Source: a virus
Virus record (IMG/VR): IMGVR_UViG_3300032242_000818
Coordinates: 100,718-164,717 of that record
Direction: 5' to 3' (one strand)
Length of the DNA: 64,000 bases
Part shown: in pieces, positions 1 to 64,000 of the stretch
Layout: every line of letters begins with the position of its first letter
How positions within the stretch are numbered: position 1 is the stretch's first letter
Translations under genes and position numbers: made by a program
The notes under the pieces: model-generated
Databases searched by the model: none
What the model saw: the letters and a program-made list of their open reading frames with translations, nothing else
Told to the model about the DNA's origin: nothing

Positions 1-306
1 GCGTCTTAGAAATGCATAGTAAATAATTTGTGTAAAATAAGCAAAAGGATTACTAGACTTTGCTGGATCAAAGTTATCAATATACTGAATGCAGTTTTCA
101 ATTCCATCTAAAATCATATCATCACGATACGAGTAATTAATGAAGTTGGGTTTGTATGATAAGTGCGTTGCTATCTTTAAAATACATTCACCAATATAAT
201 TACTAATAACTGGCTTTGGTAAACCATTCTCTTCAGCATGTTTAACTTTTTCTTTCATCTCAACGATTGCTGCGAGAAAGTCTTTATTGTTTACGTAATG
301 AGCCAT
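1..306 (-). CDS. 55: Late-transcription sigma factor gp55, partial (C-terminus outside window)
   Basis: Reading the minus strand from ATG at 306 gives MAHYVNNKDFLAAIVEMKEK and stays open to the window edge, about 102 codons. The segment resembles the N-terminal half of T4 gp55: the YVNNK(D/E) start, the conserved MILDGIENCIQYIDNFDPAK helix and the NPFAYFTQIIYYAFLRR region that corresponds to sigma region 2. In T4, gp55 replaces sigma-70 on host RNA polymerase and recognises the TATAAATA late box. The start was chosen because it aligns with T4 gp55 at the YVNNK motif; an AAGGAA lies about 15 bases upstream, a rather long spacing. The C-terminus with the clamp-binding motif is not visible. A sigma-70-like promoter precedes it. 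Confidence 0.85.
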   Translation of the reverse strand, partial: MAHYVNNKDFLAAIVEMKEKVKHAEENGLPKPVISNYIGECILKIATHLSYKPNFINYSYRDDMILDGIENCIQYIDNFDPAKSSNPFAYFTQIIYYAFLRR

Positions 307-344
307 AGCATTATTTGCTTCCTTAAAATTATCAACATATCCAT

Positions 345-373
345 AGTATACCTTATGTAATGATGAAAAGCAA
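345..373 (-). promoter_or_regulatory. Sigma-70-like promoter for gp55
   Basis: On the minus strand there is a -35 box TTGCTT (368-373) and a -10 box TATACT (345-350) with exactly 17 bases between them, placed just upstream of the gp55 start at 306. It matches the geometry of two stronger promoters in this window (2835-2863 and 60190-60218). This fits host-polymerase transcription of gp55 before late genes are switched on. The rest of the 307-461 gap holds only a 15-codon ORF without a ribosome binding site. Confidence 0.6.
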
Positions 374-461
374 ACTCATTTGACTACGCATCTTGCAGTC
401 ATTTAAATTTGCCTTGTGTGCCGAACAGTTGTATAATAACCATGTCGGGTTTGATATTGAG

Positions 462-911
462 TTAATGTTTAGTATCGTTTCCTTCAATGAACCAACCTTC
501 TGGTTCTGCTTTCTCTTCTCCAAGAACTTCCTCTAGTTCTTCTCCAAAGATATTCGCCAGCATCTTAATTCTCTTTCTGGCTTCTTCTGCAGTAATTCTT
601 TCTGCTTCTTGGACTTCCCCCTCTGCATTATGTTGCATAACAATTTTTTGATAGTGGGGAATCATAATCTCTTTCATTCGCTTAACAAAGATTATATTCT
701 TTTTATCTATATCAAAAACATTATCATCAGTAAATTGGCAATAAGGGTGGGCAGTTATATGCTCTTTACCTTCATTTATTATAGGAATCGTTTTGATTAT
801 CATTGGATCTAAGATTTGCATGTGAGTTGCGTCTTCTTGCTCCAACACACACATAAGTTGTTCACCAGTAGTAAGTTTCATAATAATATAAGATTCGTTA
901 CCAGTTAACAT
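462..911 (-). CDS. Putative Sm/LSM-like protein conserved next to uvsW in marine T4-like phages
   Basis: 149 residues. The N-terminal ~80 residues contain a strand-rich segment (IIMKLTTGEQLMCVLEQED, then MQILDPMIIKTIPI) reminiscent of the Sm1 beta-barrel pattern, in which a KLxxGE strand is followed by a LxDPxxI strand. The C-terminal third is charged and helical, ending in an acidic tail. The ATG overlaps the uvsW stop by seven bases (ATGTTAA), so translation is probably coupled. In this phage group such a protein often lies between uvsW and gene 55. The function is unknown; RNA binding would be inference from the fold only. M11 (MKLTTG) is an alternative start. Confidence 0.6.
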   Translation of the reverse strand: MLTGNESYIIMKLTTGEQLMCVLEQEDATHMQILDPMIIKTIPIINEGKEHITAHPYCQFTDDNVFDIDKKNIIFVKRMKEIMIPHYQKIVMQHNAEGEVQEAERITAEEARKRIKMLANIFGEELEEVLGEEKAEPEGWFIEGNDTKH

Positions 912-2380
912 AAGTCTACCTCAACCAGTTTAATTTTAAATTCTTCTTCAGCATAAGTTTTATATCGCTCAGCTGCATGATTTAAAGTATGATTCTTCCA
1001 TGATTTCCAATGCAGGTCATCAGCGAGGTCAAATAGATTACAAGTAGTTTTACCATCTTTCAAACGCAACCCACGACCAATACTTTGTAAGTTACGAATT
1101 TTACTTTTAGATGGCGACGCAAAAATAACATTCTCTAAAGAAGGTATATTAATACCAGTAGAGAAAGTTCCGAAAGAAGCAATAATAATAGCATCTGATT
1201 CGCCTTCAGTTATATGACGAATTGCTTCTCTATCTGTAGTCTCAGTTCCACCATAAACAAAGAAAACTTTTCTTTTATCATGGACTTTATTTTTAATAAG
1301 TTCGTAAAGAACTTTACCGTGCTTTTCAACGTATTGAAAAAGGACTAGCGTATTACCTTTAGAATTTACTGCCAAGTTTCGGATAAATTTATTTCTTGGT
1401 TCACAAGAAACTAGCCAATCCATTTCTTCTTGGTACGTTTTATTTTTACGCTCTTTACGAATTTCTTCATTATACTTTAATAGTACACACATTATATTTA
1501 GTTCAGCAAGTTTCCCACTATCCATTAACTTCTTGGTAGTAGTAACTCTATGCACTGGACCAAACATACCTTCAAGCACTAATTTATGGATCTTCTTATT
1601 ATCTAATGTTCCCGTGGTGCCAATGCGGTAGCGGATCTTATCCATCTTTTCCATAACTGTGGTAAGAGACTTTGCTTTAAATTGATGCGCTTCATCACCA
1701 AAAACAACATTGAATTGAGCAAACCAAGATTTAGGTTGTAGATAAACCGATTGCCAAGTTGTAATTAAAACTTCTTTGGTAAAGTCTTTAGAGAATCCTG
1801 CATATAATTTTTGACAGTGTTCCTGTGTTGACCAACCATTTACCTTTGAGTAATCTTCAAAGTCAGTATATAATTGTTCAACCAGTGAAGTTGTTGGCAC
1901 TATAATAATACATTTACGTCCTTCGCTTAAATGCCAACGCATAATAGAATAAATGATAAATGACTTACCAGAAGCAGTTGGTGATAATAAAAGTGTGCGT
2001 TCTTTAGATAAAGCAGTTGTCATTGCTTCTATTTGATAATCGCGAATCTCAATTTTTTCTGGTAACTCTAATACCTTTACAAACTCTTCTAAATCAGAAG
2101 TTGTTAAAACATTAATATTTGATACAGTATTTACATATTCAACAGCATAACCATTAGTTGTTGCAAAATGTTCAACGTAAGAAACTAAACCAAGATAAAG
2201 TGTTTTACGTATACCATCGTATAAGCGAACCTTACCATCCCAAAGACGTGCTCTAAACTGAGGTGTAAACCTAGCACCTGGATATTCATATGTAAAGAAG
2301 TCTGCTAGTTCTTTCTCAACGCTTGGGTCAGAAAATACACGAACATAAACTTCATCAAGTTTTTCAATTTTTAAAATCAT
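905..2380 (-). CDS. uvsW: UvsW RNA/DNA branch-migration helicase
   Basis: SF2 helicase of about 491 residues, close to T4 UvsW (~500). The N-terminal DNA-binding part aligns from MILKIEKLDEVYVRVFSDP. Counted from that Met, motif I is PTASGKS (134-140), motif II is DEAH (229-232), motif III is TGTL, and motif VI is QSIGRGLR near the C-terminus. UvsW unwinds R-loops and regresses forks, turning origin-dependent replication off in favour of recombination-dependent replication. A longer frame opens at 2407, but I prefer the ATG at 2380. It overlaps the uvsY stop as TGATG and aligns with the T4 N-terminus. It is co-transcribed with uvsY. Confidence 0.92.
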   Translation of the reverse strand: MILKIEKLDEVYVRVFSDPSVEKELADFFTYEYPGARFTPQFRARLWDGKVRLYDGIRKTLYLGLVSYVEHFATTNGYAVEYVNTVSNINVLTTSDLEEFVKVLELPEKIEIRDYQIEAMTTALSKERTLLLSPTASGKSFIIYSIMRWHLSEGRKCIIIVPTTSLVEQLYTDFEDYSKVNGWSTQEHCQKLYAGFSKDFTKEVLITTWQSVYLQPKSWFAQFNVVFGDEAHQFKAKSLTTVMEKMDKIRYRIGTTGTLDNKKIHKLVLEGMFGPVHRVTTTKKLMDSGKLAELNIMCVLLKYNEEIRKERKNKTYQEEMDWLVSCEPRNKFIRNLAVNSKGNTLVLFQYVEKHGKVLYELIKNKVHDKRKVFFVYGGTETTDREAIRHITEGESDAIIIASFGTFSTGINIPSLENVIFASPSKSKIRNLQSIGRGLRLKDGKTTCNLFDLADDLHWKSWKNHTLNHAAERYKTYAEEEFKIKLVEVDLC

Positions 2381-2817
2381 CACATTCCAGCGAGGAACTT
2401 CTTCCATTCAACAGCAGTTTTAATCTGCCAGTCTCTTGCTTTAATTTGACCAAGAACTGACTCAAGGAAATATATCATTGTTTCTAGATAATCAATTTTT
2501 ATCTTTAAGGTATTTAGTTCAGTATCTCCCTGTAGAAATTCATCCATTTCATTCTTTAATGGCTTAACACCTTGCCATTGTTCCCATCCAAGTGTTGTTA
2601 ATTCTTCTCGTGATAATTCACCACGATACAAACGAAATTTATTTTTACGAAGGATGTTACAGTCAGAACTCAACTTAGTATGTTTGAGTTTGACATTGAC
2701 AAGTAGTTTTAAATACTTAGCGTGGAGTTTGGGGGTTGCTGTGGTTGTTTCACCAAGATAGTTATCATCTATCTGGCAATCAACATCCCACATATCTTGC
2801 AATTGTTCTATATTCAT
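2380..2817 (-). CDS. uvsY: UvsY recombination mediator
   Basis: 145 residues, near the T4 UvsY length of 137. The helical protein shares the N-terminal MxxEQLQDMW pattern and the C-terminal LESVLGQIKARDWQIKTAVE segment, which corresponds to the T4 GALDAIKSRGFAIKH region. UvsY loads UvsX recombinase onto gp32-coated ssDNA. It is the first gene of a UvsY-UvsW-Sm-like operon driven by the promoter at 2835-2863, and its stop overlaps the uvsW start. The position beside uvsW supports the call, since sequence similarity alone in this family is modest. Confidence 0.85.
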   Translation of the reverse strand: MNIEQLQDMWDVDCQIDDNYLGETTTATPKLHAKYLKLLVNVKLKHTKLSSDCNILRKNKFRLYRGELSREELTTLGWEQWQGVKPLKNEMDEFLQGDTELNTLKIKIDYLETMIYFLESVLGQIKARDWQIKTAVEWKKFLAGM

Positions 2818-2834
2818 AATAACCTCAAAATAAC

Positions 2835-2863
2835 ATTATACTACGAATCTGCAAAAAAGTCAA
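2835..2863 (-). promoter_or_regulatory. Strong sigma-70-like promoter of the uvsY-uvsW operon
   Basis: Minus strand: -35 TTGACT (2858-2863) and -10 TATAAT (2835-2840), spacer 17 bases. It is nearly consensus. The -35 lies close to the 3' end of the upstream tube-like gene (stop at 2869). It separates early/middle recombination genes from the late capsid block upstream. No T4 MotA-box was recognised. Confidence 0.75.
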
Positions 2864-2868
2864 ATTAA

Positions 2869-3387
2869 TTATGCAAACTTGTAGTGTCCAAATTTAAATG
2901 TAGCACTACCAACCATGTAAGAAACATCATTGTTAGTAGAAGCAAATGTAAGAGTCTCTAGAGATGTTGGGAATAAATCATAAAATGTAACACTTCTAAT
3001 AGGATTATTATTAGAATCAAGAATTTGCAAAATACCATCAGAATAGTTTTTTGCCAATTCATCATATTGAACATTGTCACCAGAAAGTAATGTTGTATAC
3101 TGTTGATATGATTCAGGGAAACCTAAAGCAACAATCCAGTTATAGATGATGTTATAATTCAACATTTGTTCATCAATTAAGAATTGAACTTGCAATGGTT
3201 CATACGAAAGCGTATCTCCAGGCAATGGTTGCGTAGAGAATGGGGTTGAAAAACTTGGATCACCTAATGTAAGCCCAGGAAGACTTGCTTGCTGACAAAA
3301 GAATGTAACATTCGGAACCTTAGATATACTAAAGTTAAACCCATTAGGCGATAATGGGTTTAATCCAGCTGGAATAGAAATTGTCAT
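2869..3387 (-). CDS. gp19-family tube-like virion protein
   Basis: 172 residues with the phage tail-tube fold signature: NGFNFSISKVPNVTFFCQQA followed by SLPGLTLG, then a central LSYEPLQVQFLIDEQMLNY strand pair, then a final GSATFKFGHYKF strand. It is shorter than and divergent from the main gp19 at 9484-10071. T4 gp19, gp48 and gp54 share this fold, so this may be an additional tube or tail-terminator component. In related marine phages a tail-completion gene (gp3 role) sits between gene 23 and uvsY, which is the position here; that role is inference. The start ATG overlaps the stop of the upstream 46-codon gene (TAATG). Confidence 0.7.
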   Translation of the reverse strand: MTISIPAGLNPLSPNGFNFSISKVPNVTFFCQQASLPGLTLGDPSFSTPFSTQPLPGDTLSYEPLQVQFLIDEQMLNYNIIYNWIVALGFPESYQQYTTLLSGDNVQYDELAKNYSDGILQILDSNNNPIRSVTFYDLFPTSLETLTFASTNNDVSYMVGSATFKFGHYKFA

Positions 3388-3527
3388 TATTTTTGTTGCG
3401 CAGAAGCTGCAATATCAGAATCAGGATTATTTTGATTGTGCTCTTCAGTATCAACAGTATGGTGCTCATCCCCTTCTGGTGGGGTTAATGGTGTTAATTC
3501 TGCTGCAGGTTTTGTTGAAATTGGCAT
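3387..3527 (-). CDS. Small acidic protein of 46 residues
   Basis: The minus-strand ATG at 3527 is preceded by a strong AAGGAG ribosome binding site and encodes MPISTKPAAELTPLTPPEGD followed by a His/Glu/Asp/Asn-rich stretch ending ASAQQK. The stop overlaps the ATG of the tube-like gene (TAATG), so the two are translationally coupled. A late-type CTAAATAA box lies about 30 bases upstream. I recognise no family. The low hydrophobicity and Pro/Glu content suggest a disordered peptide. Confidence 0.7.
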   Translation of the reverse strand: MPISTKPAAELTPLTPPEGDEHHTVDTEEHNQNNPDSDIAASAQQK

Positions 3528-3555
3528 TTTAAACTCCTTTGAGTAGGTTATTTTA

Positions 3556-3563
3556 TTATTTAG
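3556..3563 (-). promoter_or_regulatory. Late promoter motif CTAAATAA
   Basis: On the minus strand CTAAATAA lies 29 bases upstream of the 46-residue gene and downstream of the gp23 terminator. It could restart late transcription for the small gene and the tube-like protein. Confidence 0.55.
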
Positions 3564-3567
3564 GAAG

Positions 3568-3599
3568 AAAAAAAGGGGAACCGAAGTCCCCCTTTTAAA
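3568..3599 (-). terminator. Rho-independent terminator after gene 23
   Basis: On the minus strand AAAAGGGGGA, a CTTCGG loop, and TTCCCC are followed by a run of seven T. The stem is G/C-rich with a stable UUCG-type loop. A-runs on one side and T-runs on the other could let it work in both directions. It ends the capsid operon directly downstream of gp23. Confidence 0.85.
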
Positions 3600-3636
3600 T
3601 ACCGCTTCTATGTCGGCTTAGTAGCCAACTCGATGA

Positions 3637-4917
3637 TTACATCAAGTTAGTAACTTTTACGCGACGGTAGTAGTAGTTCTCGTTAGCAGTTAGACCGCCA
3701 GTACCATCCAATGAAACGAATGGGTTAGCAACCATGCCATAACGAGTCTTGAAACCAATCTTTGGTTGGAAGCTGTTAGGATCAACAGCACGAACCATTT
3801 GTAGAGGTACGTATGGGCAGTAGAACAAACCAGCGTCAAAAGCTGATTGACCTTTGTAACCAACTACGAAGAATTGGTTAGCAGACACGTTTGCAGAATA
3901 TGGATCAACATAAACTTTATACTTGCCATTTAGAACACCAGCGAAAGTAGTGCTTGTATCATCAACAGTTAGATTGTTCTTTCCAGATAGACCAGATTGA
4001 TAATCCAACACACCAGCCATTGCTAGAGCAGAAGCAACGTCAGCTGAAGTGATGATAAAGTTACCACGACCACGACGAGTTTGTTGACCGATAGCATTGG
4101 CTTCACGTTCGATTTGGAACATTAGACCTTTGAATTTCTCAACAGACCAACGACCATTAGAGTCAACGTCTAGGTCAAAAGTACCAGCAGTAGCAGTACC
4201 AACTTGAGCACCTGGCTTAGCAGTAGTGTAAACTGTACGAACAACTTCACGGTTGATCTCAGCAAGAATCTCAGTAGAAAGAATGTTGCTTAGTTCGCCT
4301 TCAGCGTCAAGACCATGAACAGCCTTCAAGTCTTGTGCTAGTTCAACTGAGTATTCAGCTTTCAAAGCACGAGTCTTAGCAGTTACAGAAGTCTTTTCGA
4401 TTGAGAAAGCCATTTGACCGAAAGAACCGTCACCAGTTCCGCCTTGGCCAAGACGTTCAGCTGCAGCAGTAGTAATACCAGTACCAGTAGTTACGTCACC
4501 ACCAGCAACAGTACCACCTTGAGTACCAGTACCAGCCTTAGTAGTATCGGCTTCGTTGAACAATGCCTCAGTACCACCTTGTGTAGAGTAGCGTGACTTC
4601 ATTGCGAAAATCAAGCCAGTTGGCTGAGTCATTGGTTGTACACCAGCGATATCATAAGCGATAAGTTGTGGCATTGCACGACGTACCAATGAGATCAATA
4701 CTGGGTCAAACTTAGCGATACCGCCAGTGTCACCATAAGAGCCAACAGCGTTAGTAGGAGCAGCTTCGAAAAGTGCTTCTTGTTGTTTGCCCATTTCGCG
4801 TTCTTGGTTTTCTAGAAGAACGGCAGTTACTTCACGCTTGTATGCGCTGTCGATTGGAGCAGAGCCTTCGTGATTTAACACTGGTGCCCATTTTTCCATT
4901 AATTGTTTGCGATCCAT
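3637..4917 (-). CDS. 23: Major capsid protein gp23
   Basis: 426 residues, shorter than T4 gp23 (521) but in the usual position after gp22. It carries the family signatures LVRRAMPQLIAYDIAGVQPM, GLIFAMKSRY and the C-terminal KIGFKTRYGMVANPFV. T4 prohead protease cuts after Glu in (I/L)XE; here LFE at residues 49-51 would release a ~51-residue propeptide and leave AAPTNAVG at the new N-terminus. The ribosome binding site is AAAGGAAAT. It is followed by a strong terminator. No gp24 vertex paralogue was seen in the window. The gene looks less AT-rich and more regular in codon use than the small genes, as expected for the most abundant protein. Confidence 0.95.
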   Translation of the reverse strand: MDRKQLMEKWAPVLNHEGSAPIDSAYKREVTAVLLENQEREMGKQQEALFEAAPTNAVGSYGDTGGIAKFDPVLISLVRRAMPQLIAYDIAGVQPMTQPTGLIFAMKSRYSTQGGTEALFNEADTTKAGTGTQGGTVAGGDVTTGTGITTAAAERLGQGGTGDGSFGQMAFSIEKTSVTAKTRALKAEYSVELAQDLKAVHGLDAEGELSNILSTEILAEINREVVRTVYTTAKPGAQVGTATAGTFDLDVDSNGRWSVEKFKGLMFQIEREANAIGQQTRRGRGNFIITSADVASALAMAGVLDYQSGLSGKNNLTVDDTSTTFAGVLNGKYKVYVDPYSANVSANQFFVVGYKGQSAFDAGLFYCPYVPLQMVRAVDPNSFQPKIGFKTRYGMVANPFVSLDGTGGLTANENYYYRRVKVTNLM

Positions 4918-4938
4918 TTTGGATTTCCTTTTAAAAAT

Positions 4939-5958
4939 TTATTTGTTGTTGAGTACTGATAGGTATGCAGACATTTTAGCATCTACAACTTTTGATCCAG
5001 CTTCAGTGATAACTTCAACTGGAGTATCAGTTACAACAGATGTTACACCTGATGTAGTTTTAGTAGTGAAATAAGATTCACGTAAAGTCTTGACTTTAGT
5101 TTCATAAGTTTCAGCGTCTTCGAAAGCAACTTCAGCAACTAGACCAGCAAACTTTTCAGCTTCTGTATCAGTCAAACCTTCGCTAACTGTCTTAACAACT
5201 TCGCTTCGTTTTGCTTCATTGATAGATTTTGTCAATTCAATGTTAGCAGCAACTTGTTCATCAATCTTAGATTTAAGTGCACTGATCTGGTCTTCCATGT
5301 CGCCAAGTAGGTCATACTTTTCTTCAGGAACATCAATATAGTGTTCTTCGAATAGTCCTTTCAGACCATCAACGAAACTTTCTAAAATGTCAGACTTAAT
5401 ACCACGCTCAAGGGCAATTTCATTCTGTGTCATCCACTGCTCAGCAATATAGCCGAGGTATCCATCAACTTGCTCAACAATACCCTCAATTTCTTCAGCA
5501 ACAGTAGTAGCTACTTTTGCTTCGAACTCTTCTTCTAAACGTGCAACTTCAGCAGTTACACGGGACATAACTGCAGATTCAAAAATCGTAGCAGCTTTAG
5601 TCTTGAATTCTTCTGAAAGTTCATCAGTGCCAAACATAGCATCTAGATCTTCTTTCATACCTTTAACAGCATTACCATTACGCACTGGCTTTTGATCACC
5701 ATTGTGTGGGTTCATAGAACCAGTAGGTGCATCTTCTGCATCCTTTTCGTCAGTAACATTGTTACGTGCATTATCTGGGTTTGGTGTTTCGCCACCATTT
5801 GGTACAGCGTTACCTTGGCGAATTGGTTCTTTATCGCCACCTGCAGAATTTGCAGTAACGTCTTTTTTACCTGTTTCAGCGCCAGCCAATTTGGCTTCGT
5901 CTAATTGCTTTGCTTTAGACTCTGCTAAAATTTCAGCGATTTTTTGTTCGATTGACAT
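4939..5958 (-). CDS. 22: Prohead core scaffold protein gp22
   Basis: 339 residues, acidic and mostly helical, located between gp21 and gp23 as in T4. After an N-terminal EQKIAEILAESKAKQLDEAK helix there is a Gly/Asn/Pro-rich segment with a tandem repeat (KEPIRQGNAVPN then QKPVRNGNAVKG). Long coiled-coil stretches with many Glu follow. gp22 forms the internal core around which gp23 assembles and is then degraded by gp21. Several Glu sites preceded by Leu/Ile two positions earlier could be cleavage points. The late box is at 5987-5994. Confidence 0.88.
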   Translation of the reverse strand: MSIEQKIAEILAESKAKQLDEAKLAGAETGKKDVTANSAGGDKEPIRQGNAVPNGGETPNPDNARNNVTDEKDAEDAPTGSMNPHNGDQKPVRNGNAVKGMKEDLDAMFGTDELSEEFKTKAATIFESAVMSRVTAEVARLEEEFEAKVATTVAEEIEGIVEQVDGYLGYIAEQWMTQNEIALERGIKSDILESFVDGLKGLFEEHYIDVPEEKYDLLGDMEDQISALKSKIDEQVAANIELTKSINEAKRSEVVKTVSEGLTDTEAEKFAGLVAEVAFEDAETYETKVKTLRESYFTTKTTSGVTSVVTDTPVEVITEAGSKVVDAKMSAYLSVLNNK

Positions 5959-5986
5959 CTTTGTTCTCCTAACTGGATAGTTCTGT

Positions 5987-5994
5987 TATTTATT
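5987..5994 (-). promoter_or_regulatory. Late promoter motif ATAAATAA before gp22-gp23
   Basis: The minus-strand motif ATAAATAA sits 29 bases upstream of the gp22 ATG, in the short gap after the gp21 stop. An AGGAGAAC ribosome binding site lies between it and the ATG. It would allow extra transcription of scaffold and capsid genes relative to the upstream head genes. Confidence 0.55.
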
Positions 5995-6000
5995 TATTAA

Positions 6001-6654
6001 TTATCTGATTTTACTCAGAAAGTGTTGGAAAGCCTTAATCTTTGCTTCCTCTAGATTTCTAGAAGAAGTTTTCTTAATGAAAGATTTTACCTCTTCAATG
6101 TTTTGTTCCACAAACTTTCCATCAACAAATGTCCATTCCTTACCTTCCATAATGCCACGTACGTAAGCATCAGGGGCTGAAGGATCAGCAACGATATCAG
6201 CTGCAGTAGACAGCATGAAGTCGTCTTGAACAACTTGTACACCTTCGTTATTAGTCTTAAGTGAACCCATTGCTCTTGAAGAAACACCAAGGTTTGCGCC
6301 ACCTTCTAAAAGACCTCTAGCGATTTGACCCATTGGAGTTTCTAAAATCTTGGCACGACCAATATAGTTCGTACCTTCTTTGCGTAAAGAAGTAATCATA
6401 TGTGATACACGATCAAGATTAATACCTGGACCTTCTGGGTGACCAAGTTCACCATATGCGCGATTATTCTCTACAGCTTCTTTAATGTAACGACCAACTT
6501 CACGATCCATTGTACTTTCTTTATACATGCGACCATTGCGGTTAGTAATTTCTGATTGAAGGAAAACACCTTCAATAAAATATTGCTTTGGCTTACCTAA
6601 TTTCTCTTCAACGATTATATTAGTAGTATCAAAGACTTCTCTAATTAGTTTCAT
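6001..6654 (-). CDS. 21: Prohead core protease gp21
   Basis: 217 residues, typical for T4-type prohead proteases. The active-site regions are visible: GELGHPEGP with His72, and NLGVSSRAMGSL with the Ser125/Ser126 pair, matching the His and Ser motifs of the family. The enzyme cleaves scaffold and capsid precursors after Glu during maturation. It lies directly upstream of gp22/gp23. The Lys-rich C-terminus (KKTSSRNLEEAKIKAFQHFL) resembles the self-cleaved tail seen in the family. Confidence 0.92.
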   Translation of the reverse strand: MKLIREVFDTTNIIVEEKLGKPKQYFIEGVFLQSEITNRNGRMYKESTMDREVGRYIKEAVENNRAYGELGHPEGPGINLDRVSHMITSLRKEGTNYIGRAKILETPMGQIARGLLEGGANLGVSSRAMGSLKTNNEGVQVVQDDFMLSTAADIVADPSAPDAYVRGIMEGKEWTFVDGKFVEQNIEEVKSFIKKTSSRNLEEAKIKAFQHFLSKIR

Positions 6655-6656
6655 AG

Positions 6657-7121
6657 TTAGACCTTATCTGGAGAACCACTAACAGTGGTAGAAGCACCAA
6701 CACGAGTAACGTCGTCGTAAGCACCATAAGTAGCAGGCTCAACTTTAGTATCCCAACCAGCTAATTTACGTAGAACTAGATAACCAGTTGACGCAGCACC
6801 TGTTGTAGTGATAACGATATTTTGAGTATTCTGAATGCCATCACTAATACCATTTTGAGTTAAATCTAATACTGGAGCATTTTCAGGCGCAGCTGCTAGA
6901 ATAGAAACACCATTTCTTACAATTTGTACGCCAGAAGTTAATAAACCCATTGAAATAAACTTAACAATGTTTACTGTTGGAGTATCAGAATTTCTTGCTT
7001 GAGTAGTAGCAGCTAGTGTAGAGATATCAATAGTTGCAGCAGTATCAGTTGAACTACCTTCATACTTAATGATAGTCTCTTGGTTAGTATTTCTAATTAT
7101 TGTGGTTCTAGTAGCAGCCAT
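6657..7121 (-). CDS. Head-module virion protein of unknown function
   Basis: 154 residues, Thr/Ala/Val-rich and probably all-beta. It starts MAATRTTIIRNTNQETIIKY, with a central VNIVKFISMGLLTSGVQIVRNG and a late GYLVLRKLAGWDTKVEPATY. It is packed between the core proteins and gp21 with only two bases before the gp21 gene. Marine T4-like genomes often have a conserved small structural gene at this place. A capsid decoration or core role is plausible but cannot be derived from the sequence. Confidence 0.65.
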   Translation of the reverse strand: MAATRTTIIRNTNQETIIKYEGSSTDTAATIDISTLAATTQARNSDTPTVNIVKFISMGLLTSGVQIVRNGVSILAAAPENAPVLDLTQNGISDGIQNTQNIVITTTGAASTGYLVLRKLAGWDTKVEPATYGAYDDVTRVGASTTVSGSPDKV

Positions 7122-7123
7122 CT

Positions 7124-7669
7124 TTATTCCTCTATTTGTTCAAGCACATGAAAGAAGTTCTCTTTTGACTCTCTCATATACTCGACTATTTCTTTTTGAT
7201 TATTCAATAACTTATTTAGGATATCTTGCGTATCTTCATTTATTGCAACAGTAGAGTTGTCTGCAAGAATATAATGTAATTTACCTTCAACGATTCTATC
7301 AAGTTTATTCAAAGAACGAATTTTATGAACGACTGGATCAACACTAAACATATTTGAAGAAGCAAGTTCTACGTATGATTCTATTAATGTATCAGTAACT
7401 TTAATATCGTGATGTTCTTTAATAATACTAGCCACTGTATGTTCTGAAATTTCTTGATAAGTGTCTTTTGCTATTTTATCAGCCAGTTGATGTGTATCGT
7501 AATTTTCTTTAATATATTTTCTTGCTTCTTCAATCGTTTTAAATTTAGCGTCTAAACCATTAATTAAAATCTTACCTTCGTCAGTTTTTTCAATTAACTG
7601 GCGATAAGATCTAACACTTTCAACAATGTTAGATTTTTTAAGAAAAGATTTTAATTCGTAGTATTTCAT
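7124..7669 (-). CDS. Probable prohead core protein (gp68 position)
   Basis: 181 residues, highly charged and helical (LIEKTDEGKILINGLDAKFK, then long Lys/Glu helices to VLEQIEE). The start overlaps the end of the gp67 gene (7666-7669). In T4, gene 68 follows 67 between portal and protease, so position and composition support an internal core protein. I see no clear sequence signature and leave the symbol empty. Confidence 0.55.
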   Translation of the reverse strand: MKYYELKSFLKKSNIVESVRSYRQLIEKTDEGKILINGLDAKFKTIEEARKYIKENYDTHQLADKIAKDTYQEISEHTVASIIKEHHDIKVTDTLIESYVELASSNMFSVDPVVHKIRSLNKLDRIVEGKLHYILADNSTVAINEDTQDILNKLLNNQKEIVEYMRESKENFFHVLEQIEE

Positions 7670-7857
7670 TCTTCTGAATTATTTGGCTCTTCAACTGTTA
7701 TATCTGGTTGTTTAAACATGCTTTGTGCAACAGCAGTATGCATGTCTTCTAAACGTGCTGCAATTTTTTCAGCCATAGCTGCATTAAAAGCATCTTCAAT
7801 TCCAGTAGCATCTTTATTGACAATTGCTGAAACTAAATCTAAAGTATGTTCACTCAT
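7666..7857 (-). CDS. 67: Prohead core protein gp67
   Basis: 63 residues. The pattern LVSAIVNKDATGIEDAFNAA with AARLEDMHTAVAQSMF and a terminal acidic tail matches gp67 (PIP) of T4-like phages, which is cleaved into internal peptides in the mature head. It sits directly downstream of portal gene 20, as in T4, with an AAGGAGAT ribosome binding site. Confidence 0.8.
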   Translation of the reverse strand: MSEHTLDLVSAIVNKDATGIEDAFNAAMAEKIAARLEDMHTAVAQSMFKQPDITVEEPNNSEE

Positions 7858-7866
7858 AATATCTCC

Positions 7867-9456
7867 TTATTGACCAGCAGGTTTTGGTGCATCAGCAGTT
7901 GGTGCTTCAACAGCCTGTGGCGCATTTGCTTGTAAAAAATTCTGTTGGGCAGCTTGGGTAACACCAGCAAGTTGTCCAGTACGTTCTGCATCGCTTACAT
8001 GGTATTCTTCATCTTGATCCATCTGACTTTGCATTTCTTCAATTTCATCCTCAGTCTGCATAAGAACATTTTTCTTAACCCAGTCCATTGAATAAAATTT
8101 ACCAAGATATGGTTCAATTAATTGTAAAGCATTTAAACGACCCATCAACACTTCATTATCTTTTAACTCAGCGTAATGATTATCGATTACGTAGTTATAA
8201 CGAATGTCTTGTTTAATTAATTCCCAGTCCTCTGGGCGCATAATATTTTTAGCGATTAACTGAACACGCAATGCGTCAGTAAATATATGACTAAACTTTT
8301 GACGGAGTCTTACAATAAACTTATTAAACTTAACCTCATCACGACTAATTTCTTGTGCACGACCAATACTAAAACCACCTTCTTGCTGAAGACGACCAAT
8401 TGGTACATTTAGAGCACGATATAATTTTTGCTGGAAGTATTCAATATCTTGGATCTCACCAAGATTTTGACCACCTGGAAGAGTAGTAATTTCAGTACCC
8501 TTACCACCTTCACGACGTGGCATCCAGAAGTCTTCCATCATTGACAAGTGGCGACGATCATCTCTGACCTCGCCTGTCGTTGCATCATAAACAATCTTAT
8601 TACGGAACTTGTTCATGATATCGTTTACGTATTGTTCTGCCTTAACCTTTGGCAAGTTACCTACGTCAACATAAAATATTCTACGCTCAGGTGCACGACT
8701 AATACGATAGATAACTAAACTATCTTCAATCATCTTCAACTGGTTTGTTGGCTTAATTGCTTTGTGCAAATAAGACATCATCATACCAGAGTTAGCATCT
8801 AGGAAACCAGATGGAACATAAACAACAGAATCAAGGGAGAGTTTAACACCTTGAGTTGTTTGTTCAGTAATACCTTTGTCATTGTAAAGATAGTATTCTT
8901 GTACTTCTTTAACAACCTCAACACCTTGAGGAGTTCTTGACTTAATTACATTTTTAATCCTACGAATCTTACGTGGATCAATGTAACGTAACTCAACAAT
9001 TCCTTGTTTTAAATTTTTTTCATCTAATAGAATATGAAAATATAAACGACCATCAACATACCAAGTTCTAAAGATCTCATGACCACGTTCTTGGAATTTT
9101 AATAGTTTAACTATCTCATCAAATTCAACACGAATTTTTTTCTTAATTGTTTCAGAAACATCAACATCATCTAAGTTAATAGTAACTGTTTGATCTTCTT
9201 CATCATAAACAATTGCTTCACTAACAATATCTTCAATTGCACCATCACAGTCACTGTAAGTAGCAACTTCACGATAACGACGGATTAGGTCGTTTTCGTT
9301 TTTAATTACACCATCTAAATCCATGACCATACCGTAGTAACCACCAGCATTTACGCCAGTGTTTACTACAGTCGATCCATCTTGAGGATTAGGCGCAACA
9401 ATACTGTCAATCGCACTATCCTTTTTTCTTAGGATTTCAAATCCAAATAATTGCAT
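7867..9456 (-). CDS. 20: Portal vertex protein gp20
   Basis: 529 residues (T4: 524). Family hallmarks include DLIRRYREVATYSDCDGAIEDIV, YIDPRKIRRIK, VYRISRAPERRIFYVDVGNLPK, DFWMPRREGGKGTEI and PIGRLQQEGGFSIGRAQEI. It forms the dodecameric vertex through which the gp16/gp17 terminase packages DNA and to which the gp13/gp14 neck binds. The C-terminal ~60 residues are Gln/Ala-rich and likely disordered. The gene lies between gp19 and gp67 in the usual head order. Confidence 0.96.
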   Translation of the reverse strand: MQLFGFEILRKKDSAIDSIVAPNPQDGSTVVNTGVNAGGYYGMVMDLDGVIKNENDLIRRYREVATYSDCDGAIEDIVSEAIVYDEEDQTVTINLDDVDVSETIKKKIRVEFDEIVKLLKFQERGHEIFRTWYVDGRLYFHILLDEKNLKQGIVELRYIDPRKIRRIKNVIKSRTPQGVEVVKEVQEYYLYNDKGITEQTTQGVKLSLDSVVYVPSGFLDANSGMMMSYLHKAIKPTNQLKMIEDSLVIYRISRAPERRIFYVDVGNLPKVKAEQYVNDIMNKFRNKIVYDATTGEVRDDRRHLSMMEDFWMPRREGGKGTEITTLPGGQNLGEIQDIEYFQQKLYRALNVPIGRLQQEGGFSIGRAQEISRDEVKFNKFIVRLRQKFSHIFTDALRVQLIAKNIMRPEDWELIKQDIRYNYVIDNHYAELKDNEVLMGRLNALQLIEPYLGKFYSMDWVKKNVLMQTEDEIEEMQSQMDQDEEYHVSDAERTGQLAGVTQAAQQNFLQANAPQAVEAPTADAPKPAGQ

Positions 9457-9483
9457 TATATAATACCTTCAGGTAAATTAATA

Positions 9484-10071
9484 TTATAGTGGGAAACTAC
9501 CAACTGGAGTATCAACAGAAACATTAACACCAAAGCCAGCAGCTGCGCCAGTAGCAGATGTAAAGAAGTTGTATTGGAACTCTACATCAAACTGTTCGAT
9601 AGCATTTTGTTGTTCGTAATCTAAACCGATTGCAGAAACAGTAGTTGGATAAGCATCAACAAACTTATAAGTCTTGATAATTGAACCACTACGATCTAAT
9701 TGGTGTACTTGTAAGTCAACTTGGTAATCTTCAGGATTAACACGACCAGAAGTAGTATCATAGTTCTGAATACCAGATTGCCATTGCTCTAGTGCATTAC
9801 GGATACCAAAAGTAGTATCGTTGTAAATTGTCACAGTCCATGGTTGGAATGTACGCTCACCAGCAAAGTTAACTGGGCGACCACGATAGAGAACACCGAT
9901 GTTCTCAATAGTAGAAGCAGGTAACTGAGCAGCTTTACACAAGAACTGTGCACGCTGACCAGCTACTGGACCAAGAGTAACGAAACTTGGAAAGGTTAGT
10001 TCAACACGGAATTGGTTTGGGCGAGCACCGCCACCCAACATCTGCGCTTTAAAATCAGCAATATTTGCCAT
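9484..10071 (-). CDS. 19: Tail tube protein gp19
   Basis: 195 residues, a little longer than T4 gp19 (163). The tube-fold signatures are NQFRVELTFPSF, FLCKAAQLPASTIENIGVLY, the FAGERTFQPWTVTIYND strand, and the final EQFDVEFQYNFFTS strand. It forms the inner tube polymerised on gp48/gp54. It lies between sheath and portal genes, with its own late box (10091-10099) and an AAGGAGAAATAA ribosome binding site. The C-terminal ~25 Gly/Val-rich residues extend past the core fold. Confidence 0.94.
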   Translation of the reverse strand: MANIADFKAQMLGGGARPNQFRVELTFPSFVTLGPVAGQRAQFLCKAAQLPASTIENIGVLYRGRPVNFAGERTFQPWTVTIYNDTTFGIRNALEQWQSGIQNYDTTSGRVNPEDYQVDLQVHQLDRSGSIIKTYKFVDAYPTTVSAIGLDYEQQNAIEQFDVEFQYNFFTSATGAAAGFGVNVSVDTPVGSFPL

Positions 10072-10090
10072 TTATTTCTCCTTAGTTCTT

Positions 10091-10099
10091 TTATTTATC
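10091..10099 (-). promoter_or_regulatory. Late promoter motif GATAAATAA before gp19
   Basis: The motif GATAAATAA lies on the minus strand 20 bases upstream of the gp19 ATG, just after the gp18 stop. Its distance to the start matches other late boxes in this window. Confidence 0.55.
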
Positions 10100-10104
10100 T
10101 ACTA

Positions 10105-12279
10105 TTAAGCACCGACTTCAGTAAAGCTGATAGAAGAACGAGCAGCAATAAAGTTCAGAGTAATGTAGTTGATAGAACGATTTGGCTTAACATAGATGTC
10201 AGCAACAAAGTTATTAGAATCAATAACTTCACCAGTGTTGTTAGATCCATCGCATACTACTTTAAAATCAGTAATACCACGACGACCTTGTACACCACGT
10301 AAGAATGGTTCTACTAGGTTACGGAATTGTGCTTGAGTAAAGCTGTCGTTGAATTCAAACAACTGGAACTTAGCAGCAGTAGCAATTGATTTTTCCATAA
10401 CGATGAATAGACGACGTACGTTAATACGATCGAAAGCAGATGGTTTAGCAAGCAATGTCTTGTCACCGAATAGAACAGTACCTTCACCTGGGAAAGTAAC
10501 AACTGGGTTAACACCAGCAGCGTAAAGAACATCACGATCTGCTTTAGTTGGATTAACTGCCAATTTAACTACGTTCTTAATCTGACCACGATTTAAACCA
10601 CCTGGAGAGAACCATGGGTCATTAGTGTTGTCAGTACGAGCGCATAGACCAGCAACGTCGCCATTCAAAGGAACAAAACGATATACGTCATTGTAACGAT
10701 CGTATTGGTATTTGTAACCAGAATCCATAACAGCATATGAAGTGCTAGAGATTGCATTACGGAAAGCAACTAGAGGAGTTGTGGCAGTAGAGCCATTTCC
10801 AGTAATCGGAGCACCAGTAGACAAGTTTTGTGGAGATACGAATGCTACGCAGTCAAGACGTGTTTCACAGATATTAGAAATAATATACTGAGCAACAGTA
10901 GCAGTAACACCACCGCATGGAACTAAAGAGATGTCATAAGTGGCATCATCAGCATATAATGACCATGCAGTTTGTAGTTGACCATCAGTAGCTGCAAGAT
11001 CATCAACACCACCAGATAGTGAACGATCAATAGGAGCAGATAAGTTTACAAAAGTTTTGGCAGTTGAAGACGTACCCCAATTTGTACCAGAAGTAGGGTG
11101 ATCCATCCAGTAGATATATTTAGAATCACCATTAATTACGTTAGCGTAATAGTTGCTAGTACCATTTGGTAATTTACCATCAGATGATTTAGAAACATAA
11201 GCAAATTTTTCTAAAATAGATCCTGGAACACCAGTCCATAAACCATCTTCATCGATAACGATTACGTGTAATTCGTCTTGTGAACCACCAACACTAGTAG
11301 CCCAAGTAGATGTACCTGGAGCAGTATTAAAGTTAGAAGCGTATGTCCAAGTAGAGAAACCTACTGAATCACACATAGAAACTTTTAATGAGTTACCTAA
11401 TGTTCCTGGATACTTAGCAGCCCACTCACCAACAGTACCTGCGCCTGTTGAGTATGTGTTTAGATAATCTGTGGTATTATTAATTTTTACGCCACCAGTA
11501 GTTACAGCAGCAGTAAATGTAGCACCAGTACCGCCACCACCAGAAATAGTAACTGTAGGAGTAAGAGTATAACCTGTACCTGGATTAGTAATAGTAATAG
11601 AAGCAACAGTAGAAGAAGAGATTGTAACAGTTCCAAGGGTAGCATTAATACCAGAGCCTACGTTACCAAGAGTAGCAGTAGGCGCAGAAGTATATCCTGA
11701 CCCACCAGAAATAACTACGATACCAGTAATTGCGCCACCAGAAACAGTAACAGTACCTGTAGCAGTAGTACCACCAACAACTTGAGGAGCACTAAATGTT
11801 ACGATAACACCAGAAACATATCCTGAACCACCAGCAGAAACAGTTACAGCAGTAACAGCGCCACCAGAAAGAACAGCAGTACCAGTTGCTTGAACACCAC
11901 CAGAAACATCTGGAGTATTAAACGTAACTGTAGGGACAGAAGTATATCCTGATCCAGGAGCAGTTCTAGTTACAGAAGTTACAGTGCCAGATAGAGTAGC
12001 AACAGCATTACGTGCATTAGTTGTATCCGCACGAGTTACTAATAAAGCATTAGTATAAGATAGGAAGTTTGCTGCAGTAAAGAAAGATTTATAATTAACA
12101 TCATTTGGTTTACCAAAGAGAGAAACTAGTTCGTTCTCTGAAGTAACCTGAGTTGGGGACATAACTGGACCCCATTGGAAAGCACCAGCAAAAGCACCAC
12201 GGCTTGTAGATACTGCTGGAACGATCGCTGAAAAATCTTTTTCTACGACTGCAACGCCTGGAGATAATTGGAAAGGCAT
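10105..12279 (-). CDS. 18: Tail sheath protein gp18 with inserted beta-repeat domain
   Basis: 724 residues (T4: 659). The N-terminus MPFQLSPGVAVVEKDFSAIV and the C-terminal half (RINVRRLFIVMEKSIATAAK, LFEFNDSFTQAQFRNLVEPF, GITDFKVVCD) are classic contractile sheath. Residues ~99-262 are an insertion of four GSGYTSxPTVT-type repeats found also in gp14, gp8 and gp53 here. It sits where T4 sheath has variable surface domains, so it probably decorates the outside of the sheath. Its leader contains a late box and a stem-loop (12311-12341). It is expressed with gp19. Confidence 0.95.
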   Translation of the reverse strand: MPFQLSPGVAVVEKDFSAIVPAVSTSRGAFAGAFQWGPVMSPTQVTSENELVSLFGKPNDVNYKSFFTAANFLSYTNALLVTRADTTNARNAVATLSGTVTSVTRTAPGSGYTSVPTVTFNTPDVSGGVQATGTAVLSGGAVTAVTVSAGGSGYVSGVIVTFSAPQVVGGTTATGTVTVSGGAITGIVVISGGSGYTSAPTATLGNVGSGINATLGTVTISSSTVASITITNPGTGYTLTPTVTISGGGGTGATFTAAVTTGGVKINNTTDYLNTYSTGAGTVGEWAAKYPGTLGNSLKVSMCDSVGFSTWTYASNFNTAPGTSTWATSVGGSQDELHVIVIDEDGLWTGVPGSILEKFAYVSKSSDGKLPNGTSNYYANVINGDSKYIYWMDHPTSGTNWGTSSTAKTFVNLSAPIDRSLSGGVDDLAATDGQLQTAWSLYADDATYDISLVPCGGVTATVAQYIISNICETRLDCVAFVSPQNLSTGAPITGNGSTATTPLVAFRNAISSTSYAVMDSGYKYQYDRYNDVYRFVPLNGDVAGLCARTDNTNDPWFSPGGLNRGQIKNVVKLAVNPTKADRDVLYAAGVNPVVTFPGEGTVLFGDKTLLAKPSAFDRINVRRLFIVMEKSIATAAKFQLFEFNDSFTQAQFRNLVEPFLRGVQGRRGITDFKVVCDGSNNTGEVIDSNNFVADIYVKPNRSINYITLNFIAARSSISFTEVGA
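11494..11985 (-). repeat. Four GSGYTSxPTVT modules inside gp18
   Basis: Residues ~99-262 of the sheath contain four copies of a ~40-residue unit: GSGYTSVPTVTF, GSGYVSGVIVTF, GSGYTSAPTATL and GTGYTLTPTVTI. Each is followed by a Gly-rich turn and a (V/I)T(S/A)(V/I)T(V/I) strand. The plus-strand word agaagtatatcctga recurs at two of the four copies and again in gene 14, so homology is visible at DNA level. Confidence 0.85.
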
Positions 12280-12310
12280 TGTAATTCTCCTTGTTAATAA
12301 GTTTTACTTT

Positions 12311-12341
12311 TAGACAGAAATCTTGTCTACCATTTATTTAG
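12311..12341 (-). promoter_or_regulatory. Late promoter and leader stem-loop of the sheath operon
   Basis: The minus-strand box CTAAATAA (12334-12341) is followed at once by the hairpin TAGACA-loop-TGTCTA (12311-12329). There are then about 30 bases to the gp18 ATG, with an AAGGAGAA ribosome binding site. The hairpin would sit near the 5' end of the late transcript and may stabilise it. Confidence 0.55.
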
Positions 12342-12356
12342 TTTTTATTGGTTTTC

Positions 12357-13934
12357 TCAAAAATTCAATGGATCTTTTTCGCCATTTCCATCATCATAGA
12401 ACCCAAAGGGAGTAAGTTCATCCTCAATCGCTTGAATCTGTTTCTCGTACATAATAGTTCTTAGGTTTATGTTATTTAGGTCTTTAAAATATGGCTGAGT
12501 TGTAAGCCATCCGAAAAGAACTAAAGGCATAACCAAGTCATCATGGTATCCCTCATCTGCCTCATACGAACCTTTTTTCTCAATAAAAGTAGAGATTTCA
12601 GAGATCGTATCCGCATCAGTGATTAATAATTTATTTTCTTCGACTAAAGACTTGAAGTTATGACACCCAATTCGTTTAATCTTTTTATCAGTGTTAACTC
12701 CAAGTTGTGTTTTACCACCACCGAAACCAGCACCAACATATTGCCCATTAGTATGTCTATTAACAAACAGGATATTCTCATATTCTAATTCATTGTATAT
12801 GATATGGGCAACCTGTTCGCTAACATTTATCTCAATTAAGAGATATGCTTCATTATATTCTTTACCTATTTTGTATAAAATGTTTGGATATAGTAGAGGA
12901 CTAATGTCATTCTTTCTATACTTTGCAACAATTCTATATGGTGATTCAGTAATATCAATAACCTGAAATGCTGAGTAGTCGCCACCAACACCTTTTGCGA
13001 CGTCAGCCACTAAACAATATGTATGACCTTTTTGTGGTCTTACATAAACATCCAATCCATCTTTTTCGTAGATCTTTGGATCAATAGGCATTCTAGCAAT
13101 AACATCGGCATTGATCAATGTTAAACTAGAACCTAAGAATTTACAAGTAACCTCTTGGTTATATTTAAGTTCACCAAGCATTGCCTTTTGTTCAGCTGCC
13201 CATTTTTCATCACGACCTGGAATTTCCCAATAAGGAATAAACAATGGAGTAAAACCATTACGACCATTCTCAGCATCATTCCAGAATTTCCAGAAGTGAT
13301 TATAACCAAGTGGTGTTGAACTCAGCAGAATCTTAGTTGTTTCACCAGCAGAAATAGTTGGGTAAACAGAAGTAAAGAATTCTTCAGCTACGTTATTAGG
13401 AATAATCGCAGCCTCATCAACGTAAAGCATGTTAACAGACTTACCACGGATACCAGAAGTAGAAGTTGCAGCAGTAAATACTTTGCTACCATTTTCTAAT
13501 TCAATATCACCTTTGTTCCAAGTAGTAACACCTTGTTGCATCCAAATAGGCAGCATCTCATACATAGTTTGATAACGATCTAGTACTTCTCTTGCAGATG
13601 GTGCTTTATTAGCCAATATGGCAACAGTTTTATTTGCTTGGAATAAAGTATACCATAAGATATATGCGGCAGAAGTAGTAGTCTTACCTTGTTGACGACC
13701 TTCCATAAGAATGATGCGTCGGTTATTATGAATAACATCCAACTTTTTCTTTTGACACTCATATAACTTAAACAGCTGAAGACCATGGTCAAGCGTAACA
13801 ATATAGCAATAATTTTCTACAAAGTAAATATAATCCTGAGCACATTTCATATACTCACGAATATTATCTGGTGTAAAATCAACAGTAACACCAGCAGCTT
13901 TTAAGTTCGAATTCGAATTATATATTTCTGCCAT
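12357..13934 (-). CDS. 17: Terminase large subunit gp17
   Basis: 525 residues (T4: 610). ATPase motifs: Walker A GRQQGKT (79-85), Walker B MLYVDE with Asp173/Glu174, and coupling motif LLSSTP. The C-terminal nuclease domain shows the RNase H-like Asp in LVADVAKGVGGDY and the late acidic patch YHDDLVMPL. It translocates DNA into the head and cuts at headful. The small subunit gp16 is on the other strand at 54742, an unusually distant position. It is adjacent to gp15 with no gap. Confidence 0.96.
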   Translation of the reverse strand: MAEIYNSNSNLKAAGVTVDFTPDNIREYMKCAQDYIYFVENYCYIVTLDHGLQLFKLYECQKKKLDVIHNNRRIILMEGRQQGKTTTSAAYILWYTLFQANKTVAILANKAPSAREVLDRYQTMYEMLPIWMQQGVTTWNKGDIELENGSKVFTAATSTSGIRGKSVNMLYVDEAAIIPNNVAEEFFTSVYPTISAGETTKILLSSTPLGYNHFWKFWNDAENGRNGFTPLFIPYWEIPGRDEKWAAEQKAMLGELKYNQEVTCKFLGSSLTLINADVIARMPIDPKIYEKDGLDVYVRPQKGHTYCLVADVAKGVGGDYSAFQVIDITESPYRIVAKYRKNDISPLLYPNILYKIGKEYNEAYLLIEINVSEQVAHIIYNELEYENILFVNRHTNGQYVGAGFGGGKTQLGVNTDKKIKRIGCHNFKSLVEENKLLITDADTISEISTFIEKKGSYEADEGYHDDLVMPLVLFGWLTTQPYFKDLNNINLRTIMYEKQIQAIEDELTPFGFYDDGNGEKDPLNF

Positions 13935-14684
13935 TTATAAACCTTGGCCAGTCCACTGCTCCGAAGTAACTGTTGCACTAGTCAAATCGCCTTGCGCAAC
14001 ATAAACTCTATGAGCACCAGCAACTTCATTCTCTCCAATATTAGCATTAACCTGAGTAATAATATTTTGACCAGAAACTGGACCGTATAGATTAAGTTTC
14101 ATTTCAAAGTTAAGTGTATGAGTAACAAATCTTCTATCTGTAAATGAACCATCATACTCATCAACAACTGATACACTATTTAAAATAACTGGAACATCCA
14201 TGGTAATCCCCATCTCAGGAACCATGTTAATTGTTAAATTATATTCAGGTGTAAAAGTAGGAAGGATCTGTTCAATAATTTGCATACCATCTTCTTGTGT
14301 TTTTGTTAACACATAAAGGGACAAATCTAAATTATATGGAACAGGGGTATATACAGTTGGCTTAGTTGAAGCAGATGCATCTGATTGAATCTGCTGCATA
14401 CGATTTAGTTTACGAGAAGAATCATAAGTATAACCCATAATCTCAAAAGACATTCTTGGTAAAGAAATCATAGTTGTGTTATTTTCTAAATCAGACTGCT
14501 GATCTAAACGAACTAACCATTTTTCTTTTGGTGCATATGAAAGAGGAACTTGTAAACGCTGAATAGTATCACCATTAACAGAGTCGCCTTGTTTGCGATC
14601 AATATAAACATCGCTGAATAAACGACCGAATGCTACGATCGCCTTTCTTATAGAACCATGATAGTAAACATTTCCATTAAGCAT
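13935..14684 (-). CDS. 15: Tail sheath stabiliser/terminator gp15
   Basis: 249 residues (T4: 272). Matching signatures are the N-terminal YYHGSIRKAIVAFGRLFSDV, the VPLSYAPKEKW strand, and LSLYVLTKTQEDGMQIIEQI followed by LPTFTPEYNLTINM. gp15 caps the sheath and tube and joins the tail to the head via gp13/gp14. It overlaps the end of gene 14 by eight bases and abuts gene 17, consistent with one neck-terminase operon. Confidence 0.9.
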   Translation of the reverse strand: MLNGNVYYHGSIRKAIVAFGRLFSDVYIDRKQGDSVNGDTIQRLQVPLSYAPKEKWLVRLDQQSDLENNTTMISLPRMSFEIMGYTYDSSRKLNRMQQIQSDASASTKPTVYTPVPYNLDLSLYVLTKTQEDGMQIIEQILPTFTPEYNLTINMVPEMGITMDVPVILNSVSVVDEYDGSFTDRRFVTHTLNFEMKLNLYGPVSGQNIITQVNANIGENEVAGAHRVYVAQGDLTSATVTSEQWTGQGL

Positions 14685-15606
14685 TGTTTATTTCTCCGAA
14701 TGGATTATGTTCGTCAAAGTTTATTACACCAGTTGCTGCAGTTTTAAATGTATCATTCTCACCAAAACCATCAGAAGATTTATTGATATCAATATCAATG
14801 GTTGTCGTTGCAGCAGCACCACTTCCACCGCCACCAATAAAACTTACAGTTGGAGCAATAGAATAACCAGTACCTGCGTTTGTGATAGTTATCCCAGTAA
14901 TCTTATTTAAAGTTGCACCAGTTGTTCCTCTAATTGCAGTAGCCGCAGCACCGATTCCAGAAGAACTAGTAAATACAACAGTTGGAACAGAAGTATATCC
15001 TGAACCACTATTTGTTAATGTAATAGTATGCACACGACCATGAATGTTTCTAGTAGTATTAGTACTGAATGTTTTAAGAGATTCAAATGCATCAACCTCA
15101 GCAATACCAGTATCAATTCTTTCTGAAGAGTACTGGAATAATTCAACTTGAAGTTTATAAACATATAGTTTACCGAGTTGATAAAATGGATCTAGATGTT
15201 GAACAAATTTAAGTTCAAACAAACCACCAGTAAGCGGGAAGTAAATTAAATCACCTTCATTTGGGCGAGAAGGAATTGTAGTTGCACCATAACGACCAAC
15301 CAATTGATTCCAACGTCTACGAGCAACTACTAAAGTTGCAGACTGTTCAATCATTAAACCAAACTTCTGAATGAAAGCACCCTGACCACCAAATGAGTCT
15401 ACGTTCTCAAAATACATTTCGATAGGAAATGCAGTTTTAAATTGAGAAAGGCGATCTTCACCTAGAACATTATCCTTAGATACTAAGGATCTTGGAATGT
15501 AGAATACCTCATTACCATAAATCTTTAATGATTCAATGATAATATCTTCAATCAGGTACTGTTCGTTTTTAGTTCCCTGAGAAAAATATACATTTACTGT
15601 AGACAT
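14677..15606 (-). CDS. 14: Neck protein gp14 with C-terminal beta-repeat modules
   Basis: 309 residues (T4: 256). Residues 1-175 show the gp14 pattern: NEQYLIEDIIIESLKIYGNE, FYIPRSLV, LGEDRLSQFK, FPIEMYFENVDSFGG, ATLVVARRRWNQLVG. Residues ~190-270 hold two GSGYTSVPTVVF/GTGYSIAPTVSF modules homologous to those in gp18 and gp8, inserted before the conserved C-terminal INFDEHNPFGE. gp14 with gp13 closes the portal after packaging. The inserted modules could project from the neck like whiskers; that is inference. Confidence 0.92.
   Translation of the reverse strand: MSTVNVYFSQGTKNEQYLIEDIIIESLKIYGNEVFYIPRSLVSKDNVLGEDRLSQFKTAFPIEMYFENVDSFGGQGAFIQKFGLMIEQSATLVVARRRWNQLVGRYGATTIPSRPNEGDLIYFPLTGGLFELKFVQHLDPFYQLGKLYVYKLQVELFQYSSERIDTGIAEVDAFESLKTFSTNTTRNIHGRVHTITLTNSGSGYTSVPTVVFTSSSGIGAAATAIRGTTGATLNKITGITITNAGTGYSIAPTVSFIGGGGSGAAATTTIDIDINKSSDGFGENDTFKTAATGVINFDEHNPFGEINNA
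14797..15039 (-). repeat. Two GSGYTSxPTVT modules inside gp14
   Basis: Residues ~190-270 of gp14 hold two copies of the same ~40-residue unit as in gp18. The plus-strand word acagaagtatatcctga of the first copy is identical to a word in gene 18 at about 11937. Confidence 0.8.
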
Positions 15607-15607
15607 T

Positions 15608-16573
15608 TTATCCTAAGAAGAATTCTAGCGGAGCTGATTTATTTTGTAATTCGTCTTCTAAGGTTTGAATTTCATTCATGGCTTCAGCATATAACTTATC
15701 GCCATCTAATGTTACGCCACCTGGAAGTTGAAGACCTGTAAATTTCTTTAGGTTAGTACCCCATTGACGTTTGAATTGAGCAGTAGTATAACGCTTGATC
15801 CAGTTTTCATTCCAAACCTTTGAGAACTCAGCTGGGTCAAGAGCACGATATGCTTGAACAATAATATAGTCCCCAAACTGAACATCAGTTGCCCAGTTAA
15901 TATCTAAGTAAAGACGATTTTGTAAACGATTAAAGCGATATAGCGTATGTCCATTCAACTCTAAATCTAACAGAGCCAAATGAGACATAACAGTTTTAAA
16001 GTAAATGATAGATGTAGATGTTAAATCATACAAGTCATTTAAACGTAATTGATATTGCAAATCAAAGATATTCTTAGAAGAAGATGCTTGACCAATGGAT
16101 AGCACTTTTTGTACACCGTAAACAGCATCGGGAATATCTATGTATTTCTTATCGTACTCACCAAGCGTACAAGGAGTACCTGAACCAAGAGTAGCAGTAA
16201 CACCGCCACCAGTAATAGTTTCACCAGCAATAAAAGTACCAACTACGTTTTTAACAAGTAGTGTATTACCAGTAGAAGCAACTGAGTTTTCTCTAGTTAC
16301 TGTTGCCTTTGCGCCAGAAGTCCCACCAACGATTGGTTGTTCTAAACCAAACGATGCAGCATTACCTGTAGTAAGAGTAATAGTTGAAGCGTGGATTTGA
16401 CACTTAAGATATATTTGTTCTATACCCTCATAGTGATATAGACGCCAGTAATCTAGCACCTGATCAATACGATCTTCTAACTGATCATCGTCTACGTTAA
16501 TCTCCAAAACTGGAGCACCTAGATCTCTGAGGCAGTATTGCTTTAGATCTTCTCTACTTGTTGGGATTGCCAT
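15608..16573 (-). CDS. 13: Neck protein gp13 with inserted domain
   Basis: 321 residues (T4: 309). gp13 signatures: REDLKQYCLRDLGAPVLEIN, DDQLEDRIDQVLDYW, then KYIDIPDAVYGVQKVLSI, WIKRYTTAQFKRQWGTNLKK and the LPGGVTLDGDKLYAEA end. Residues ~61-137 are a Gly/Thr-rich insertion (TSGAKATVTREN to GETITGGGVTATLGS) not in T4 gp13. Similar TxGxxATV-type units occur in the giant protein at 31932-38378. It is directly upstream of gene 14. Confidence 0.92.
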   Translation of the reverse strand: MAIPTSREDLKQYCLRDLGAPVLEINVDDDQLEDRIDQVLDYWRLYHYEGIEQIYLKCQIHASTITLTTGNAASFGLEQPIVGGTSGAKATVTRENSVASTGNTLLVKNVVGTFIAGETITGGGVTATLGSGTPCTLGEYDKKYIDIPDAVYGVQKVLSIGQASSSKNIFDLQYQLRLNDLYDLTSTSIIYFKTVMSHLALLDLELNGHTLYRFNRLQNRLYLDINWATDVQFGDYIIVQAYRALDPAEFSKVWNENWIKRYTTAQFKRQWGTNLKKFTGLQLPGGVTLDGDKLYAEAMNEIQTLEDELQNKSAPLEFFLG

Positions 16574-16584
16574 TTAATTATACC

Positions 16585-18171
16585 TTAGATCTTAAATGCG
16601 AGTGCTTCACCTTTAATTACTGCTGTTCCAGAAGAACAAGTAGCATAAATGGTTAGAGTATTGGAAGAAATAGTTGCAGTAAACGTAGTATTAGTTGCAC
16701 CAGTTTGAATTTCAACTGCAGTTAAGTAGTTGTCAGACAAAGTTACGGTAGTACCATCATGAACAAACATTAAACGCAAAACTCTATATGCAGTACCATT
16801 GGTAACTAACATTTCAATAGTGCCACCACGATGAACTGTTTTATCAAAAGTAGTAATAGCAGTTGCACCAGTTCCAGAAGTAGTACCTGTAAATGTTTTT
16901 AAACTTCTAATACTATCTTCAATATCAGAAGTATTAATTTGTGTAATAACTGTTTCAGTATTAACAGTACTAGTTGTACCTTGAACTGTTAAGTTACCAG
17001 CGATAGTAACGCCAGAATTGGTAATACCCATTGCTTTCTGCGCAGCATTACCAGCTACGTTCTGAACAAAGAATTCCAATTCACCGTTGGCAGCACCAGC
17101 AGAAGTTTCTGCTCTGATGTAAGTATATTTGTTAACAGAAGAAACACCACCAAGTGAAGACCAAGCACCAGAAGAATATCCCTCGAAAGAAACTTGATCG
17201 CTATTGTAGCGGATCATACCAGTTGCTGGAGTCCAAGAACGCTGAGCAGTTGTGCCGACTGGAACTTGTAAATAACCAAGAACAGTAATACCAGTAATAC
17301 TACCAGCAGTTGGAGTTGTGCCACCAGTAACTGTAACAGTAATACTTGTTGAAGAAACAATACTTGCAATTACTACGCTAGTAGGTGAATTATATAAAGT
17401 CCCAGTTCCTCCAGTTACTTTAATTTCTTGACCAACAGAAAGACCAGTTGTTGATGACATACCAGTAACTGTTACTGTCCATGGACCAGAACCAGTAATA
17501 TTTGGAGAAGTAATTGTACCATTACCAAAACTACCATTACCCATTATTAGGTTGGTTAAACCAGAGAACGTAGTTACTGTTCCACCAAGAGGAACAGCAG
17601 TAGATCCAAGAATAACTTGACCAGCTGCCCAAGTAGGAGAATAACCAGCACCAGCTGATTGTAAGAACGTACCAGATGCGCCAGCAGTAATGAATGTAGT
17701 TAAAGATGTATCAGACTGAATCAATAACTGACCAGCAGAACCACCAGTAATGTTAGAAGCAGAAGTAGCAGTAGTAGCATTACCAGCAGTAACAGAGGAA
17801 GCGTTAACCCAAACTGGAGAACCTGTACCACCAGAAACTAAAATTTGTCCAGAAGTACCTGCAGCAGAAAGAGCTAAACCAGAAGCACCAGAATAAGCAA
17901 TCGCACCAGCAACACCACTCAATGAAGATCCTGTACCACCATATGCTAACCCAACAGCTGTACCAGTCCAAACAGAACCAGTACTAAAAGTTTTATTGAG
18001 AGCAGTCTGGGCAGTAGTAGTGTTCAGCATAATCGCTGCGCCACCACCAGTCACACCATCGTGAAGTCGGATTGTTTTTACATCGGTATCGATCGAGATC
18101 TCACCATTCGCCCCAGTGAACGCATTGTTCTGGGTAGTAGTTCCTCGTCTAAATTGTACTTGTGTTGACAT
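16585..18171 (-). CDS. Fibre protein with Mtd-type N-terminal domain
   Basis: 528 residues. The N-terminal ~45 residues (QVQFRRGTTTQNNAFTGANG, then DTDVKTIRLHDGVTGG) match the major-tropism-determinant N-terminal type domain used to attach fibres. The body is Gly/Ser/Thr/Ala-rich low complexity with repeated ASG(T/Q)xLxSxG units. It includes one Ig-like unit (SITVTVTGGTTPTAGSITG) and ends in a beta-rich C-terminal domain after a NLTVQGTTSTVNTETVIT strand. It lies downstream of a late box. Receptor binding is plausible, but the exact fibre (long, short or whisker) cannot be assigned. Confidence 0.75.
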   Translation of the reverse strand: MSTQVQFRRGTTTQNNAFTGANGEISIDTDVKTIRLHDGVTGGGAAIMLNTTTAQTALNKTFSTGSVWTGTAVGLAYGGTGSSLSGVAGAIAYSGASGLALSAAGTSGQILVSGGTGSPVWVNASSVTAGNATTATSASNITGGSAGQLLIQSDTSLTTFITAGASGTFLQSAGAGYSPTWAAGQVILGSTAVPLGGTVTTFSGLTNLIMGNGSFGNGTITSPNITGSGPWTVTVTGMSSTTGLSVGQEIKVTGGTGTLYNSPTSVVIASIVSSTSITVTVTGGTTPTAGSITGITVLGYLQVPVGTTAQRSWTPATGMIRYNSDQVSFEGYSSGAWSSLGGVSSVNKYTYIRAETSAGAANGELEFFVQNVAGNAAQKAMGITNSGVTIAGNLTVQGTTSTVNTETVITQINTSDIEDSIRSLKTFTGTTSGTGATAITTFDKTVHRGGTIEMLVTNGTAYRVLRLMFVHDGTTVTLSDNYLTAVEIQTGATNTTFTATISSNTLTIYATCSSGTAVIKGEALAFKI

Positions 18172-18191
18172 AGTCTTCCTCTATTTTTGTA

Positions 18192-18199
18192 TATTTATG
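18192..18199 (-). promoter_or_regulatory. Late promoter motif CATAAATA
   Basis: The minus-strand CATAAATA overlaps the stop region of the upstream gene and lies about 20 bases before the fibre start at 18171. AGAGGAAG serves as ribosome binding site. Confidence 0.5.
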
Positions 18200-21071
18200 C
18201 CTGTGCTTCAGACCAGAATAAGTTAATATTAGTGTTAGAAGTAGTTGTTGAAAGATTCTTAACAACTACCGCAAGAACGTCTGGACCATCTGGGTAATTT
18301 GAATAACCACCAATGGCAGAGTTTGTTAATTCTTTTAGGTTTGACAAGTCAATCTGCGCAAACCCTCCAGGTTGACCCAATGTACTAAAGTTTTGTTCAC
18401 CTGGAGTCGCAGCAGTAGTAGTACTTGTAGAAACCTGAGCAAACGAAGGTTGAGAACCTAAAGCAATAGTATTAACCGCATTCCAAGTTAATGATGAAGC
18501 ATCAATATTACCTGGATTTAAAATACCATATACCTGAATAGACTGATCGCCTTGAACTTGTAACTGTTGAAGTAGTAACTGCGCACGATTAATAAGGTCG
18601 CGATCACCGAACTGACCAGCAATTGAGTTTGATACAGATGGTGCTAATCTTAAGAAGAATGCAGTCTTAGATTGTCCTGATGTTAATGAAATACCAGTTG
18701 CAGCGTAGTTAAAGTAGTAACCACGATCTGAATCAAATCCGCCATCCATAATATAAGAAGAACCCCAGTGGTTAACAATTGGTGAACAAGTACAAGTAAT
18801 TAAAGTTACCGCAGTGTATCCATTACCAACAGCATGACTCGCTGCAGCGCCACCAGAGAATGTCTTATTAGAACCACCAACGAACATTGAGAATGATGCA
18901 CCACGAGTACATCCAGTTAATGTATTACCTGCTTTACCAGTATAATTAATATATTCATTTTCAATAAGAATAGTACCACCAGTAGCTGGGAAACGAGAAG
19001 CATCATATAATACAACTGAAGTAACAGAAGTATTCATGGCAGTTGCTAAACGATCGCGAGCTGATTCATTAATCGCTTGATAGCGAACTGCACTGTTACC
19101 AGTACGCATATATGCTTCATCGTTCACGTTGTTTTGTTTCATACGATGAACAGGAATCATATTACCATCTGGACCACGTAGCATAAAGTCAATAAAACCA
19201 GCACCATACCAAGAGAATGAAACCCCAAGCATTTGCATTTTGTTTAGGTTAACTGCATAACCAGAAATACCAGTACCATCAATCTTATCAAAGTTAAACT
19301 GAGATTGTGGAACACGTGTATCAATAATTTGAGCAATCTTGATACCTGAAGAGGCATTAACACCACGATACTCTGGGTTAATAGACATAGTAGTATCATC
19401 AGTAATAGAACCAACACGATATGTCATACCACGAATAACAATACTATCGCCTTGTTTTAACTGTTGAGTAAAACGAGTTGATGTGCCAGTAATTGCCTGA
19501 GACCCTGGAGTAACAGAAATAAATCCTGATAACTGATATGTTGCAGAACGCTTAACAACTGCTAATTCTTGCCCATCAAATTCCCAGAATAATCCATTTT
19601 GATCATCGAATGGACCGCATCGAGTACTTGCACCAATCCAATTCTTAACTGTAACACGTGGTAAGTTAGTAATAACAGCAGAAGTGCTACCAAGAACTGC
19701 TTGGGCATTAACTGTGAACGTAGATTCGTTAATAATAGAAACTACACCATATGTACCATTGTAACCAGAAGTAACAACACCTGCAATCTCAACAGTACAA
19801 CCAGATTGTAAACCATGGTCAACTTCAGTTGAAACTGTAATTGCTGAACCAACAGTTGTAGCAGCTGCAGAGATTTGGTCAAGGTTTAAAACTGGATTGA
19901 ATAAAACACCAGAAGTCCAAAGAATACCTTTACCTGATTGGTAACGCATATACTTTTTAGTTTGACGAGCAACAGATGCGCCATGTGAAGGTAAGAATGT
20001 ACCAATGTTAACACCACCATCGAATGGTCTATGTTGAACATAAGCATCAGAACGAGTGAATGTATTTGCAACAATACTAGAGTTTTGTACTGCGCCACCA
20101 ACTCGAGCAGTAAATGTAAACGTAGTTGCAGAAGGTACTGTTTCAACGAAAAAGTTACCATTCATTAAACTGTGATAAGTTCCAGTAGAAGTAACTACGT
20201 TAACAATAGGCGCACCAGCAATTAAACCATGGTTTGCTGATAAAGTTACTGTAATTTTTGAAGGAGAGTTACCATCAGAAGTATAACCAGTAACTGGTAA
20301 ATTTGCACCAGCATAGAAACCACCACGACGTGCGTAAGTAGATTGGTTAAAAACAGAAGTTCCGCTAGTTCCTACAATACCTTTAGCAAAGTAAGTAAAC
20401 GAATTATTATCAGGAACAGAGGTAATAACGAACGCACCTTCAGCACGAGCAGCAGCAGAAGTTCCTGCGCAACCGAATACAATAACTGGAGTAGCAATTG
20501 AGAGACCGTGAGCCTGTGAAGTGGTAACAGTCATAACAGATGGGTTACCACCATCTGATGTAATATTAGTTACGAACAAGTCAAGACCTGGTTTTTCGTA
20601 GATACCTGGAATACCACGGATATCTGAATAGTTCTGCCACTTAGTAGGCTGTAAACCATATTCAAAGTCAGCGTCAATTAATGATTGTGGATTAGCAACA
20701 CGTTGGCGTTCAATAGCATCAACACCAAAAGCATATGGGCGAGTAATGTTACCAACATATTTTGGAGCATCAGAGTAAATAGCCAACTTATCAGTTGACA
20801 ACATTGTTGAAGTATCAGCTGCAAAAGTTACAGTAGTTACACCAACCTGTTCAGAATATTGAGCAGTACCACCCATAAAAGTAGTATCAGTAGCATCATA
20901 TGCAATCGTACCATTCTTTGTTGGGTCACCAATAGCGTAGATGTTTGTTTGCTGAGTTTTATTCGCAATAATCAAAAGCTGAGTTAAATCAACTTTACCA
21001 GGGAACTTAACAGTTCCTGATCCCGCTATGTTTGGTGAGAAAATATATTTTTCAACTAACTGACGTGCCAT
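18195..21071 (-). CDS. Large virion structural protein of marine T4-like phages
   Basis: 958 residues. It begins MARQLVEKYIFSPNIAGSGT, a start I associate with a conserved structural protein of marine T4-like phages. It contains several Ig/beta units with the pattern HGL(S/I)xxxPV(I/V)xV and NGxFxVxxVPxxxxFTxxA. A GTSTRFTQQLKQGDSIVIRG module (~19366-19535) is shared with other proteins here. A cysteine-containing CTRGA turn in residues ~720-730 resembles a common baseplate motif. The C-terminal 200 residues include DRDLINRAQLLLQQLQVQGD. A baseplate or fibre-hub role is likely by context; no enzymatic motif was seen. Confidence 0.65.
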   Translation of the reverse strand: MARQLVEKYIFSPNIAGSGTVKFPGKVDLTQLLIIANKTQQTNIYAIGDPTKNGTIAYDATDTTFMGGTAQYSEQVGVTTVTFAADTSTMLSTDKLAIYSDAPKYVGNITRPYAFGVDAIERQRVANPQSLIDADFEYGLQPTKWQNYSDIRGIPGIYEKPGLDLFVTNITSDGGNPSVMTVTTSQAHGLSIATPVIVFGCAGTSAAARAEGAFVITSVPDNNSFTYFAKGIVGTSGTSVFNQSTYARRGGFYAGANLPVTGYTSDGNSPSKITVTLSANHGLIAGAPIVNVVTSTGTYHSLMNGNFFVETVPSATTFTFTARVGGAVQNSSIVANTFTRSDAYVQHRPFDGGVNIGTFLPSHGASVARQTKKYMRYQSGKGILWTSGVLFNPVLNLDQISAAATTVGSAITVSTEVDHGLQSGCTVEIAGVVTSGYNGTYGVVSIINESTFTVNAQAVLGSTSAVITNLPRVTVKNWIGASTRCGPFDDQNGLFWEFDGQELAVVKRSATYQLSGFISVTPGSQAITGTSTRFTQQLKQGDSIVIRGMTYRVGSITDDTTMSINPEYRGVNASSGIKIAQIIDTRVPQSQFNFDKIDGTGISGYAVNLNKMQMLGVSFSWYGAGFIDFMLRGPDGNMIPVHRMKQNNVNDEAYMRTGNSAVRYQAINESARDRLATAMNTSVTSVVLYDASRFPATGGTILIENEYINYTGKAGNTLTGCTRGASFSMFVGGSNKTFSGGAAASHAVGNGYTAVTLITCTCSPIVNHWGSSYIMDGGFDSDRGYYFNYAATGISLTSGQSKTAFFLRLAPSVSNSIAGQFGDRDLINRAQLLLQQLQVQGDQSIQVYGILNPGNIDASSLTWNAVNTIALGSQPSFAQVSTSTTTAATPGEQNFSTLGQPGGFAQIDLSNLKELTNSAIGGYSNYPDGPDVLAVVVKNLSTTTSNTNINLFWSEAQA

Positions 21072-21080
21072 GTTATATCC

Positions 21081-22232
21081 TTAGAATCCGAAAATAATTG
21101 AGTAACCAAGATAATCTGACTTCACAGATTGATCAAGGTTGTTAATAGAAACAATACCGTCTAATCGCAATACACCGCAATCATACGAAAGTGGAACTGA
21201 ACCACCGACTGAGCCTAGATCTTCTGTTGCAATAATATTGGAATCATATACATAACCAAGATCTGAAGTTGCTTGAGCTGCGAAGGTTGCCGAAGAACCA
21301 GAAGTACCAGTGTATCCAATTTGAATACCACCACTGGTATTAGTAATTTGAATATATGAACCAGCACTAATACGGTTCAGAGTAAATCCATTTGAGGAAT
21401 TACCGATTAAAATTTGACCAACTTCAGGTAGAGTTGTTTGGCCAGTACCACCCTGCGCAATACCCAATTGAGTAGTCAGAGTTAAAGAATTAAGAGTTGT
21501 ATCACCAGCATTAAGTGTACTACTTAAAGTAGTTGCACCAGTAACACCCAGTGTGCCACCGATAGTAGTATTACCAGTAATCCCCATAGTTGATGAGAAC
21601 GTACCAGTTGTGCCAGTAATACCAGCTGCAACAATATTAGCAAGAGTTCCAGTAATTACTTCAGAACTATTGGTTGTATTTAATAGGAAACGAATATCAC
21701 CAGTTGCTTGTTTATAACCGATAAAACCGTATCTGTTAGCACCAGAATAATAATTGAATTCTAGACCACGATCTTTACTATCATTAGAAGATAGTGTGCC
21801 ACCACCAACAGCAGTACCAATTCTAATAATTGGATCAACAATAGTAGTTACTGTTGAGTTAATTGTTTCAGTAGTACCATTAAGTGTAATATTTCCAGTT
21901 ACAGTTAATGATCCACTGATGGTAGTATTACCAGTAACACCAAGAGTGCCACCAATAGTAGTATTACCAGTAACACCTAATGTTCCACCAACTGTGGCAT
22001 TACCACTTAACCCTAATGTTGCTCCAGTGAAACCACCTGCACCAAGTGCAAGATTAGAACCTGAGATTACGTTTGTTAGATTCGCACGAGCAGTTTCATG
22101 ACCACCAGCAGAAGAACCATCATGGATATGCAATGACTGGTTAGTAGTATCAAGCGTGAGTTCTCCCGCAGCACCAGTAAATGTGGTGTGTTGGGCAGCA
22201 GTACCTCTTCTAACTTGTAATTGAATGGCCAT
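21081..22232 (-). CDS. Second fibre with Mtd-type N-terminal domain
   Basis: 383 residues. The N-terminal domain LQVRRGTAAQHTTFTGAAGE followed by DTTNQSLHIHDGSSAGG is paralogous to the fibre at 16585. A triplicated GNTTIGGTLGVT repeat follows (21905-22010), then a beta-rich section common in fibres (DPIIRIGTAVGGG and RGLEFNYYSG). The C-terminus carries two DLG(Y/S)V segments (SDLGYVYDSN, EDLGSVGG). It is packed ten bases from its neighbours in a fibre operon. Receptor binding or fibre-connector roles are inference. Confidence 0.72.
   Translation of the reverse strand: MAIQLQVRRGTAAQHTTFTGAAGELTLDTTNQSLHIHDGSSAGGHETARANLTNVISGSNLALGAGGFTGATLGLSGNATVGGTLGVTGNTTIGGTLGVTGNTTISGSLTVTGNITLNGTTETINSTVTTIVDPIIRIGTAVGGGTLSSNDSKDRGLEFNYYSGANRYGFIGYKQATGDIRFLLNTTNSSEVITGTLANIVAAGITGTTGTFSSTMGITGNTTIGGTLGVTGATTLSSTLNAGDTTLNSLTLTTQLGIAQGGTGQTTLPEVGQILIGNSSNGFTLNRISAGSYIQITNTSGGIQIGYTGTSGSSATFAAQATSDLGYVYDSNIIATEDLGSVGGSVPLSYDCGVLRLDGIVSINNLDQSVKSDYLGYSIIFGF
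21905..22010 (-). repeat. Tandem 36-base repeats in a fibre gene
   Basis: The GNTT(I/V)xGTLGVT unit (12 residues, 36 bases) is repeated about three times in succession and once more further on. On the plus strand the word attaccagtaacacc recurs every 36 bases with small changes. In-frame expansion or contraction of such repeats changes fibre length. Confidence 0.75.
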
Positions 22233-22243
22233 ATATTATTCTC

Positions 22244-24805
22244 TTATACTATTGAACCATGGTCTTGCATGGTCATAACTGTTTCCGTGATATATCCAAA
22301 ATCGTAGGGAACAACCCCTGAGGCAGTTGATCCACTTGCTCCAGTAACAGCAACAGTGCCATCACCTGCGATTTGTAAACCACTACCAATTTTAATACCA
22401 CCAAGTACCGAACTGGAAGCGATTGGAAGAGTATAACTTCCACCACCACCTCCAGAAGACGCAGCCCACTGAACACCAGATCCAGTAGATGTTAAAACAT
22501 AACCGCTTGTACCAGTACTACCGTCAGCAGTTAATGAACCAGTAATTATTGGACTATTTAGTGTTTTATTAGTTAGTGTTTGAGAACCAGTATTTGTAGT
22601 TACAACTGAGGTATCTACAGAAATAGTTCCAGTTGTAGTAATTGCGCTACCAGTAGAACTTGTTAAACCAGTTCCAGCTGTAATAGAAGTTACTGTTCCA
22701 GAACCACCACTAGAAGCAGTTGAACTAATAACACCACTACCATCGATAGTAATTGTAGTACCATCAACTTTAACAGCACCAAATGCACTTGTTGTTGCAA
22801 CAGGTAATCTAGCAGCAGCGATAGTACCAGTAAGATTACTTGCAGCTAAAGAACCAGAAAGAGTAGTTGCGCTGAAAGTTCCACTTAATGCTAAAGTAGT
22901 TGTGCCAGAAGTCCAAGATAACGCAGTAAGTGGACTAACAGCAGTTGTTGAACTTGCATAATATGCTAGTTGGCCAGCAGTACCTGCGTTAACAGTACCT
23001 GAACCAGTACCACCACTACCTGACGAACTAATAATACCATTGGCATCAATAGTAATAGAAGATCCATCAACACGAACCGCACCTAATGCACCAGTAGTTG
23101 CTTTAGGCAATGATGATGATTGGATAGTTCCAACGATATTTGCAGCAGTAACAGAACCAGCAGATCCAGAAACTGAACCAGTAATTGTATTAGTAACTGT
23201 TAAGTTTGTAAGCGTACCAACAGAAGTTAAACTTGAGTTGACTACGTTGGCTGCTAATGTTGTTCCTGTTAATTGACCAGCTGCTGCAGCACCAACTGGA
23301 GCAGAAGCAGTAATAACACCATTGGTAATTGTAATAGAAGTACCATCAATCTTAACCGCACCAAGTGTAGTTGTTGTTGCGACTGGTAATCTAGCAGCAG
23401 GTAATGTTCCGCTAGTTATATTTGAAGCATCAGTTGTATCAGTGGTTGCTGACGTAGCAAGACCAGTGATTTTACTTCCTGCTAAACTTGTAATCCAAGT
23501 AGGGTTAGCGTATGATACTGTTGTATAAACACCATTAGTAACAGAACCAGCATTTCCAGTAACACTACCAGAAATTGGGTTAGTAACAGTAAGGTTTGCT
23601 AATGTACCAACAGAAGTTAAACTTGACGAAACTACGTTTGAAGCAAGAGTAGTTCCTGTTAATGCTGAAGCTGGGGCAGTAATACCAGATTGAGTAACAG
23701 AAATAATACCACTGGAAATACCGATAGTAGTTCCATCAACTTTAACACCACCAAGTTGTGTTGCTGAAGCAGTCGCTAAACCAATAGTTCCACTAGTATT
23801 TGTAATTCCACTAGTACCAACTACTGGAATAATTACGCCACCAAGCGTTGTGGTAGTTGCAGCACCAAGCGTATATGAACTTGTGCCAGTAATTGTTAAT
23901 GTTTTGGTTGAACTATTTGTTGTTAAAGTAATACCAGTGCCAGCTGCTACTGTTAGCGTATCAGTTGCAGAACCAGCAGTAATATTTGTTTGACCTGAAA
24001 CTGCAACTGTAGAAAATATTGCAGAGGGTATAGTTGGTTTATTTGTTAGATCAGTATATGAGCCACTAAACAAAGTAGGTTTGTTTATAAGGTCAGTATA
24101 AGATCCAGATGTAGCAACAGTTGCTAATGAAGGCGCACCAGATAAACTAGAATATGCACCATCAAAAACTGTGGAAATAGTACCAGCTGTTACTGATAAA
24201 CCACTACCAACAATTACACCACCAAGTGTAGTTATCGTTGCAGCTGGAAGAGTATATGATGCAGGAAGTGCTGCCCAAGCAACACCAGTTCCAGTAGATT
24301 TTAAATAATATCCATTAGTACCTACTGAACCACCAGCAGATAATGTGCCTGTTAAAACTGCGTTACCAATAGATGGTGCAGTTAAAGTTTTATTTGTTAG
24401 GGTTTGTGAAGAAGTAAGTTCAACTAAAGTTTTGCGACCACTACCAGTACCTATTGTAAGAGTACCAATAGAAGAATCATAAACTGCTGATGCAACATCA
24501 GTCTGACTAGCAGAAGTTGATGTTGGTAGGATTAATATACCTTGATCAAGCGTGACAGTACCTTGACTAATACTTGGTGTATTAAGTACTGGACTTGTAA
24601 GGGTTTTATTTGTTAGAGTTTGTGTTGCTGTTAGTGTAACTATACCAGAGTTATACGCAGCAAAGGATTGGATAATGTTATTAGCATTTTTGAAATACAG
24701 TAAGCCATCAGCATAGTTTAATGCCAATTCACCGTAGTCCAAGTCAGTCGTTGCTGGGGCTTTGCCCACTACAGACGACTTCTTGAGTAAAACTTTATTA
24801 CTCAT
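22244..24805 (-). CDS. Long low-complexity fibre with LGGVKVDGT repeats
   Basis: 853 residues. The N-terminal domain is VLLKKSSVVGKAPATTDLDY followed by GELALNYADGLLYFKNANN, a common phage fibre anchor. The body has many TLTNKTL(T/N)SP units and at least six TTxLG(G/A)V(K/I)(V/I)DGTxITI units. The C-terminus ends YDFGYITETVMTMQDHGSIV, a DxG(Y/S)xxE-type tail found at ends of marine T4-like structural proteins. It is one of three long fibres in tandem. Composition is strongly Ser/Thr/Gly/Ala, giving an A/C-rich plus strand. Confidence 0.72.
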   Translation of the reverse strand: MSNKVLLKKSSVVGKAPATTDLDYGELALNYADGLLYFKNANNIIQSFAAYNSGIVTLTATQTLTNKTLTSPVLNTPSISQGTVTLDQGILILPTSTSASQTDVASAVYDSSIGTLTIGTGSGRKTLVELTSSQTLTNKTLTAPSIGNAVLTGTLSAGGSVGTNGYYLKSTGTGVAWAALPASYTLPAATITTLGGVIVGSGLSVTAGTISTVFDGAYSSLSGAPSLATVATSGSYTDLINKPTLFSGSYTDLTNKPTIPSAIFSTVAVSGQTNITAGSATDTLTVAAGTGITLTTNSSTKTLTITGTSSYTLGAATTTTLGGVIIPVVGTSGITNTSGTIGLATASATQLGGVKVDGTTIGISSGIISVTQSGITAPASALTGTTLASNVVSSSLTSVGTLANLTVTNPISGSVTGNAGSVTNGVYTTVSYANPTWITSLAGSKITGLATSATTDTTDASNITSGTLPAARLPVATTTTLGAVKIDGTSITITNGVITASAPVGAAAAGQLTGTTLAANVVNSSLTSVGTLTNLTVTNTITGSVSGSAGSVTAANIVGTIQSSSLPKATTGALGAVRVDGSSITIDANGIISSSGSGGTGSGTVNAGTAGQLAYYASSTTAVSPLTALSWTSGTTTLALSGTFSATTLSGSLAASNLTGTIAAARLPVATTSAFGAVKVDGTTITIDGSGVISSTASSGGSGTVTSITAGTGLTSSTGSAITTTGTISVDTSVVTTNTGSQTLTNKTLNSPIITGSLTADGSTGTSGYVLTSTGSGVQWAASSGGGGGSYTLPIASSSVLGGIKIGSGLQIAGDGTVAVTGASGSTASGVVPYDFGYITETVMTMQDHGSIV

Positions 24806-24826
24806 CCATATCCCTAAAAAGGTTAG

Positions 24827-24863
24827 CTGGGGATAAAAATCCCCAGTGTTATACTATATTTAG
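24827..24863 (-). promoter_or_regulatory. Late promoter and leader stem-loop of the 853-residue fibre
   Basis: The minus-strand box CTAAATATA (24855-24863) overlaps the end of the upstream fibre gene. It is followed by a perfect 8-bp hairpin CTGGGGAT-loop-ATCCCCAG (24827-24846). A short T-run after it could make it a weak terminator instead. The arrangement repeats that before gp18. Confidence 0.55.
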
Positions 24864-27650
24864 TTAGTACGTACCACCATCAATTTGGAAACCATCCAAA
24901 GTTGATGTCGTTGCGCCAGCACCAGTAATGTTGGTACCAACGTAGATTGCTTTAGTTACTGCCAAACCACCAGACATAACAACACCAGCAGTTGTTAAGT
25001 TAGTAGCATCAGTACTATTTGTTAGAGTAACTAGACCAGAAGCAGCAAGAGTTGTACCACTAAAACTAGAAGCAGTAATTGTTTTATTGCTTAATGCTTC
25101 AGTTCCTGCTAAAGTAGCAAGAGTACCACTTGTTGGTAGAGTTACTGAAGTATTACCAGTAACAGCGATTGCAGTGCTAAATGCACCTGTTAAAGATAAT
25201 GAACCAGCAGTAGAAACATTACCACCTAGAGTAATAGTATATGATCCATTATTAACACCAGTACCACCATAAGTTGGTCCAATAATAGTACCTTGCCAAG
25301 TACCAGTACCAATAGTACCTAATGTAGTAATTGAAGTCTGACCAACATATGATGCAGAGATATCAATATTATCAGCGTTAGCAATAATTCTATTTGTAGT
25401 ACCAACTACGTTTAAAGTATTACCAGATTTAGTTAAACCATCACCAGCGATAACAGAACCAGCACCAGAGAACTGAACGAATGTTAAAACAGTTGTATCA
25501 ATTGTTACACTGCCGTCTGTTGTAAGAACATAACCATTGTCTGCACCAATAGTACCTTCTTCAACAAAAGTAAACATTCCTGGAGTAACTTCACCACTTG
25601 GAGAGTTATCAGCATCAGTGGCACGAGTCAATACCCAGTTAGTAGAAGCAGAACCAACAGTAGTAACAGTATAGATACCGTTATTTTGACCAAGTGTTTG
25701 ATCTTTAACTAAAACACGATCGCCAGAAACTAGGACGATACTATCAATAGTAAGAGCAGCTTGGGTTCCAGAGTTAGTAAGTGTTTTACCAGCACCTGTA
25801 CCAGAAGCAGTAGCAGTTAAGTTGGCAGTAGTAGCAACACGAACTGAATCTTTAATATCCAGTGCTTGTTTAACAGCATCAACATAACCTTTATTGGCAG
25901 CATCAGTTGCTTGAGTAGGAGTTGCGACTGAAGTAATACGGAAACTACCAACGTCAACAGTACCAGAACCAGTTGGTGTAAGATTAACACTTTGGTTAGA
26001 GCCACCAGCTGCGAATGTTAACGAACCAGTACCAGTGATAGAACCAGTTGTAGAACCAGTACCACCATAAGCAACACCGATAGTATTACCATTCCAAGTA
26101 GAACCAGAACCAATAGTCTTATTTTGTAATGTTTCAGTACCAGTTAAAGTAGCAAGAGTACCACTTGTTGGTAGTGTTAATGATGTGGTATTAGTAGCAG
26201 TTAATGTTACACCATATGCTCCAGCAGTAGTTAAAGTGCTACCATCTGCTAACGCTAAAGTTGCACTAGTTGCAGGAGCAGTAAACGCTACTTTGTTTAT
26301 AGATGTAGCAGTGGCAACACCAAGAACTGGAGTAACTAATGTTGGACTAGTAGCAAGAACAACTGAACCAGTACCAGTTACAGCTGTAATACCTGTTCCA
26401 TTAATCTGGAACACATTACCTGTTGCAGCAGTATTAAATGTCTTGTTAGTAAATGTATCAGTAGTGGCACGACCAACTAAAGTATCTGTAGAAGTTGGTA
26501 GAGTTAATGTACCACTGTTAACAATAGTTGCAATTACTGGAGAAGTAAGAGTTTTATTTGTTAGAGTATCAGTTGTTGCTTTACCAACTAAAGTATCAGT
26601 TGTAGCTGGTAGTGTTAGAGTACCAGAAGCAGTTGCTGAAGCAGCAAGAGTAGTAGTGCCTGAAGAAGAACCAGAGAATAATGCACCACCAGAACCAATA
26701 GTTGGAGTTGTAAGAGATGGGCTTACTGCAAATACATTAGCACCAGTACCAGTATAAGAGTTGAAACCAGTAATCTCTTGTACCCATGTTTCTGCGCCAG
26801 TCGATGCAACAGTGAATGTTACTTGTGTACCAGCCTGAATAGTAGCAAGAGCACCAGAAGTAGAAGTCTGAATAGTCAGAGCACCAGTACTATTGTTAGT
26901 AAGAATAAATTCTTGACCAACAGTAAGAGTAGCGGTAGAAGGTAACTTAATAGTCTGACTAGTTGAACCAGTAAAATATTGGTTTGCTGAACTAGATGCT
27001 GTTAGAGTAGTAGTTGTTCCACCAGTAGCAGTTGAAGTATAACCACCTGCGCCGATAGAAGAAATTGTAACTGTTTGACCAGATACAGAAGTGGTAATAC
27101 CATTACCACCAGTAAAGGTTAATGTTTGGGATAGTAGAGCAACAGAACCAGTAGTAGCACCACCAGCTGCTAAACTTAAAGTAGCAGCAGAAGCAGCCCA
27201 AGTAGATGTACCACTACCATCAGTAGTTAAAACATAACCATTAGTACCAGCTGATCTTGGTAATGTCCAAGTACCAGCAATCTGAACCATGCCAGTGCCG
27301 TTTGGATTAAGTACTAAGTTACCATTGGTATTAGTTGTGCTTAATGTATTACCAGTTAATTGAGTATTACCAACTAACCATTTGTCAATTGTACCAGTTG
27401 ATGATAGAACTGGAATTGACGATGCGTTTGTAGTTAACGTGCCAGCAGTTGATGCGTCGATTAAACCAGTATAGTAAGTACCACCAATAACATAGTGGTT
27501 TGCTGCATTACCTGCAGTTTCTGAACCGATACCAATGTAAAGTCTATTACCACCTGCGCCAGCGTAGGCTGAATATGCTAATTCACCTGCGCCAAGAGTG
27601 GTTGGATTACCTGCTGTCGATGAACGCTTTATTCTAATTATTGATGCCAT
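24864..27650 (-). CDS. Long fibre with SVRVATT connector domain
   Basis: 928 residues. The N-terminal anchor is IIRIKRSSTAGNPTTLGAGE and then LAYSAYAGAGGNRLYIGIGS. The middle is TLTNKTL/TLATLTGTETLQNKT repeats. A recognisable fibre domain follows at residues ~610-740: YVDAVKQALDIKDSVRVATT, GDRVLVKDQTLGQNNGIYTV, and EGTIGADNGYVLTTDG. It ends GFQIDGGTY, similar to the ending of the 83-residue neighbour (QNMEGGEF). Context and composition support a receptor-binding or scaffold fibre. The exact position on the virion is unknown. Confidence 0.72.
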   Translation of the reverse strand: MASIIRIKRSSTAGNPTTLGAGELAYSAYAGAGGNRLYIGIGSETAGNAANHYVIGGTYYTGLIDASTAGTLTTNASSIPVLSSTGTIDKWLVGNTQLTGNTLSTTNTNGNLVLNPNGTGMVQIAGTWTLPRSAGTNGYVLTTDGSGTSTWAASAATLSLAAGGATTGSVALLSQTLTFTGGNGITTSVSGQTVTISSIGAGGYTSTATGGTTTTLTASSSANQYFTGSTSQTIKLPSTATLTVGQEFILTNNSTGALTIQTSTSGALATIQAGTQVTFTVASTGAETWVQEITGFNSYTGTGANVFAVSPSLTTPTIGSGGALFSGSSSGTTTLAASATASGTLTLPATTDTLVGKATTDTLTNKTLTSPVIATIVNSGTLTLPTSTDTLVGRATTDTFTNKTFNTAATGNVFQINGTGITAVTGTGSVVLATSPTLVTPVLGVATATSINKVAFTAPATSATLALADGSTLTTAGAYGVTLTATNTTSLTLPTSGTLATLTGTETLQNKTIGSGSTWNGNTIGVAYGGTGSTTGSITGTGSLTFAAGGSNQSVNLTPTGSGTVDVGSFRITSVATPTQATDAANKGYVDAVKQALDIKDSVRVATTANLTATASGTGAGKTLTNSGTQAALTIDSIVLVSGDRVLVKDQTLGQNNGIYTVTTVGSASTNWVLTRATDADNSPSGEVTPGMFTFVEEGTIGADNGYVLTTDGSVTIDTTVLTFVQFSGAGSVIAGDGLTKSGNTLNVVGTTNRIIANADNIDISASYVGQTSITTLGTIGTGTWQGTIIGPTYGGTGVNNGSYTITLGGNVSTAGSLSLTGAFSTAIAVTGNTSVTLPTSGTLATLAGTEALSNKTITASSFSGTTLAASGLVTLTNSTDATNLTTAGVVMSGGLAVTKAIYVGTNITGAGATTSTLDGFQIDGGTY

Positions 27651-27664
27651 CTTTTATTCTCCGA

Positions 27665-27916
27665 TTAAAATTCGCCACCTTCCATATTCTGCGCATCTAG
27701 CGTAGTGGAAGCTGTCCATTTATTTGTGCTTGTTTTGTAAACAAGTATTGACCCATTTACTTTACCATTAGTAGTGACATCGACATCGGCGATGTTTGAC
27801 ATAGATTCAACCACAGCTGGTGCAGCTAAATTTGTTTGTGAAAGCGTAAGAACACCTTCTGAAACTGCGACCGATAATGCTTGGTCTGGGGTTACGACTG
27901 CTATTGTATCTGCCAT
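27665..27916 (-). CDS. Small fibre-associated structural protein (ends GGEF)
   Basis: 83 residues. A Val/Ala-rich first half is followed by SNIADVDVTTNGKVNGSILV and YKTSTNKWTASTTLDAQNME. The 'GSxLVYxxxTNKWxAxxTL' pattern is shared with ends of fibre proteins in marine T4-like phages. Its ATG overlaps the end of the 111-residue gene (27916). It may be a small tip or connector subunit for the adjacent 928-residue fibre, which ends in a similar GGTY tail; that is inference. Confidence 0.6.
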   Translation of the reverse strand: MADTIAVVTPDQALSVAVSEGVLTLSQTNLAAPAVVESMSNIADVDVTTNGKVNGSILVYKTSTNKWTASTTLDAQNMEGGEF

Positions 27917-28251
27917 TATATTTGTGTAATTTGTGGGGTTATTGTTACGATACCTTCTACAACTCTGGTTTTTGTTCCAGAAGCAGAGGTAATCTCCACG
28001 TCATATAGCCATCTCCCTGCGGGAATAGCTGAAGAAGCTGAAGCGGATAGTTGGAGTCTCACTTTACCGTTAGCTGCATCATAAACTGATGCTGTAAAGG
28101 CGTAAGCTGTGGATGAACTGTAGGACTTTCTCATCTGAGAAGCCACAGTGTAATTGCTTAAATTCAAAGGTTGTCCGTTGGTAGAACTGACAGTAATTAT
28201 GTTACTGTAATCACTTCCAGCGTCAACGAAAAGATTGCTAATAGTAGCCAT
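27916..28251 (-). CDS. Baseplate/fibre protein with BppU-like Ig domain
   Basis: 111 residues. The pattern DYSNIITVSSTNGQPLNLSN, YTVASQMRKS, IPAGRWLYDVEITSASG and RVVEGIVTITP is that of a small beta-sandwich domain used in baseplate upper proteins and in marine T4-like phage structural genes. It is the first gene after a perfect TATAAATA late box (28285-28292), starting the fibre operon that runs to 16585. Confidence 0.7.
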   Translation of the reverse strand: MATISNLFVDAGSDYSNIITVSSTNGQPLNLSNYTVASQMRKSYSSSTAYAFTASVYDAANGKVRLQLSASASSAIPAGRWLYDVEITSASGTKTRVVEGIVTITPQITQI

Positions 28252-28284
28252 TGACCCATCCTAAACACTATTCTTATACCTCTT

Positions 28285-28292
28285 TATTTATA
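28285..28292 (-). promoter_or_regulatory. Perfect T4-type late promoter TATAAATA
   Basis: The minus strand reads TATAAATA, identical to the T4 late consensus, 34 bases upstream of the 111-residue gene. It lies in the gap after the radical SAM gene, so the long fibre operon has its own late start independent of the enzyme. Confidence 0.75.
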
Positions 28293-28318
28293 AGATACGG
28301 AAGTTGGGTTTTGCAGAA

Positions 28319-29704
28319 CTAAATTGCAGCAATCGGAATAATTTTTTTAGGTTTACGAGTCTTTTCTGGTTTACCATTGACCCACCAAAAGATATCTTTA
28401 CGATCTTCTCGTTGGGGTCCATTGATATAAATTGGAATATGGCCAGTCATAAGTTCAATTCCATTTGCAAAAACTGTAATATTATCACTAAATGCATTAT
28501 TACAAGAAGCATCCCATAAAGGACCAGTTAAAAACATGCACGCACCTTTGCATATATGTACTACAGGACAAGTTGGACAATCTTTACGATCGCTCCAATG
28601 TGTAGCTGTTTTAACCTCTATATCTTTTAAATTACTAACATGGCCAATATGATGAGATAAACCAGAGGGGTTTACTGAAACTGTACTTACATTCTGACAA
28701 GTTAAAACATTACCATTTAAATCAACTGCAATATTTTCAGACTTATCCATACCACACTTTTGAGCAACAGTTTCTAACCTTCTTCCTGTTGCAATAGTTT
28801 CAACAAAATTCTTAATTTTTTGATTTATAGTTATAAATTTGGATGCTTTATAATCTCGAATTTCAAGATAAGAAGAATTTCTAAATCTAACATCTTCTTC
28901 TTCATCTAACAATGAGTTAGCCAAACCACCATCATCATAAGCATCAACAAAACTACCCTCACCGATAACAAGAAATTGTAAATATTCTTCACCAAGTTCT
29001 TTAATTACTATGTTCTCAAAAAACTTTTGAATATTTTCCCTACTAATATTTTTAGAGTTTATCATTGCATTTAGGGATATCTTATTCTTTGGAGCAAGAC
29101 GTTTAAATAAGTCTATGATAGCATCTTTGGATTTTGGGTCATCAAATGGATCTGGACCGCGAACAGGCTGTCCTGGACCATCATGTGATATTGCAACAGT
29201 AAAATTATACTTTTCTAAAAATTCATTTTTTTCAGAATCCAAAATACTACCATTTGTAATAACTAAATTATTGCAGTTTGGATATTTTTTGTTTATTGCT
29301 TCAACCAATGGTTTCATTGTTTTCCAGTAAACAAAAGGCTCACCACCCCAATATTCAAATGTTACTTCGGAACCCAAACCATCAGCACCACCCTCGAACC
29401 AAGTAGACATATTATCTACAAATGGTTGAACATCGTCAGGGTTGGTAGAATCTGCTGTTGGAACAAATCTCTGAGAACAATAGTCACACTCAAAATTACA
29501 TGAGAGACCTAATTGTATTTTTACAACTCGTAAGTTTTTCTTGCCAATTTCAATTTTTACTTGATTAGTCACATCTCTTGTTTCTGAATCTGAAATAACA
29601 TTTTTGCCATCTGGCCATGTTAATTTGCTAGAAACAGAATCGTAATTTACAAATGTTTTTTCTTGAGTAACTGGATGAACTAAATCAATTTTGAATAAAG
29701 CCAT
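28319..29704 (-). CDS. Radical SAM/SPASM maturase embedded in the fibre operon
   Basis: 461 residues. The radical SAM cluster motif CNFECDYC (C69, C73, C76; CX3CX2C) binds a [4Fe-4S] and SAM, and EYWGGEPFVYW is the glycine-rich GGEP SAM-binding motif. The C-terminus has the full SPASM/auxiliary-cluster pattern: CX13GX4C (CGMDK...LTC), CX2CX5CX3C (CPTCPVVHICKGAC) and a last Cys in WDASC. SPASM enzymes (anaerobic sulfatase maturases, sactipeptide, ranthipeptide and related RiPP enzymes) modify residues in proteins or peptides. It lies in the same strand order as the Cys-tailed fibre at 30570-31682, a candidate substrate. A terminator separates it from the upstream gene. No peptidase or transporter lies nearby. 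Confidence 0.92.
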   Translation of the reverse strand: MALFKIDLVHPVTQEKTFVNYDSVSSKLTWPDGKNVISDSETRDVTNQVKIEIGKKNLRVVKIQLGLSCNFECDYCSQRFVPTADSTNPDDVQPFVDNMSTWFEGGADGLGSEVTFEYWGGEPFVYWKTMKPLVEAINKKYPNCNNLVITNGSILDSEKNEFLEKYNFTVAISHDGPGQPVRGPDPFDDPKSKDAIIDLFKRLAPKNKISLNAMINSKNISRENIQKFFENIVIKELGEEYLQFLVIGEGSFVDAYDDGGLANSLLDEEEDVRFRNSSYLEIRDYKASKFITINQKIKNFVETIATGRRLETVAQKCGMDKSENIAVDLNGNVLTCQNVSTVSVNPSGLSHHIGHVSNLKDIEVKTATHWSDRKDCPTCPVVHICKGACMFLTGPLWDASCNNAFSDNITVFANGIELMTGHIPIYINGPQREDRKDIFWWVNGKPEKTRKPKKIIPIAAI

Positions 29705-29721
29705 ATTATATCCTATAATGT

Positions 29722-29753
29722 AAAAAAGTCTGGTGGATTTCTCCTACCAGACT
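29722..29753 (-). terminator. Rho-independent terminator upstream of the radical SAM gene
   Basis: Minus strand: AGTCTGGT, an 11-base loop, and ACCAGACT are followed by six T. It ends the operon of the Cys-tailed fibre and the 261-residue protein and probably lets only a fraction of transcripts continue into the radical SAM gene. A TAATAAATA late-like box lies directly before the hairpin, and a TATAAT element 4 bases before the enzyme's ATG could also act. Confidence 0.8.
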
Positions 29754-29771
29754 ATTTATTATGTAAAATTA

Positions 29772-30557
29772 TTAAGCCAATACTTTAGAGAATGTATTAA
29801 CATTAGTAAATAATTTGTGCCCAGCTTTAACTTGTACAGTAGTACCAGATGTTAAACTATCTGTTAAGATATTAAAAGATCCAATACCATTAGTTAAAGA
29901 AACTACATTTCTATCTAGAATTCCAGTAACTTGAGATATATAGATTTTATCTAAAGATGTGTCTGTTGTAGAAACATTAACTAAAATTGTATCACCAGGA
30001 GATACAGTTGTTTGTGTAGTAGAAAGAGTTACTGGAGCAAAAATAGTTTTCCATTTAGTAAATCCTGTTGGAGCAGTACCTACATTAGTAACAACTGTTG
30101 TTTTATGACCAATGTCATTTCCGTTAGAAGGATCTGGCGATTTAACAATATATGAGAATGTTGTAAAATTACCAGATTCACTATCAACAAAAATTCTAAA
30201 AGGTATTTCTGAATGACCATCACCAGAAAAGAATATATTAGAAGATTTATTAAGTTTTGTTTCATCTAAAATAGAAACTAAATCATTTTTTGTAATAGAG
30301 CGTTCATCAGAAGAAGAACCCAACAGTTCTTTGTCTTCAAATCCAAAAATACTTTGTGAACAAAATCTATTTTGTGATTGTAATACATCTAAATCTAATG
30401 AGATATTACATAAAATTTTATTATTATCTTCAACATGAATAAATTGATATTTTAAATTTGTTTCAGTAATATTAAAATTATGTGTAAACGATGCTTCGCT
30501 GGATGTTATTCTTGAAAAAATTTCAGCAGGAGAATCTGTATTGTAAAAATTAGTCAT
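29772..30557 (-). CDS. Unknown protein between Cys-tailed fibre and radical SAM enzyme
   Basis: 261 residues; I do not recognise a family. The N-terminal ~150 residues are mixed, with DSPAEIFSRITSSEASFTHN and SGDGHSEIPFRIFVD. The C-terminal ~90 residues look like an Ig-type beta-sandwich (LSTTQTTVSPGDTILVNVST, then GIGSFNILTDSLTSGTTVQV), as in virion appendages. Only two Cys are present (ILCNIS, NRFCSQS). The gene is 12 bases downstream of the fibre stop and just before a terminator. Candidate roles are a fibre partner, an adaptor presenting the tail to the enzyme, or a second substrate; all are inference. Confidence 0.65.
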   Translation of the reverse strand: MTNFYNTDSPAEIFSRITSSEASFTHNFNITETNLKYQFIHVEDNNKILCNISLDLDVLQSQNRFCSQSIFGFEDKELLGSSSDERSITKNDLVSILDETKLNKSSNIFFSGDGHSEIPFRIFVDSESGNFTTFSYIVKSPDPSNGNDIGHKTTVVTNVGTAPTGFTKWKTIFAPVTLSTTQTTVSPGDTILVNVSTTDTSLDKIYISQVTGILDRNVVSLTNGIGSFNILTDSLTSGTTVQVKAGHKLFTNVNTFSKVLA

Positions 30558-30569
30558 TATTATTTCCTA

Positions 30570-31682
30570 TTAGCAGTTACAGTTACAGTTACAAACAGCA
30601 CCAACCTGACATGAACCGTAGTTACCATGCTTGGCCATATAGACTGAAGTAACACGTGGTGGGTAGACGTTACCATGGCCACCAGATCCTTGGCCAGTAC
30701 CATCCAAGAAACCACCATAATTACCTAAGTTGTTACCATATTGTGACAAGAAATATGGCCATCCGCCTTGAGCAGAACCAGCAATACTTGAATATGATAC
30801 ACTTGAAACAATGACCGCACCAGTAGTACCTTGAACCGATGTAACAGGAACAGAAACAATAACGGCACCAGTGTTACCTTGAACCGATGTAACAGCAGCA
30901 GAAATAGTTGGGTTACCAGCAACACCATCGCCGTTAGTAACAGAGATACCAGCACCAGCAGTAATAGTACGACCAGCAGCAGTACCTGCACCAGTCAAAG
31001 CAACCATACCAGTAGAAACACCAGAAACTGCAGATAATTGGGCATTATATGCTTGTACGTTAGTTCCAATAACCACACCAAGCGTAGAACGAGCAGTAGA
31101 TGCATCAGCATCCGCCATATGACCACGCATATAAGTAGAAGATGTATAGACTGAAGCAGTTCCTAAACCAGTAAAATATGGAGTAGCATTCGCTGCAGAA
31201 GTTAAACCAGCAAGAGCATTGCCAGAAGCGGTATATGCTTGCACATCAGTGCCGATTGCTAAACCAAGAGCAGTACGAGCACCAGAAGCAGTCGTAGCAC
31301 CAGTGCCACCACCTGCAATAAGAACTGTATAGTTCAAACTTGCGGCGATAGAAGCAGTACCAGTTAAAGCAGCAGTAATAGTACCAGCAGAAAAGTTACC
31401 AGATGCATCACGAGCAACGATAGTATTTGCAGTATTTGTAGAAGCAGCAGAGCGAGCACCAGAGTTAAACGTCAGAGTATCTGAGTTTAAACCAGAAGCA
31501 GCTGCATATCCAGTAACAGTATTGAGTTTTGCTAATACGTCTGCTGCAGTATAACTCGCAGCGGTTTGGCCGAGAGCAATCTGAGTAGAAATATTTGAGA
31601 AGTTTTGATCGACTTCAGCATTGGTAAGAGGGCTACCTTTGGTAGATCTTAGCGTAATCGATGGAGCAGTTATAGATGCCAT
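30570..31682 (-). CDS. Fibre protein with C-terminal CNCNCNC tail
   Basis: 370 residues. The N-terminus [20 protein letters not shown] is a common phage fibre start. The body has GTDVQAYxA(Q/S)-type repeats (three visible) and duplicated TSVQGxTGAVIVS units. The C-terminal ~75 residues are Gly/Tyr/Asn-rich, ending [19 protein letters not shown]. All five cysteines of the protein lie in the last 13 residues (358, 364, 366, 368, 370). DNA confirms TGT/TGC codons alternating with AAC before the TAA. Such a tail looks like a RiPP core, a metal-binding tip or a thioether/disulfide knot. The downstream radical SAM/SPASM enzyme makes enzymatic modification plausible. Confidence 0.8.
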
Positions 31683-31702
31683 TTAAGTTTCCTTAGTCAG
31701 TC

Positions 31703-31710
31703 TTATTTAG
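31703..31710 (-). promoter_or_regulatory. Late promoter motif CTAAATAA before the Cys-tailed fibre
   Basis: The minus-strand CTAAATAA overlaps the end of the upstream coiled-coil gene, 21 bases before the fibre ATG. AAGGAAAC is the ribosome binding site. This starts the fibre/261-residue unit that ends at the terminator at 29722-29753. Confidence 0.6.
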
Positions 31711-31930
31711 TAGATACCAGCTGTTGAAGTAGCTGTTTTATATCTGATAATTCATTCTTTATGTTATTTATGTCTTCTGTATGTTGAGAAATTTCAGCTT
31801 CTCTGGCTTCAGTTTTTTTCTTCTGAAAGAGGTATTCTTCATACTCAGTCCTATTATTATTTAGGATTGCGCCAGTAGCTATATCTCGAACTAAACTGGC
31901 GTGTCCCTCAACTTTCAAAAAATCATTCAT
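31703..31930 (-). CDS. Small coiled-coil protein conserved in marine T4-like phages
   Basis: 75 residues from ATG at 31930 (MNDFLKVEGHASLVRDIATG), which follows the upstream stop immediately; an in-frame Met at 31945 would overlap it. The N-terminal VEGHxSLVRD(x)xTGAILNNN motif is conserved in this phage group, and the C-terminal half is a clear coiled coil (REAEISQHTEDINNIKNELS, then DIKQLLQQL). The function is unknown. The location after the giant structural gene suggests a tail accessory or chaperone. Confidence 0.65.
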   Translation of the reverse strand: MNDFLKVEGHASLVRDIATGAILNNNRTEYEEYLFQKKKTEAREAEISQHTEDINNIKNELSDIKQLLQQLVSTK

Positions 31931-31931
31931 A

Positions 31932-34900
31932 TTATGGACAAGCAATTAAACGGAAATCCTTAATAATTGGTACGGCTGCTGTATTAGTAGAAGTCATAAC
32001 CAATTTTACCTGGATCGTGTCAAACGAAGGCATACCTGTTAATGTATATGTAATATCACTAAAAGTAGGGTTTCCATTATCTACCTTAGTAACAATACCA
32101 TCAGGTGTCATTAAGATATATTTAGCTGGTGTTAAATTTGATGCATCACCAGTACAAGATTTATAGTATACTGCAACATTGGCTTCTGCAGGGATATTTG
32201 CGCTTAACATAACACGCATATAAGTCGATGCATTTGCAAATTTAACAGGAGTAGTTACATATTTACTGACAGAACTGCTTCCAACTGGAGCAATCTCATC
32301 AGCAAACAGAATTCTAGTAGTAACAGTTGTACCAGAAACTGCAGCCTCACCAGTAAAGGTTGTATTTAAAGTAAGAGTTCCAGTAGTTCCATTATCCGTA
32401 AATCCAGTAACTAAGAAAGTTCCATTATTTCCAGAAGTGGTTGCACCAGAGATAGTTACATATTTACCGATACCGATACCAGCCATGGCAGTTCTAACTG
32501 CAGAAACTGTAGAAGTTATAGTTCCGCCAGAAACAAAAGTAAATGCACCAGTAGAATATGAGAAGGCAGTAGATAAATCTAATGGATCCACGTTGGTATT
32601 AGACTGAGTTGGGGAGTTCAATTTGTTACTAACTGCGATTAACTTTGTACGAGTAGTATCAATAACAGGAGAAACTGCATCATTTGTGGTTGATATTAGG
32701 GCAGCAAAAGTTAATGATTTATTACCAGAAAGTAAAACATTCTCATTGCTCTCAGAACAAATCATTCTTGGAGAATAGAAAATATTATTCTGATTTCTTA
32801 GCGCAGGAGAGAACCCTGAATCAATTACGTTTGGAGTTTGACTGCCATCAATTGATTTACCAGAAGTAGTTTTGATAGAGAATGTAGATGTTGTATCAGA
32901 GAAATTCTGCATCTGAACAACTGGATTTACTACATCAAACTGGACATTTCTACTTGCCTTTACTAATGTACCACCAGTATATCCAGAAGTTGTTGCGCTA
33001 GTTGTAGAACTAAATGTATAACAATTCATATCTACATTACTGATAATATGATTAGTATATATTTCAACAGCAGGAATACCATTAATTGGAGCAACATATT
33101 GGAAAGCAGCACCAGTAACAGCAACACCAGCATTAGAACCTAGTGTTAAAGAAGTATCGCTTGCAATAGCAGAAACAGAACCGATTAAAACATCCTGTGA
33201 ATTATACAAAGCAGAACCGACTGCTAGTTCAGTAGTAAATGCAGTACCTACACCAGTAACAGTTGCGCTACTAGTTGAAGCAGTAATAGTTCCAGTTCCT
33301 GGATCATTAGCATTAACTGCAGAGATATCTACAGTTGAACCAGTTGGCATGCCATGATCATAATGCCACACACGAACTAAATTAGATCCAGAAATAGTTT
33401 CGAATGGATTGTTATCTAATGTATCATATGGTAAAACATCATTAACAAATTCAACATCACCAACAACTGAAGTATTAAACTTTGCACGATTAATAGTGAA
33501 CTTAATATCAGCATTATCATCAGCAGTCCAAGTAGATGCGTTCTGTGATTTAAACATTACACCAGCATATGGTTGCTCAGAAATAGTTCTTCCAGATCCA
33601 GGGATTTGATCGCCCATATAAGATACCCAAATATTGTAACCATTTGAGTCAGACTGGAGGACAAAACAATATTCAGTTGCGTCTTGTAAATATACTGGAC
33701 TCTCAAAAGTAAATCTAGTTGGAGTATCATAACTATGTCTTTGAGAATTATCTGGCATAGCAACATAATTAGCAGATAAGTTTACTTGTTCTGGACGTAA
33801 AGTTACTACGCTAAATGGTAGAATAGTCTTACCTGGAGTACCATTTACCATCTCACGAACTTGTAAAGTAACTGGCATTGAACTATCTTTTGTAGCAAAG
33901 AAAATATCAATAGAAGTTATAAATGCTCCACCCTTTTGTTGAACTAAGAAAGATTGAGCAAGTGGATCATACCAAACGCCACCACTACCAAGTGTTTTAG
34001 TAGAATCCTGCCAAACAGTTTGATTACCAGAAACTTGTTCAGTAACGATTTGTCCATTTCGAACGGCATTAACTGTTTTCTGAGTACTATTTAAAATACC
34101 AGTTGCTTCATAAGTAGCAATACCACGTGAAGTATAATCTCCAGCGTAAGTTGATACATCTTTTAATGCAAATTCTCGTTTACCAGTTCTAAAACGTACT
34201 GAATCAGTTTGTGGGATATTGTATAGAAACTCAACATCACCACCAGCAGTAGTTACTAATGTTGTTGGCGTAGTTACAGAAACTACAACACCTTGAGCAC
34301 TACTAATAGAACCAGAGATTGTATCATCTTTAGCAAAAGAACCTTTGATATTCACAAGACTTAAACAATAAGCATTATTAGCATCAATATAAACATTAAC
34401 GACAACAGCAGAAGCAGTTCCTGCTCCATTACTAATAACATCACCTGCATTAAGACACATCTGAGCATCACCAAGAATTCTTCGTTTTAATTCAGATGCT
34501 TGTCCGCCTACGTTTGTTTTATAATCAAAAGTACCAGATGATGGTGTGTATATCATTTTAACTGCAGGAGTACAGTAAGATGAAACATCTGCCCCATCAA
34601 AGTAAGGATAGAATCTAGTTGATGGTTTCAACTTATGTGCTTGAACAAGAATATTTCTTGAACGAATATACGGGATAACTGCAGTAGAAACTGTAACATC
34701 TGAGACTGTTTCATAATCAGTTTTAAGAGCAAGTTTAGTTTCAATACCACTTCTTGATTGACCAACTTGAGTAGCAGTAGTTTGAGTTACTGTATAACTA
34801 CCAGCATAAATTCCCCAACCACCATTTAGACTAAAGTTTCCACCAGTAATACCCCTTGCTGCAGCATAACCAGCAGCAGCACCATTATACTGTACAGGAC

Positions 34901-37900
34901 CAGCAATACTTACTCCAGTCCATTCAGTTTGCCATGCGTTCCAAACTGTTCCAAGCGCACCTGCTTTTTGTGCGAGATTTAAAATAGTACTGTAATTACC
35001 TTCAACCTGTTGGATAATATCTGGAAGACGATTTACTTCAAACCAATCATCAGAAGGAGGATTTAATTGAACATCACCAATAAACGTAAAGATAGCAAAT
35101 GGATTAATATTCTCCAAACGAGAAGCATACTGCTGAGTTATTAATGGAGTAGTTGTATAAGGTAATGTAATAATATCACCAGTCAACTGATAATTGGCAG
35201 ATGTTCTGGCAGAATTATTAGAATATTTTTCTAATAAATTAACATTATACTGAGAATAAAATGGACGTAATTGATTTTGCTCCATATCAATTGCACATAG
35301 ATAATCTTTTGATTTACTATTTGCTAATTTGCTTCCACTAAAGTTATCAACAACGAAACCATTTTTCATACGATCTAGACCACTAGAATCAGTAATCTTT
35401 AATGCTTGAGTTTCTTGTTCTAATAATGATAAAGAAGTATAGTATTCAAGATTGTTAATTCTAGATTCTAGTCTTCCGATATCACGCATAGTATATCGCT
35501 TATTATCTACTTTTCTTGCGGATATATTAGTAGCATCTGCAGTAAATGTATATGCAGTTAAGTCGATTGTATAAAGCACCATACCCAAATCTGGATCTGA
35601 TGGATATCCAGGTGTTAATGAAGAAACACCAGTTATATCAAAAATATTACCATTAATATCTACTGCAATTTTATCTTTTCTTGGTAGATAGTAACTATAA
35701 TCAGCAGTAGCTGCTTGTCCACGTTTTGGTATAGCAGAAATAATTGAACCAGTTCCTACAAAGTTTTTAACAGTACCAGAAGATTTATTAGCAACACGTG
35801 GACGGAAATCCAATGAATCTCTTAAAGTTGGTGATATAGTTTTATAATCAATGTTACTATAAGAGTTAACATCGAAATAATCACCAGCGCCATGTTCAAA
35901 ATATTGATATGTTACTTTAAATGGATTTGATGGAGCAGCAAAAGATGGGTTTAATGTTAGAGATGCCCAATCATAGTAAGTAGTTTTCTGACCATTATCT
36001 ACTGTAAATCTATCAGAGATATCAACAGTATATGCACTAGAAGCTGGAGTAGAACCCCATGCTGCACCTGGAGCCATCATAATACTTACAATTTTAAATA
36101 AGTCAGGTTTGTCCAAATAAACAACTGCTGCTTGTGCAGCAATTTGAGTATTAAATACCTCAGAAGTATTTGTAAGAGTTTTAGTCTTTTCAAATCCTGA
36201 ACCATTTCTAATAACTACTGCAATAACAGAAATAGAATGACCAGACTGACCACTAGGAACAACAATAGTACAAGTTGAACCAGATGGAGTAATAGAATCT
36301 GGCACAATAATAGCACCACCTGATGTTGCATCATTATCAATAACAGTATAATTAGTTTGCTCAGATGCTGGAGCAAAAGTACCCGATGTACTTAATGTAA
36401 TAGATGTTCCAGTTGCAGTTTGAGTAAATTTTTGGTAACAGTAGTATGTAGTATTATTAGTTCCACCTGTACCAGCAGTTCTCATTGATCGAATTGCGTT
36501 ATATGGTAATGGGAATATTAATGATGTTTTATCTGCTTCTAAAATTTGAGTAGTACATCTAGCAATAGTTGCACCAGTTACTGTAATTGAAGTATCAACG
36601 GTAATAGTTCCTTGGGCAGAAACTGTGGCGACTTTACGATAAGAACCACCAATTCCACCAATTAAAACTAAATCATTTACTTTTAAATCAGTTAAGAAAG
36701 AAGTTCCAGTGCCAGTAATAGTTGTGCCTGAAGCAGTAACTGAACCAATCAATTGTGTAACTACTGGGCTGATATCAGCAGTAAAGTTTAAGTTTGAATC
36801 TGAAGGAACAGTGTACGCTAAACATTTAACATCAGTATTAAATGCATATCCTGAATTCATCTGAACATCAAATAAACCAAGTTTATAAACTGCCGAATAA
36901 CCTACTGGTAGACCAGTATGCCATTCCATATAACGAGCACGAGCATAACCAACAATAGTACCTTGAGGCGACCCACGATTTGAAGAACCAGTAATTGCAT
37001 TATAAAGTGTAACTTGTGCCAGTTCTTCTACTTTTGGCAAATTATTTACATTGGTAACCAATACATAATTACCAACAGTAGTATCAACTACTGAAGCAGT
37101 CGCTTGAACATAAGTACGTGCTTTATCAACAGGAATATATGTTACCGCAGTTTTTTCAATTTCATATCCATGAACATATGCTTTACCTGCTTCAATACCA
37201 ACAGCAACCTGAGATTCATTACCATTTAAAAATATACCGCGATTGTATGGTGGCGCAGTATCATACTGCCAATTAACACCAGTTGCTCCTGGACCATCAT
37301 ATGCAGAAGAAGTAGTATGAGTTGGAGGTGTTGTAACTGAAGTTGCGCTATTTAAAGCAGTGTATGTGATACCATTATATGTAACGATATCGCCAATTAG
37401 ATAACCAGTATTTTGAAGCCAAGTTCCACGATTATTATTGCGATGTTCACGAATATCAATATCGAAACCACGAACAGAATAATCTCCAGATTCATCATAT
37501 GTACGACGAGCCATCTCATCAGCAAGTAAAGAATACTGTGTTTTATCAACAATAGTTTTAATTGAACCATTAGTAACACGAATTAACTCTACAAAGTTAG
37601 AATCAGAAATTGAATCAATTCCAAGTTTAGTTAATGTTAAATCAATGTAATAACGATGTGCACCTGGAGCAGCATAGTTATATGAGTTTTGAGCATTATC
37701 TAAAAGAGTTTCATCTTGTTCTGGAGTAATAATTTCTTCAGAGACATTTAGACCAATACGATATGTTGGAGTAGTTGTATATTTGTCAAGAACAATAGTT
37801 TGAGTATCAACCAAACAGAAATGACCATTTATATAATAAACACCCTGATTAACTGTTGCAAGAGAACCTTTACCAACAGATCCAGCTCCACTTTGAATTT

Positions 37901-38378
37901 GAACTGAATATACTGAATCGCTAGTTATTAATACTTCATTAGCAGCAAAAGTTTTAGTTGTAGTATTTGTGCCAGATACAGTATAATTTAAATATAATGT
38001 TGTTGGATCACTGGCTTCTGCGCTTTGGCATAAAGTAACTGTTGCTTTTACACCAGTTGTTTGACCAATTAGAGTTTTACCTTTTAAATTCTTTAAAAAT
38101 GTTTCAACTGCTACACTATTATACAAAGATTGTAATTTTACATAATCTGCACCAGCTCCAGGCTGAGTTATAGTTTGAACTGATGCTTGTCCAGGGATAA
38201 CCATAGCACCCTGTTTGAATATAGCATCACCATGACGTTTAATTTGATTCTGCAGAATACTCTGCATTTGAGTTAGTTCGCGAGCCTGAACCGCAAAAGA
38301 TGGGCGATAAAGAATACGATAAAACTTTTTGGCTTCATCGTAATCATCATTATACGGTTCGGTATTGAAATCTAGCAT
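31932..38378 (-). CDS. Giant virion protein, DUF4815-like, multi-domain
   Basis: 2148 residues, the longest gene here. The N-terminal ~500 residues (FYRILYRPSFAVQARELTQM, QSILQNQIKRHGDAIFKQGA) match the DUF4815 type of phage structural proteins. Inserted modules visible are: a TTGVKATV unit (~res 110-165), a W/Y-rich carbohydrate-binding-like unit (GTWLQNTGYLIGDIVTYNGI), and two TGTGTSF/TGVGTAF units. There is also a second ATV-type unit (GDVISNGAGTASAVVVNVYI), and a DVEFLYNIPQTDSVRFRTGK to PLAQSFLVQQKGGAFITSID region typical of marine T4-like tail proteins. It is probably a baseplate periphery or fibre-hub protein. Its own late box lies at 38403-38411. Confidence 0.75.
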   Translation of the reverse strand: MLDFNTEPYNDDYDEAKKFYRILYRPSFAVQARELTQMQSILQNQIKRHGDAIFKQGAMVIPGQASVQTITQPGAGADYVKLQSLYNSVAVETFLKNLKGKTLIGQTTGVKATVTLCQSAEASDPTTLYLNYTVSGTNTTTKTFAANEVLITSDSVYSVQIQSGAGSVGKGSLATVNQGVYYINGHFCLVDTQTIVLDKYTTTPTYRIGLNVSEEIITPEQDETLLDNAQNSYNYAAPGAHRYYIDLTLTKLGIDSISDSNFVELIRVTNGSIKTIVDKTQYSLLADEMARRTYDESGDYSVRGFDIDIREHRNNNRGTWLQNTGYLIGDIVTYNGITYTALNSATSVTTPPTHTTSSAYDGPGATGVNWQYDTAPPYNRGIFLNGNESQVAVGIEAGKAYVHGYEIEKTAVTYIPVDKARTYVQATASVVDTTVGNYVLVTNVNNLPKVEELAQVTLYNAITGSSNRGSPQGTIVGYARARYMEWHTGLPVGYSAVYKLGLFDVQMNSGYAFNTDVKCLAYTVPSDSNLNFTADISPVVTQLIGSVTASGTTITGTGTSFLTDLKVNDLVLIGGIGGSYRKVATVSAQGTITVDTSITVTGATIARCTTQILEADKTSLIFPLPYNAIRSMRTAGTGGTNNTTYYCYQKFTQTATGTSITLSTSGTFAPASEQTNYTVIDNDATSGGAIIVPDSITPSGSTCTIVVPSGQSGHSISVIAVVIRNGSGFEKTKTLTNTSEVFNTQIAAQAAVVYLDKPDLFKIVSIMMAPGAAWGSTPASSAYTVDISDRFTVDNGQKTTYYDWASLTLNPSFAAPSNPFKVTYQYFEHGAGDYFDVNSYSNIDYKTISPTLRDSLDFRPRVANKSSGTVKNFVGTGSIISAIPKRGQAATADYSYYLPRKDKIAVDINGNIFDITGVSSLTPGYPSDPDLGMVLYTIDLTAYTFTADATNISARKVDNKRYTMRDIGRLESRINNLEYYTSLSLLEQETQALKITDSSGLDRMKNGFVVDNFSGSKLANSKSKDYLCAIDMEQNQLRPFYSQYNVNLLEKYSNNSARTSANYQLTGDIITLPYTTTPLITQQYASRLENINPFAIFTFIGDVQLNPPSDDWFEVNRLPDIIQQVEGNYSTILNLAQKAGALGTVWNAWQTEWTGVSIAGPVQYNGAAAGYAAARGITGGNFSLNGGWGIYAGSYTVTQTTATQVGQSRSGIETKLALKTDYETVSDVTVSTAVIPYIRSRNILVQAHKLKPSTRFYPYFDGADVSSYCTPAVKMIYTPSSGTFDYKTNVGGQASELKRRILGDAQMCLNAGDVISNGAGTASAVVVNVYIDANNAYCLSLVNIKGSFAKDDTISGSISSAQGVVVSVTTPTTLVTTAGGDVEFLYNIPQTDSVRFRTGKREFALKDVSTYAGDYTSRGIATYEATGILNSTQKTVNAVRNGQIVTEQVSGNQTVWQDSTKTLGSGGVWYDPLAQSFLVQQKGGAFITSIDIFFATKDSSMPVTLQVREMVNGTPGKTILPFSVVTLRPEQVNLSANYVAMPDNSQRHSYDTPTRFTFESPVYLQDATEYCFVLQSDSNGYNIWVSYMGDQIPGSGRTISEQPYAGVMFKSQNASTWTADDNADIKFTINRAKFNTSVVGDVEFVNDVLPYDTLDNNPFETISGSNLVRVWHYDHGMPTGSTVDISAVNANDPGTGTITASTSSATVTGVGTAFTTELAVGSALYNSQDVLIGSVSAIASDTSLTLGSNAGVAVTGAAFQYVAPINGIPAVEIYTNHIISNVDMNCYTFSSTTSATTSGYTGGTLVKASRNVQFDVVNPVVQMQNFSDTTSTFSIKTTSGKSIDGSQTPNVIDSGFSPALRNQNNIFYSPRMICSESNENVLLSGNKSLTFAALISTTNDAVSPVIDTTRTKLIAVSNKLNSPTQSNTNVDPLDLSTAFSYSTGAFTFVSGGTITSTVSAVRTAMAGIGIGKYVTISGATTSGNNGTFLVTGFTDNGTTGTLTLNTTFTGEAAVSGTTVTTRILFADEIAPVGSSSVSKYVTTPVKFANASTYMRVMLSANIPAEANVAVYYKSCTGDASNLTPAKYILMTPDGIVTKVDNGNPTFSDITYTLTGMPSFDTIQVKLVMTSTNTAAVPIIKDFRLIACP

Positions 38379-38402
38379 TCTTTTACTCTTTAAGTTATTT
38401 GT

Positions 38403-38411
38403 TTATTTATG
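38403..38411 (-). promoter_or_regulatory. Late promoter motif CATAAATAA before the giant protein
   Basis: The minus-strand CATAAATAA is 25 bases before the ATG at 38378 and directly after the gp8 stop. The leader holds an AAAGAG ribosome binding site. Confidence 0.6.
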
Positions 38412-41219
38412 TTAGAAATGTATAACAGTTCTTAGAGTCACGTTCTGATCAGCAGTAGGGGTAAAGGCTACTTTGTTGTCAATAAACAACATATGTCCAG
38501 AATATTTATCTGCGTTTGGAGGGGTTACACCAGATGCAGAAAAAGTATTTCCAGCAGCATTTAAAAATACATTACCAACAGCAGGAGTTGCATTATCTAA
38601 TGATTGTAATAAACAACCAGTTGTTGTAAGAGCAACAATCCTAAACAGTGGACCAGTTGCAGACCCAAGATTAACTGCCATATCTTGGGTGAAATTAGTA
38701 GTATCAATAAAACCAGTAATTACATAACACGCAGAAGCAAGAGCACTTGCTAAGTTACCATATGCGCCAAACTGGCGAGGGTTTTTAATAATACCTAATT
38801 GACGGAAGTCATTATTTACAGCAAATCCTTGATTAGTATCTTTAGATACATTGCTGTAGAACATTAATGTTTTAGCAAACATACCAGTAATTGGATCTTT
38901 ACCATGGCCACCATATGGAGCCATAACACCACGAGCAACAGCGCCAGTACCAGATCCCTGATCAAACGCAACTTTACACCAACGATAACCAAGACCATAA
39001 TTCGTAACTTCAATTTTACGTATTGCGCCATTATACACATGAGCAGTAGCAGCAGCACCTGTTCCATCACCAGTAATAGTTATAGGAAAATCTGAACCGT
39101 AACCATAACCACCAGAAATAACTGGGTAAGCCATAATACGACCATCAGGTGTTAGTAGTTCAGTATTGGCTTGCAGCGTGTTAATATCGCCTGGAGAAAG
39201 ATCTGCGCTTACTTGCGCAGAAGTCCCATCACCAGTTACTGTAAGGTTAGCATAAGTGTAACCAATACCACCATCATCAATCTGAACTGATTTTATCTGT
39301 CCGTTAGTAATCAAAGGAATTAATTTAGCTGATGATTGAACACCAACAAAATAACCAGTAGCACCAGTACCTGCAGAAACTGGAGTAATTGTAACTGTTG
39401 GTAGAGCAGAATAACCTGAACCATATTTTAAAACAGCAGTGCCTGAGGCAGTAACACCAGCATATTTAATAGTTGCAGTACCATTAGCAGCAGTCTGCAT
39501 TGTTGCAGTGCCAAGAAGTAAACCAGTTCCACCACCACCTGTAAAAGTAATTAATGGAGGATTGATATAACCAGTACCAGCACCTGAAATTGTAATTGAA
39601 GTAATAACACCTGCGGAAACAACAGCAGTTACAACAGCATTACTGCCACCTGGAACATCAGGTGCACTTACAGTAAAGGTCGGCGAACTTGTGTATCCTG
39701 ACCCACCATTAGTTACTGGTACTGTAGCAATAGATCCATTAATCGTTGGGGCAGTAGTAGAAGTTGTTCCTGCAACAGTTACCGTATAAAGTCTATTTGA
39801 ATAATAAATTTGTTGACCAACAGTAACAGCAGTAGAAGAAGTCCATTGAGTTCCAAACTGCAATGTTGGAACTGAAGTATATCCATCTCCAGAGTTAGAA
39901 ATATAAACTCTTGATACTGAAGTACCATTCATAATTGCCTGACCAACAAAGCCACCACTACCAGAAAGTGTTAAAGATGGAGCAGAAGTATATCCAAGAC
40001 CACCACTGGTCATATTAATTTCATACACTTGTCCATTTAAAGTATAACCAGTAACAACACCACTAGTAATAGTTAATGTTCCAGTCGCTCTAGTTCCAAT
40101 ATATTTAAGTGCTGCAGTACCATTAGCAACTACACCAGATTTATGATTTGGTCCAGGACTAGCAGTAGTCCCTGATACTGTGCATTCATATAAATTATTA
40201 TTGTATTCTACTTTTTGTCCAAGAAGAATACCAACACCAGCAGTCCAAGTATTTGCTCCATTAAATGGAGGAGCAATACTTAATGTTGCTCCAGAAGTAT
40301 AACCTGAACCACCAGAAGATAGTGTTAATGATTTTAATAATAATGGATCTGATGAACGATAACCATCACCTGCAACAGTAATATTTGCAAAAGTATAATT
40401 TTGGCCAGCATTGTCAATTTTAACATTCAACAATTCACCACCAGAATAGAACTGCGAGCGAATAGAGTTAACGACTGGCATATAAACATCAGTTAAGAAT
40501 TTATTGCGGAGAGCAATTGGAATACTGTATAAGTATTTCCACATGTATCCGTCTGGCATAATGACAGGATCTACAACAGTACCAACTGGTTTATATGTAG
40601 AAATTGCATTATTATTATTATCTAAAACTTTATATACATTATAATCATCAGTAAGTGCATAACAATTTGTATCTTCTAGACGCTGTGCGCCTGATGGAGC
40701 AATACTAACAACAGCAGTTGCATTAGCAGCAGCTCCTCCACCACCAGAAATAGTAACAGTAGGGATAGAAGTATATCCATACCCACGAGATGTTAGATTT
40801 ATGTTAGTAATAATACCATTATTAACAACTGCTACTGCAGCAGCACCAGATCCACCACCACCTGTTATTGATACTGTTGGAGTTCCAGAAAATCCATAAC
40901 CACCAGCAATTAAATTAATACCTTGAACTTCAGTAGAATATTGATCATCATACATATCCCAAACCTGACCAGTTACCCAGTCTTTTCTTGGGATAACAAA
41001 AGCCACATCTGTAGAGTTGACTTCTTTTAAAGTTATTATTTCATCTCTTGATTTGAGTTCATAATCAAAACTATCAATTGGATATGGTGGATTGGTTTCA
41101 TCCGTCCAACGAACAGTTTTACCTAAAAAGTAGTAATACCTTGCGCTACGATTTTGGATTTCATTATATACTGCGTCAGCAATAGAATTGTCTAACGGAG
41201 ATTTTAGTAATGATGACAT
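38412..41219 (-). CDS. 8: Baseplate wedge protein gp8, greatly expanded by repeats
   Basis: 935 residues against 334 in T4 gp8. The N-terminus matches gp8: NEIQNRSARYYYFLGKTVRW, PPYPIDSFDYELKSRDE, FVIPRKDW, and MPDGYMWKYLYSIP. The C-terminus KYSGHMLFIDNKVAFTPTAD to LRTVIHF matches the T4 gp8 ending HSGEMIYMENRPPI to ILFTF. Residues ~98-172 and ~295-765 are insertions: about nine GSGYTSxPTxT modules plus two W/Y carbohydrate-binding-like units (res ~323-362, 458-494). gp8 is the wedge component between gp7 and gp10/gp6 in T4. The insertions likely form surface projections of the baseplate. Confidence 0.88.
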   Translation of the reverse strand: MSSLLKSPLDNSIADAVYNEIQNRSARYYYFLGKTVRWTDETNPPYPIDSFDYELKSRDEIITLKEVNSTDVAFVIPRKDWVTGQVWDMYDDQYSTEVQGINLIAGGYGFSGTPTVSITGGGGSGAAAVAVVNNGIITNINLTSRGYGYTSIPTVTISGGGGAAANATAVVSIAPSGAQRLEDTNCYALTDDYNVYKVLDNNNNAISTYKPVGTVVDPVIMPDGYMWKYLYSIPIALRNKFLTDVYMPVVNSIRSQFYSGGELLNVKIDNAGQNYTFANITVAGDGYRSSDPLLLKSLTLSSGGSGYTSGATLSIAPPFNGANTWTAGVGILLGQKVEYNNNLYECTVSGTTASPGPNHKSGVVANGTAALKYIGTRATGTLTITSGVVTGYTLNGQVYEINMTSGGLGYTSAPSLTLSGSGGFVGQAIMNGTSVSRVYISNSGDGYTSVPTLQFGTQWTSSTAVTVGQQIYYSNRLYTVTVAGTTSTTAPTINGSIATVPVTNGGSGYTSSPTFTVSAPDVPGGSNAVVTAVVSAGVITSITISGAGTGYINPPLITFTGGGGTGLLLGTATMQTAANGTATIKYAGVTASGTAVLKYGSGYSALPTVTITPVSAGTGATGYFVGVQSSAKLIPLITNGQIKSVQIDDGGIGYTYANLTVTGDGTSAQVSADLSPGDINTLQANTELLTPDGRIMAYPVISGGYGYGSDFPITITGDGTGAAATAHVYNGAIRKIEVTNYGLGYRWCKVAFDQGSGTGAVARGVMAPYGGHGKDPITGMFAKTLMFYSNVSKDTNQGFAVNNDFRQLGIIKNPRQFGAYGNLASALASACYVITGFIDTTNFTQDMAVNLGSATGPLFRIVALTTTGCLLQSLDNATPAVGNVFLNAAGNTFSASGVTPPNADKYSGHMLFIDNKVAFTPTADQNVTLRTVIHF
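38925..40337 (-). repeat. Array of GSGYTSxPTVT modules inside gp8 (second block)
   Basis: Residues ~295-765 include GSGYTSGATLSI, GLGYTSAPSLTL, GDGYTSVPTLQF, GSGYTSSPTFTV, GTGYINPPLITF, GSGYSALPTVTI and more degenerate GYGYGSDFPITI/GLGYRWCKVAF units. They are interrupted by two W/Y units. The best-matching copies share DNA words with those in genes 14 and 18. Confidence 0.85.
40704..40928 (-). repeat. Two GxGYTSxPTVTISGGGG modules inside gp8 (first block)
   Basis: Residues ~98-172: GYGFSGTPTVSITGGGGSGA and GYGYTSIPTVTISGGGGAAA with intervening IITNINLTSR strand. They interrupt the gp8 core between FVIPRKDW and the NCYALTDDYNVYKVLD segment. Confidence 0.8.
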
Positions 41220-41231
41220 TTAAATTTCCAA

Positions 41232-41678
41232 TTAACTGATTGTAACAACCCATGTAACAGCGATAGAATCACCAGCTGCTTTATTAACTACAGGGAATGT
41301 TGTGCGGCAAAGCATAGTACCAGCTGAAGAAGCATTTAGAACAGCAGCCTCAGTAATAGCACCAGTACCAGTACCAGCTGGGAAAGTCGCAGTATAAGTA
41401 ATTGCGTTTGCACTGTTAGAAGAAGACGCTAAAGTAACACGACCTGCCTCAGTACCTAATTGAGTATCAGCTGCTTGTGGAGTTGATGTTGCAGTTCCAA
41501 TAGCCATATGTGACATAATCGAAGAAGCAGTGCCAACTGCACGATTTGCCAAATATGTTTTGCCAGCAGAAACTACTAAATTTTTTGCTTTGCGGATTTC
41601 TTTAATATTGCCTTGAATATTACGGAGAACAATTTCAAGTTCGCCAGTAGGGGTAAATGTATCGTTTAGGTTTATCAT
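41232..41678 (-). CDS. Virion-associated protein with conserved fibre/baseplate domain
   Basis: 148 residues from ATG at 41678, chosen because a strong AAGGAGAT ribosome binding site lies 6 bases upstream; the open frame starts 54 bases earlier inside the gp7-like gene. It begins MINLNDTFTPTGELEIVLRN and has NIKEIRKAKNLVVSAGKTYL, ANRAVG and HMAIGTATSTPQAADTQLGT. This pattern occurs in phage tail-fibre-associated proteins of many tailed phages. The last strands TYTATFPAGTGTGAITEAAV and VNKAAGDSIAVTWVVTI complete a beta-sandwich. It lies between gp8 and the gp7-like gene, so a baseplate or fibre attachment role is likely. Confidence 0.68.
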   Translation of the reverse strand: MINLNDTFTPTGELEIVLRNIQGNIKEIRKAKNLVVSAGKTYLANRAVGTASSIMSHMAIGTATSTPQAADTQLGTEAGRVTLASSSNSANAITYTATFPAGTGTGAITEAAVLNASSAGTMLCRTTFPVVNKAAGDSIAVTWVVTIS

Positions 41679-41691
41679 TATATCTCCTTGA

Positions 41692-43626
41692 TTAGAAAGT
41701 TGTTGGTTCACCAACATATGAACCAGTGTCATTTAAGAACCATCCTGCTTCAACATATGGATTAAATAAAATCTGTCCACCAGAATCTGTTGGTGAAACT
41801 GTAGAATTTTCAGTTGGACCAGCCAAAGTAGCATGAGTTCCAAGAGGTTTTGTTATATCGAAATACGGTAATGTTCTATTTAGTAATGTTCCAGTATAGT
41901 CAACTGTACCTACTGTATCATCATCTAAAGTATATCCATCATTTAAAGTATGATCGTACGCAATAGAATTAATAAGTTTAGAGATATATTTAATCTCTGT
42001 ATTAGTTCCTGAGACTGCTGAATCTGAAACTGTAATTGAAAGAATCTTAATTAATGATTCAATTGCAGTATTAATTGTAAATTCATTACGGAGATCATAT
42101 TCACCAAATATTGCCATACCAGCAGGGTGAATCAGATTCTTAACAATTGTTTTGTATGTATTTAAAGATTGATCAATCTTAATTACATAAGAATGTGATT
42201 GGTAAAATTTACTATCTTGGATGTAAATAGCATCATCTAAGAATCCATCATTATTAACATAGTATCCTGGATATTTAGCAAGTGGTCCAAGAGATACTTT
42301 AATAATAGCAGGTGTAGTTGTTGTGGCTACAGAGTTAGCAGAACTAATACCAAATTCACGAACAGTTAAACCAGCATAAGTGCCATCGATAGCAGCTGGT
42401 CTAAGAGAAGCAACAGCTGTTAAAGAACTAGAAGTTGTTCCTGCAAAGTTGGCAGTTAAAGTTAAACTAGTATTACTGGCAACACTTTGAACCTTATATA
42501 CAACTCCAGACAAAGTTATAATGTCGCCAAAGGTTAGTTCAGAAGCAAATAAAGTTCCAGAACCAGTAATAGTTGCGCTACCATTAGTGGCAGTAAGCGT
42601 TCCTGTTAAAGTTGAATTAATGGCTAAATTATAATCTGAAGTGTTAATAGAACCAGTCTCTGCAAATCCAGAAGTTTTCTCAGTAATACCCAACGCTACT
42701 GATTTATTTGCTGGTGCTAGAAAACTATCAACACGAGAAATAATAACACCTTCAGTTGAAGCAGTATCTTGCCCCTTTTGAGAAGTTATTGAAGAGGTAA
42801 AGTCAGTAGTATAACCAGTACCAAATTTAATAAACTGCGCCTGGGAAATACCACCAGCAGAATCAACAGCGGAAACTTTCATAATACTTCCATATCCTTG
42901 GAAGTTATTAATATTGTATAGATCTCCAACTTTAAAACCAGTTCCTGCCTGTTCAACCATTAATGTTGAAGTAGTTGGTAAAATTAAACCATTAAATAAT
43001 ATATTATTATTACTATCAAGATATCGTAAAGTATCACCAACTGAAATTGTGCCAAAGAAACGACGATCTAAAATAAACTCATATACATCATCAGAAATAC
43101 GAATTGCTCTATCAACTTCAACCTCAACATATTGACGACGATCAATAAGAACTCTAACGATCTTTGTTGTAGTTACAACATCAACCATTTTCCCAACAAT
43201 TGTTTGCGGGTTACCAATTAATATTTTTACAAAAACTGAAACGTCTTGATTCCATTTTCCATCAGATGCACGTAACATTTGAGTTGATGGGTATTGGAGT
43301 GTAATATCCTTATTGAATAAGATTCTAAACAGAAGTCTAAAACTTGATTCACTACCTTTTGCAAGATAAAGATCTTTAATTCTTGTGATTAAAAATCTTT
43401 CATCAACAGTTGAATACGGCAATTTCTGAGCGAGTTCAGACTTAAAGTAAGTAATAAATGCATCAAGAGTTGTATCAATGTCGCGTAATGTTATTGGATC
43501 TTTTTGCGTAGTTTCTAAAAATTCATAATACGCTTTTAAAAAATCAACGAATGTTTGATATTCTTCCCTGACAAATTCAGGTAGCTGTGATGCTACTATC
43601 GATGAAACTTTAGGTCTTGTAATCAT
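41692..43626 (-). CDS. Baseplate wedge protein, gp7-like position
   Basis: 644 residues. The N-terminal ~200 residues (LPEFVREEYQTFVDFLKAYY, ITRIKDLYLAKGSESSFRLL, FRILFNKDITLQYPS) are a conserved marine T4-like wedge protein located between gp6 and gp8, where T4 has gene 7 (1032 residues). Residues ~339-408 are a TITGSGTLFASEL module shared with other proteins here. The C-terminal part (IIKVSLGPLAKYPGYYVNND, QIDQSLNTYKT) includes HPAGMAIFGEYDL, a common ending motif. It overlaps gp6 by one base. A direct homology to T4 gp7 cannot be shown from sequence alone. Confidence 0.7.
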   Translation of the reverse strand: MITRPKVSSIVASQLPEFVREEYQTFVDFLKAYYEFLETTQKDPITLRDIDTTLDAFITYFKSELAQKLPYSTVDERFLITRIKDLYLAKGSESSFRLLFRILFNKDITLQYPSTQMLRASDGKWNQDVSVFVKILIGNPQTIVGKMVDVVTTTKIVRVLIDRRQYVEVEVDRAIRISDDVYEFILDRRFFGTISVGDTLRYLDSNNNILFNGLILPTTSTLMVEQAGTGFKVGDLYNINNFQGYGSIMKVSAVDSAGGISQAQFIKFGTGYTTDFTSSITSQKGQDTASTEGVIISRVDSFLAPANKSVALGITEKTSGFAETGSINTSDYNLAINSTLTGTLTATNGSATITGSGTLFASELTFGDIITLSGVVYKVQSVASNTSLTLTANFAGTTSSSLTAVASLRPAAIDGTYAGLTVREFGISSANSVATTTTPAIIKVSLGPLAKYPGYYVNNDGFLDDAIYIQDSKFYQSHSYVIKIDQSLNTYKTIVKNLIHPAGMAIFGEYDLRNEFTINTAIESLIKILSITVSDSAVSGTNTEIKYISKLINSIAYDHTLNDGYTLDDDTVGTVDYTGTLLNRTLPYFDITKPLGTHATLAGPTENSTVSPTDSGGQILFNPYVEAGWFLNDTGSYVGEPTTF

Positions 43627-45461
43627 TATGAGCGACTAGAAGTAAATGTATAGTTATATCCACCACGAAGGTCGCCAGAAGCAGTTGGGTCAGGAATTGC
43701 TGTTACTTTTAAGTGTTCTGGAGGAATGTGCGCAATTTGAGTAAGTGCTGAAACTACGTCATTTGATAATGGGCGAATTGAAAGTTCTAAATCCAAATTA
43801 GCCAAAGCAGTAATATTTAAATTTTTAATATCAACAACACCATTTGTATAATCAATATTACCAATTGTTGGGTTTACAATAATTTTAATACCATTAGTTC
43901 CATAGCGGAATAAACGAACATACTGAACACCATCATCATCAAGGTAATGAATCTCATCACTTCCTGCAATATAGAAGCCAGTACTCTTAAATGATTCTTC
44001 TGGTTGCCCAGCACTCCAAATAGGGTTAATTAAATTAAGTAAATATTGCGCAGAAGTATTATATCTAACAACCAATGCTCTACGTAATAAAATAGTAGTA
44101 ATATTATTTGTTATTGATGGATCAGAGTTATCAATTAACTTACTAAGTTTAGAGAATCTAAATACTCCATCAAATCTATCCAACTCATTAACATTATAAG
44201 CATTAATAGTATTTGTGACAATACCAGCAATCTCAGAAGCAGTTTTAGAAGTTGCTTGTTCATTATAATATATGGTAGTTGTTATAGCAATGTTAATATA
44301 TTCTGGATCAACAATAACTGGAACAACAGAAACTACATTTCTTGATTGAAGAATAGATGATATCAATCCAGATTTTTGTGTAGTAGTAAGTTTATCTGCA
44401 TCTTTTGGTTTAATACAAATATAAACTTTACCATAAACTGGTGGATTATTATCTTCACCACCCCAACAAGTAACAGAAGCAGCATCAGAAAATAAAGAAT
44501 ATACAATTGATTTATAATCATCAGGGGTTACGCAACGATTTTGAGAAGCGTACATTCTTGGTGCATTAAAACGAATACTATCAATATCTTCAGAAGATGC
44601 ACCATTTGCTGCTGCGCCAATTGTAGTAATATTGATCTGTGCGCTTGCAATTAAGGTTGGTCCGCCATATGTAAACTGTCTTGCTTTATTTGGTGCATCT
44701 AAACTAGAAACAAAATAATTCATATGAACAATATTACCACTATCTAATTTCATACCAAGATTGCCATCGCCAAATGTTATTTCATATAATGCATTATCTA
44801 TTTCTTTTACCCAATAAGACTTACTAGTTGAATTAACATTGACTAAACTATCTGCTTTTGCAAAAGTAGTATATACAGAAGAAGTTGCGGATTCTTGGAC
44901 ACGGATTGTTAATGTATTTAAATCAATATCTGAATTTGGGATAATATAACGTGTATTAGTTCCAACAGTAGTATTAAATGTTAATGGCGTTCCTTCAGTA
45001 ATAACTAAATTTTGAAACACAAAAACACCAGTAGCACTTGTGTTGGTAACTGAACCAGTAGTATAGAATGTATAATTTTTACCATCAATAGTAGTATTGA
45101 ATGGAGTATATGCTGGTAATGTTAAAATTGTTGCACCAGAAGATGGAGCAGAAACTGTCAAAGTTATAGTAGCCTGAGCGCAAGTAGCAGATCTTGGCGA
45201 ATAACCAAGCATTTTAGAAAGAGAAACTACACTATTACGTTTTCTTGCTGAATCAAGAAACATCTCGTTAATAGCAAGGTTATTATACAAAGCATTATAG
45301 TGAGTATTATAAGCCAAAACATCAAGAATAACAGACATTGCGGAGCCTTCAAAATCGTAATCTTGAAACTCGGTTTGTCCGCTAAGGAAAGTTTTTAAGT
45401 TTGTTTTAATATCATCAAAATCTAATGTTGTGACATTAATCTTTTTATTAGTAGTTGCCAT
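43626..45461 (-). CDS. 6: Baseplate wedge protein gp6
   Basis: 611 residues (T4: 660). The family start is clear: TLDFDDIKTNLKTFLSGQTE, FEGSAMSVILDVLAYNTHYN, ALYNNLAINEMFLDSARKRN, and VVSLSKMLGYSPRSA. It also has the gp6/J-like RMYASQNRCVTPDDYKSIVY and GKVYICIKPKD segments. gp6 dimers form the inner ring of the baseplate and hold gp25 and gp53. It is adjacent to gp25 as in T4-like phages. Confidence 0.94.
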   Translation of the reverse strand: MATTNKKINVTTLDFDDIKTNLKTFLSGQTEFQDYDFEGSAMSVILDVLAYNTHYNALYNNLAINEMFLDSARKRNSVVSLSKMLGYSPRSATCAQATITLTVSAPSSGATILTLPAYTPFNTTIDGKNYTFYTTGSVTNTSATGVFVFQNLVITEGTPLTFNTTVGTNTRYIIPNSDIDLNTLTIRVQESATSSVYTTFAKADSLVNVNSTSKSYWVKEIDNALYEITFGDGNLGMKLDSGNIVHMNYFVSSLDAPNKARQFTYGGPTLIASAQINITTIGAAANGASSEDIDSIRFNAPRMYASQNRCVTPDDYKSIVYSLFSDAASVTCWGGEDNNPPVYGKVYICIKPKDADKLTTTQKSGLISSILQSRNVVSVVPVIVDPEYINIAITTTIYYNEQATSKTASEIAGIVTNTINAYNVNELDRFDGVFRFSKLSKLIDNSDPSITNNITTILLRRALVVRYNTSAQYLLNLINPIWSAGQPEESFKSTGFYIAGSDEIHYLDDDGVQYVRLFRYGTNGIKIIVNPTIGNIDYTNGVVDIKNLNITALANLDLELSIRPLSNDVVSALTQIAHIPPEHLKVTAIPDPTASGDLRGGYNYTFTSSRS

Positions 45462-45854
45462 TTATCGTGTTCTCTGTAGCGTTAAATCTAGCGTTATTGG
45501 GGCAGTCGTATTCAAAATTGTAAACTCAATTGAAACATCAATTGTTTGATCGTCTGCAGCTACGACGCAAATAATATCTAATAATTGAACTCTTGGTTCA
45601 AACGTATTAATAACATCCTGTATTGTTCGTTTTAACATAGCACCAAGCATTGGAGATGTTGGTTCAAAAAGAAGTTTTCTAATAGGACTTCCAATTTCAC
45701 TATGAAATGGTCTTTCATAGTTACTAGTAAGGATCAAATTCTTTAGAGCATTCTTTACCGCATCCTCATCGTAACGACGAGTAACATCTTTCGTCACAGG
45801 ATTTTTTGTGAAATTTAGATCTAAATCTGAGAATGTTCTTGTATTATTTGCCAT
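45462..45854 (-). CDS. 25: Baseplate wedge protein gp25
   Basis: 130 residues (T4: 132). Family pattern: FTKNPVTKDVTRRYDEDAVK, NLILTSNYERPFHSEIGSPI with RKLLFEP, and IQDVINTFEPRVQLLDI. The EPR motif is the hallmark of gp25/TssE, which nucleates the sheath at the baseplate. It abuts gp6 with no gap. A late-like CTAAATAA sits only five bases before the ATG. Confidence 0.95.
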   Translation of the reverse strand: MANNTRTFSDLDLNFTKNPVTKDVTRRYDEDAVKNALKNLILTSNYERPFHSEIGSPIRKLLFEPTSPMLGAMLKRTIQDVINTFEPRVQLLDIICVVAADDQTIDVSIEFTILNTTAPITLDLTLQRTR

Positions 45855-45858
45855 ATAC

Positions 45859-45866
45859 TTATTTAG
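45859..45866 (-). promoter_or_regulatory. Late-type box CTAAATAA close to the gp25 start
   Basis: Minus strand CTAAATAA ends four bases before the gp25 ATG. If used like a T4 late promoter the transcript would start at or within the first codons, so it may yield leaderless message or may be a chance match in an AT-rich spacer. Confidence 0.35.
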
Positions 45867-45867
45867 G

Positions 45868-46167
45868 TTATTCTACTGAGGTCTTTGCATTCCCATCAGC
45901 TACTTGATCGTTGTCCGCTATCGGGTCGTTTACCCTTGCAGCAGCCTTACCCTCAAAGAAAGTCTTAGATGCTCCAGAGGTTATTTGACGCTGTTCATTT
46001 TGATGCAAAGACCTATTCGCAGTATGGGCATCAAATTGATCTCCAACTACCCCTATTAATTTACCACCAACATAACTCTTTGTGCATTGATTTTTAGTAT
46101 TTAAACCAGTTGGTGGTCCACCATCCAAACCTTTGCTCATAGCACCTTTATAAGTTAATGCTGTCAT
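45868..46167 (-). CDS. PAAR spike-tip protein
   Basis: 99 residues. PAAR-type motifs: GDQFDAHTANRSLHQNE, ITSGASKTFFEGKAAARVND, and PIADNDQVADGNAKTSVE. PAAR proteins cap the membrane-piercing spike (T4 gp5.4). The ATG overlaps the gp5 stop (46164-46167), so spike and tip are translationally coupled. It is slightly longer than the minimal PAAR fold, with an N-terminal LTYKGAMSKGLDGGPPTG lead. Confidence 0.88.
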   Translation of the reverse strand: MTALTYKGAMSKGLDGGPPTGLNTKNQCTKSYVGGKLIGVVGDQFDAHTANRSLHQNEQRQITSGASKTFFEGKAAARVNDPIADNDQVADGNAKTSVE

Positions 46168-49100
46168 GCTTTTACTGCTGATGGAGGTGTAATAGAGTCA
46201 AGAAGAACAAATTTACCCATAGTGTGAGTTCTATCATTTAACATAGTAAACGCCATTTTTCTTTGTGTGCTTCCATAACCCATATGAACCCAAACCTGAT
46301 CCTGATAACGATACTCTAAAATAATCTGATCATACGGTAATATTTTCTCTAGAGCAGTTGCTAGTTCATATGTTTTACGCATTCTATCTGGAAGTAACAA
46401 AGCAACGTCAATAGCAAATCCTTTGCAATGTGAAGAGTTTGGGGACTCAGTTTTAATTACCCCTTTTAATCTATAACCAGAAGTAATTTTCCATTGTTTA
46501 TTTCTTCCGCCTATTCCTCCTGGAAGAACTTCAAGTGCTGGTTCGAGAATATTTTGACAAGTTTGAGCGAGATTACAAACAATTTCCTGAACAGTAAATG
46601 TTCTTATTTTACCATCAGCCCCTTGTAATTGCTGATCAACAAGTTTATGTTTACCATTTAAACCACCATCCATTAACATACCTAATGTAAAGTTTTTAGA
46701 CATACGATAGTCATCAGTAAAGTTAGTTGTGTTGTAAATAATTTTGCAATCGGTTGGTATTACAGTATTAGATCCGCCAGAAACAGGTGCTGGAGTTTCT
46801 GCTGTAATTGGCACTGGTGGATTAACAACCCCACTTTCTCTAGATTGTTGGGCTGATTGTGCTCTACCTTCTGGAGTAGCATAATCTTCTGGAGTTTCTG
46901 CCGCAGCACCATCAGCTACTTTACGGTCAGGTGGTATTAATTGAGGCACTGTTGGATTTAATGGGTCGCCAGCAGGTGGTGGTGGTAGATCAAAATCTTC
47001 TACATCCTGACCACCAGATGCGCCATTACCGAATTGTCCCTGAGCATAATCAGCATGTAAAGTTCCACCAGCAAGAATATTCATATCCTCTGCTGATTCA
47101 ATCTCAACAGCATTTGATTTAATGCTTGTTCCTTGCCCTGCTTGCATGAATAAATTATTGGCAGATTTTACAGTCATATTATTGGCAGCTACATTAAATG
47201 TTCCAGCAACTTTAATCTTCATATCACCACCAATAGCCATATTCATGTCATTAGCAACACCAAGTTCAACATTGTTTCCTACACGAACATTAGCATTTTG
47301 CGCAACTTCAATATTTGCATCAGTGCGGCAGAATATATTTGCATTACCATCAACTGTTAAATTATATTCACCGCCGATCCAAATAAACCCATTACGTTCT
47401 GTAATAATAAAATTATCACCAACGATATAATTTGTCTGAGTTCCATTTGGATCTACTTCATGGTATGTTCCTGCTCTATGGTAAGTATGAATACGCTCAT
47501 ATCCTGGAGTATCATCAAACTCTTGAATATGTCCAGCCTCTGACTCATAAACTTTATTATATGGATATTGCGCACCATATGAAGGTAGGTTTTGATCCCA
47601 GTTACCTTGATCATATGCCTTCGGAACACCCTTACGGATTGATGCGTCTTTCTTGGCAACAATAGTTCCTTCAACAATACCGCGAGCCAAACGATTTGTA
47701 TCTGGTTCTCCAATATAATCTTTTAGAGGATATTTGTTATTTGGATCTCTAAATCCAGTATTATCAGTTCCATTAGCAATTGATGCTTCTGATGGTCCAG
47801 GTGTTGGATTAGATCCATCTTTTGGTGGCTCAACTGAAGGTGGGTTAGCGTCTTTTTCAACTGCGCCATCTGCGCCAGTTCCGTAAAAGTATTCATAATA
47901 TTTTAATTTTCTAGCAGCAATATCTGGTGAGTTTACACCAACTGCTTTTTTTGCTGCATAAAAATAATCTGGATGAGCATTTGGTTTAACACCAACTGGA
48001 ACACGATCTTTAATATAAAGGGCAGCAACTAATGCACTTACATTAATATCAGCATCAAGCGAGTCAGGATTATTAACAATATCAATATTCAATCCAGCTG
48101 CATTAGCAAGTTTTTGATAACGAGCATAGTTACCCTTACCAGTCAACTGAATAAATCCACGACCATAATACTTACCGCCATCAGCATCAGTTTGATTGCC
48201 AAGAAACCCCTTACCACGCTGAGTTGGACCATATACCCAACTAAAGAATTCTTCTCTAGTAACACCTTTCTTAGATGCATCAGAATATTTCGATGCAGTT
48301 TCTTCAGTTGTAAATGAGTATATTTGTTTTAAACGAGAAGCACTATAATTATATCCTTCTAATTGAGGAATCCAACCAGACTCACCACCAGCGATACCAA
48401 GCAATGCACATTTTTGTTCTTTGGTTGTCAATCCAACTTTGTCACATGCAGCAATAAGTGCCTTAATACCATCAGATGCTTTACCTGAATTTGAAGAAGA
48501 TTTTGGTGGCGGAACTGTTGGGATTGACGTATTTGTTGCAGTTACTGCAGGTGCTGCTGGAGTAGTTGGGCTTGGCTCAGCTGGGGTTGTTCGAATAGGA
48601 GTACCATCTCCACTAACAACTGGATTACCACTACTATCAGTTAATACTCCAGATGCTTTGCTTCTATTTACAGCATCTAAATTAGTTGGGGCTGGTTTAA
48701 ATGTAATAATATTTTCACCGTAACCAGTAACCTGTTCGCTAATAGTAATTTGAGTTAGTGAATCTACAGAAACAATATAACAATCATTGGATAATCCAAA
48801 TCCAAGGACTTTCATATTTGCAGTTAAACCATTAGTTAGATTTGTTCTGCCATTTTCTTTATCAATAAATGTTAATTGTTTACCAGTTACTGGACCATCA
48901 ATAGTTCTTAGAATAGTATCTTTAATTGCATACGATGGTATTACTGCTGCACTATCGTCATCAGATACTGCTTGTGGAGCATGAGGTATTCCACCAACAG
49001 TACCAAGCATAATTGGTTGCTGCATATCTTGATCAGCAAACATAATAATAACAGTTGTTCCTTCGACTGGACCAACTGGAGTATATCCTATACCATTCAT

Positions 49101-49256
49101 CGCAGCAGAACCTATCGGCTGAACTGGAGTTGCCCATGGTAACTGCTGAGTTGGAAGCTGTGTTTTATCGTGCGTATGTAATCCTACAATACGAACCTGA
49201 CAACGACCAAGTTCCAATGGATCTGAACGACTTTCAACTACACCTGTATAAAACAT
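46164..49256 (-). CDS. 5: Baseplate hub/spike gp5 with GH19-like and M15-like domains
   Basis: 1030 residues (T4: 575). Order: OB-fold 1-95 (FYTGVVESRSDPLELGRCQV, MFADQDMQQPIMLGTVGGI); Pro/Thr linker; GH19/chitinase-like lysozyme domain ~262-465 with GIAGGESGW (Glu292), YYGRGFIQLTGKGNYARY; second OB/needle part ~505-740 with beta-helix repeats (NANVRVGNNVELGVANDMNM); Pro-rich linker; D-Ala-D-Ala peptidase-like M15 domain ~840-1015. The M15 zinc motif is SSHCKGFAID (His943, Asp950) and WVHMGY (His991), with a candidate acid Glu981. It overlaps PAAR downstream. The domain set could cut both glycan and peptide bonds of peptidoglycan at injection. Confidence 0.9.
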   Translation of the reverse strand: MFYTGVVESRSDPLELGRCQVRIVGLHTHDKTQLPTQQLPWATPVQPIGSAAMNGIGYTPVGPVEGTTVIIMFADQDMQQPIMLGTVGGIPHAPQAVSDDDSAAVIPSYAIKDTILRTIDGPVTGKQLTFIDKENGRTNLTNGLTANMKVLGFGLSNDCYIVSVDSLTQITISEQVTGYGENIITFKPAPTNLDAVNRSKASGVLTDSSGNPVVSGDGTPIRTTPAEPSPTTPAAPAVTATNTSIPTVPPPKSSSNSGKASDGIKALIAACDKVGLTTKEQKCALLGIAGGESGWIPQLEGYNYSASRLKQIYSFTTEETASKYSDASKKGVTREEFFSWVYGPTQRGKGFLGNQTDADGGKYYGRGFIQLTGKGNYARYQKLANAAGLNIDIVNNPDSLDADINVSALVAALYIKDRVPVGVKPNAHPDYFYAAKKAVGVNSPDIAARKLKYYEYFYGTGADGAVEKDANPPSVEPPKDGSNPTPGPSEASIANGTDNTGFRDPNNKYPLKDYIGEPDTNRLARGIVEGTIVAKKDASIRKGVPKAYDQGNWDQNLPSYGAQYPYNKVYESEAGHIQEFDDTPGYERIHTYHRAGTYHEVDPNGTQTNYIVGDNFIITERNGFIWIGGEYNLTVDGNANIFCRTDANIEVAQNANVRVGNNVELGVANDMNMAIGGDMKIKVAGTFNVAANNMTVKSANNLFMQAGQGTSIKSNAVEIESAEDMNILAGGTLHADYAQGQFGNGASGGQDVEDFDLPPPPAGDPLNPTVPQLIPPDRKVADGAAAETPEDYATPEGRAQSAQQSRESGVVNPPVPITAETPAPVSGGSNTVIPTDCKIIYNTTNFTDDYRMSKNFTLGMLMDGGLNGKHKLVDQQLQGADGKIRTFTVQEIVCNLAQTCQNILEPALEVLPGGIGGRNKQWKITSGYRLKGVIKTESPNSSHCKGFAIDVALLLPDRMRKTYELATALEKILPYDQIILEYRYQDQVWVHMGYGSTQRKMAFTMLNDRTHTMGKFVLLDSITPPSAVKA

Positions 49257-50545
49257 TATTTCTTCCTATCAATTTTTAATTGTATACTATCTTTTATCAA
49301 TTCCATATGACATTCGTGGCGCTCTCTTGTAACATAATGATTGATAGCAGAGATAATATAAAACCCTGAAAACATCTGATCAATTAAATCTTGATCATTA
49401 TCAGTTTCGCTTACTGGTTGAGTTTTATTTAAAGTAACAGCAACTTTTTGTCCAACAGTATAATCAGATCTACCTGGAACTGTAATTTCAATTTTACTAG
49501 ACTCTGCTAATTTCATCAAAGAAATTCTCTCTTGCACATGCTTATAATTTGTAGCGTCACCATATCCACTAAAGTTAGCATTATCTCTAGGATAATTTAG
49601 TAACAAAGAATTAGATCTAAATATTGCATTATCTCCAATATTTTTATTTGGATTCAAATGTTTCCATTTATCGTATTTTTCTCTTATGCTGTAATTTTTA
49701 GCATTGTATATTTTTCTATTCAAATCATAAGAAATTAATTTTGAAGAATACATACCGCTACGGATTTTATCCATGTAATCAAAACCAGTTGGAATTATAA
49801 GTTCTTCTATTCTTCTAAAATCTTCAGGTATATTTTTGGCATCACCACCACCTGGAAGTTGATCTCTTGTATACCCATCTTTAGTAAATGATTGATATAA
49901 CCCATTTGTATAAAGGGAATCTAATGATATAAAATAAAACCCATATCTGTTCTCAAAGAATACATAATTCGCAGCATCATTTTTATTAACAGCCAAACTT
50001 GTTGCATAATTAATAGATTTAGCAGGAGACCAAAAGTTTGAAATAAACTTTATGTCTTTATTTGTGGGTTCAACAAATACTTCTTTTTTACTTTGTAAGC
50101 CATTAAAATTATCTGTAATTAAAGACTTAACAATATCTTCTGGTTTACCTGAATATACTTTACTTATTTTTTTATTAAGATCAATGACTGCTTCTGGTGA
50201 AATAAAATGTAGTTGATATGCAACAAGTTTATCACCAAGTAAAACTCGGTCAGTCATTTTATAAATGTAAAATGTTCCTCTAATATTTTTATTTTCTTCT
50301 AATGTTGGAGTAACAATTTGTATTTCAACCATCTCTTCACCAACAAAAGGAAAGAGATTAACTAAATCAAAAGATTCTCTTACAGTTAAAGAGCCAGATA
50401 TAAATGGAGAAAATATATCTTCATAAATTGAAATGGCAATTACCTGAGCAGCAATATCTTGCTTCAAGCCACCACTAGTAAATATGTCACATTTTTCAAT
50501 ACTGACATCACCAGCAAATCTTAACTCTTTATCTGCTGCTTGCAT
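49256..50545 (-). CDS. Baseplate hub protein, gp27-like
   Basis: 429 residues (T4 gp27: 391). It contains hub-type segments: GDVSIEKCDIFTSGGLKQDI, SIYEDIFSPFISGSLTVRES, GTFYIYKMTDRVLLGDKLVA, FISPEAVIDLNKKISKVYSG, and near the end a PGRSDYTVGQKVAVTLNKT barrel strand. The gene immediately upstream of gp5 is the expected place of the hub trimer that carries the spike. It overlaps gp5 and gp53 by single bases. The symbol is left empty because similarity to T4 gp27 is structural rather than obvious. Confidence 0.75.
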   Translation of the reverse strand: MQAADKELRFAGDVSIEKCDIFTSGGLKQDIAAQVIAISIYEDIFSPFISGSLTVRESFDLVNLFPFVGEEMVEIQIVTPTLEENKNIRGTFYIYKMTDRVLLGDKLVAYQLHFISPEAVIDLNKKISKVYSGKPEDIVKSLITDNFNGLQSKKEVFVEPTNKDIKFISNFWSPAKSINYATSLAVNKNDAANYVFFENRYGFYFISLDSLYTNGLYQSFTKDGYTRDQLPGGGDAKNIPEDFRRIEELIIPTGFDYMDKIRSGMYSSKLISYDLNRKIYNAKNYSIREKYDKWKHLNPNKNIGDNAIFRSNSLLLNYPRDNANFSGYGDATNYKHVQERISLMKLAESSKIEITVPGRSDYTVGQKVAVTLNKTQPVSETDNDQDLIDQMFSGFYIISAINHYVTRERHECHMELIKDSIQLKIDRKK

Positions 50546-51300
50546 TAGATTTCATCTTTATAATTTTTGAGAATTATTGATAACAGATCTCTTGAAATAA
50601 TTTTAATTCTGCGTTTTGATTCATTAACCTCTGCTTCATATCCAGCATTAGTAACTGGAACTGCAGAAGGATAGTCATAAGAAACTATAATACCAGCTGC
50701 ATTTTCATAGTGATGAATTGCTGTTGCTGAATCTCCGTATTTATCAATAACATATTGATCAAGATTTGCTTGAGTTAATGGCCAATCTCCAAGATAATCA
50801 TACATCTCATTTGCCAACATTACTACCCAATGATACATTGCATTACCATAAATTTTTTCAGCAACAATCTCTGGAGTTTCACCTTCAACAATATCATAGT
50901 AATCGTAAACAGTTATGTTGGCAAGAACGTCTCTACGAAATCTAATATTTCTAGTAATATCAGTAAGAATAACTGCTTTAGTTTCAGTATTTAATGAAGT
51001 GTATGGAGTTGATATAGTTACAGTTGGTATAGTAGCATAACCATATCCACCTTGAGTAATAGTAATATCCGTTATTTGTCCATTTTGAACTGTAGCAAAT
51101 GCTTGAGCAGCAACATCAGCTTCTTCTGGAGCAGAGAATGTAACATTAGCAGAAATATACCCAGAACCTGGATCTATAATTTCAATACCAGTAACTGCGC
51201 CACCACTAATAAAAGCAATTGCCTTTGCTTGAGTTCCTGTTCCTACAGTTTTTGTAATATCAAAATCATAAAGAAATTTTGGAAAGTTTTTAAAATACAT
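50545..51300 (-). CDS. 53: Baseplate wedge protein gp53 with inserted beta-repeats
   Basis: 251 residues (T4: 196). The core is typical: ITRNIRFRRDVLANITVYDY, PEIVAEKIYGNAMYHWVVML, ANEMYDYLGDWPLTQANLDQ, YVIDKYG, and the ending NESKRRIKIISRDLLSIILK. The N-terminal residues ~23-99 carry two repeat units (GSGYISANVTFSAPEE, GYGYATIPTVTIS) absent in T4 gp53 and homologous to those in gp8, gp14 and gp18. gp53 clamps neighbouring wedges in the baseplate. Confidence 0.9.
   Translation of the reverse strand: MYFKNFPKFLYDFDITKTVGTGTQAKAIAFISGGAVTGIEIIDPGSGYISANVTFSAPEEADVAAQAFATVQNGQITDITITQGGYGYATIPTVTISTPYTSLNTETKAVILTDITRNIRFRRDVLANITVYDYYDIVEGETPEIVAEKIYGNAMYHWVVMLANEMYDYLGDWPLTQANLDQYVIDKYGDSATAIHHYENAAGIIVSYDYPSAVPVTNAGYEAEVNESKRRIKIISRDLLSIILKNYKDEI
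51004..51234 (-). repeat. Two GxGYxSxPTVT modules inside gp53
   Basis: Residues ~23-99 show ISGGAVTGIEIIDPGSGYIS and NGQITDITITQGGYGYATIP, the same ~40-residue unit as in other proteins here. The second copy ends PTVTIS. Confidence 0.75.
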
Positions 51301-52400
51301 TATAGATAATCCTTAACTTTGTCTTTAGTTAATAGAGCAAGTTCACGGAAATTTAATGTAACATCAATTTGAGTTGGCATTCCGTCAGGGAATGTACTAA
51401 ACATACCATTTGGTGTATAATTAATAGCCATATCTGTTAGTACGCAAGAAGTATGACGATGTAAATTTAAATTTTCTTGACCATCATTGTAATAAAAAAT
51501 ATCAAATTCAGAAGGATAGATATAAACAAAGTTATTGTTATCTTTAAACTCTGGATGCATATGATACTTAAATTGTTGAATAATGTTTAATACATTTCTC
51601 GCTTCAACAGAATTTCTTGGAAAGAACTTGTAGTCAAAACTAAATGTTCTAAAGTTGACACCTTTGAATACTTGCTCTTTCTTGGGGTTTGCTGCTAGAC
51701 CAGTAGCAGCAGAGTTTGCTGCTTGGTTTGGACCTTTTGATAAAGCGATATTTGCTAAAATTGCTGCACCTGTTCCAGTAACATCGCTATTTTTACCACC
51801 AGAAGATAACGCTTTCATTATTTCACTACCACCTGCTGCAGCCATAGCAATTGCACCAGTATCTTCTTCATTCCAAGTTACGCTATAATTGATAGAAAGA
51901 TTGTTTGGTATATGAAGAGCAATAGCAGTTTTTAATCGTTTTTGCGAACGTGTTCCTTGAGCACCAACAATAACACCAGTAGCTGCCCCAACAACTGCAC
52001 CAGCAGCTGCGCCTTTTGCTGCACCTTTTGCGTCTCCAGTTAATAGACCACCACCAATAGCACCTTCAATTGCGCCAGCAGTTGCATTTGCTGCAGCTAA
52101 TTGTGTTCCAGTTAACCCCATTGCAACAAGATCACCACGATCTCTTGGTGTTAAATCCTGAACTGATTCTCCTCCACCTGGAGGTTCTAATTTAGAATCA
52201 GTTGAAATATTAATGTAGAAAATAGCATAGTTACCGCCATACGTTCCTCTAGAATCGTATAAATCTGATGGGTATGAATAATTTTGAATAGAATACTTTT
52301 CGCTATCAAATAGTGATGCCTCACCTCTTGGTGTGTAAAGATTCTTTTTTGGTGTAGGAGAAGCTGGTGGAGCTGTTGTTGCTGGTGTGGTATCTGCCAT
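51300..52400 (-). CDS. 48: Baseplate tail-tube cap gp48 with glycine-zipper segment
   Basis: 366 residues (T4: 364). N-terminal SEKYSIQNYSYPSDLYDSRG with TYGGNYAIFYINIS and C-terminal FRTFSFDYKFFPRNSVEARN, IIQQFKYHMHPEF, YPSEFDIFYY and a final tube strand match gp48. Residues ~102-148 are a striking small-residue stretch (AGAIEGAIGGGLLTGDAKGA, AKGAAAGAVVGAATGVIVGA) resembling glycine-zipper membrane helices. T4 gp48 also has a helical insertion at a similar place. gp48 with gp54 starts tube polymerisation. It lies back-to-back with gp4 on the other strand. Confidence 0.88.
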   Translation of the reverse strand: MADTTPATTAPPASPTPKKNLYTPRGEASLFDSEKYSIQNYSYPSDLYDSRGTYGGNYAIFYINISTDSKLEPPGGGESVQDLTPRDRGDLVAMGLTGTQLAAANATAGAIEGAIGGGLLTGDAKGAAKGAAAGAVVGAATGVIVGAQGTRSQKRLKTAIALHIPNNLSINYSVTWNEEDTGAIAMAAAGGSEIMKALSSGGKNSDVTGTGAAILANIALSKGPNQAANSAATGLAANPKKEQVFKGVNFRTFSFDYKFFPRNSVEARNVLNIIQQFKYHMHPEFKDNNNFVYIYPSEFDIFYYNDGQENLNLHRHTSCVLTDMAINYTPNGMFSTFPDGMPTQIDVTLNFRELALLTKDKVKDYL

Positions 52401-52409
52401 TGATTTACT

Positions 52410-52417
52410 CTAAATAG
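52410..52417 (+). promoter_or_regulatory. Plus-strand late promoter motif CTAAATAG for gp4 operon
   Basis: CTAAATAG sits 29 bases before the preferred gp4 ATG at 52447. Because transcription would begin about seven bases downstream of the box, an in-frame GTG at 52417 cannot be the start, which supports 52447. Confidence 0.55.
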
Positions 52418-52440
52418 TGGGTTATTGGCTATTCTATTAC

Positions 52441-52449
52441 TTATTTATG
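52441..52449 (-). promoter_or_regulatory. Minus-strand late promoter motif CATAAATAA for gp48 operon
   Basis: CATAAATAA on the minus strand overlaps the gp4 start codon on the plus strand and lies about 40 bases before the gp48 ATG. With the plus box at 52410-52417 it forms a face-to-face promoter pair whose transcripts overlap at their 5' ends. Confidence 0.55.
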
Positions 52450-52884
52450 TTCCATAAAAGATTGTTCAAACCTTTATATCCAGAAAAATACACTGGAGAT
52501 CCAACCAATATTATAATGCGTTCTAGTTGGGAAACACGATTTGCGTCTTGGTGTGATAAAAACCCAAGCATTATAAAGTGGCAATCTGAAGAAACTATCG
52601 TTCCATATCGTTGCCCAACTGATAATAAAATTCATCGCTATTTTGTTGATTTTCAGATCCAAGTACAACAAAGGGATGGTACTTTAAAAAGATATCTGGT
52701 TGAAGTAAAACCATCTAAGCAATGTGTTCCACCAGAGTATCCTGGACGTCAAACCAAGAAATATATTACAGAATCTATGACGTATATTAAAAATCAAGCC
52801 AAATGGAAAGCAGCTACTGAGTATGCGAAAGATCGTGGCTGGGAATTCAAAATTATAACAGAGAAAGAACTTGGATTGGTTTGA
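52447..52884 (+). CDS. 4: Head completion protein gp4
   Basis: 145 residues from ATG at 52447 (a GTG in frame lies at 52417). Family pattern: PEKYTGDPTNIIMRSSWETR, FASWCDKNPSIIKWQSEETI, PYRCPTDNKIHRYFVDFQIQ, RYLVEVKPSKQ, and YIKNQAKWKAATEYAKDRGW. The Glu/FxD/ExK arrangement resembles a PD-(D/E)XK nuclease fold; T4 gp4 completes filled heads before tail joining. It is first in the plus-strand late operon. No clear Shine-Dalgarno is seen. Confidence 0.9.
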   Translation: MFHKRLFKPLYPEKYTGDPTNIIMRSSWETRFASWCDKNPSIIKWQSEETIVPYRCPTDNKIHRYFVDFQIQVQQRDGTLKRYLVEVKPSKQCVPPEYPGRQTKKYITESMTYIKNQAKWKAATEYAKDRGWEFKIITEKELGLV

Positions 52885-52898
52885 CCTAAATAAACAAT

Positions 52899-53501
52899 AT
52901 GGCAATCAAGAAACCTATCCAAGACGTTTTCGACCAGAATAAATACGATCTTTTAACTGCGGTAAAAAGATCTAGAAGCTGGTTTGAAAAACAAGTGTCT
53001 GCTATGGCACAGCAAAACATCACCCCAAATAAAGTATTAAAGGGTGAACCAAGTCATATGCGCACAGCAATTATGCCTGGAAATTTATATATGTATGTAT
53101 ATGATCCAAAAACAAAAGATGATCTACCATACTATGATAGATTTCCGTTAGTATTTCCTTTCAGAAAAACTGCTGATGGTTTTTATGGTTTAAATATGCA
53201 TTATCTTCCATATGACCTTAGAATTAAATTACTAGACCAATTGCTAGTATTTAAGTCAAATAGTCGCTGGGATGAAACTACAAAAATCAAATATAGCTGG
53301 GCATTAATTGATGGAGTTTCTCGTTATGCTGCAGCAAAACCTTGCGTAAAACAATATTTATCTGGTCATGTAAGAAGCCAGTTTAGACAAATCTACTCAG
53401 AAGACTGGGCAACTGCGATGTTATTACCTGTTGAAAGATTTGTTGGCGCATCTAAACAACAAGTCTGGGCAGATTCCAGAAAAATTATAAGAAGATCATA
53501 A
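52899..53501 (+). CDS. Probable DNA end protector gp2-like protein
   Basis: 200 residues. Basic, with RSRSWFEKQVSAMAQQNITP, MPGNLYMYVYDPKTKDDLPY, YDRFPLVFPFRKTADGFYGL and NMHYLPYDLRIKLLDQLLVF. This matches a family I associate with the gp2 (DNA end protector) annotation in marine T4-like phages, and it lies next to gp4 as in T4. T4 gp2 binds DNA ends and shields them from RecBCD after injection. The starting ATG follows a CTAAATAA box by five bases. Assignment rests on pattern memory and context. Confidence 0.6.
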   Translation: MAIKKPIQDVFDQNKYDLLTAVKRSRSWFEKQVSAMAQQNITPNKVLKGEPSHMRTAIMPGNLYMYVYDPKTKDDLPYYDRFPLVFPFRKTADGFYGLNMHYLPYDLRIKLLDQLLVFKSNSRWDETTKIKYSWALIDGVSRYAAAKPCVKQYLSGHVRSQFRQIYSEDWATAMLLPVERFVGASKQQVWADSRKIIRRS

Positions 53502-54257
53502 ATGGCAAAATCTCCATTAAACGACTTTATATCTAAAGTAAAGCAAGATGGTCTTGCTAGAAATAATAGATTTTTAGTTTGTATTACCCCAAAACAGCCA
53601 TATCAATTAGACCCAACAGGTAGTTGGCTACAAGATGTATTATTATTGTGCGATCAAGTGCAATTACCTGGAACTAATTTTAATACATCAGATATGAGAA
53701 CATATGGTGAAACTAGAAAAGCCCCATATGAAAGATTGTATGAAGATATCAATATGTCATTTTATGTTGATACTTCAATGACAGTTAAATATTTCTTTGA
53801 TAACTGGATGACATATATTCAAAATCCAGGAACTAGGAATTTTAACTATTATGATGATTATACTTCAGATATTACAATTGAAGTACAAGATTTAAAGAAT
53901 CAAACAAGATACGCTGTTCAATTAAGAGAAGCATTTCCTAAAAGTATAGGTGCTGTTCAGTTAGATCAATCTAACAAAGATATAATGAAGATATCTGTAA
54001 ATTTTGCATACAAATATTATGTTATTGGAGATCCAATATATATTCCTAACTCAGATCATGCGACTGGTGGGTTTGCGTCAATTAATTTTTCTGGTGATTC
54101 GATTAGTCGATATCAGCCAATTTTTAATCAAACACCATCAGCAGTTAGAACTCAAACAGATCCGTTAAATTCTTTTATCAACAGATTAAAGAATTTTGCG
54201 ATAGGCGCAGTTGGCTCAAAGATTGTAACAAAACTACCAGGAATTTTAAGGAGATAA
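53502..54257 (+). CDS. 54: Baseplate tail-tube initiator gp54-like
   Basis: 251 residues, directly following the upstream stop. The tube fold is seen in NNRFLVCITPKQPYQLD, LLLCDQVQLPGTNFNTSDMR, YERLYEDINMSFYVDTSMTV, KYFFDNWMTYIQNPGTRNFN and KISVNFAYKYYVIGDPIYI. The C-terminal ~60 residues are a separate extension (DPLNSFINRLKNFAIGAVGS), as in T4 gp54 (320 residues). gp54 completes the baseplate platform on which gp19 polymerises. Confidence 0.82.
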   Translation: MAKSPLNDFISKVKQDGLARNNRFLVCITPKQPYQLDPTGSWLQDVLLLCDQVQLPGTNFNTSDMRTYGETRKAPYERLYEDINMSFYVDTSMTVKYFFDNWMTYIQNPGTRNFNYYDDYTSDITIEVQDLKNQTRYAVQLREAFPKSIGAVQLDQSNKDIMKISVNFAYKYYVIGDPIYIPNSDHATGGFASINFSGDSISRYQPIFNQTPSAVRTQTDPLNSFINRLKNFAIGAVGSKIVTKLPGILRR

Positions 54258-54259
54258 AA

Positions 54260-54739
54260 ATGGCAGATGAAATCGTACAGGAGAAGAAGAAAGATGAAGA
54301 CTGGATGCAAAAGAAATGGCGCCCAGCCATGGGGTGGATGTATATGGTTGTGTGTTTCTTTGATATGGTTATATTTCCAATTCTGTGGGCACTCGTACAA
54401 ACAATACAACACCAACAACTAGTTCAGTGGAACCCACTAACACTTCAAGGTGCTGGTTTATTCCACGTTGCCATGGGTGCTGTTTTAGGTATTGCCGCAT
54501 TTGGTCGTACACAAGAAAAGATCGCAGGGAGCGCAAACAATGCACCGACTACTACCCCACCAGCAACAACAGCCTTCCCAACTGCAATGCCAGCAGCACC
54601 TAGCGTATCTGCGCCAGCACCTAGCGCATTCCCAGCCCCAGTAGCTGCTCCAAGCAGCTTTGGAAGCGCATCTGCAACAAGTTTCAGCGCAGGATTCCCA
54701 GGCGATCCACCAACAAGGAACACTCGTAACGACGGATAA
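54260..54739 (+). CDS. Holin (3TM-family type)
   Basis: 159 residues. After a charged N-terminus (MADEIVQEKKKDEDWMQKKW) come RPAMGWMYMVVCFFDMVIFP followed by ILWALVQ, and a second hydrophobic helix GLFHVAMGAVLGIAAFG. The pattern RPxMxWxYxxVCxFDxxxFP is a known phage holin family. The C-terminal ~70 residues are Pro/Ala/Ser-rich and soluble. It lies in the plus-strand late operon between gp54 and gp16; the ribosome binding site is AAGGAGAT. It would time release of the muralytic enzyme, perhaps the SleB-like hydrolase at 61541-62137. Confidence 0.8.
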   Translation: MADEIVQEKKKDEDWMQKKWRPAMGWMYMVVCFFDMVIFPILWALVQTIQHQQLVQWNPLTLQGAGLFHVAMGAVLGIAAFGRTQEKIAGSANNAPTTTPPATTAFPTAMPAAPSVSAPAPSAFPAPVAAPSSFGSASATSFSAGFPGDPPTRNTRNDG

Positions 54740-54741
54740 AT

Positions 54742-55155
54742 ATGAAAATCGATGATACATTATCAGAAGTGTTTAACACAATACCTCAAGAATCAAAACC
54801 CCTTGAAGTGATTGATAGTAATACTGGCGAGGTTATACCTACAACAGAAGGTAAAATCGAAACAGATTATGAAACAACTAGATCGAACCTTCGTGAACTT
54901 CTAATAACTGGGCAGAATGCTTTGTATCATGCGTTAGAAGTGGCGAAACAATCTGAACACCCACGTGCTTTTGAAGTCGTGGGTAACCTTATGAAACAAC
55001 TTGCTGATGTAAACCAACAGTTATTAGATATACACCAGCAAAAACAAAAACTTGATGCTCCAAAGAAAGGTGCTGATAAAGTGACCAACAATGCTATCTT
55101 TGTAGGTAGCACTGCTGAATTGAGTAAAATGATTAAGAAAATGCAAGGAGAATAA
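54742..55155 (+). CDS. 16: Terminase small subunit gp16
   Basis: 137 residues (T4: 164). The helical core DYETTRSNLRELLITGQNAL, YHALEVAKQSEHPRAFEVVG and NLMKQLADVNQQLLDIHQQK is a gp16 signature, with an acidic N-terminus and short basic end. gp16 regulates gp17 ATPase and DNA recognition during packaging. It is on the opposite strand and about 41 kb from gp17. It follows the holin by two bases. Confidence 0.88.
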   Translation: MKIDDTLSEVFNTIPQESKPLEVIDSNTGEVIPTTEGKIETDYETTRSNLRELLITGQNALYHALEVAKQSEHPRAFEVVGNLMKQLADVNQQLLDIHQQKQKLDAPKKGADKVTNNAIFVGSTAELSKMIKKMQGE

Positions 55156-55158
55156 ATT

Positions 55159-55881
55159 ATGGCTTTGCCAATGAACAGTACACCAACTTATAACTTGGTG
55201 ATACCTTCTACTAAAAAGACTGTTAAGTATCGTCCATTTTTAGTTAAAGAAGAAAAATCGATATTGATTGCGCAACAAAGTGAAGATATTGTTGTTATGG
55301 TTGATACATTAAAAGATGTTATCAGATCTTGTATCATAGATAAAATTGATCCTGAAAGTCTTTCTACTTTTGATCTTGAGTATATCTTTACTCAAATTCG
55401 TGGAAAGTCAGTTGGCGAAATTATTGAATTATTCTTTCCATGTGATGTTGATCATGGCGAACAAAACGATAAAGCAAAGGTAAAAATATCGATTGATCTT
55501 ACTAAGATTGAAGTAGAATTTCCAGAAGATCATACTAACAAAATTGAATTATTTGGTGATGTTGGTATGATTATGAAGTATCCAACTATTGAGATTATGA
55601 CTAAGTTAGAAAAGACTGACTCAGACGATCTTGATAATATCTTTGAAATTGTTGCTGACTGTATAGATTTAATCTATGAAGGTGACAAAATTCACTATGC
55701 TAAAGAAACAAAGAAAGAAGAACTTTTAGAATTTTTATATAATTTAAATTCTGAACAGTTTATTAAAGTACAAAACTTTTTCGCGACGTTGCCTAGGATT
55801 AAAAAGGAAGTTGAATATAACTGCCCAATCTGTGGTCTACATCATAAGAAAGTTTTGGAGGGAATGCAAAGTTTTTTTTAA
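55159..55881 (+). CDS. 26: Baseplate hub subunit gp26 (T4_baseplate family)
   Basis: 240 residues (T4: 208). It shows VKYRPFLVKEEKSILIAQQS, DIVVMVDTLKDVIRSCIIDK, LSTFDLEYIFTQIRGKSVGE and a C-terminal zinc-ribbon-like NCPICGLHHKKVLEGMQSFF. T4 gp26 acts in hub assembly. The gene ends in eight T followed by TAATG. The overlap with gp51 places gp51 in the -1 frame, and a GGAGGG lies nine bases before the T-run, so a gp26-gp51 fusion by frameshifting is possible. Confidence 0.88.
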   Translation: MALPMNSTPTYNLVIPSTKKTVKYRPFLVKEEKSILIAQQSEDIVVMVDTLKDVIRSCIIDKIDPESLSTFDLEYIFTQIRGKSVGEIIELFFPCDVDHGEQNDKAKVKISIDLTKIEVEFPEDHTNKIELFGDVGMIMKYPTIEIMTKLEKTDSDDLDNIFEIVADCIDLIYEGDKIHYAKETKKEELLEFLYNLNSEQFIKVQNFFATLPRIKKEVEYNCPICGLHHKKVLEGMQSFF

Positions 55882-55883
55882 TG
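55857..55883 (+). other. Probable -1 ribosomal frameshift site at gp26/gp51 junction
   Basis: GGAGGG (55857-55862), then nine bases, then T8 (55872-55879), then TAATG. In the gp26 frame the end reads AGT TTT TTT TAA. Slipping back one base on the T-run reads TTA then ATG and continues through gp51. An internal Shine-Dalgarno 10-14 bases before a homopolymer slippery site is the classic stimulator of -1 frameshifting. Expected product is a fusion of about 302 residues. Confidence 0.55.
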
Positions 55884-56066
55884 AATCTCTGTCATGAAAA
55901 CTTGGCGAACTATTATAAACTAAATTTCGCTCTGATGCAGTACCACAAATACTCCTTGGCAGAGATTGAAAATATGATTCCGTTTGAGCGAGAAGTGTAC
56001 GTTGCTATGTTAATTCAGTATCTAGAAGAAGAAAAACAACGAATAGAAGCAAACAAGAGACAATAA
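55881..56066 (+). CDS. 51: Baseplate hub assembly protein gp51-like
   Basis: 61 residues: NLCHENLANYYKLNFALMQY, HKYSLAEIENMIPFEREVYV and AMLIQYLEEEKQRIEANKRQ. The arrangement with gp26 immediately upstream is the known gene 26-51 pair. The 'LMxxHxYSLxExxxMxxxE' pattern resembles tail assembly chaperone C-terminal domains. Its ATG overlaps the gp26 stop. The GGAGGG at 18 bases upstream is too far for an ideal start, which fits expression by frameshift as well as by re-initiation. Confidence 0.7.
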   Translation: MNLCHENLANYYKLNFALMQYHKYSLAEIENMIPFEREVYVAMLIQYLEEEKQRIEANKRQ

Positions 56067-56067
56067 A

Positions 56068-57783
56068 ATGGCAAAAAGAAATAGTAGAAAAGCACCAGTA
56101 GTTAATGTAACTAGTTCTACAACAGTAGAAGTTAATGGTGGGATTTCATCATCTGAGTTTAAACAACTACTAGATCTACAGGCTGCTGCTGTTGGTGAAC
56201 TTACTTCTGTCAGAACCTTACTTGAACTTTCTAAAGAAGTAAGTAAATCTTCATCTTCTGCAGCTGCTGCGCCATCTATGTCTTCTGAGAAGATCCTACA
56301 AGATATACTTAAAGTTGCTAAAGAGCAGTTCAAGGGTAGCAGACGTTCTTGGAAACTTCAAGAAGATTTCCAAAAAGAATGGGATAAAGAAGCAAAGAAT
56401 ATTGCTGAGATGGCAAAGGGCATGAAGACCTTTAAAACATTCGGCGAAAAAATGCAAGACAAAAAAGCATCGTTCAAAGAAAACTTTAGTCTTGCTGGAA
56501 TGAAGAAAAATGTTTTAGGTGCGCTTAATGTTGGTGGTATTTTTAATAAGACTCTCGAGCGAGATAAGTTTGTTGAGCAACAAAAAGCATTAGGCAGTAC
56601 TGCTTCTAATAAAGAGTTAAAACAGGATTATGAAAAAGCCCATGTAGCTGCAAAAGAGACTAAGAAAACAGAAGCTGCTATTGAGAAAATAAAATCCAAG
56701 GCTGCTAATGGTGGTCCAGAAGTAAGCGAAGAACATCTTAAAACAGTCAATCCTGAATTTGCTAAACTATTAGAAAAGCGTCAAGCCAATGCTGATGAGT
56801 TTGGTAAATATCAAAGATCAACTGATATCCATAGTCCAACTCCAGTTAATAGAAATATTGTTGAGGGATTAAACCCTGCTCCAATGAGTAAAGTTGTTCC
56901 AAGTTCAACTGCACCAGAAATGGGTAAAACACCCACGTCAACCGCAGCTGAAGCAGCACAGGGTGCTGAAGTTATGGAAGAAGGTAAGAAGATGGAAGAA
57001 GATCAAACCCATCTTCTTAAAGTTATTGCTGAGAATACTGGTGGTGACAGGAAGGCACAAACAAAACCAGCTGAAGAAAAGAAACCAGAGGGTGGTGGTC
57101 TATTAGATACTATTATGAGTTTCTTAGGTGATGGTTTAATGCAAGCATTTAAACGACTATTCAATCCAGGGACTATTCTAAAATCTCTTGGTAAGATCTT
57201 CGCTATTGGTATGATTGTTGGTGCTTTGTTTGAAGGTATTATGGATGGCTTTGATGAGTTTATGAAAACAGGTGATATTGGTAAAGCACTTATCGCTGGC
57301 CTTGCTGGTATTATTGACTTCTTAACATTCGGTTTATTTGATAAAGAAAAGATTAAAGAAGTTATTGGTGACTTCAGTAAGTTCTTGTATGACCATGTTA
57401 TAAAACCATACGTTGATTTTATTACATATATCAAAGATGCATTTATGTCTCTGATTGAAAATATTGGTATACCAGAAATCAAATTTAAGATTCCTGTTAT
57501 CAATAAAGAAGTTGGTATTGGTCCATTTTATCCGTTTAAGAAAGATGCTAAACAACCAGAAGCTGCTACCCCAGAAGCACCTCCACCAACTACTGGTAAT
57601 CAAGTTGATCAACAGTCAGCAGAAAATGCTGGAGCAAAAGAAACACCTGTAGCTGCTAATAAAACTAATGTGGTTAATGCACCAGTTACCACAAATAATA
57701 ATACTACTCAAGTTCAAATGAGACCTGCCATTAGAAATCAGGAATCATCACAAAGCAGGTACGTACAAAGCAAATACGCATAA
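56068..57783 (+). CDS. 29: Tail tape measure / hub protein gp29-like
   Basis: 571 residues (T4 gp29: 590). The N-terminal half is charged and coiled-coil (LRKVAKEQFKGSRRSWK-like segment, KETKKTEAAIEKIKSKAANG). A central hydrophobic region ~360-430 (LGKIFAIGMIVGALFEGIMD, KALIAGLAGIIDFLTFGLFD) is typical of tape measures that contact the membrane. The C-terminus ends in a disordered NNTTQVQMRPAIRNQESSQS tail. The position after gp26/gp51 in the tail hub operon supports gp29. It ends at a bidirectional terminator. The start was chosen right after the gp51 stop. Confidence 0.78.
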   Translation: MAKRNSRKAPVVNVTSSTTVEVNGGISSSEFKQLLDLQAAAVGELTSVRTLLELSKEVSKSSSSAAAAPSMSSEKILQDILKVAKEQFKGSRRSWKLQEDFQKEWDKEAKNIAEMAKGMKTFKTFGEKMQDKKASFKENFSLAGMKKNVLGALNVGGIFNKTLERDKFVEQQKALGSTASNKELKQDYEKAHVAAKETKKTEAAIEKIKSKAANGGPEVSEEHLKTVNPEFAKLLEKRQANADEFGKYQRSTDIHSPTPVNRNIVEGLNPAPMSKVVPSSTAPEMGKTPTSTAAEAAQGAEVMEEGKKMEEDQTHLLKVIAENTGGDRKAQTKPAEEKKPEGGGLLDTIMSFLGDGLMQAFKRLFNPGTILKSLGKIFAIGMIVGALFEGIMDGFDEFMKTGDIGKALIAGLAGIIDFLTFGLFDKEKIKEVIGDFSKFLYDHVIKPYVDFITYIKDAFMSLIENIGIPEIKFKIPVINKEVGIGPFYPFKKDAKQPEAATPEAPPPTTGNQVDQQSAENAGAKETPVAANKTNVVNAPVTTNNNTTQVQMRPAIRNQESSQSRYVQSKYA

Positions 57784-57808
57784 AAAAAGGGCACCGAAGT
57801 GCCCTTTT
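57782..57808. terminator. Bidirectional terminator between tape measure and gp32
   Basis: AAAAAAAGGGCAC, a CGAA loop, and GTGCCCTTTT form a six-pair G/C stem with A-run and T-run on either side. It works for both converging operons: plus-strand tail hub genes and minus-strand gp32. Confidence 0.88.
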
Positions 57809-57822
57809 CAACAACCACTGAA

Positions 57823-58734
57823 TTATTCTTCAGCAGCAATTTTCTTAAAGTAAGACATCACATCCTCATCGTCATCATTATCGATAGACTTTTGAGTAGG
57901 TGCTGGTTTAGATTTTAAACTTGGTGCTGAAGCAACAGGCATATTATCTTCAGTCATTGAAGCAGCAGACTTACCAGCAAAAGTATCACCAGAAAGAACT
58001 GCATCAAGTTTCTTCTTCAATTCGTCATAAGACTTGAAGTTGCTACGATCGGTAAACTCAGACAACTTATGTTGAGCATTAACGATACGAACAATTTCTT
58101 CATCACTGTCAGCAACTGGACATGGGTCAGAAAACACGGACTCATCGTAGTTAGCATAACCATCTTTCTTGCGCATACGCAATTTAAAGTTGGCACCTTC
58201 CCATAAGTCAAACACGTTTACTGGCTTTTCATCTTCGAAAGTTGGACGAGCCTTATCCATGATCTTGTCAAAGATCTTCTTACCAAACTTAAACAAAAAT
58301 ACCTTACCTTCATTCTCAGGGTGCTTTGGGTCAGACACAATGAGTACGTTAGCAGTGAAACTTAGTTTACGCTTTTGTTTACGAGCGATCTCTTTGTTAG
58401 CATCAGAACCTGAGTTCCAAAGCATAGTGTTCAATTCACCGACTGGATCATTTTCACCAAGAGTAGTTAGGGAGTTTTCGATATACCACTTTCCAGTTGG
58501 ACCTTGGAAGCCATGGCTAAAGATACGAACCCATGGGAGTTCATCGCCTTCGACACGTGGTAGGAATCGTAGAGTAGCTGTTCCGTTGCCAGCCTTATCG
58601 CCCTCTAGACGCCAGAAGCGATTGTCGTCATAAGACTTCTTTTCGCCACTTTGTGGGTTAGAGATTTTATCAAATTCTCCAGCGATTTTGCTGAAGTCTT
58701 GATTGCGCATTTTACGGAGTGTTTGAATATCCAT
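57823..58734 (-). CDS. 32: ssDNA-binding protein gp32
   Basis: 303 residues (T4: 301). N-terminal cooperativity helix LRKMRNQDFSKIAGEF; core DNRFWRLEGDKAGNGTATLR, FLPRVEGDELPWVRIFSHGF, QGPTGKWYIENSLTTLGEND; acidic C-terminal tail DNDDDEDVMSYFKKIAAEE, which recruits gp59 and other partners. The T4 zinc ligands (His64, Cys77, Cys87, Cys90) are not preserved; only one Cys is visible in the protein (DPCPV). gp32 coats ssDNA in replication and recombination. Ribosome binding site AAAGGAAAC. Confidence 0.95.
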   Translation of the reverse strand: MDIQTLRKMRNQDFSKIAGEFDKISNPQSGEKKSYDDNRFWRLEGDKAGNGTATLRFLPRVEGDELPWVRIFSHGFQGPTGKWYIENSLTTLGENDPVGELNTMLWNSGSDANKEIARKQKRKLSFTANVLIVSDPKHPENEGKVFLFKFGKKIFDKIMDKARPTFEDEKPVNVFDLWEGANFKLRMRKKDGYANYDESVFSDPCPVADSDEEIVRIVNAQHKLSEFTDRSNFKSYDELKKKLDAVLSGDTFAGKSAASMTEDNMPVASAPSLKSKPAPTQKSIDNDDDEDVMSYFKKIAAEE

Positions 58735-58757
58735 CGTATGTTTCCTTTGTATTAATA

Positions 58758-58979
58758 TTACGGTTTATTTTTAGTATGTTGTATTTGAATCTTATCATCT
58801 AGTTCAATGTCATCATTAAAGTCTTCATTATTCAAATCATAATCATCTTCAACATAGTTATTTATCGTTCTCATTCCACCAGTTTTTTTACCATTAGAAT
58901 GTTTGGCAGGTTTCCCTGAACGATTACCAAATTCAGTATCATCAAATTTCTTTGATGATTTATAATAAGTGCGACCCAT
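58758..58979 (-). CDS. Small basic-then-acidic protein between gp59 and gp32
   Basis: 73 residues. A basic N-terminal half (GRTYYKSSKKFDDTEFGNRS, GKPAKHSNGKKTGGM) is followed by an acidic Asn/Asp-rich half (VEDDYDLNNEDFNDDIELDD). Family unknown. It is packed one base after gp59 and before gp32, so it may act with the replication proteins or be an intrinsically disordered regulator. Confidence 0.6.
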   Translation of the reverse strand: MGRTYYKSSKKFDDTEFGNRSGKPAKHSNGKKTGGMRTINNYVEDDYDLNNEDFNDDIELDDKIQIQHTKNKP

Positions 58980-58980
58980 T

Positions 58981-59589
58981 TTAATCTAACTCTTCAACAA
59001 AATGTGTAAATATCTTACGTAGTTTTTCTTTATCGTATTTAACGAAACCAATCAACTTCTTGATTCGTAATAATTCATTACTCCATATATGTTGCACAGT
59101 TGGATTATCAAGCCAGTGTTCAACGATATGATCAAGTTCATTCACAATCACTAAAGTTTCGATTGAAATTTTACCACCAAGAAACAGTTTTAATGCAGCT
59201 GGGTATTCATTAAAATTAAAATCAAAGATACTAGAAGTTGGTAACTTATTTATCTCAACATAAGTCAATAAAGACGCTAGATCATCAATAAAGATTTTAG
59301 TGATACTTTGTTTACGTCTATTCCATTCTGCTAGATTATCATCTGCTTCTTGCCCTGCATAAATGGCTGACTCGTTACCATAAGCAAAATTTGCAACAAA
59401 GAACTGAATGATATCACGATCGTTGCCAATCTTTCTTGCCAACTTCTCAAATATATATCTGTCATTTCTTGCCTCAAATGCCTCACGAGATCCTTTAACA
59501 TTTCCTCTATTTTCAAAGACGTTAAATTTTTCAGAGGTGAAGTGCAATTTCAATGCAAGATAATAACGATATGCTTTAAATCCGTCCAC
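58981..59589 (-). CDS. 59: gp59 loader of the gp41 helicase
   Basis: 202 residues (T4: 217), GTG start at 59589 with AGGAAG seven bases upstream. It matches gp59: KAYRYYLALKLHFTSEKFNV, FENRGNVKGSREAFEARNDR with YIFEKLARKI, DLASLLTYVEIN, YPAALKLFLGGKISIETLVI and a helical C-terminus. gp59 loads gp41 helicase on gp32-coated forks. It overlaps the small membrane protein upstream by 14 bases, consistent with coupling. Confidence 0.88.
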   Translation of the reverse strand: MDGFKAYRYYLALKLHFTSEKFNVFENRGNVKGSREAFEARNDRYIFEKLARKIGNDRDIIQFFVANFAYGNESAIYAGQEADDNLAEWNRRKQSITKIFIDDLASLLTYVEINKLPTSSIFDFNFNEYPAALKLFLGGKISIETLVIVNELDHIVEHWLDNPTVQHIWSNELLRIKKLIGFVKYDKEKLRKIFTHFVEELD

Positions 59590-59770
59590 TTAATTTCTTC
59601 CTACATGCGTTTTTAACTTCAACAGGAAAGTCTGGTGAAATCTCAGCAATAGAACAATCATAACGAATATACCTATCTTCTCTTTTATCTGCCATTCTAG
59701 CAAATGAAATTATTACAACAAGAAATAAAATTGATACTATTGGTGGTATCAAATAAACAATTCTAGACAT
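59576..59770 (-). CDS. Small single-span membrane protein
   Basis: 64 residues with one clear hydrophobic segment, residues 5-23 (VYLIPPIVSILFLVVIISF), then a charged tail KREDRYIRYDCSIAEISPDF and FPVEVKNACRKKL. It is placed between gp33 and gp59 and overlaps both. Two Cys in the tail could form a disulfide if it is periplasmic. Function unknown. Confidence 0.65.
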   Translation of the reverse strand: MSRIVYLIPPIVSILFLVVIISFARMADKREDRYIRYDCSIAEISPDFPVEVKNACRKKLSGRI

Positions 59771-59978
59771 CTAGTTTTGCTCTTTTAGGTAGATAATTTT
59801 CATCTTGAAAATTTACCTCAAGTTTATCTTTGAGAGATTTATTTACAAGTTTAGCAATATCCTGTGGTTCAATAAAGTTTTCTTTACAATACTGAAGAAC
59901 AGCATCCATATAAGAGATATTGTTATCACGAACAATTTGCTCAATATGCATGGAAAAATCATTAGACGATTTAAACAT
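59763..59978 (-). CDS. 33: Late-transcription co-activator gp33
   Basis: 71 residues from ATG at 59978 (MFKSSNDFSMHIEQIVRDNN); a longer frame opens upstream inside the neighbour. The pattern ISYMDAVLQYCKENFIEPQD then IAKLVNKSLKDKLEVNFQ and YLPKRAKLDV is the gp33 family of marine T4-like phages. In T4, gp33 bridges RNA polymerase beta-flap, gp55 and the gp45 clamp. Together with gp55 at 1-306, both late-transcription factors are in this window. Confidence 0.8.
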   Translation of the reverse strand: MFKSSNDFSMHIEQIVRDNNISYMDAVLQYCKENFIEPQDIAKLVNKSLKDKLEVNFQDENYLPKRAKLDV

Positions 59979-60183
59979 TTTTCTTGATCCAGTATTCAGT
60001 ATTGCGAATCTCTTGACACAATTTATTATACTCGCCTGACTTTTGTTTATAGAGTTTCCAAATAGGGGTGTTTGATTTTTCAGGATCCATTTGCTTATCA
60101 AATTTATCTAGATACATCGTAAAGAATTTATCTAGTTTCATTTTTTCAATTAAGAGTTCTTGGCGTCGTGTTTTGTAATCCAT
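59971..60183 (-). CDS. Conserved small helical protein upstream of gp33
   Basis: 70 residues, MDYKTRRQELLIEKMKLDKF, FTMYLDKFDKQMDPEKSNTP, IWKLYKQKSGEYNKLCQEIR. It is charged, helical, with no hydrophobic segment. Related proteins precede gene 33 in other marine T4-like genomes, as far as I recall; function unknown. It is first in the operon driven by the promoter at 60190-60218. Confidence 0.68.
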   Translation of the reverse strand: MDYKTRRQELLIEKMKLDKFFTMYLDKFDKQMDPEKSNTPIWKLYKQKSGEYNKLCQEIRNTEYWIKKNV

Positions 60184-60189
60184 AATATT

Positions 60190-60218
60190 ATTATACTTTA
60201 TTTTAAGTTAAAAGTCAA
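60190..60218 (-). promoter_or_regulatory. Strong sigma-70-like promoter of the gp33-gp59-gp32 operon
   Basis: Minus strand -35 TTGACT (60213-60218), 17-base spacer, -10 TATAAT (60190-60195), immediately before the ATG at 60183. The -35 and -10 hexamers are identical to those of the uvsY promoter. Confidence 0.78.
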
Positions 60219-60219
60219 A

Positions 60220-60567
60220 TCAATTTCTTCGCATAGTTGCGATTTCTAGTGCTTCTTGATCAGAGAAAACTGGAACTGCATTTGACTTATGCATAGTACC
60301 AATACCTTTGATTTTATCGCCTGTATAAACTGGATTTGGTTTTAACGCACATGGTCCACCAGTGAATGGAAGACTCGGAATCTTAGGTGTCTCACGACAA
60401 GCAGGTTTTCCAAGTGAGTATACCTCGCTGAGTGATTGTGGTTTTGAAACAATCGTCTTTGCTGGATACTTCTTTTTTAACGCTTCCCAACTTGCATCTA
60501 ACTCACGTTGTTTTGCGTTGGGCTTACGTTTCTTTGATTTTCCTGGCGATGTAAAAATCATTTGCAT
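60220..60567 (-). CDS. Conserved hypothetical protein (PSLPFTGGPC family)
   Basis: 115 residues from ATG at 60567; a longer frame begins at 60618 but would overlap the promoter, so the downstream start is preferred. The sequence has a basic N-terminus (SPGKSKKRKPNAKQREL), WEALKKKYPA, and the conserved C-terminal block ETPKIPSLPFTGGPCALKPN with GDKIKGIGTMHKSNAVPVFS and DQEALEIATMRR. I associate this with a protein conserved in marine T4-like phages of unknown function. It is not obviously enzymatic. Confidence 0.65.
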   Translation of the reverse strand: MQMIFTSPGKSKKRKPNAKQRELDASWEALKKKYPAKTIVSKPQSLSEVYSLGKPACRETPKIPSLPFTGGPCALKPNPVYTGDKIKGIGTMHKSNAVPVFSDQEALEIATMRRN

Positions 60568-60601
60568 AATGTAGTCATCAAAAGTAGTTAACACAGTATA
60601 T

Positions 60602-60630
60602 ATTATACCCCAATTCAAAATAAAAGTAAA
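60602..60630 (-). promoter_or_regulatory. Sigma-70-like promoter for the PSLPFTGGPC protein
   Basis: -35 TTTACT (60625-60630), 17-base spacer, -10 TATAAT (60602-60607) on the minus strand. The -35 lies on the T-rich side of the hairpin at 60630-60650, so terminator and promoter share sequence. Confidence 0.6.
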
Positions 60631-60650
60631 GGGATATTTTGTAATCCCCT
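60616..60650 (-). terminator. Possible terminator after the small-gene operon
   Basis: On the minus strand GGGGATTAC, an AAA-rich loop and ATCCC are followed by a T-rich stretch (TTTACTTTTATTTT). The stem is short (five to six pairs), so it may be weak. It separates the 60664-62137 operon from the next promoter. Confidence 0.5.
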
Positions 60651-60663
60651 CAACTTTATAGGG

Positions 60664-60873
60664 TTATTTCGCCTTTGCAGCGTATACGGTACACATAGTA
60701 TTTTGAGGAGAATAAGCACATTTTACTGCAACAGGATCGATTCCCTTAACAATTGCAGATTCAATATTACGCTCCATAGATTTTAATTCTGCGTATTGAT
60801 TATGAGCCATCGCACCAATTAAAGTAATTATACCAATAGTTACTGCAATAATAAATGTTTTTTCATTACTCAT
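60664..60873 (-). CDS. Small membrane protein
   Basis: 69 residues from ATG at 60873, chosen because AAGGAG lies six bases upstream; the frame extends to 60906. A hydrophobic segment (FIIAVTIGIITLIGAMA) follows a short N-terminus. The remainder has YAELKSMERNIESAIVKGID and PVAVKCAYSPQNTMCTVYAA, with two Cys that could pair in the periplasm. Function unknown; similar small proteins accompany T4-like cyanophage genomes. Confidence 0.65.
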   Translation of the reverse strand: MSNEKTFIIAVTIGIITLIGAMAHNQYAELKSMERNIESAIVKGIDPVAVKCAYSPQNTMCTVYAAKAK

Positions 60874-60899
60874 AGTTTCTCCTTTTTTACGATCGTAAT

Positions 60900-61091
60900 C
60901 TACCATGATCCATCATCCAATACTGCTCTAACAGTTACTGGACCGATATTTAAATAAAATCCATAGTATGCTGGATCCATATCAGTTGGTGTTTGAAAAG
61001 ATCCACCAACTCTCCAGTGATATGGATTTAGTGCAAAACTAATCCATACTCCAGAATATTTGCAGTAATCAAGCAAGGTCTTTAATGTCAT
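60900..61091 (-). CDS. Small protein overlapping clpP-like gene
   Basis: 63 residues from ATG at 61091, preceded by GGGA eight bases upstream; it overlaps the ClpP-like end by about 23 bases. Aromatic-rich: LLDYCKYSGVWISFALNPYH, WRVGGSFQTPTDMDPAYYGF and YLNIGPVTVRAVLDDGSW. Probably a small beta-fold protein. Family unknown. Confidence 0.55.
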   Translation of the reverse strand: MTLKTLLDYCKYSGVWISFALNPYHWRVGGSFQTPTDMDPAYYGFYLNIGPVTVRAVLDDGSW

Positions 61092-61572
61092 CGCATAATC
61101 CCAATTTCTTTGCTTCAATTGCGCTTAACCAAATATCTTGAGGTGGCAATAATACCTCACGAATCTTCGCTTCAGATAATCCAGTACACTTCTTATAATG
61201 CGCAATCATTTTCTTTGTAGTTAAATCAAACTCTTTAACTTGCGCAAATAATTCATGCTCTTTACCAAACGCACCCCATGAATATTGATGACTCAAGATA
61301 GAAGTATTTGGAGTAAGTAAACGATGACCTTTTGCACCAGCAATAAAAATCATAAGACCAGCAGAAGCAACTTGCCCAAGACCAATTGTTCTAACTGGAA
61401 TTGCAGAACCTTTTATCGTATCAATTAATGCAAATGCAGCATTAAGATCACCACCTGGACTTGTAATAATTAAATTAAGTAACTCAGGTGGTTCTTCAGA
61501 AAAGTTTGCTTCAAAAATCCACTCAACAGCAGTCTTAACACTAGTCAGCGTTATTTCTTCCATCAAGAGCAT
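61069..61572 (-). CDS. ClpP-like serine protease
   Basis: About 167 residues from Met at 61572 (alternative Met at 61563; the frame opens at 61665 inside the upstream gene). Catalytic features of ClpP: LIITSPGGDLNAAFALIDTI strand-helix, nucleophile Ser in GQVASAGLMIF, His in NTSILSHQYSWG, and Asp in PPQDIWLSAIEAKKLGL. Phage ClpP-like proteases are known in marine T4-like phages and in prohead maturation of other phages, where they act without the host ATPase. Here the head already has gp21, so a role in degrading host or phage proteins is more likely. It overlaps the hydrolase gene. Confidence 0.82.
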   Translation of the reverse strand: MLLMEEITLTSVKTAVEWIFEANFSEEPPELLNLIITSPGGDLNAAFALIDTIKGSAIPVRTIGLGQVASAGLMIFIAGAKGHRLLTPNTSILSHQYSWGAFGKEHELFAQVKEFDLTTKKMIAHYKKCTGLSEAKIREVLLPPQDIWLSAIEAKKLGLCDDIKDLA

Positions 61573-62137
61573 AAAAGAATGTCTTGAATGTTCTTCCTTC
61601 AGCTGCAGATTCATTTTTGTCATCATAGTATTTACCACTTTCTTTATAAAAAATATGTCTACCAATTACGGTAGTCTTTTCGAGTTTCCATCTTGGATTA
61701 ACGTAATCTGCGTGATAGTATAACGCACCTTTTGTTATGTCTTTTAGATTTTCATAGTTAGCATAAACATAAACTGCCACATTCTTAGCATCTTCATAAA
61801 CATCTCTGTTTCGTATAGAAACATTTTGGCAGAACCACGAAAACTGACAAACTGAAGTTGTCTTTTGTTTAACAACTCCGCATATATCTTTTGGGAATCT
61901 AGGATCCTGAGTCCTATTGAGTGTAACAAGAGCAACTGCTTCTTTACCTTCTCTGGCTTCATAACCAGCCTCATGGTAAATATTTTGAGCAAGGCAATCG
62001 ATTTGTTTTTGAGTTTCTTTAGTTAGTTGATTATAACTTACATCGAGTAGAATAGAATCTGAAAACGCATTCTTTGTTAATAATATAATACTGAATAACA
62101 ACAATAATATTGGTATGTATATACGATATGTACGCAT
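61541..62137 (-). CDS. SleB/CwlJ-like cell-wall hydrolase with N-terminal signal or anchor
   Basis: 198 residues from ATG at 62137 (AAGGAGAAC ribosome binding site; frame opens at 62173). N-terminal YRIYIPILLLLFSIILL is a signal peptide or signal-anchor. The mature part has the Hydrolase_2 pattern: DCLAQNIYHEAGYEAREGKE, AVALVTLNRTQDPRFPKDIC, VCQFSWFC, and GALYYHADYVNPRW. Family members are lytic transglycosylase-like. It is a good candidate endolysin. Because the export signal is present, it may act as a signal-arrest-release lysin controlled by the holin at 54260. Confidence 0.82.
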   Translation of the reverse strand: MRTYRIYIPILLLLFSIILLTKNAFSDSILLDVSYNQLTKETQKQIDCLAQNIYHEAGYEAREGKEAVALVTLNRTQDPRFPKDICGVVKQKTTSVCQFSWFCQNVSIRNRDVYEDAKNVAVYVYANYENLKDITKGALYYHADYVNPRWKLEKTTVIGRHIFYKESGKYYDDKNESAAEGRTFKTFFYALDGRNNAD

Positions 62138-62151
62138 ATGTTCTCCTTTAA

Positions 62152-62178
62152 AAGAAGGCAGGTGCGCGAACACCTGCC
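62152..62178 (-). terminator. Rho-independent terminator after the 62189-62473 gene
   Basis: Minus strand GGCAGGTG, a TTCGCG loop, and CACCTGCC are followed by TTCTTTT. Eight G/C-rich pairs make it strong. It lies 15 bases upstream of the cell-wall hydrolase ATG, so its ribosome binding site sits immediately after the T-run. Confidence 0.85.
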
Positions 62179-62188
62179 CAATTCCCTA

Positions 62189-62473
62189 TCAGGTGGACTT
62201 TTTGCTAGTAGTCTTTGTATCTAGTGGGATGTTTGAAACATTTGAAACAAAACCATTAAGGGTTTGAGCCTTGGCAATTATTTCTGTTTCGGATGGGTAG
62301 GCTGGAAATCCTGGATGTTCAGGTAACTCGCCACCATTGATTTTAGCAACTTCAAGTTTTGCATGCCAACTATTGCTAATTACTTCACGCTTACCGTAAT
62401 ATTCATCGTTAAGCATGTCTTTCGCCATTTTTAGTAGTTCAAGGCGAATCTCGAACGGAGTCATGTTAGACAT
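62189..62473 (-). CDS. Conserved helical protein of marine T4-like phages
   Basis: 94 residues from ATG at 62473 (AAAGGGAC ribosome binding site; frame opens at 62533). MTPFEIRLELLKMAKDMLND, EYYGKREVISNSWHAKLEVA and PGFPAYPSETEIIAKAQTLN match a small protein conserved in T4-like marine phages. Function unknown. It has a late box at 62542-62549 and a strong terminator, hence is a monocistronic late gene. Confidence 0.68.
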   Translation of the reverse strand: MSNMTPFEIRLELLKMAKDMLNDEYYGKREVISNSWHAKLEVAKINGGELPEHPGFPAYPSETEIIAKAQTLNGFVSNVSNIPLDTKTTSKKST

Positions 62474-62541
62474 AAATGTCCCTTTCTGTGTTGTGTGTAA
62501 AAATGAAGGTTTTATTGGGAACCTACAACCCACTGTATCTA

Positions 62542-62549
62542 TTATTTAG
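62542..62549 (-). promoter_or_regulatory. Late promoter motif CTAAATAA
   Basis: Minus strand CTAAATAA lies about 70 bases before the ATG at 62473, a longer leader than at other late boxes. The leader contains GGGTTGTAGGTTCCC, which could fold weakly. Confidence 0.5.
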
Positions 62550-62555
62550 GAAGAA

Positions 62556-62744
62556 TTATTTCTTCTCTTCAGCTTTTTTCTTTGGAGTTGGTTTTGGTGA
62601 CTTTGGAGCAGGTGGGCAATTACCTTTCTTATCCTTAGTTACACAATTTGGTTGATCTTTTGCTGGTTCAGCTGCATATGTAGCAGTCTCAAAACAAACT
62701 ACTGACCAAATTAAAATATTAAAAGCAATTAAAAATTTTTTCAT
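62556..62744 (-). CDS. Small secreted Lys/Pro-rich peptide
   Basis: 62 residues. Signal peptide MKKFLIAFNILIWSVVCFET then ATYAAEP gives a likely cut after the TYAA region. The mature part PAKDQPNCVTKDKKGNCPPA with PKSPKPTPKKKAEEKK is basic and Pro-rich, with two Cys. It overlaps the upstream gene by four bases (ATGA-type). It could be periplasmic; a spanin-like role is possible but no lipobox or partner was identified. Confidence 0.6.
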   Translation of the reverse strand: MKKFLIAFNILIWSVVCFETATYAAEPAKDQPNCVTKDKKGNCPPAPKSPKPTPKKKAEEKK

Positions 62745-63262
62745 TTTTTGTCCCTTATGAAATTAAAAGTTACTTCAGGATAATCATTTTGGAGTTTATC
62801 CCAGTTCAACCTCCAATTTACTATTCGTTGTTGTTCAGAATCTGGATTAAAATCATACACCAACGTATTAGTAAAACTCTCAACAGTATCCTCGAACATT
62901 GAGTCAACCCCAAATATATCAAGTTCTGTGTAATCATTTTCGCACATAACCAATGCAGCAACATGACCAGCAGAATAAAATTCAGGATAGTCTGGCATCA
63001 AATCAATAAACAGATTATTGTCAATTATATAGTTTCTAAACCGAATCTCATCAGCAGTACGCCATGCTCTAGTTGTAAAAAAAGCTGGACAAGAAATCAG
63101 TTTAGGATCTCCTACCCAGCGATGTATTACATTACCATCAAGTATAACTGTAGAATTAACTTTAGTCCAAGGTATATTACAACCAATAGTATAATTATAC
63201 TTTAAATTTTCATTAAAAGCAAATCTACTTGGACCATTGCAAACTACTGCAGCCTTCATCAA
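62741..63262 (-). CDS. Putative sugar-nucleotide/DUF115-like enzyme
   Basis: 173 residues. It starts MMKAAVVCNGPSRFAFNENL, a pattern seen in DUF115/MptE-like and phage glycosyltransferase-type proteins (VVxNGPSR), then YTIGCNIPWTKVNSTVILDG and AALVMCENDYTELDIFGVDS. It may modify LPS or DNA precursors; no catalytic residue can be confirmed. It lies between the outer-membrane barrel and the secreted peptide, so an envelope-directed cassette is plausible. Confidence 0.55.
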   Translation of the reverse strand: MMKAAVVCNGPSRFAFNENLKYNYTIGCNIPWTKVNSTVILDGNVIHRWVGDPKLISCPAFFTTRAWRTADEIRFRNYIIDNNLFIDLMPDYPEFYSAGHVAALVMCENDYTELDIFGVDSMFEDTVESFTNTLVYDFNPDSEQQRIVNWRLNWDKLQNDYPEVTFNFIRDKK

Positions 63263-63826
63263 TTAGAACGAACGAGTGTAAGCAACGTAAGTAGTGTTAT
63301 TAGCACCATCACCACGTAGGCGATCGTAACCAACAGTAACTTTATCTTTTGCAGTTACATTGTAACCTAGTGCATAACGCATTGTGCGCGATTGATCAGC
63401 GTTGGCATCACCTTGGTATGCATCACGATAACGCAATGCTACACGAGCAGTAATATCACCAAACTTAGCATTAACACCTGGCTCCAAAGAATAGTATGTA
63501 AAATCATTTACACCAGACTTTTGTTTAATACCAGTAGCAACACGTAGGTCAGCAGCAACAACAGAAGTTAATTCATACTTGCCAGTTAAACCTGCTTCAT
63601 AACGATTTGTAACAGCATTTGTTGTATCACCAACTGTGGTATAAATACCAGCGTCTACTGCGAATGTATCATTGATAGCAGTTTTTGCTGCAAAATTAAC
63701 GATATGATTTTGTGCTGTATTTGGAACCAAAGGTTGAACACCCCAAGTTGCCGTTACTGAAGACTGAGCAGAAGCAACACCTGCGAAAGCAAGCAAAGTT
63801 GCTAGAAGAACAATTTTAATTTTCAT
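63263..63826 (-). CDS. Outer-membrane beta-barrel protein (phage-encoded)
   Basis: 187 residues. Signal peptide MKIKIVLLATLLAFAGVASA with cleavage after ASA. The rest alternates hydrophobic and polar residues in beta-strands (ATWGVQPLVPNT, NIVNFAAKTAIN-like, ARVALRYRDAYQGDANADQS, MRYALGYNVTAKDKVTVGYD) and ends TYVAYTRSF, a C-terminal Phe barrel signal. A phage-encoded outer-membrane protein could replace or mask a host receptor (superinfection exclusion) or change permeability. It stands directly after the tmRNA segment; the ribosome binding site is AAAAGGG. Confidence 0.75.
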   Translation of the reverse strand: MKIKIVLLATLLAFAGVASAQSSVTATWGVQPLVPNTAQNHIVNFAAKTAINDTFAVDAGIYTTVGDTTNAVTNRYEAGLTGKYELTSVVAADLRVATGIKQKSGVNDFTYYSLEPGVNAKFGDITARVALRYRDAYQGDANADQSRTMRYALGYNVTAKDKVTVGYDRLRGDGANNTTYVAYTRSF

Positions 63827-63850
63827 TTATAATACCCTTTTAAGTTAAAT

Positions 63851-64000
63851 GGTAGGTTATTCTGTTACGAGGAAACCTACCGAAACCCTAAGCAGTGTTT
63901 AGGCTGCTAATGCGAACTGTGCGTCGTTTGCGTTTACGTTGTTTTAGTTTTTACATCTACTCTGATGAGTTGTCCACTTCTGTACTTGTTGCCCTGTCGA
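63851..64000 (-). ncRNA. ssrA: tmRNA (ssrA) coding half, partial at window edge; probably permuted
   Basis: Minus strand from the window edge reads TCGACAGGGCAACAAG, matching the D-loop region GATTCGACGGG of bacterial tmRNA. Next, ACTC-CATC-GAGT-GATG forms a small pseudoknot (PK1). The tag frame follows: resume codon GCA (63929-63931) to TAA (63899-63901), encoding ANDAQFALAA. CCTAA-loop-TTAGG then forms the stop-codon helix (63886-63903), and GGTAGGTT-loop-AACCTACC (63851-63881) a second helix. The outer-membrane gene starts 25 bases later. PK2-4 and the T-arm/acceptor half are therefore absent downstream. Only about 20 bases of the 5' end lie outside. This is expected of a circularly permuted, two-piece tmRNA. 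Confidence 0.85.

Follow-up and report, generated by a model that had tools for sequence, protein, structure and literature searches.

Most known cases of radical SAM peptide maturation concern secreted peptides and enzyme cofactors. The closest described systems are the SPASM thioether maturases of the PapB/QhpD type (ranthipeptides, quinohemoprotein amine dehydrogenase), where a radical SAM enzyme with a SPASM domain acts on a cysteine-containing protein or peptide, and the anaerobic sulfatase-maturating enzymes (anSME), which modify a cysteine in a full-size protein. Among phages, the family phrog_1802 ("radical SAM domain-containing protein", including gp030 of Achromobacter phage JWF) has been catalogued without function or substrate. 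Radical SAM cassettes have also been reported from the host recognition cluster of pelagimyophages, a fibre-rich variable region in T4-like marine phages; they are compared here by description only, and the portion of the description used gives no substrate, cysteine tail or mechanism (PMC7029224). Alternating coordinating residues are known from phage fibres as well, namely the HxH iron-binding fibres of T4 (gp37) and Alteromonas phage R22Y (PMC11705849). In the open-access literature we found no account of a radical SAM/SPASM enzyme paired with a cysteine-tailed phage protein as described below. RiPP-type radical SAM/SPASM maturation is known, and its application to a phage fibre-type protein is probably the new part.

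The window analyzed here is a stretch of 64,000 nucleotides contained in a 164.7-kb virus record. The locus lies on the minus strand, where the genes follow each other from right to left in the order fibre-type protein, middle protein, enzyme. The fibre-type protein (370 aa, 30570-31682), which is the proposed substrate, matches phrog_697 (E 1.6e-18) and phrog_24210 (E 7.3e-12), both of them phage structural or tail-fibre families. A first-pass annotation of the DNA had placed this protein two genes upstream of the enzyme and all of its five cysteines within the last 13 residues, and the open reading frames agree on both points; the probability of such a placement at random is 2e-8. The resulting C-terminal cysteine tail (30573-30611, minus strand) is the proposed modification site, conserved and linked to the enzyme. 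The middle protein (261 aa, 29772-30557, minus strand) is a conserved third component, and the enzyme (461 aa, 28319-29704, minus strand) is a relative of phrog_1802 (E 8.9e-62), close enough to be placed in the same enzyme family. The surrounding genes have matches in phage families of tail and structural proteins, and from this gene context we infer that the Cys-tailed protein is located in the virion. It is not certain that the enzyme, middle and fibre genes form one operon, because a terminator-like hairpin (29727-29753, called on the plus strand) separates the enzyme gene from the middle gene. A T run after this hairpin is seen on the minus strand too.

The enzyme contains the full set of motifs originally ascribed to it, with the same spacings: the radical SAM motif C69-x3-C73-x2-C76 (codons at 29477-29500, minus strand), GGEP at residues 120-123, and the SPASM cysteines C317-x13-G331-x4-C336, C376-x2-C379-x5-C385-x3-C389 and C401 (28502-28756, minus strand). 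The motif cysteines and GGEP are invariant in 45 of 45 aligned homologues with identities down to 33%. Assignment to the radical SAM superfamily was based on the CX3CX2C cluster motif together with a partial TIM-barrel fold; the motif is invariant and the fold matches radical SAM structures, the PF04055 score being slightly below the cut-off (27.3 against 29.5 bits). The seven-cysteine SPASM motif, CX9-15GX4C - CX2CX5CX3C - C, is complete, and the SPASM model TIGR04085 was passed with 33.2 bits (cut-off 27). The best PDB match of the AlphaFold model (AF2, pLDDT 92.7) is anSMEcpe (4k39, E 1.5e-14), with further matches to ChlB, CteB, SuiB, TigE and SkfB, and the epimerase structures EpeE/YydG are found among the distant ones. 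In CteB a substrate cysteine has been reported on the Aux I cluster (PMC8172795), and by analogy the seven-cysteine SPASM domain may leave space for a substrate cysteine here. A plasmid search with the enzyme gave only distant sulfatase-maturase-like matches. Viperin (PADLOC pVip, 50 bits) was rejected, being incompatible with the full SPASM cysteine set and the pairing with a CxC protein.

The best NCBIfam profile common to all 45 members is PapB, which forms Cys-Asp/Glu thioethers (best E 1e-24), followed by the nif11, geopeptide and QhpD maturases. The enzyme scores far under the cut-offs that the named maturase families all have (62.3 bits against 340 for PapB) and falls outside the PapB family. 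The locus also differs from the PapB/QhpD systems in that CxC/NxxC runs replace the PapB-type CX3D/E, in that the substrate would be a fibre-type C-terminus, and in that neither RRE, leader, protease nor transporter was seen at the locus. No RRE was seen in the enzyme, since its N-terminal segment (residues 1-65) is not a winged helix in the AF2 model but consists of strands and loop only, nor in the middle protein, whose predicted structure is beta-rich and not RRE-like. The lack of a transporter and a protease had been remarked upon before, and in the part of the window's open reading frames that was searched none was recognised beside the enzyme.

Apart from the fibre gene, no protein-coding open reading frame of the window has a CxC tail; a second CxC frame, at 54485-54760, is antisense to coding ORFs. 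The NCNCNC tail is conserved in the loci L001, L003 and L004, and the last 20 fibre codons differ from those of L002 by synonymous changes only. Judged from this codon comparison, the tail is therefore maintained by selection and is not a DNA repeat. A DNA repeat artefact, namely an AAYTGY microsatellite, was rejected on the synonymous codon variation, on the position of the motif at the stop codon of real ORFs, on the varying X residues and on the reversed motif, which gives no enzyme (see below). Among 338 X positions in C-X-C runs, Asn was found 202 times (60%), Ala 69 times (20%) and Asp 35 times (10%). The substrates carry CxC/NxxC runs, every NCNC including an NxxC, and some tails combine His-rich and Cys-rich stretches, e.g. 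DPHHHHNNCTNCNCNC. The run ends at most 5 residues from the C-terminus in 52 of the 74 loci with a CxC protein.

It had been proposed that related phages should be searched for co-occurrence of the enzyme and a Cys-rich tail. Enzyme searches yielded 80 loci in viral contigs and another 80 in bacterial genomes (verified prophages or not), as well as the cultured Achromobacter phages JWF and 2-1. Removal of enzymes more than 90% identical, together with a required flank of at least 4.5 kb on the upstream and 1.2 kb on the downstream side, left 77 loci, and 74 of these had a protein with a CxC run, (Asn/Ala/Asp-Cys)n, on the same strand within 6 kb. Under this loose definition such a protein also turned up, spurious frames included, in 7 of 40 unrelated one-strand stretches of 12-15 kb. 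A recognisable CxC protein was missing from three of the 77 loci (L217, L254 and L267), and in L217 the fibre body is kept and the C-terminus lost. Bacterial genomes still show the pairing where the enzyme is only 32-51% identical, and another phage radical SAM protein, gp023 of Campylobacter phage CP220, used as a control, had no CxC-run neighbour.

In the reverse direction, viral contigs were scanned for DNA encoding NCNCNC followed by a stop codon, without reference to the enzyme, and at least 118 matches were found in the fetched stretches. Among the matches listed, 38 were genes, defined as ORFs of at least 80 aa ending in NCNCNC with at least 2.5 kb of downstream DNA; 33 of them were accompanied by the enzyme and 33 by the middle protein, and five NCNCNC-ending genes from other families had no enzyme within the fetched flank. 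Spurious frames shorter than 80 aa and ending in NCNCNC, again among the matches listed, had the enzyme in 0 of 35 cases (P = 1e-15) and the middle protein in 0 of 35, and the reversed motif CNCNCN-stop gave the enzyme in 0 of 78 stretches.

Relatives of the window's fibre allowed a paired comparison, where the enzyme accompanied 10 of 10 Cys-tailed relatives with sufficient flank and 0 of 34 without the tail (P = 4e-10). In three of the tail-less relatives (L375-L377) the Cys run is found on a separate gene of 122-133 aa directly downstream, which in L376 and L377 is followed by a gene of approximately 330 aa with the character of the middle protein and then by the enzyme; the L375 contig ends before any position for these two. 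The run therefore passes from one protein body to another, and the enzyme remains. It is carried by at least nine bodies without detectable similarity to one another (fibres, small proteins and Hint-fused proteins). Many of the putative substrates are small non-fibre proteins with 13-31 cysteines, and upstream of the enzyme L025 and L047 each have three tandem ORFs of about 85 aa that end in NCNCNC or NCNCACNC. The loci share ancestry, so that the pairing counts are not independent events, a concern that is addressed by the paired comparison, by the separate origins of the Hint fusions described below and by the movement of the run between bodies. An enzyme gene linked to a conserved precursor core, by which RiPP systems are recognised, is what we find here (74/77, 33/38 among the matches listed, and 10/10 versus 0/34). 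Taken as comparisons of sequences, these data strongly support a family-wide pairing of enzyme and tail that is inherited together, and all three tests favour the original proposal that the tail is the substrate of the enzyme.

The middle protein was found in 56 of the 77 non-redundant enzyme loci and missing from 21, and its HMM matched in 153 loci. The gene starts at most 60 nt from the substrate gene in 43 of 55 cases. Its AF2 model (pLDDT 92.6) is beta-rich with a conserved C-terminal Ig/invasin-like domain (29775-30032, minus strand; VYLExxxGxLxKxRV...GDxVxVKxGxK in the alignment, with distant Ig-like/intimin matches). The best structural matches are unnamed phage proteins, and a comparison with the phage collection gave no match. 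It is mostly missing from loci with a Hint domain, and likewise from a group of small Cys-rich loci. Comparison of the predicted proteins across loci shows both the exposed C-terminal position of the run and the co-conservation of this middle partner. Genes resembling 2OG-Fe(II) oxygenases, an identity backed by Pfam, are present in 35 of the 77 loci, and none is present in the window. The first-pass annotation included neither the middle protein nor the oxygenases, the Hint-fused substrates or the loci with the Cys run on separate small proteins.

In eight loci the protein continues beyond the Cys run with an adjoining Hint (intein-like) domain, which has CFPAGT...MADG and a block-B-like His. 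Both Cys1 and the block-B His of Hint domains are recognisable in these loci, as CFPAGT and as SEEH/TGDH or an equivalent His, and PF05203 scored 46.6 bits in L081 (cut-off 32.1) and 31.9 bits, near the cut-off, in L264. Cys1 extends the run or sits a few residues after it. Cleavage at Cys1 is known Hint chemistry, and here it would leave the run as the mature C-terminus; Hint domains could thus be the source of self-cleavage in those other loci. Placed on the enzyme tree, the fusions call for no fewer than three origins, and because they recur independently they are the strongest hint that the system needs a free C-terminal run. The isolated phages JWF and 2-1 also have runs (NCNCDCNC) adjoining the phrog_1802 enzyme; a Hint domain comes after their run, and, unlike in the window, the middle protein was not detected.

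As a working model, we propose a phage-encoded, RiPP-like maturase whose substrate would be the (Asn/Ala/Asp-Cys)n C-terminal tail of the neighbouring fibre or fibre-associated protein, which would stay in the virion. The enzyme would generate a 5'-deoxyadenosyl radical and most likely link the sulfur of the cysteines to carbon atoms of neighbouring residues within the NCNC run as thioethers, whereby a floppy tail would become a compact tip resisting protease and oxidation. The probable role of the neighbouring beta-rich/Ig-like protein is to dock on this tip, to present it or to cap it, and further modification of the tip by the 2OG-Fe(II) oxygenase may occur in about half of the loci. The tip may serve in host binding; the first-pass annotation had pictured it as a receptor-binding tip that is cross-linked or binds metal. 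On the comparative evidence an action of the enzyme on the tail, of whatever kind, is very probable. Given a modified tail, thioethers are somewhat favoured over epimerisation, other oxidations or metal loading, because the nearest relatives are thioether maturases and because of the N/A/D pattern with an NxxC in every NCNC. Acceptors in sactipeptides include Asn, Ala, Asp and Arg (PMC8172795), and thioethers to Asn in an NxxC arrangement have been described (PMC8326336). The Ala found at 20% of the X positions fits poorly with beta-carbon thioethers. The reading as a whole, in which a RiPP-like maturase works on the tip of a virion fibre and most probably forms Cys thioethers, is in our judgment likely.

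Other readings of the same data have to be weighed against this one. The strict X-C-X-C pattern with X limited to N, A and D resembles the every-second-residue pattern of polytheonamide (PMC8326336), and with EpeE/YydG among the distant structural matches the enzyme could be a peptide epimerase that inverts alternate residues (D-Asn/D-Ala/D-Asp, L-Cys) and gives a D,L-alternating beta-helix with free or disulfide-bonded cysteines. However, proteusin epimerases have the radical SAM cluster and a C-terminal RRE only, and EpeE has two clusters (PMC8326336), whereas a full SPASM cysteine set is found here; thioether maturase profiles also score higher, and epimerisation does not require a cysteine at every second position, which makes this reading improbable. 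Similarly doubtful is a tip binding a metal or cluster, where CxC layers of a trimeric fibre coordinate an axial metal that the enzyme tunes or loads. CxC shares its i, i+2 register with the HxH iron motifs of phage fibres such as T4 gp37 (PMC11705849), and several tails mix His-rich and Cys-rich stretches, but the register is known here from sequence alone, with Cys instead of His, an extreme C-terminal position and a dedicated radical enzyme, which simple metal binding does not need, and the many small non-fibre substrates with their 13-31 cysteines are unsuited to a three-fold axis.

The true substrate might instead be the middle protein or a host molecule, with the Cys-tailed protein merely as functional partner. 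The middle protein adjoins the substrate gene and is as strongly linked in the reverse test as the enzyme (33/38 among the matches listed), but in the forward test its linkage is weaker than that of the CxC protein (missing from 21/77 loci against 3/77), on which ground it was rejected, and what is linked is the short tail, found on at least nine unrelated bodies; we consider a different substrate quite unlikely. Finally, oxidation of tail cysteines to formylglycine by a sulfatase-maturase-type enzyme, suggested by the anSMEcpe fold match and by the annotation of the JWF copy as "anaerobic sulfatase-maturating enzyme", is highly improbable and was rejected on residues and score, as the residue after the second SPASM cysteine, which is a catalytic Asp in anSME, is Gln (Q337) in 45 of 45 homologues, the additional Aux I cysteine that anSME has (CGMNGTC) is absent with no Cys at positions 318-325, the score is 62.9 bits against a cut-off of 349, and the tail is devoid of the CxPxR motif.

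With a RiPP-like maturase acting on the tail, the radical SAM chemistry of secreted peptides and cofactors appears to have a structural phage protein as its target, and phrog_1802, so far without a substrate, would gain one. The isolated Achromobacter phages JWF and 2-1 and genome-sequenced Limnohabitans strains put the idea within experimental reach. We find it rather more probable than its opposite that this is a widespread form of virion maturation, where phages of several tail types build multiply cross-linked (Asn-Cys)n tips by means of a radical SAM/SPASM enzyme dedicated to this task. In many cases 2OG-Fe(II) oxygenases and an Ig-like docking protein would take part, certain lineages would expose the modified end through an intein-like domain, and the particle would contain a RiPP-like product that contacts the host. 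If true, receptor-binding tips of phages can carry enzymatic cross-links that sequence-based models of host recognition overlook, and a recombinant fibre made in the enzyme's absence would have an incorrect tip.

The radical SAM/SPASM enzyme gene is separated from the middle gene, which lies between it and the fibre-type gene, by a terminator-like hairpin (29727-29753) flanked on each side by a T run, and the enzyme gene may be transcribed separately. On the minus strand a T4 late-promoter-like sequence, TATAAATA (28285-28292), is present upstream of the gene at 27916-28251. A protein in the fibre region of the window (21081-22232) matches PF18454, the Major tropism determinant N-terminal domain, at E 3.6e-15.

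Among the comparison loci, L069 (9300-10202), L073 (9286-10239) and L074 (9446-10321) form a class where the enzyme comes first and a Cys-rich gene follows downstream; the C-terminal extension found in this class, SKIICTKLHxLG..., looks membrane-associated. Several enzyme loci (L253, L255 and L275) are carried by a single Thalassobacter stenotrophicus genome, and L253 contains a small gene with an NCNCNCRC end as well as two 2OG-Fe(II) oxygenase-like genes. At the locus of a distant enzyme relative in Parasutterella muris (L279, 3521-4917) the repeats abundant in tandem genes are of the CxxC type and not CxC (CTTVNCTTVNC, HCSHCTYCAYC), and two overlapping Cys-rich ORFs lie downstream.

A C-terminal NCNCNC is also found in unrelated phage proteins of about 184-202 residues, encoded at L154 (2672-3226), L174 (2777-3349), L143 (4896-5450), L162 (11273-11881) and L185 (10451-11059). 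The examined flank of these five genes contained no radical SAM/SPASM enzyme, and the proteins possibly represent another Cys-tail or metal-binding system.
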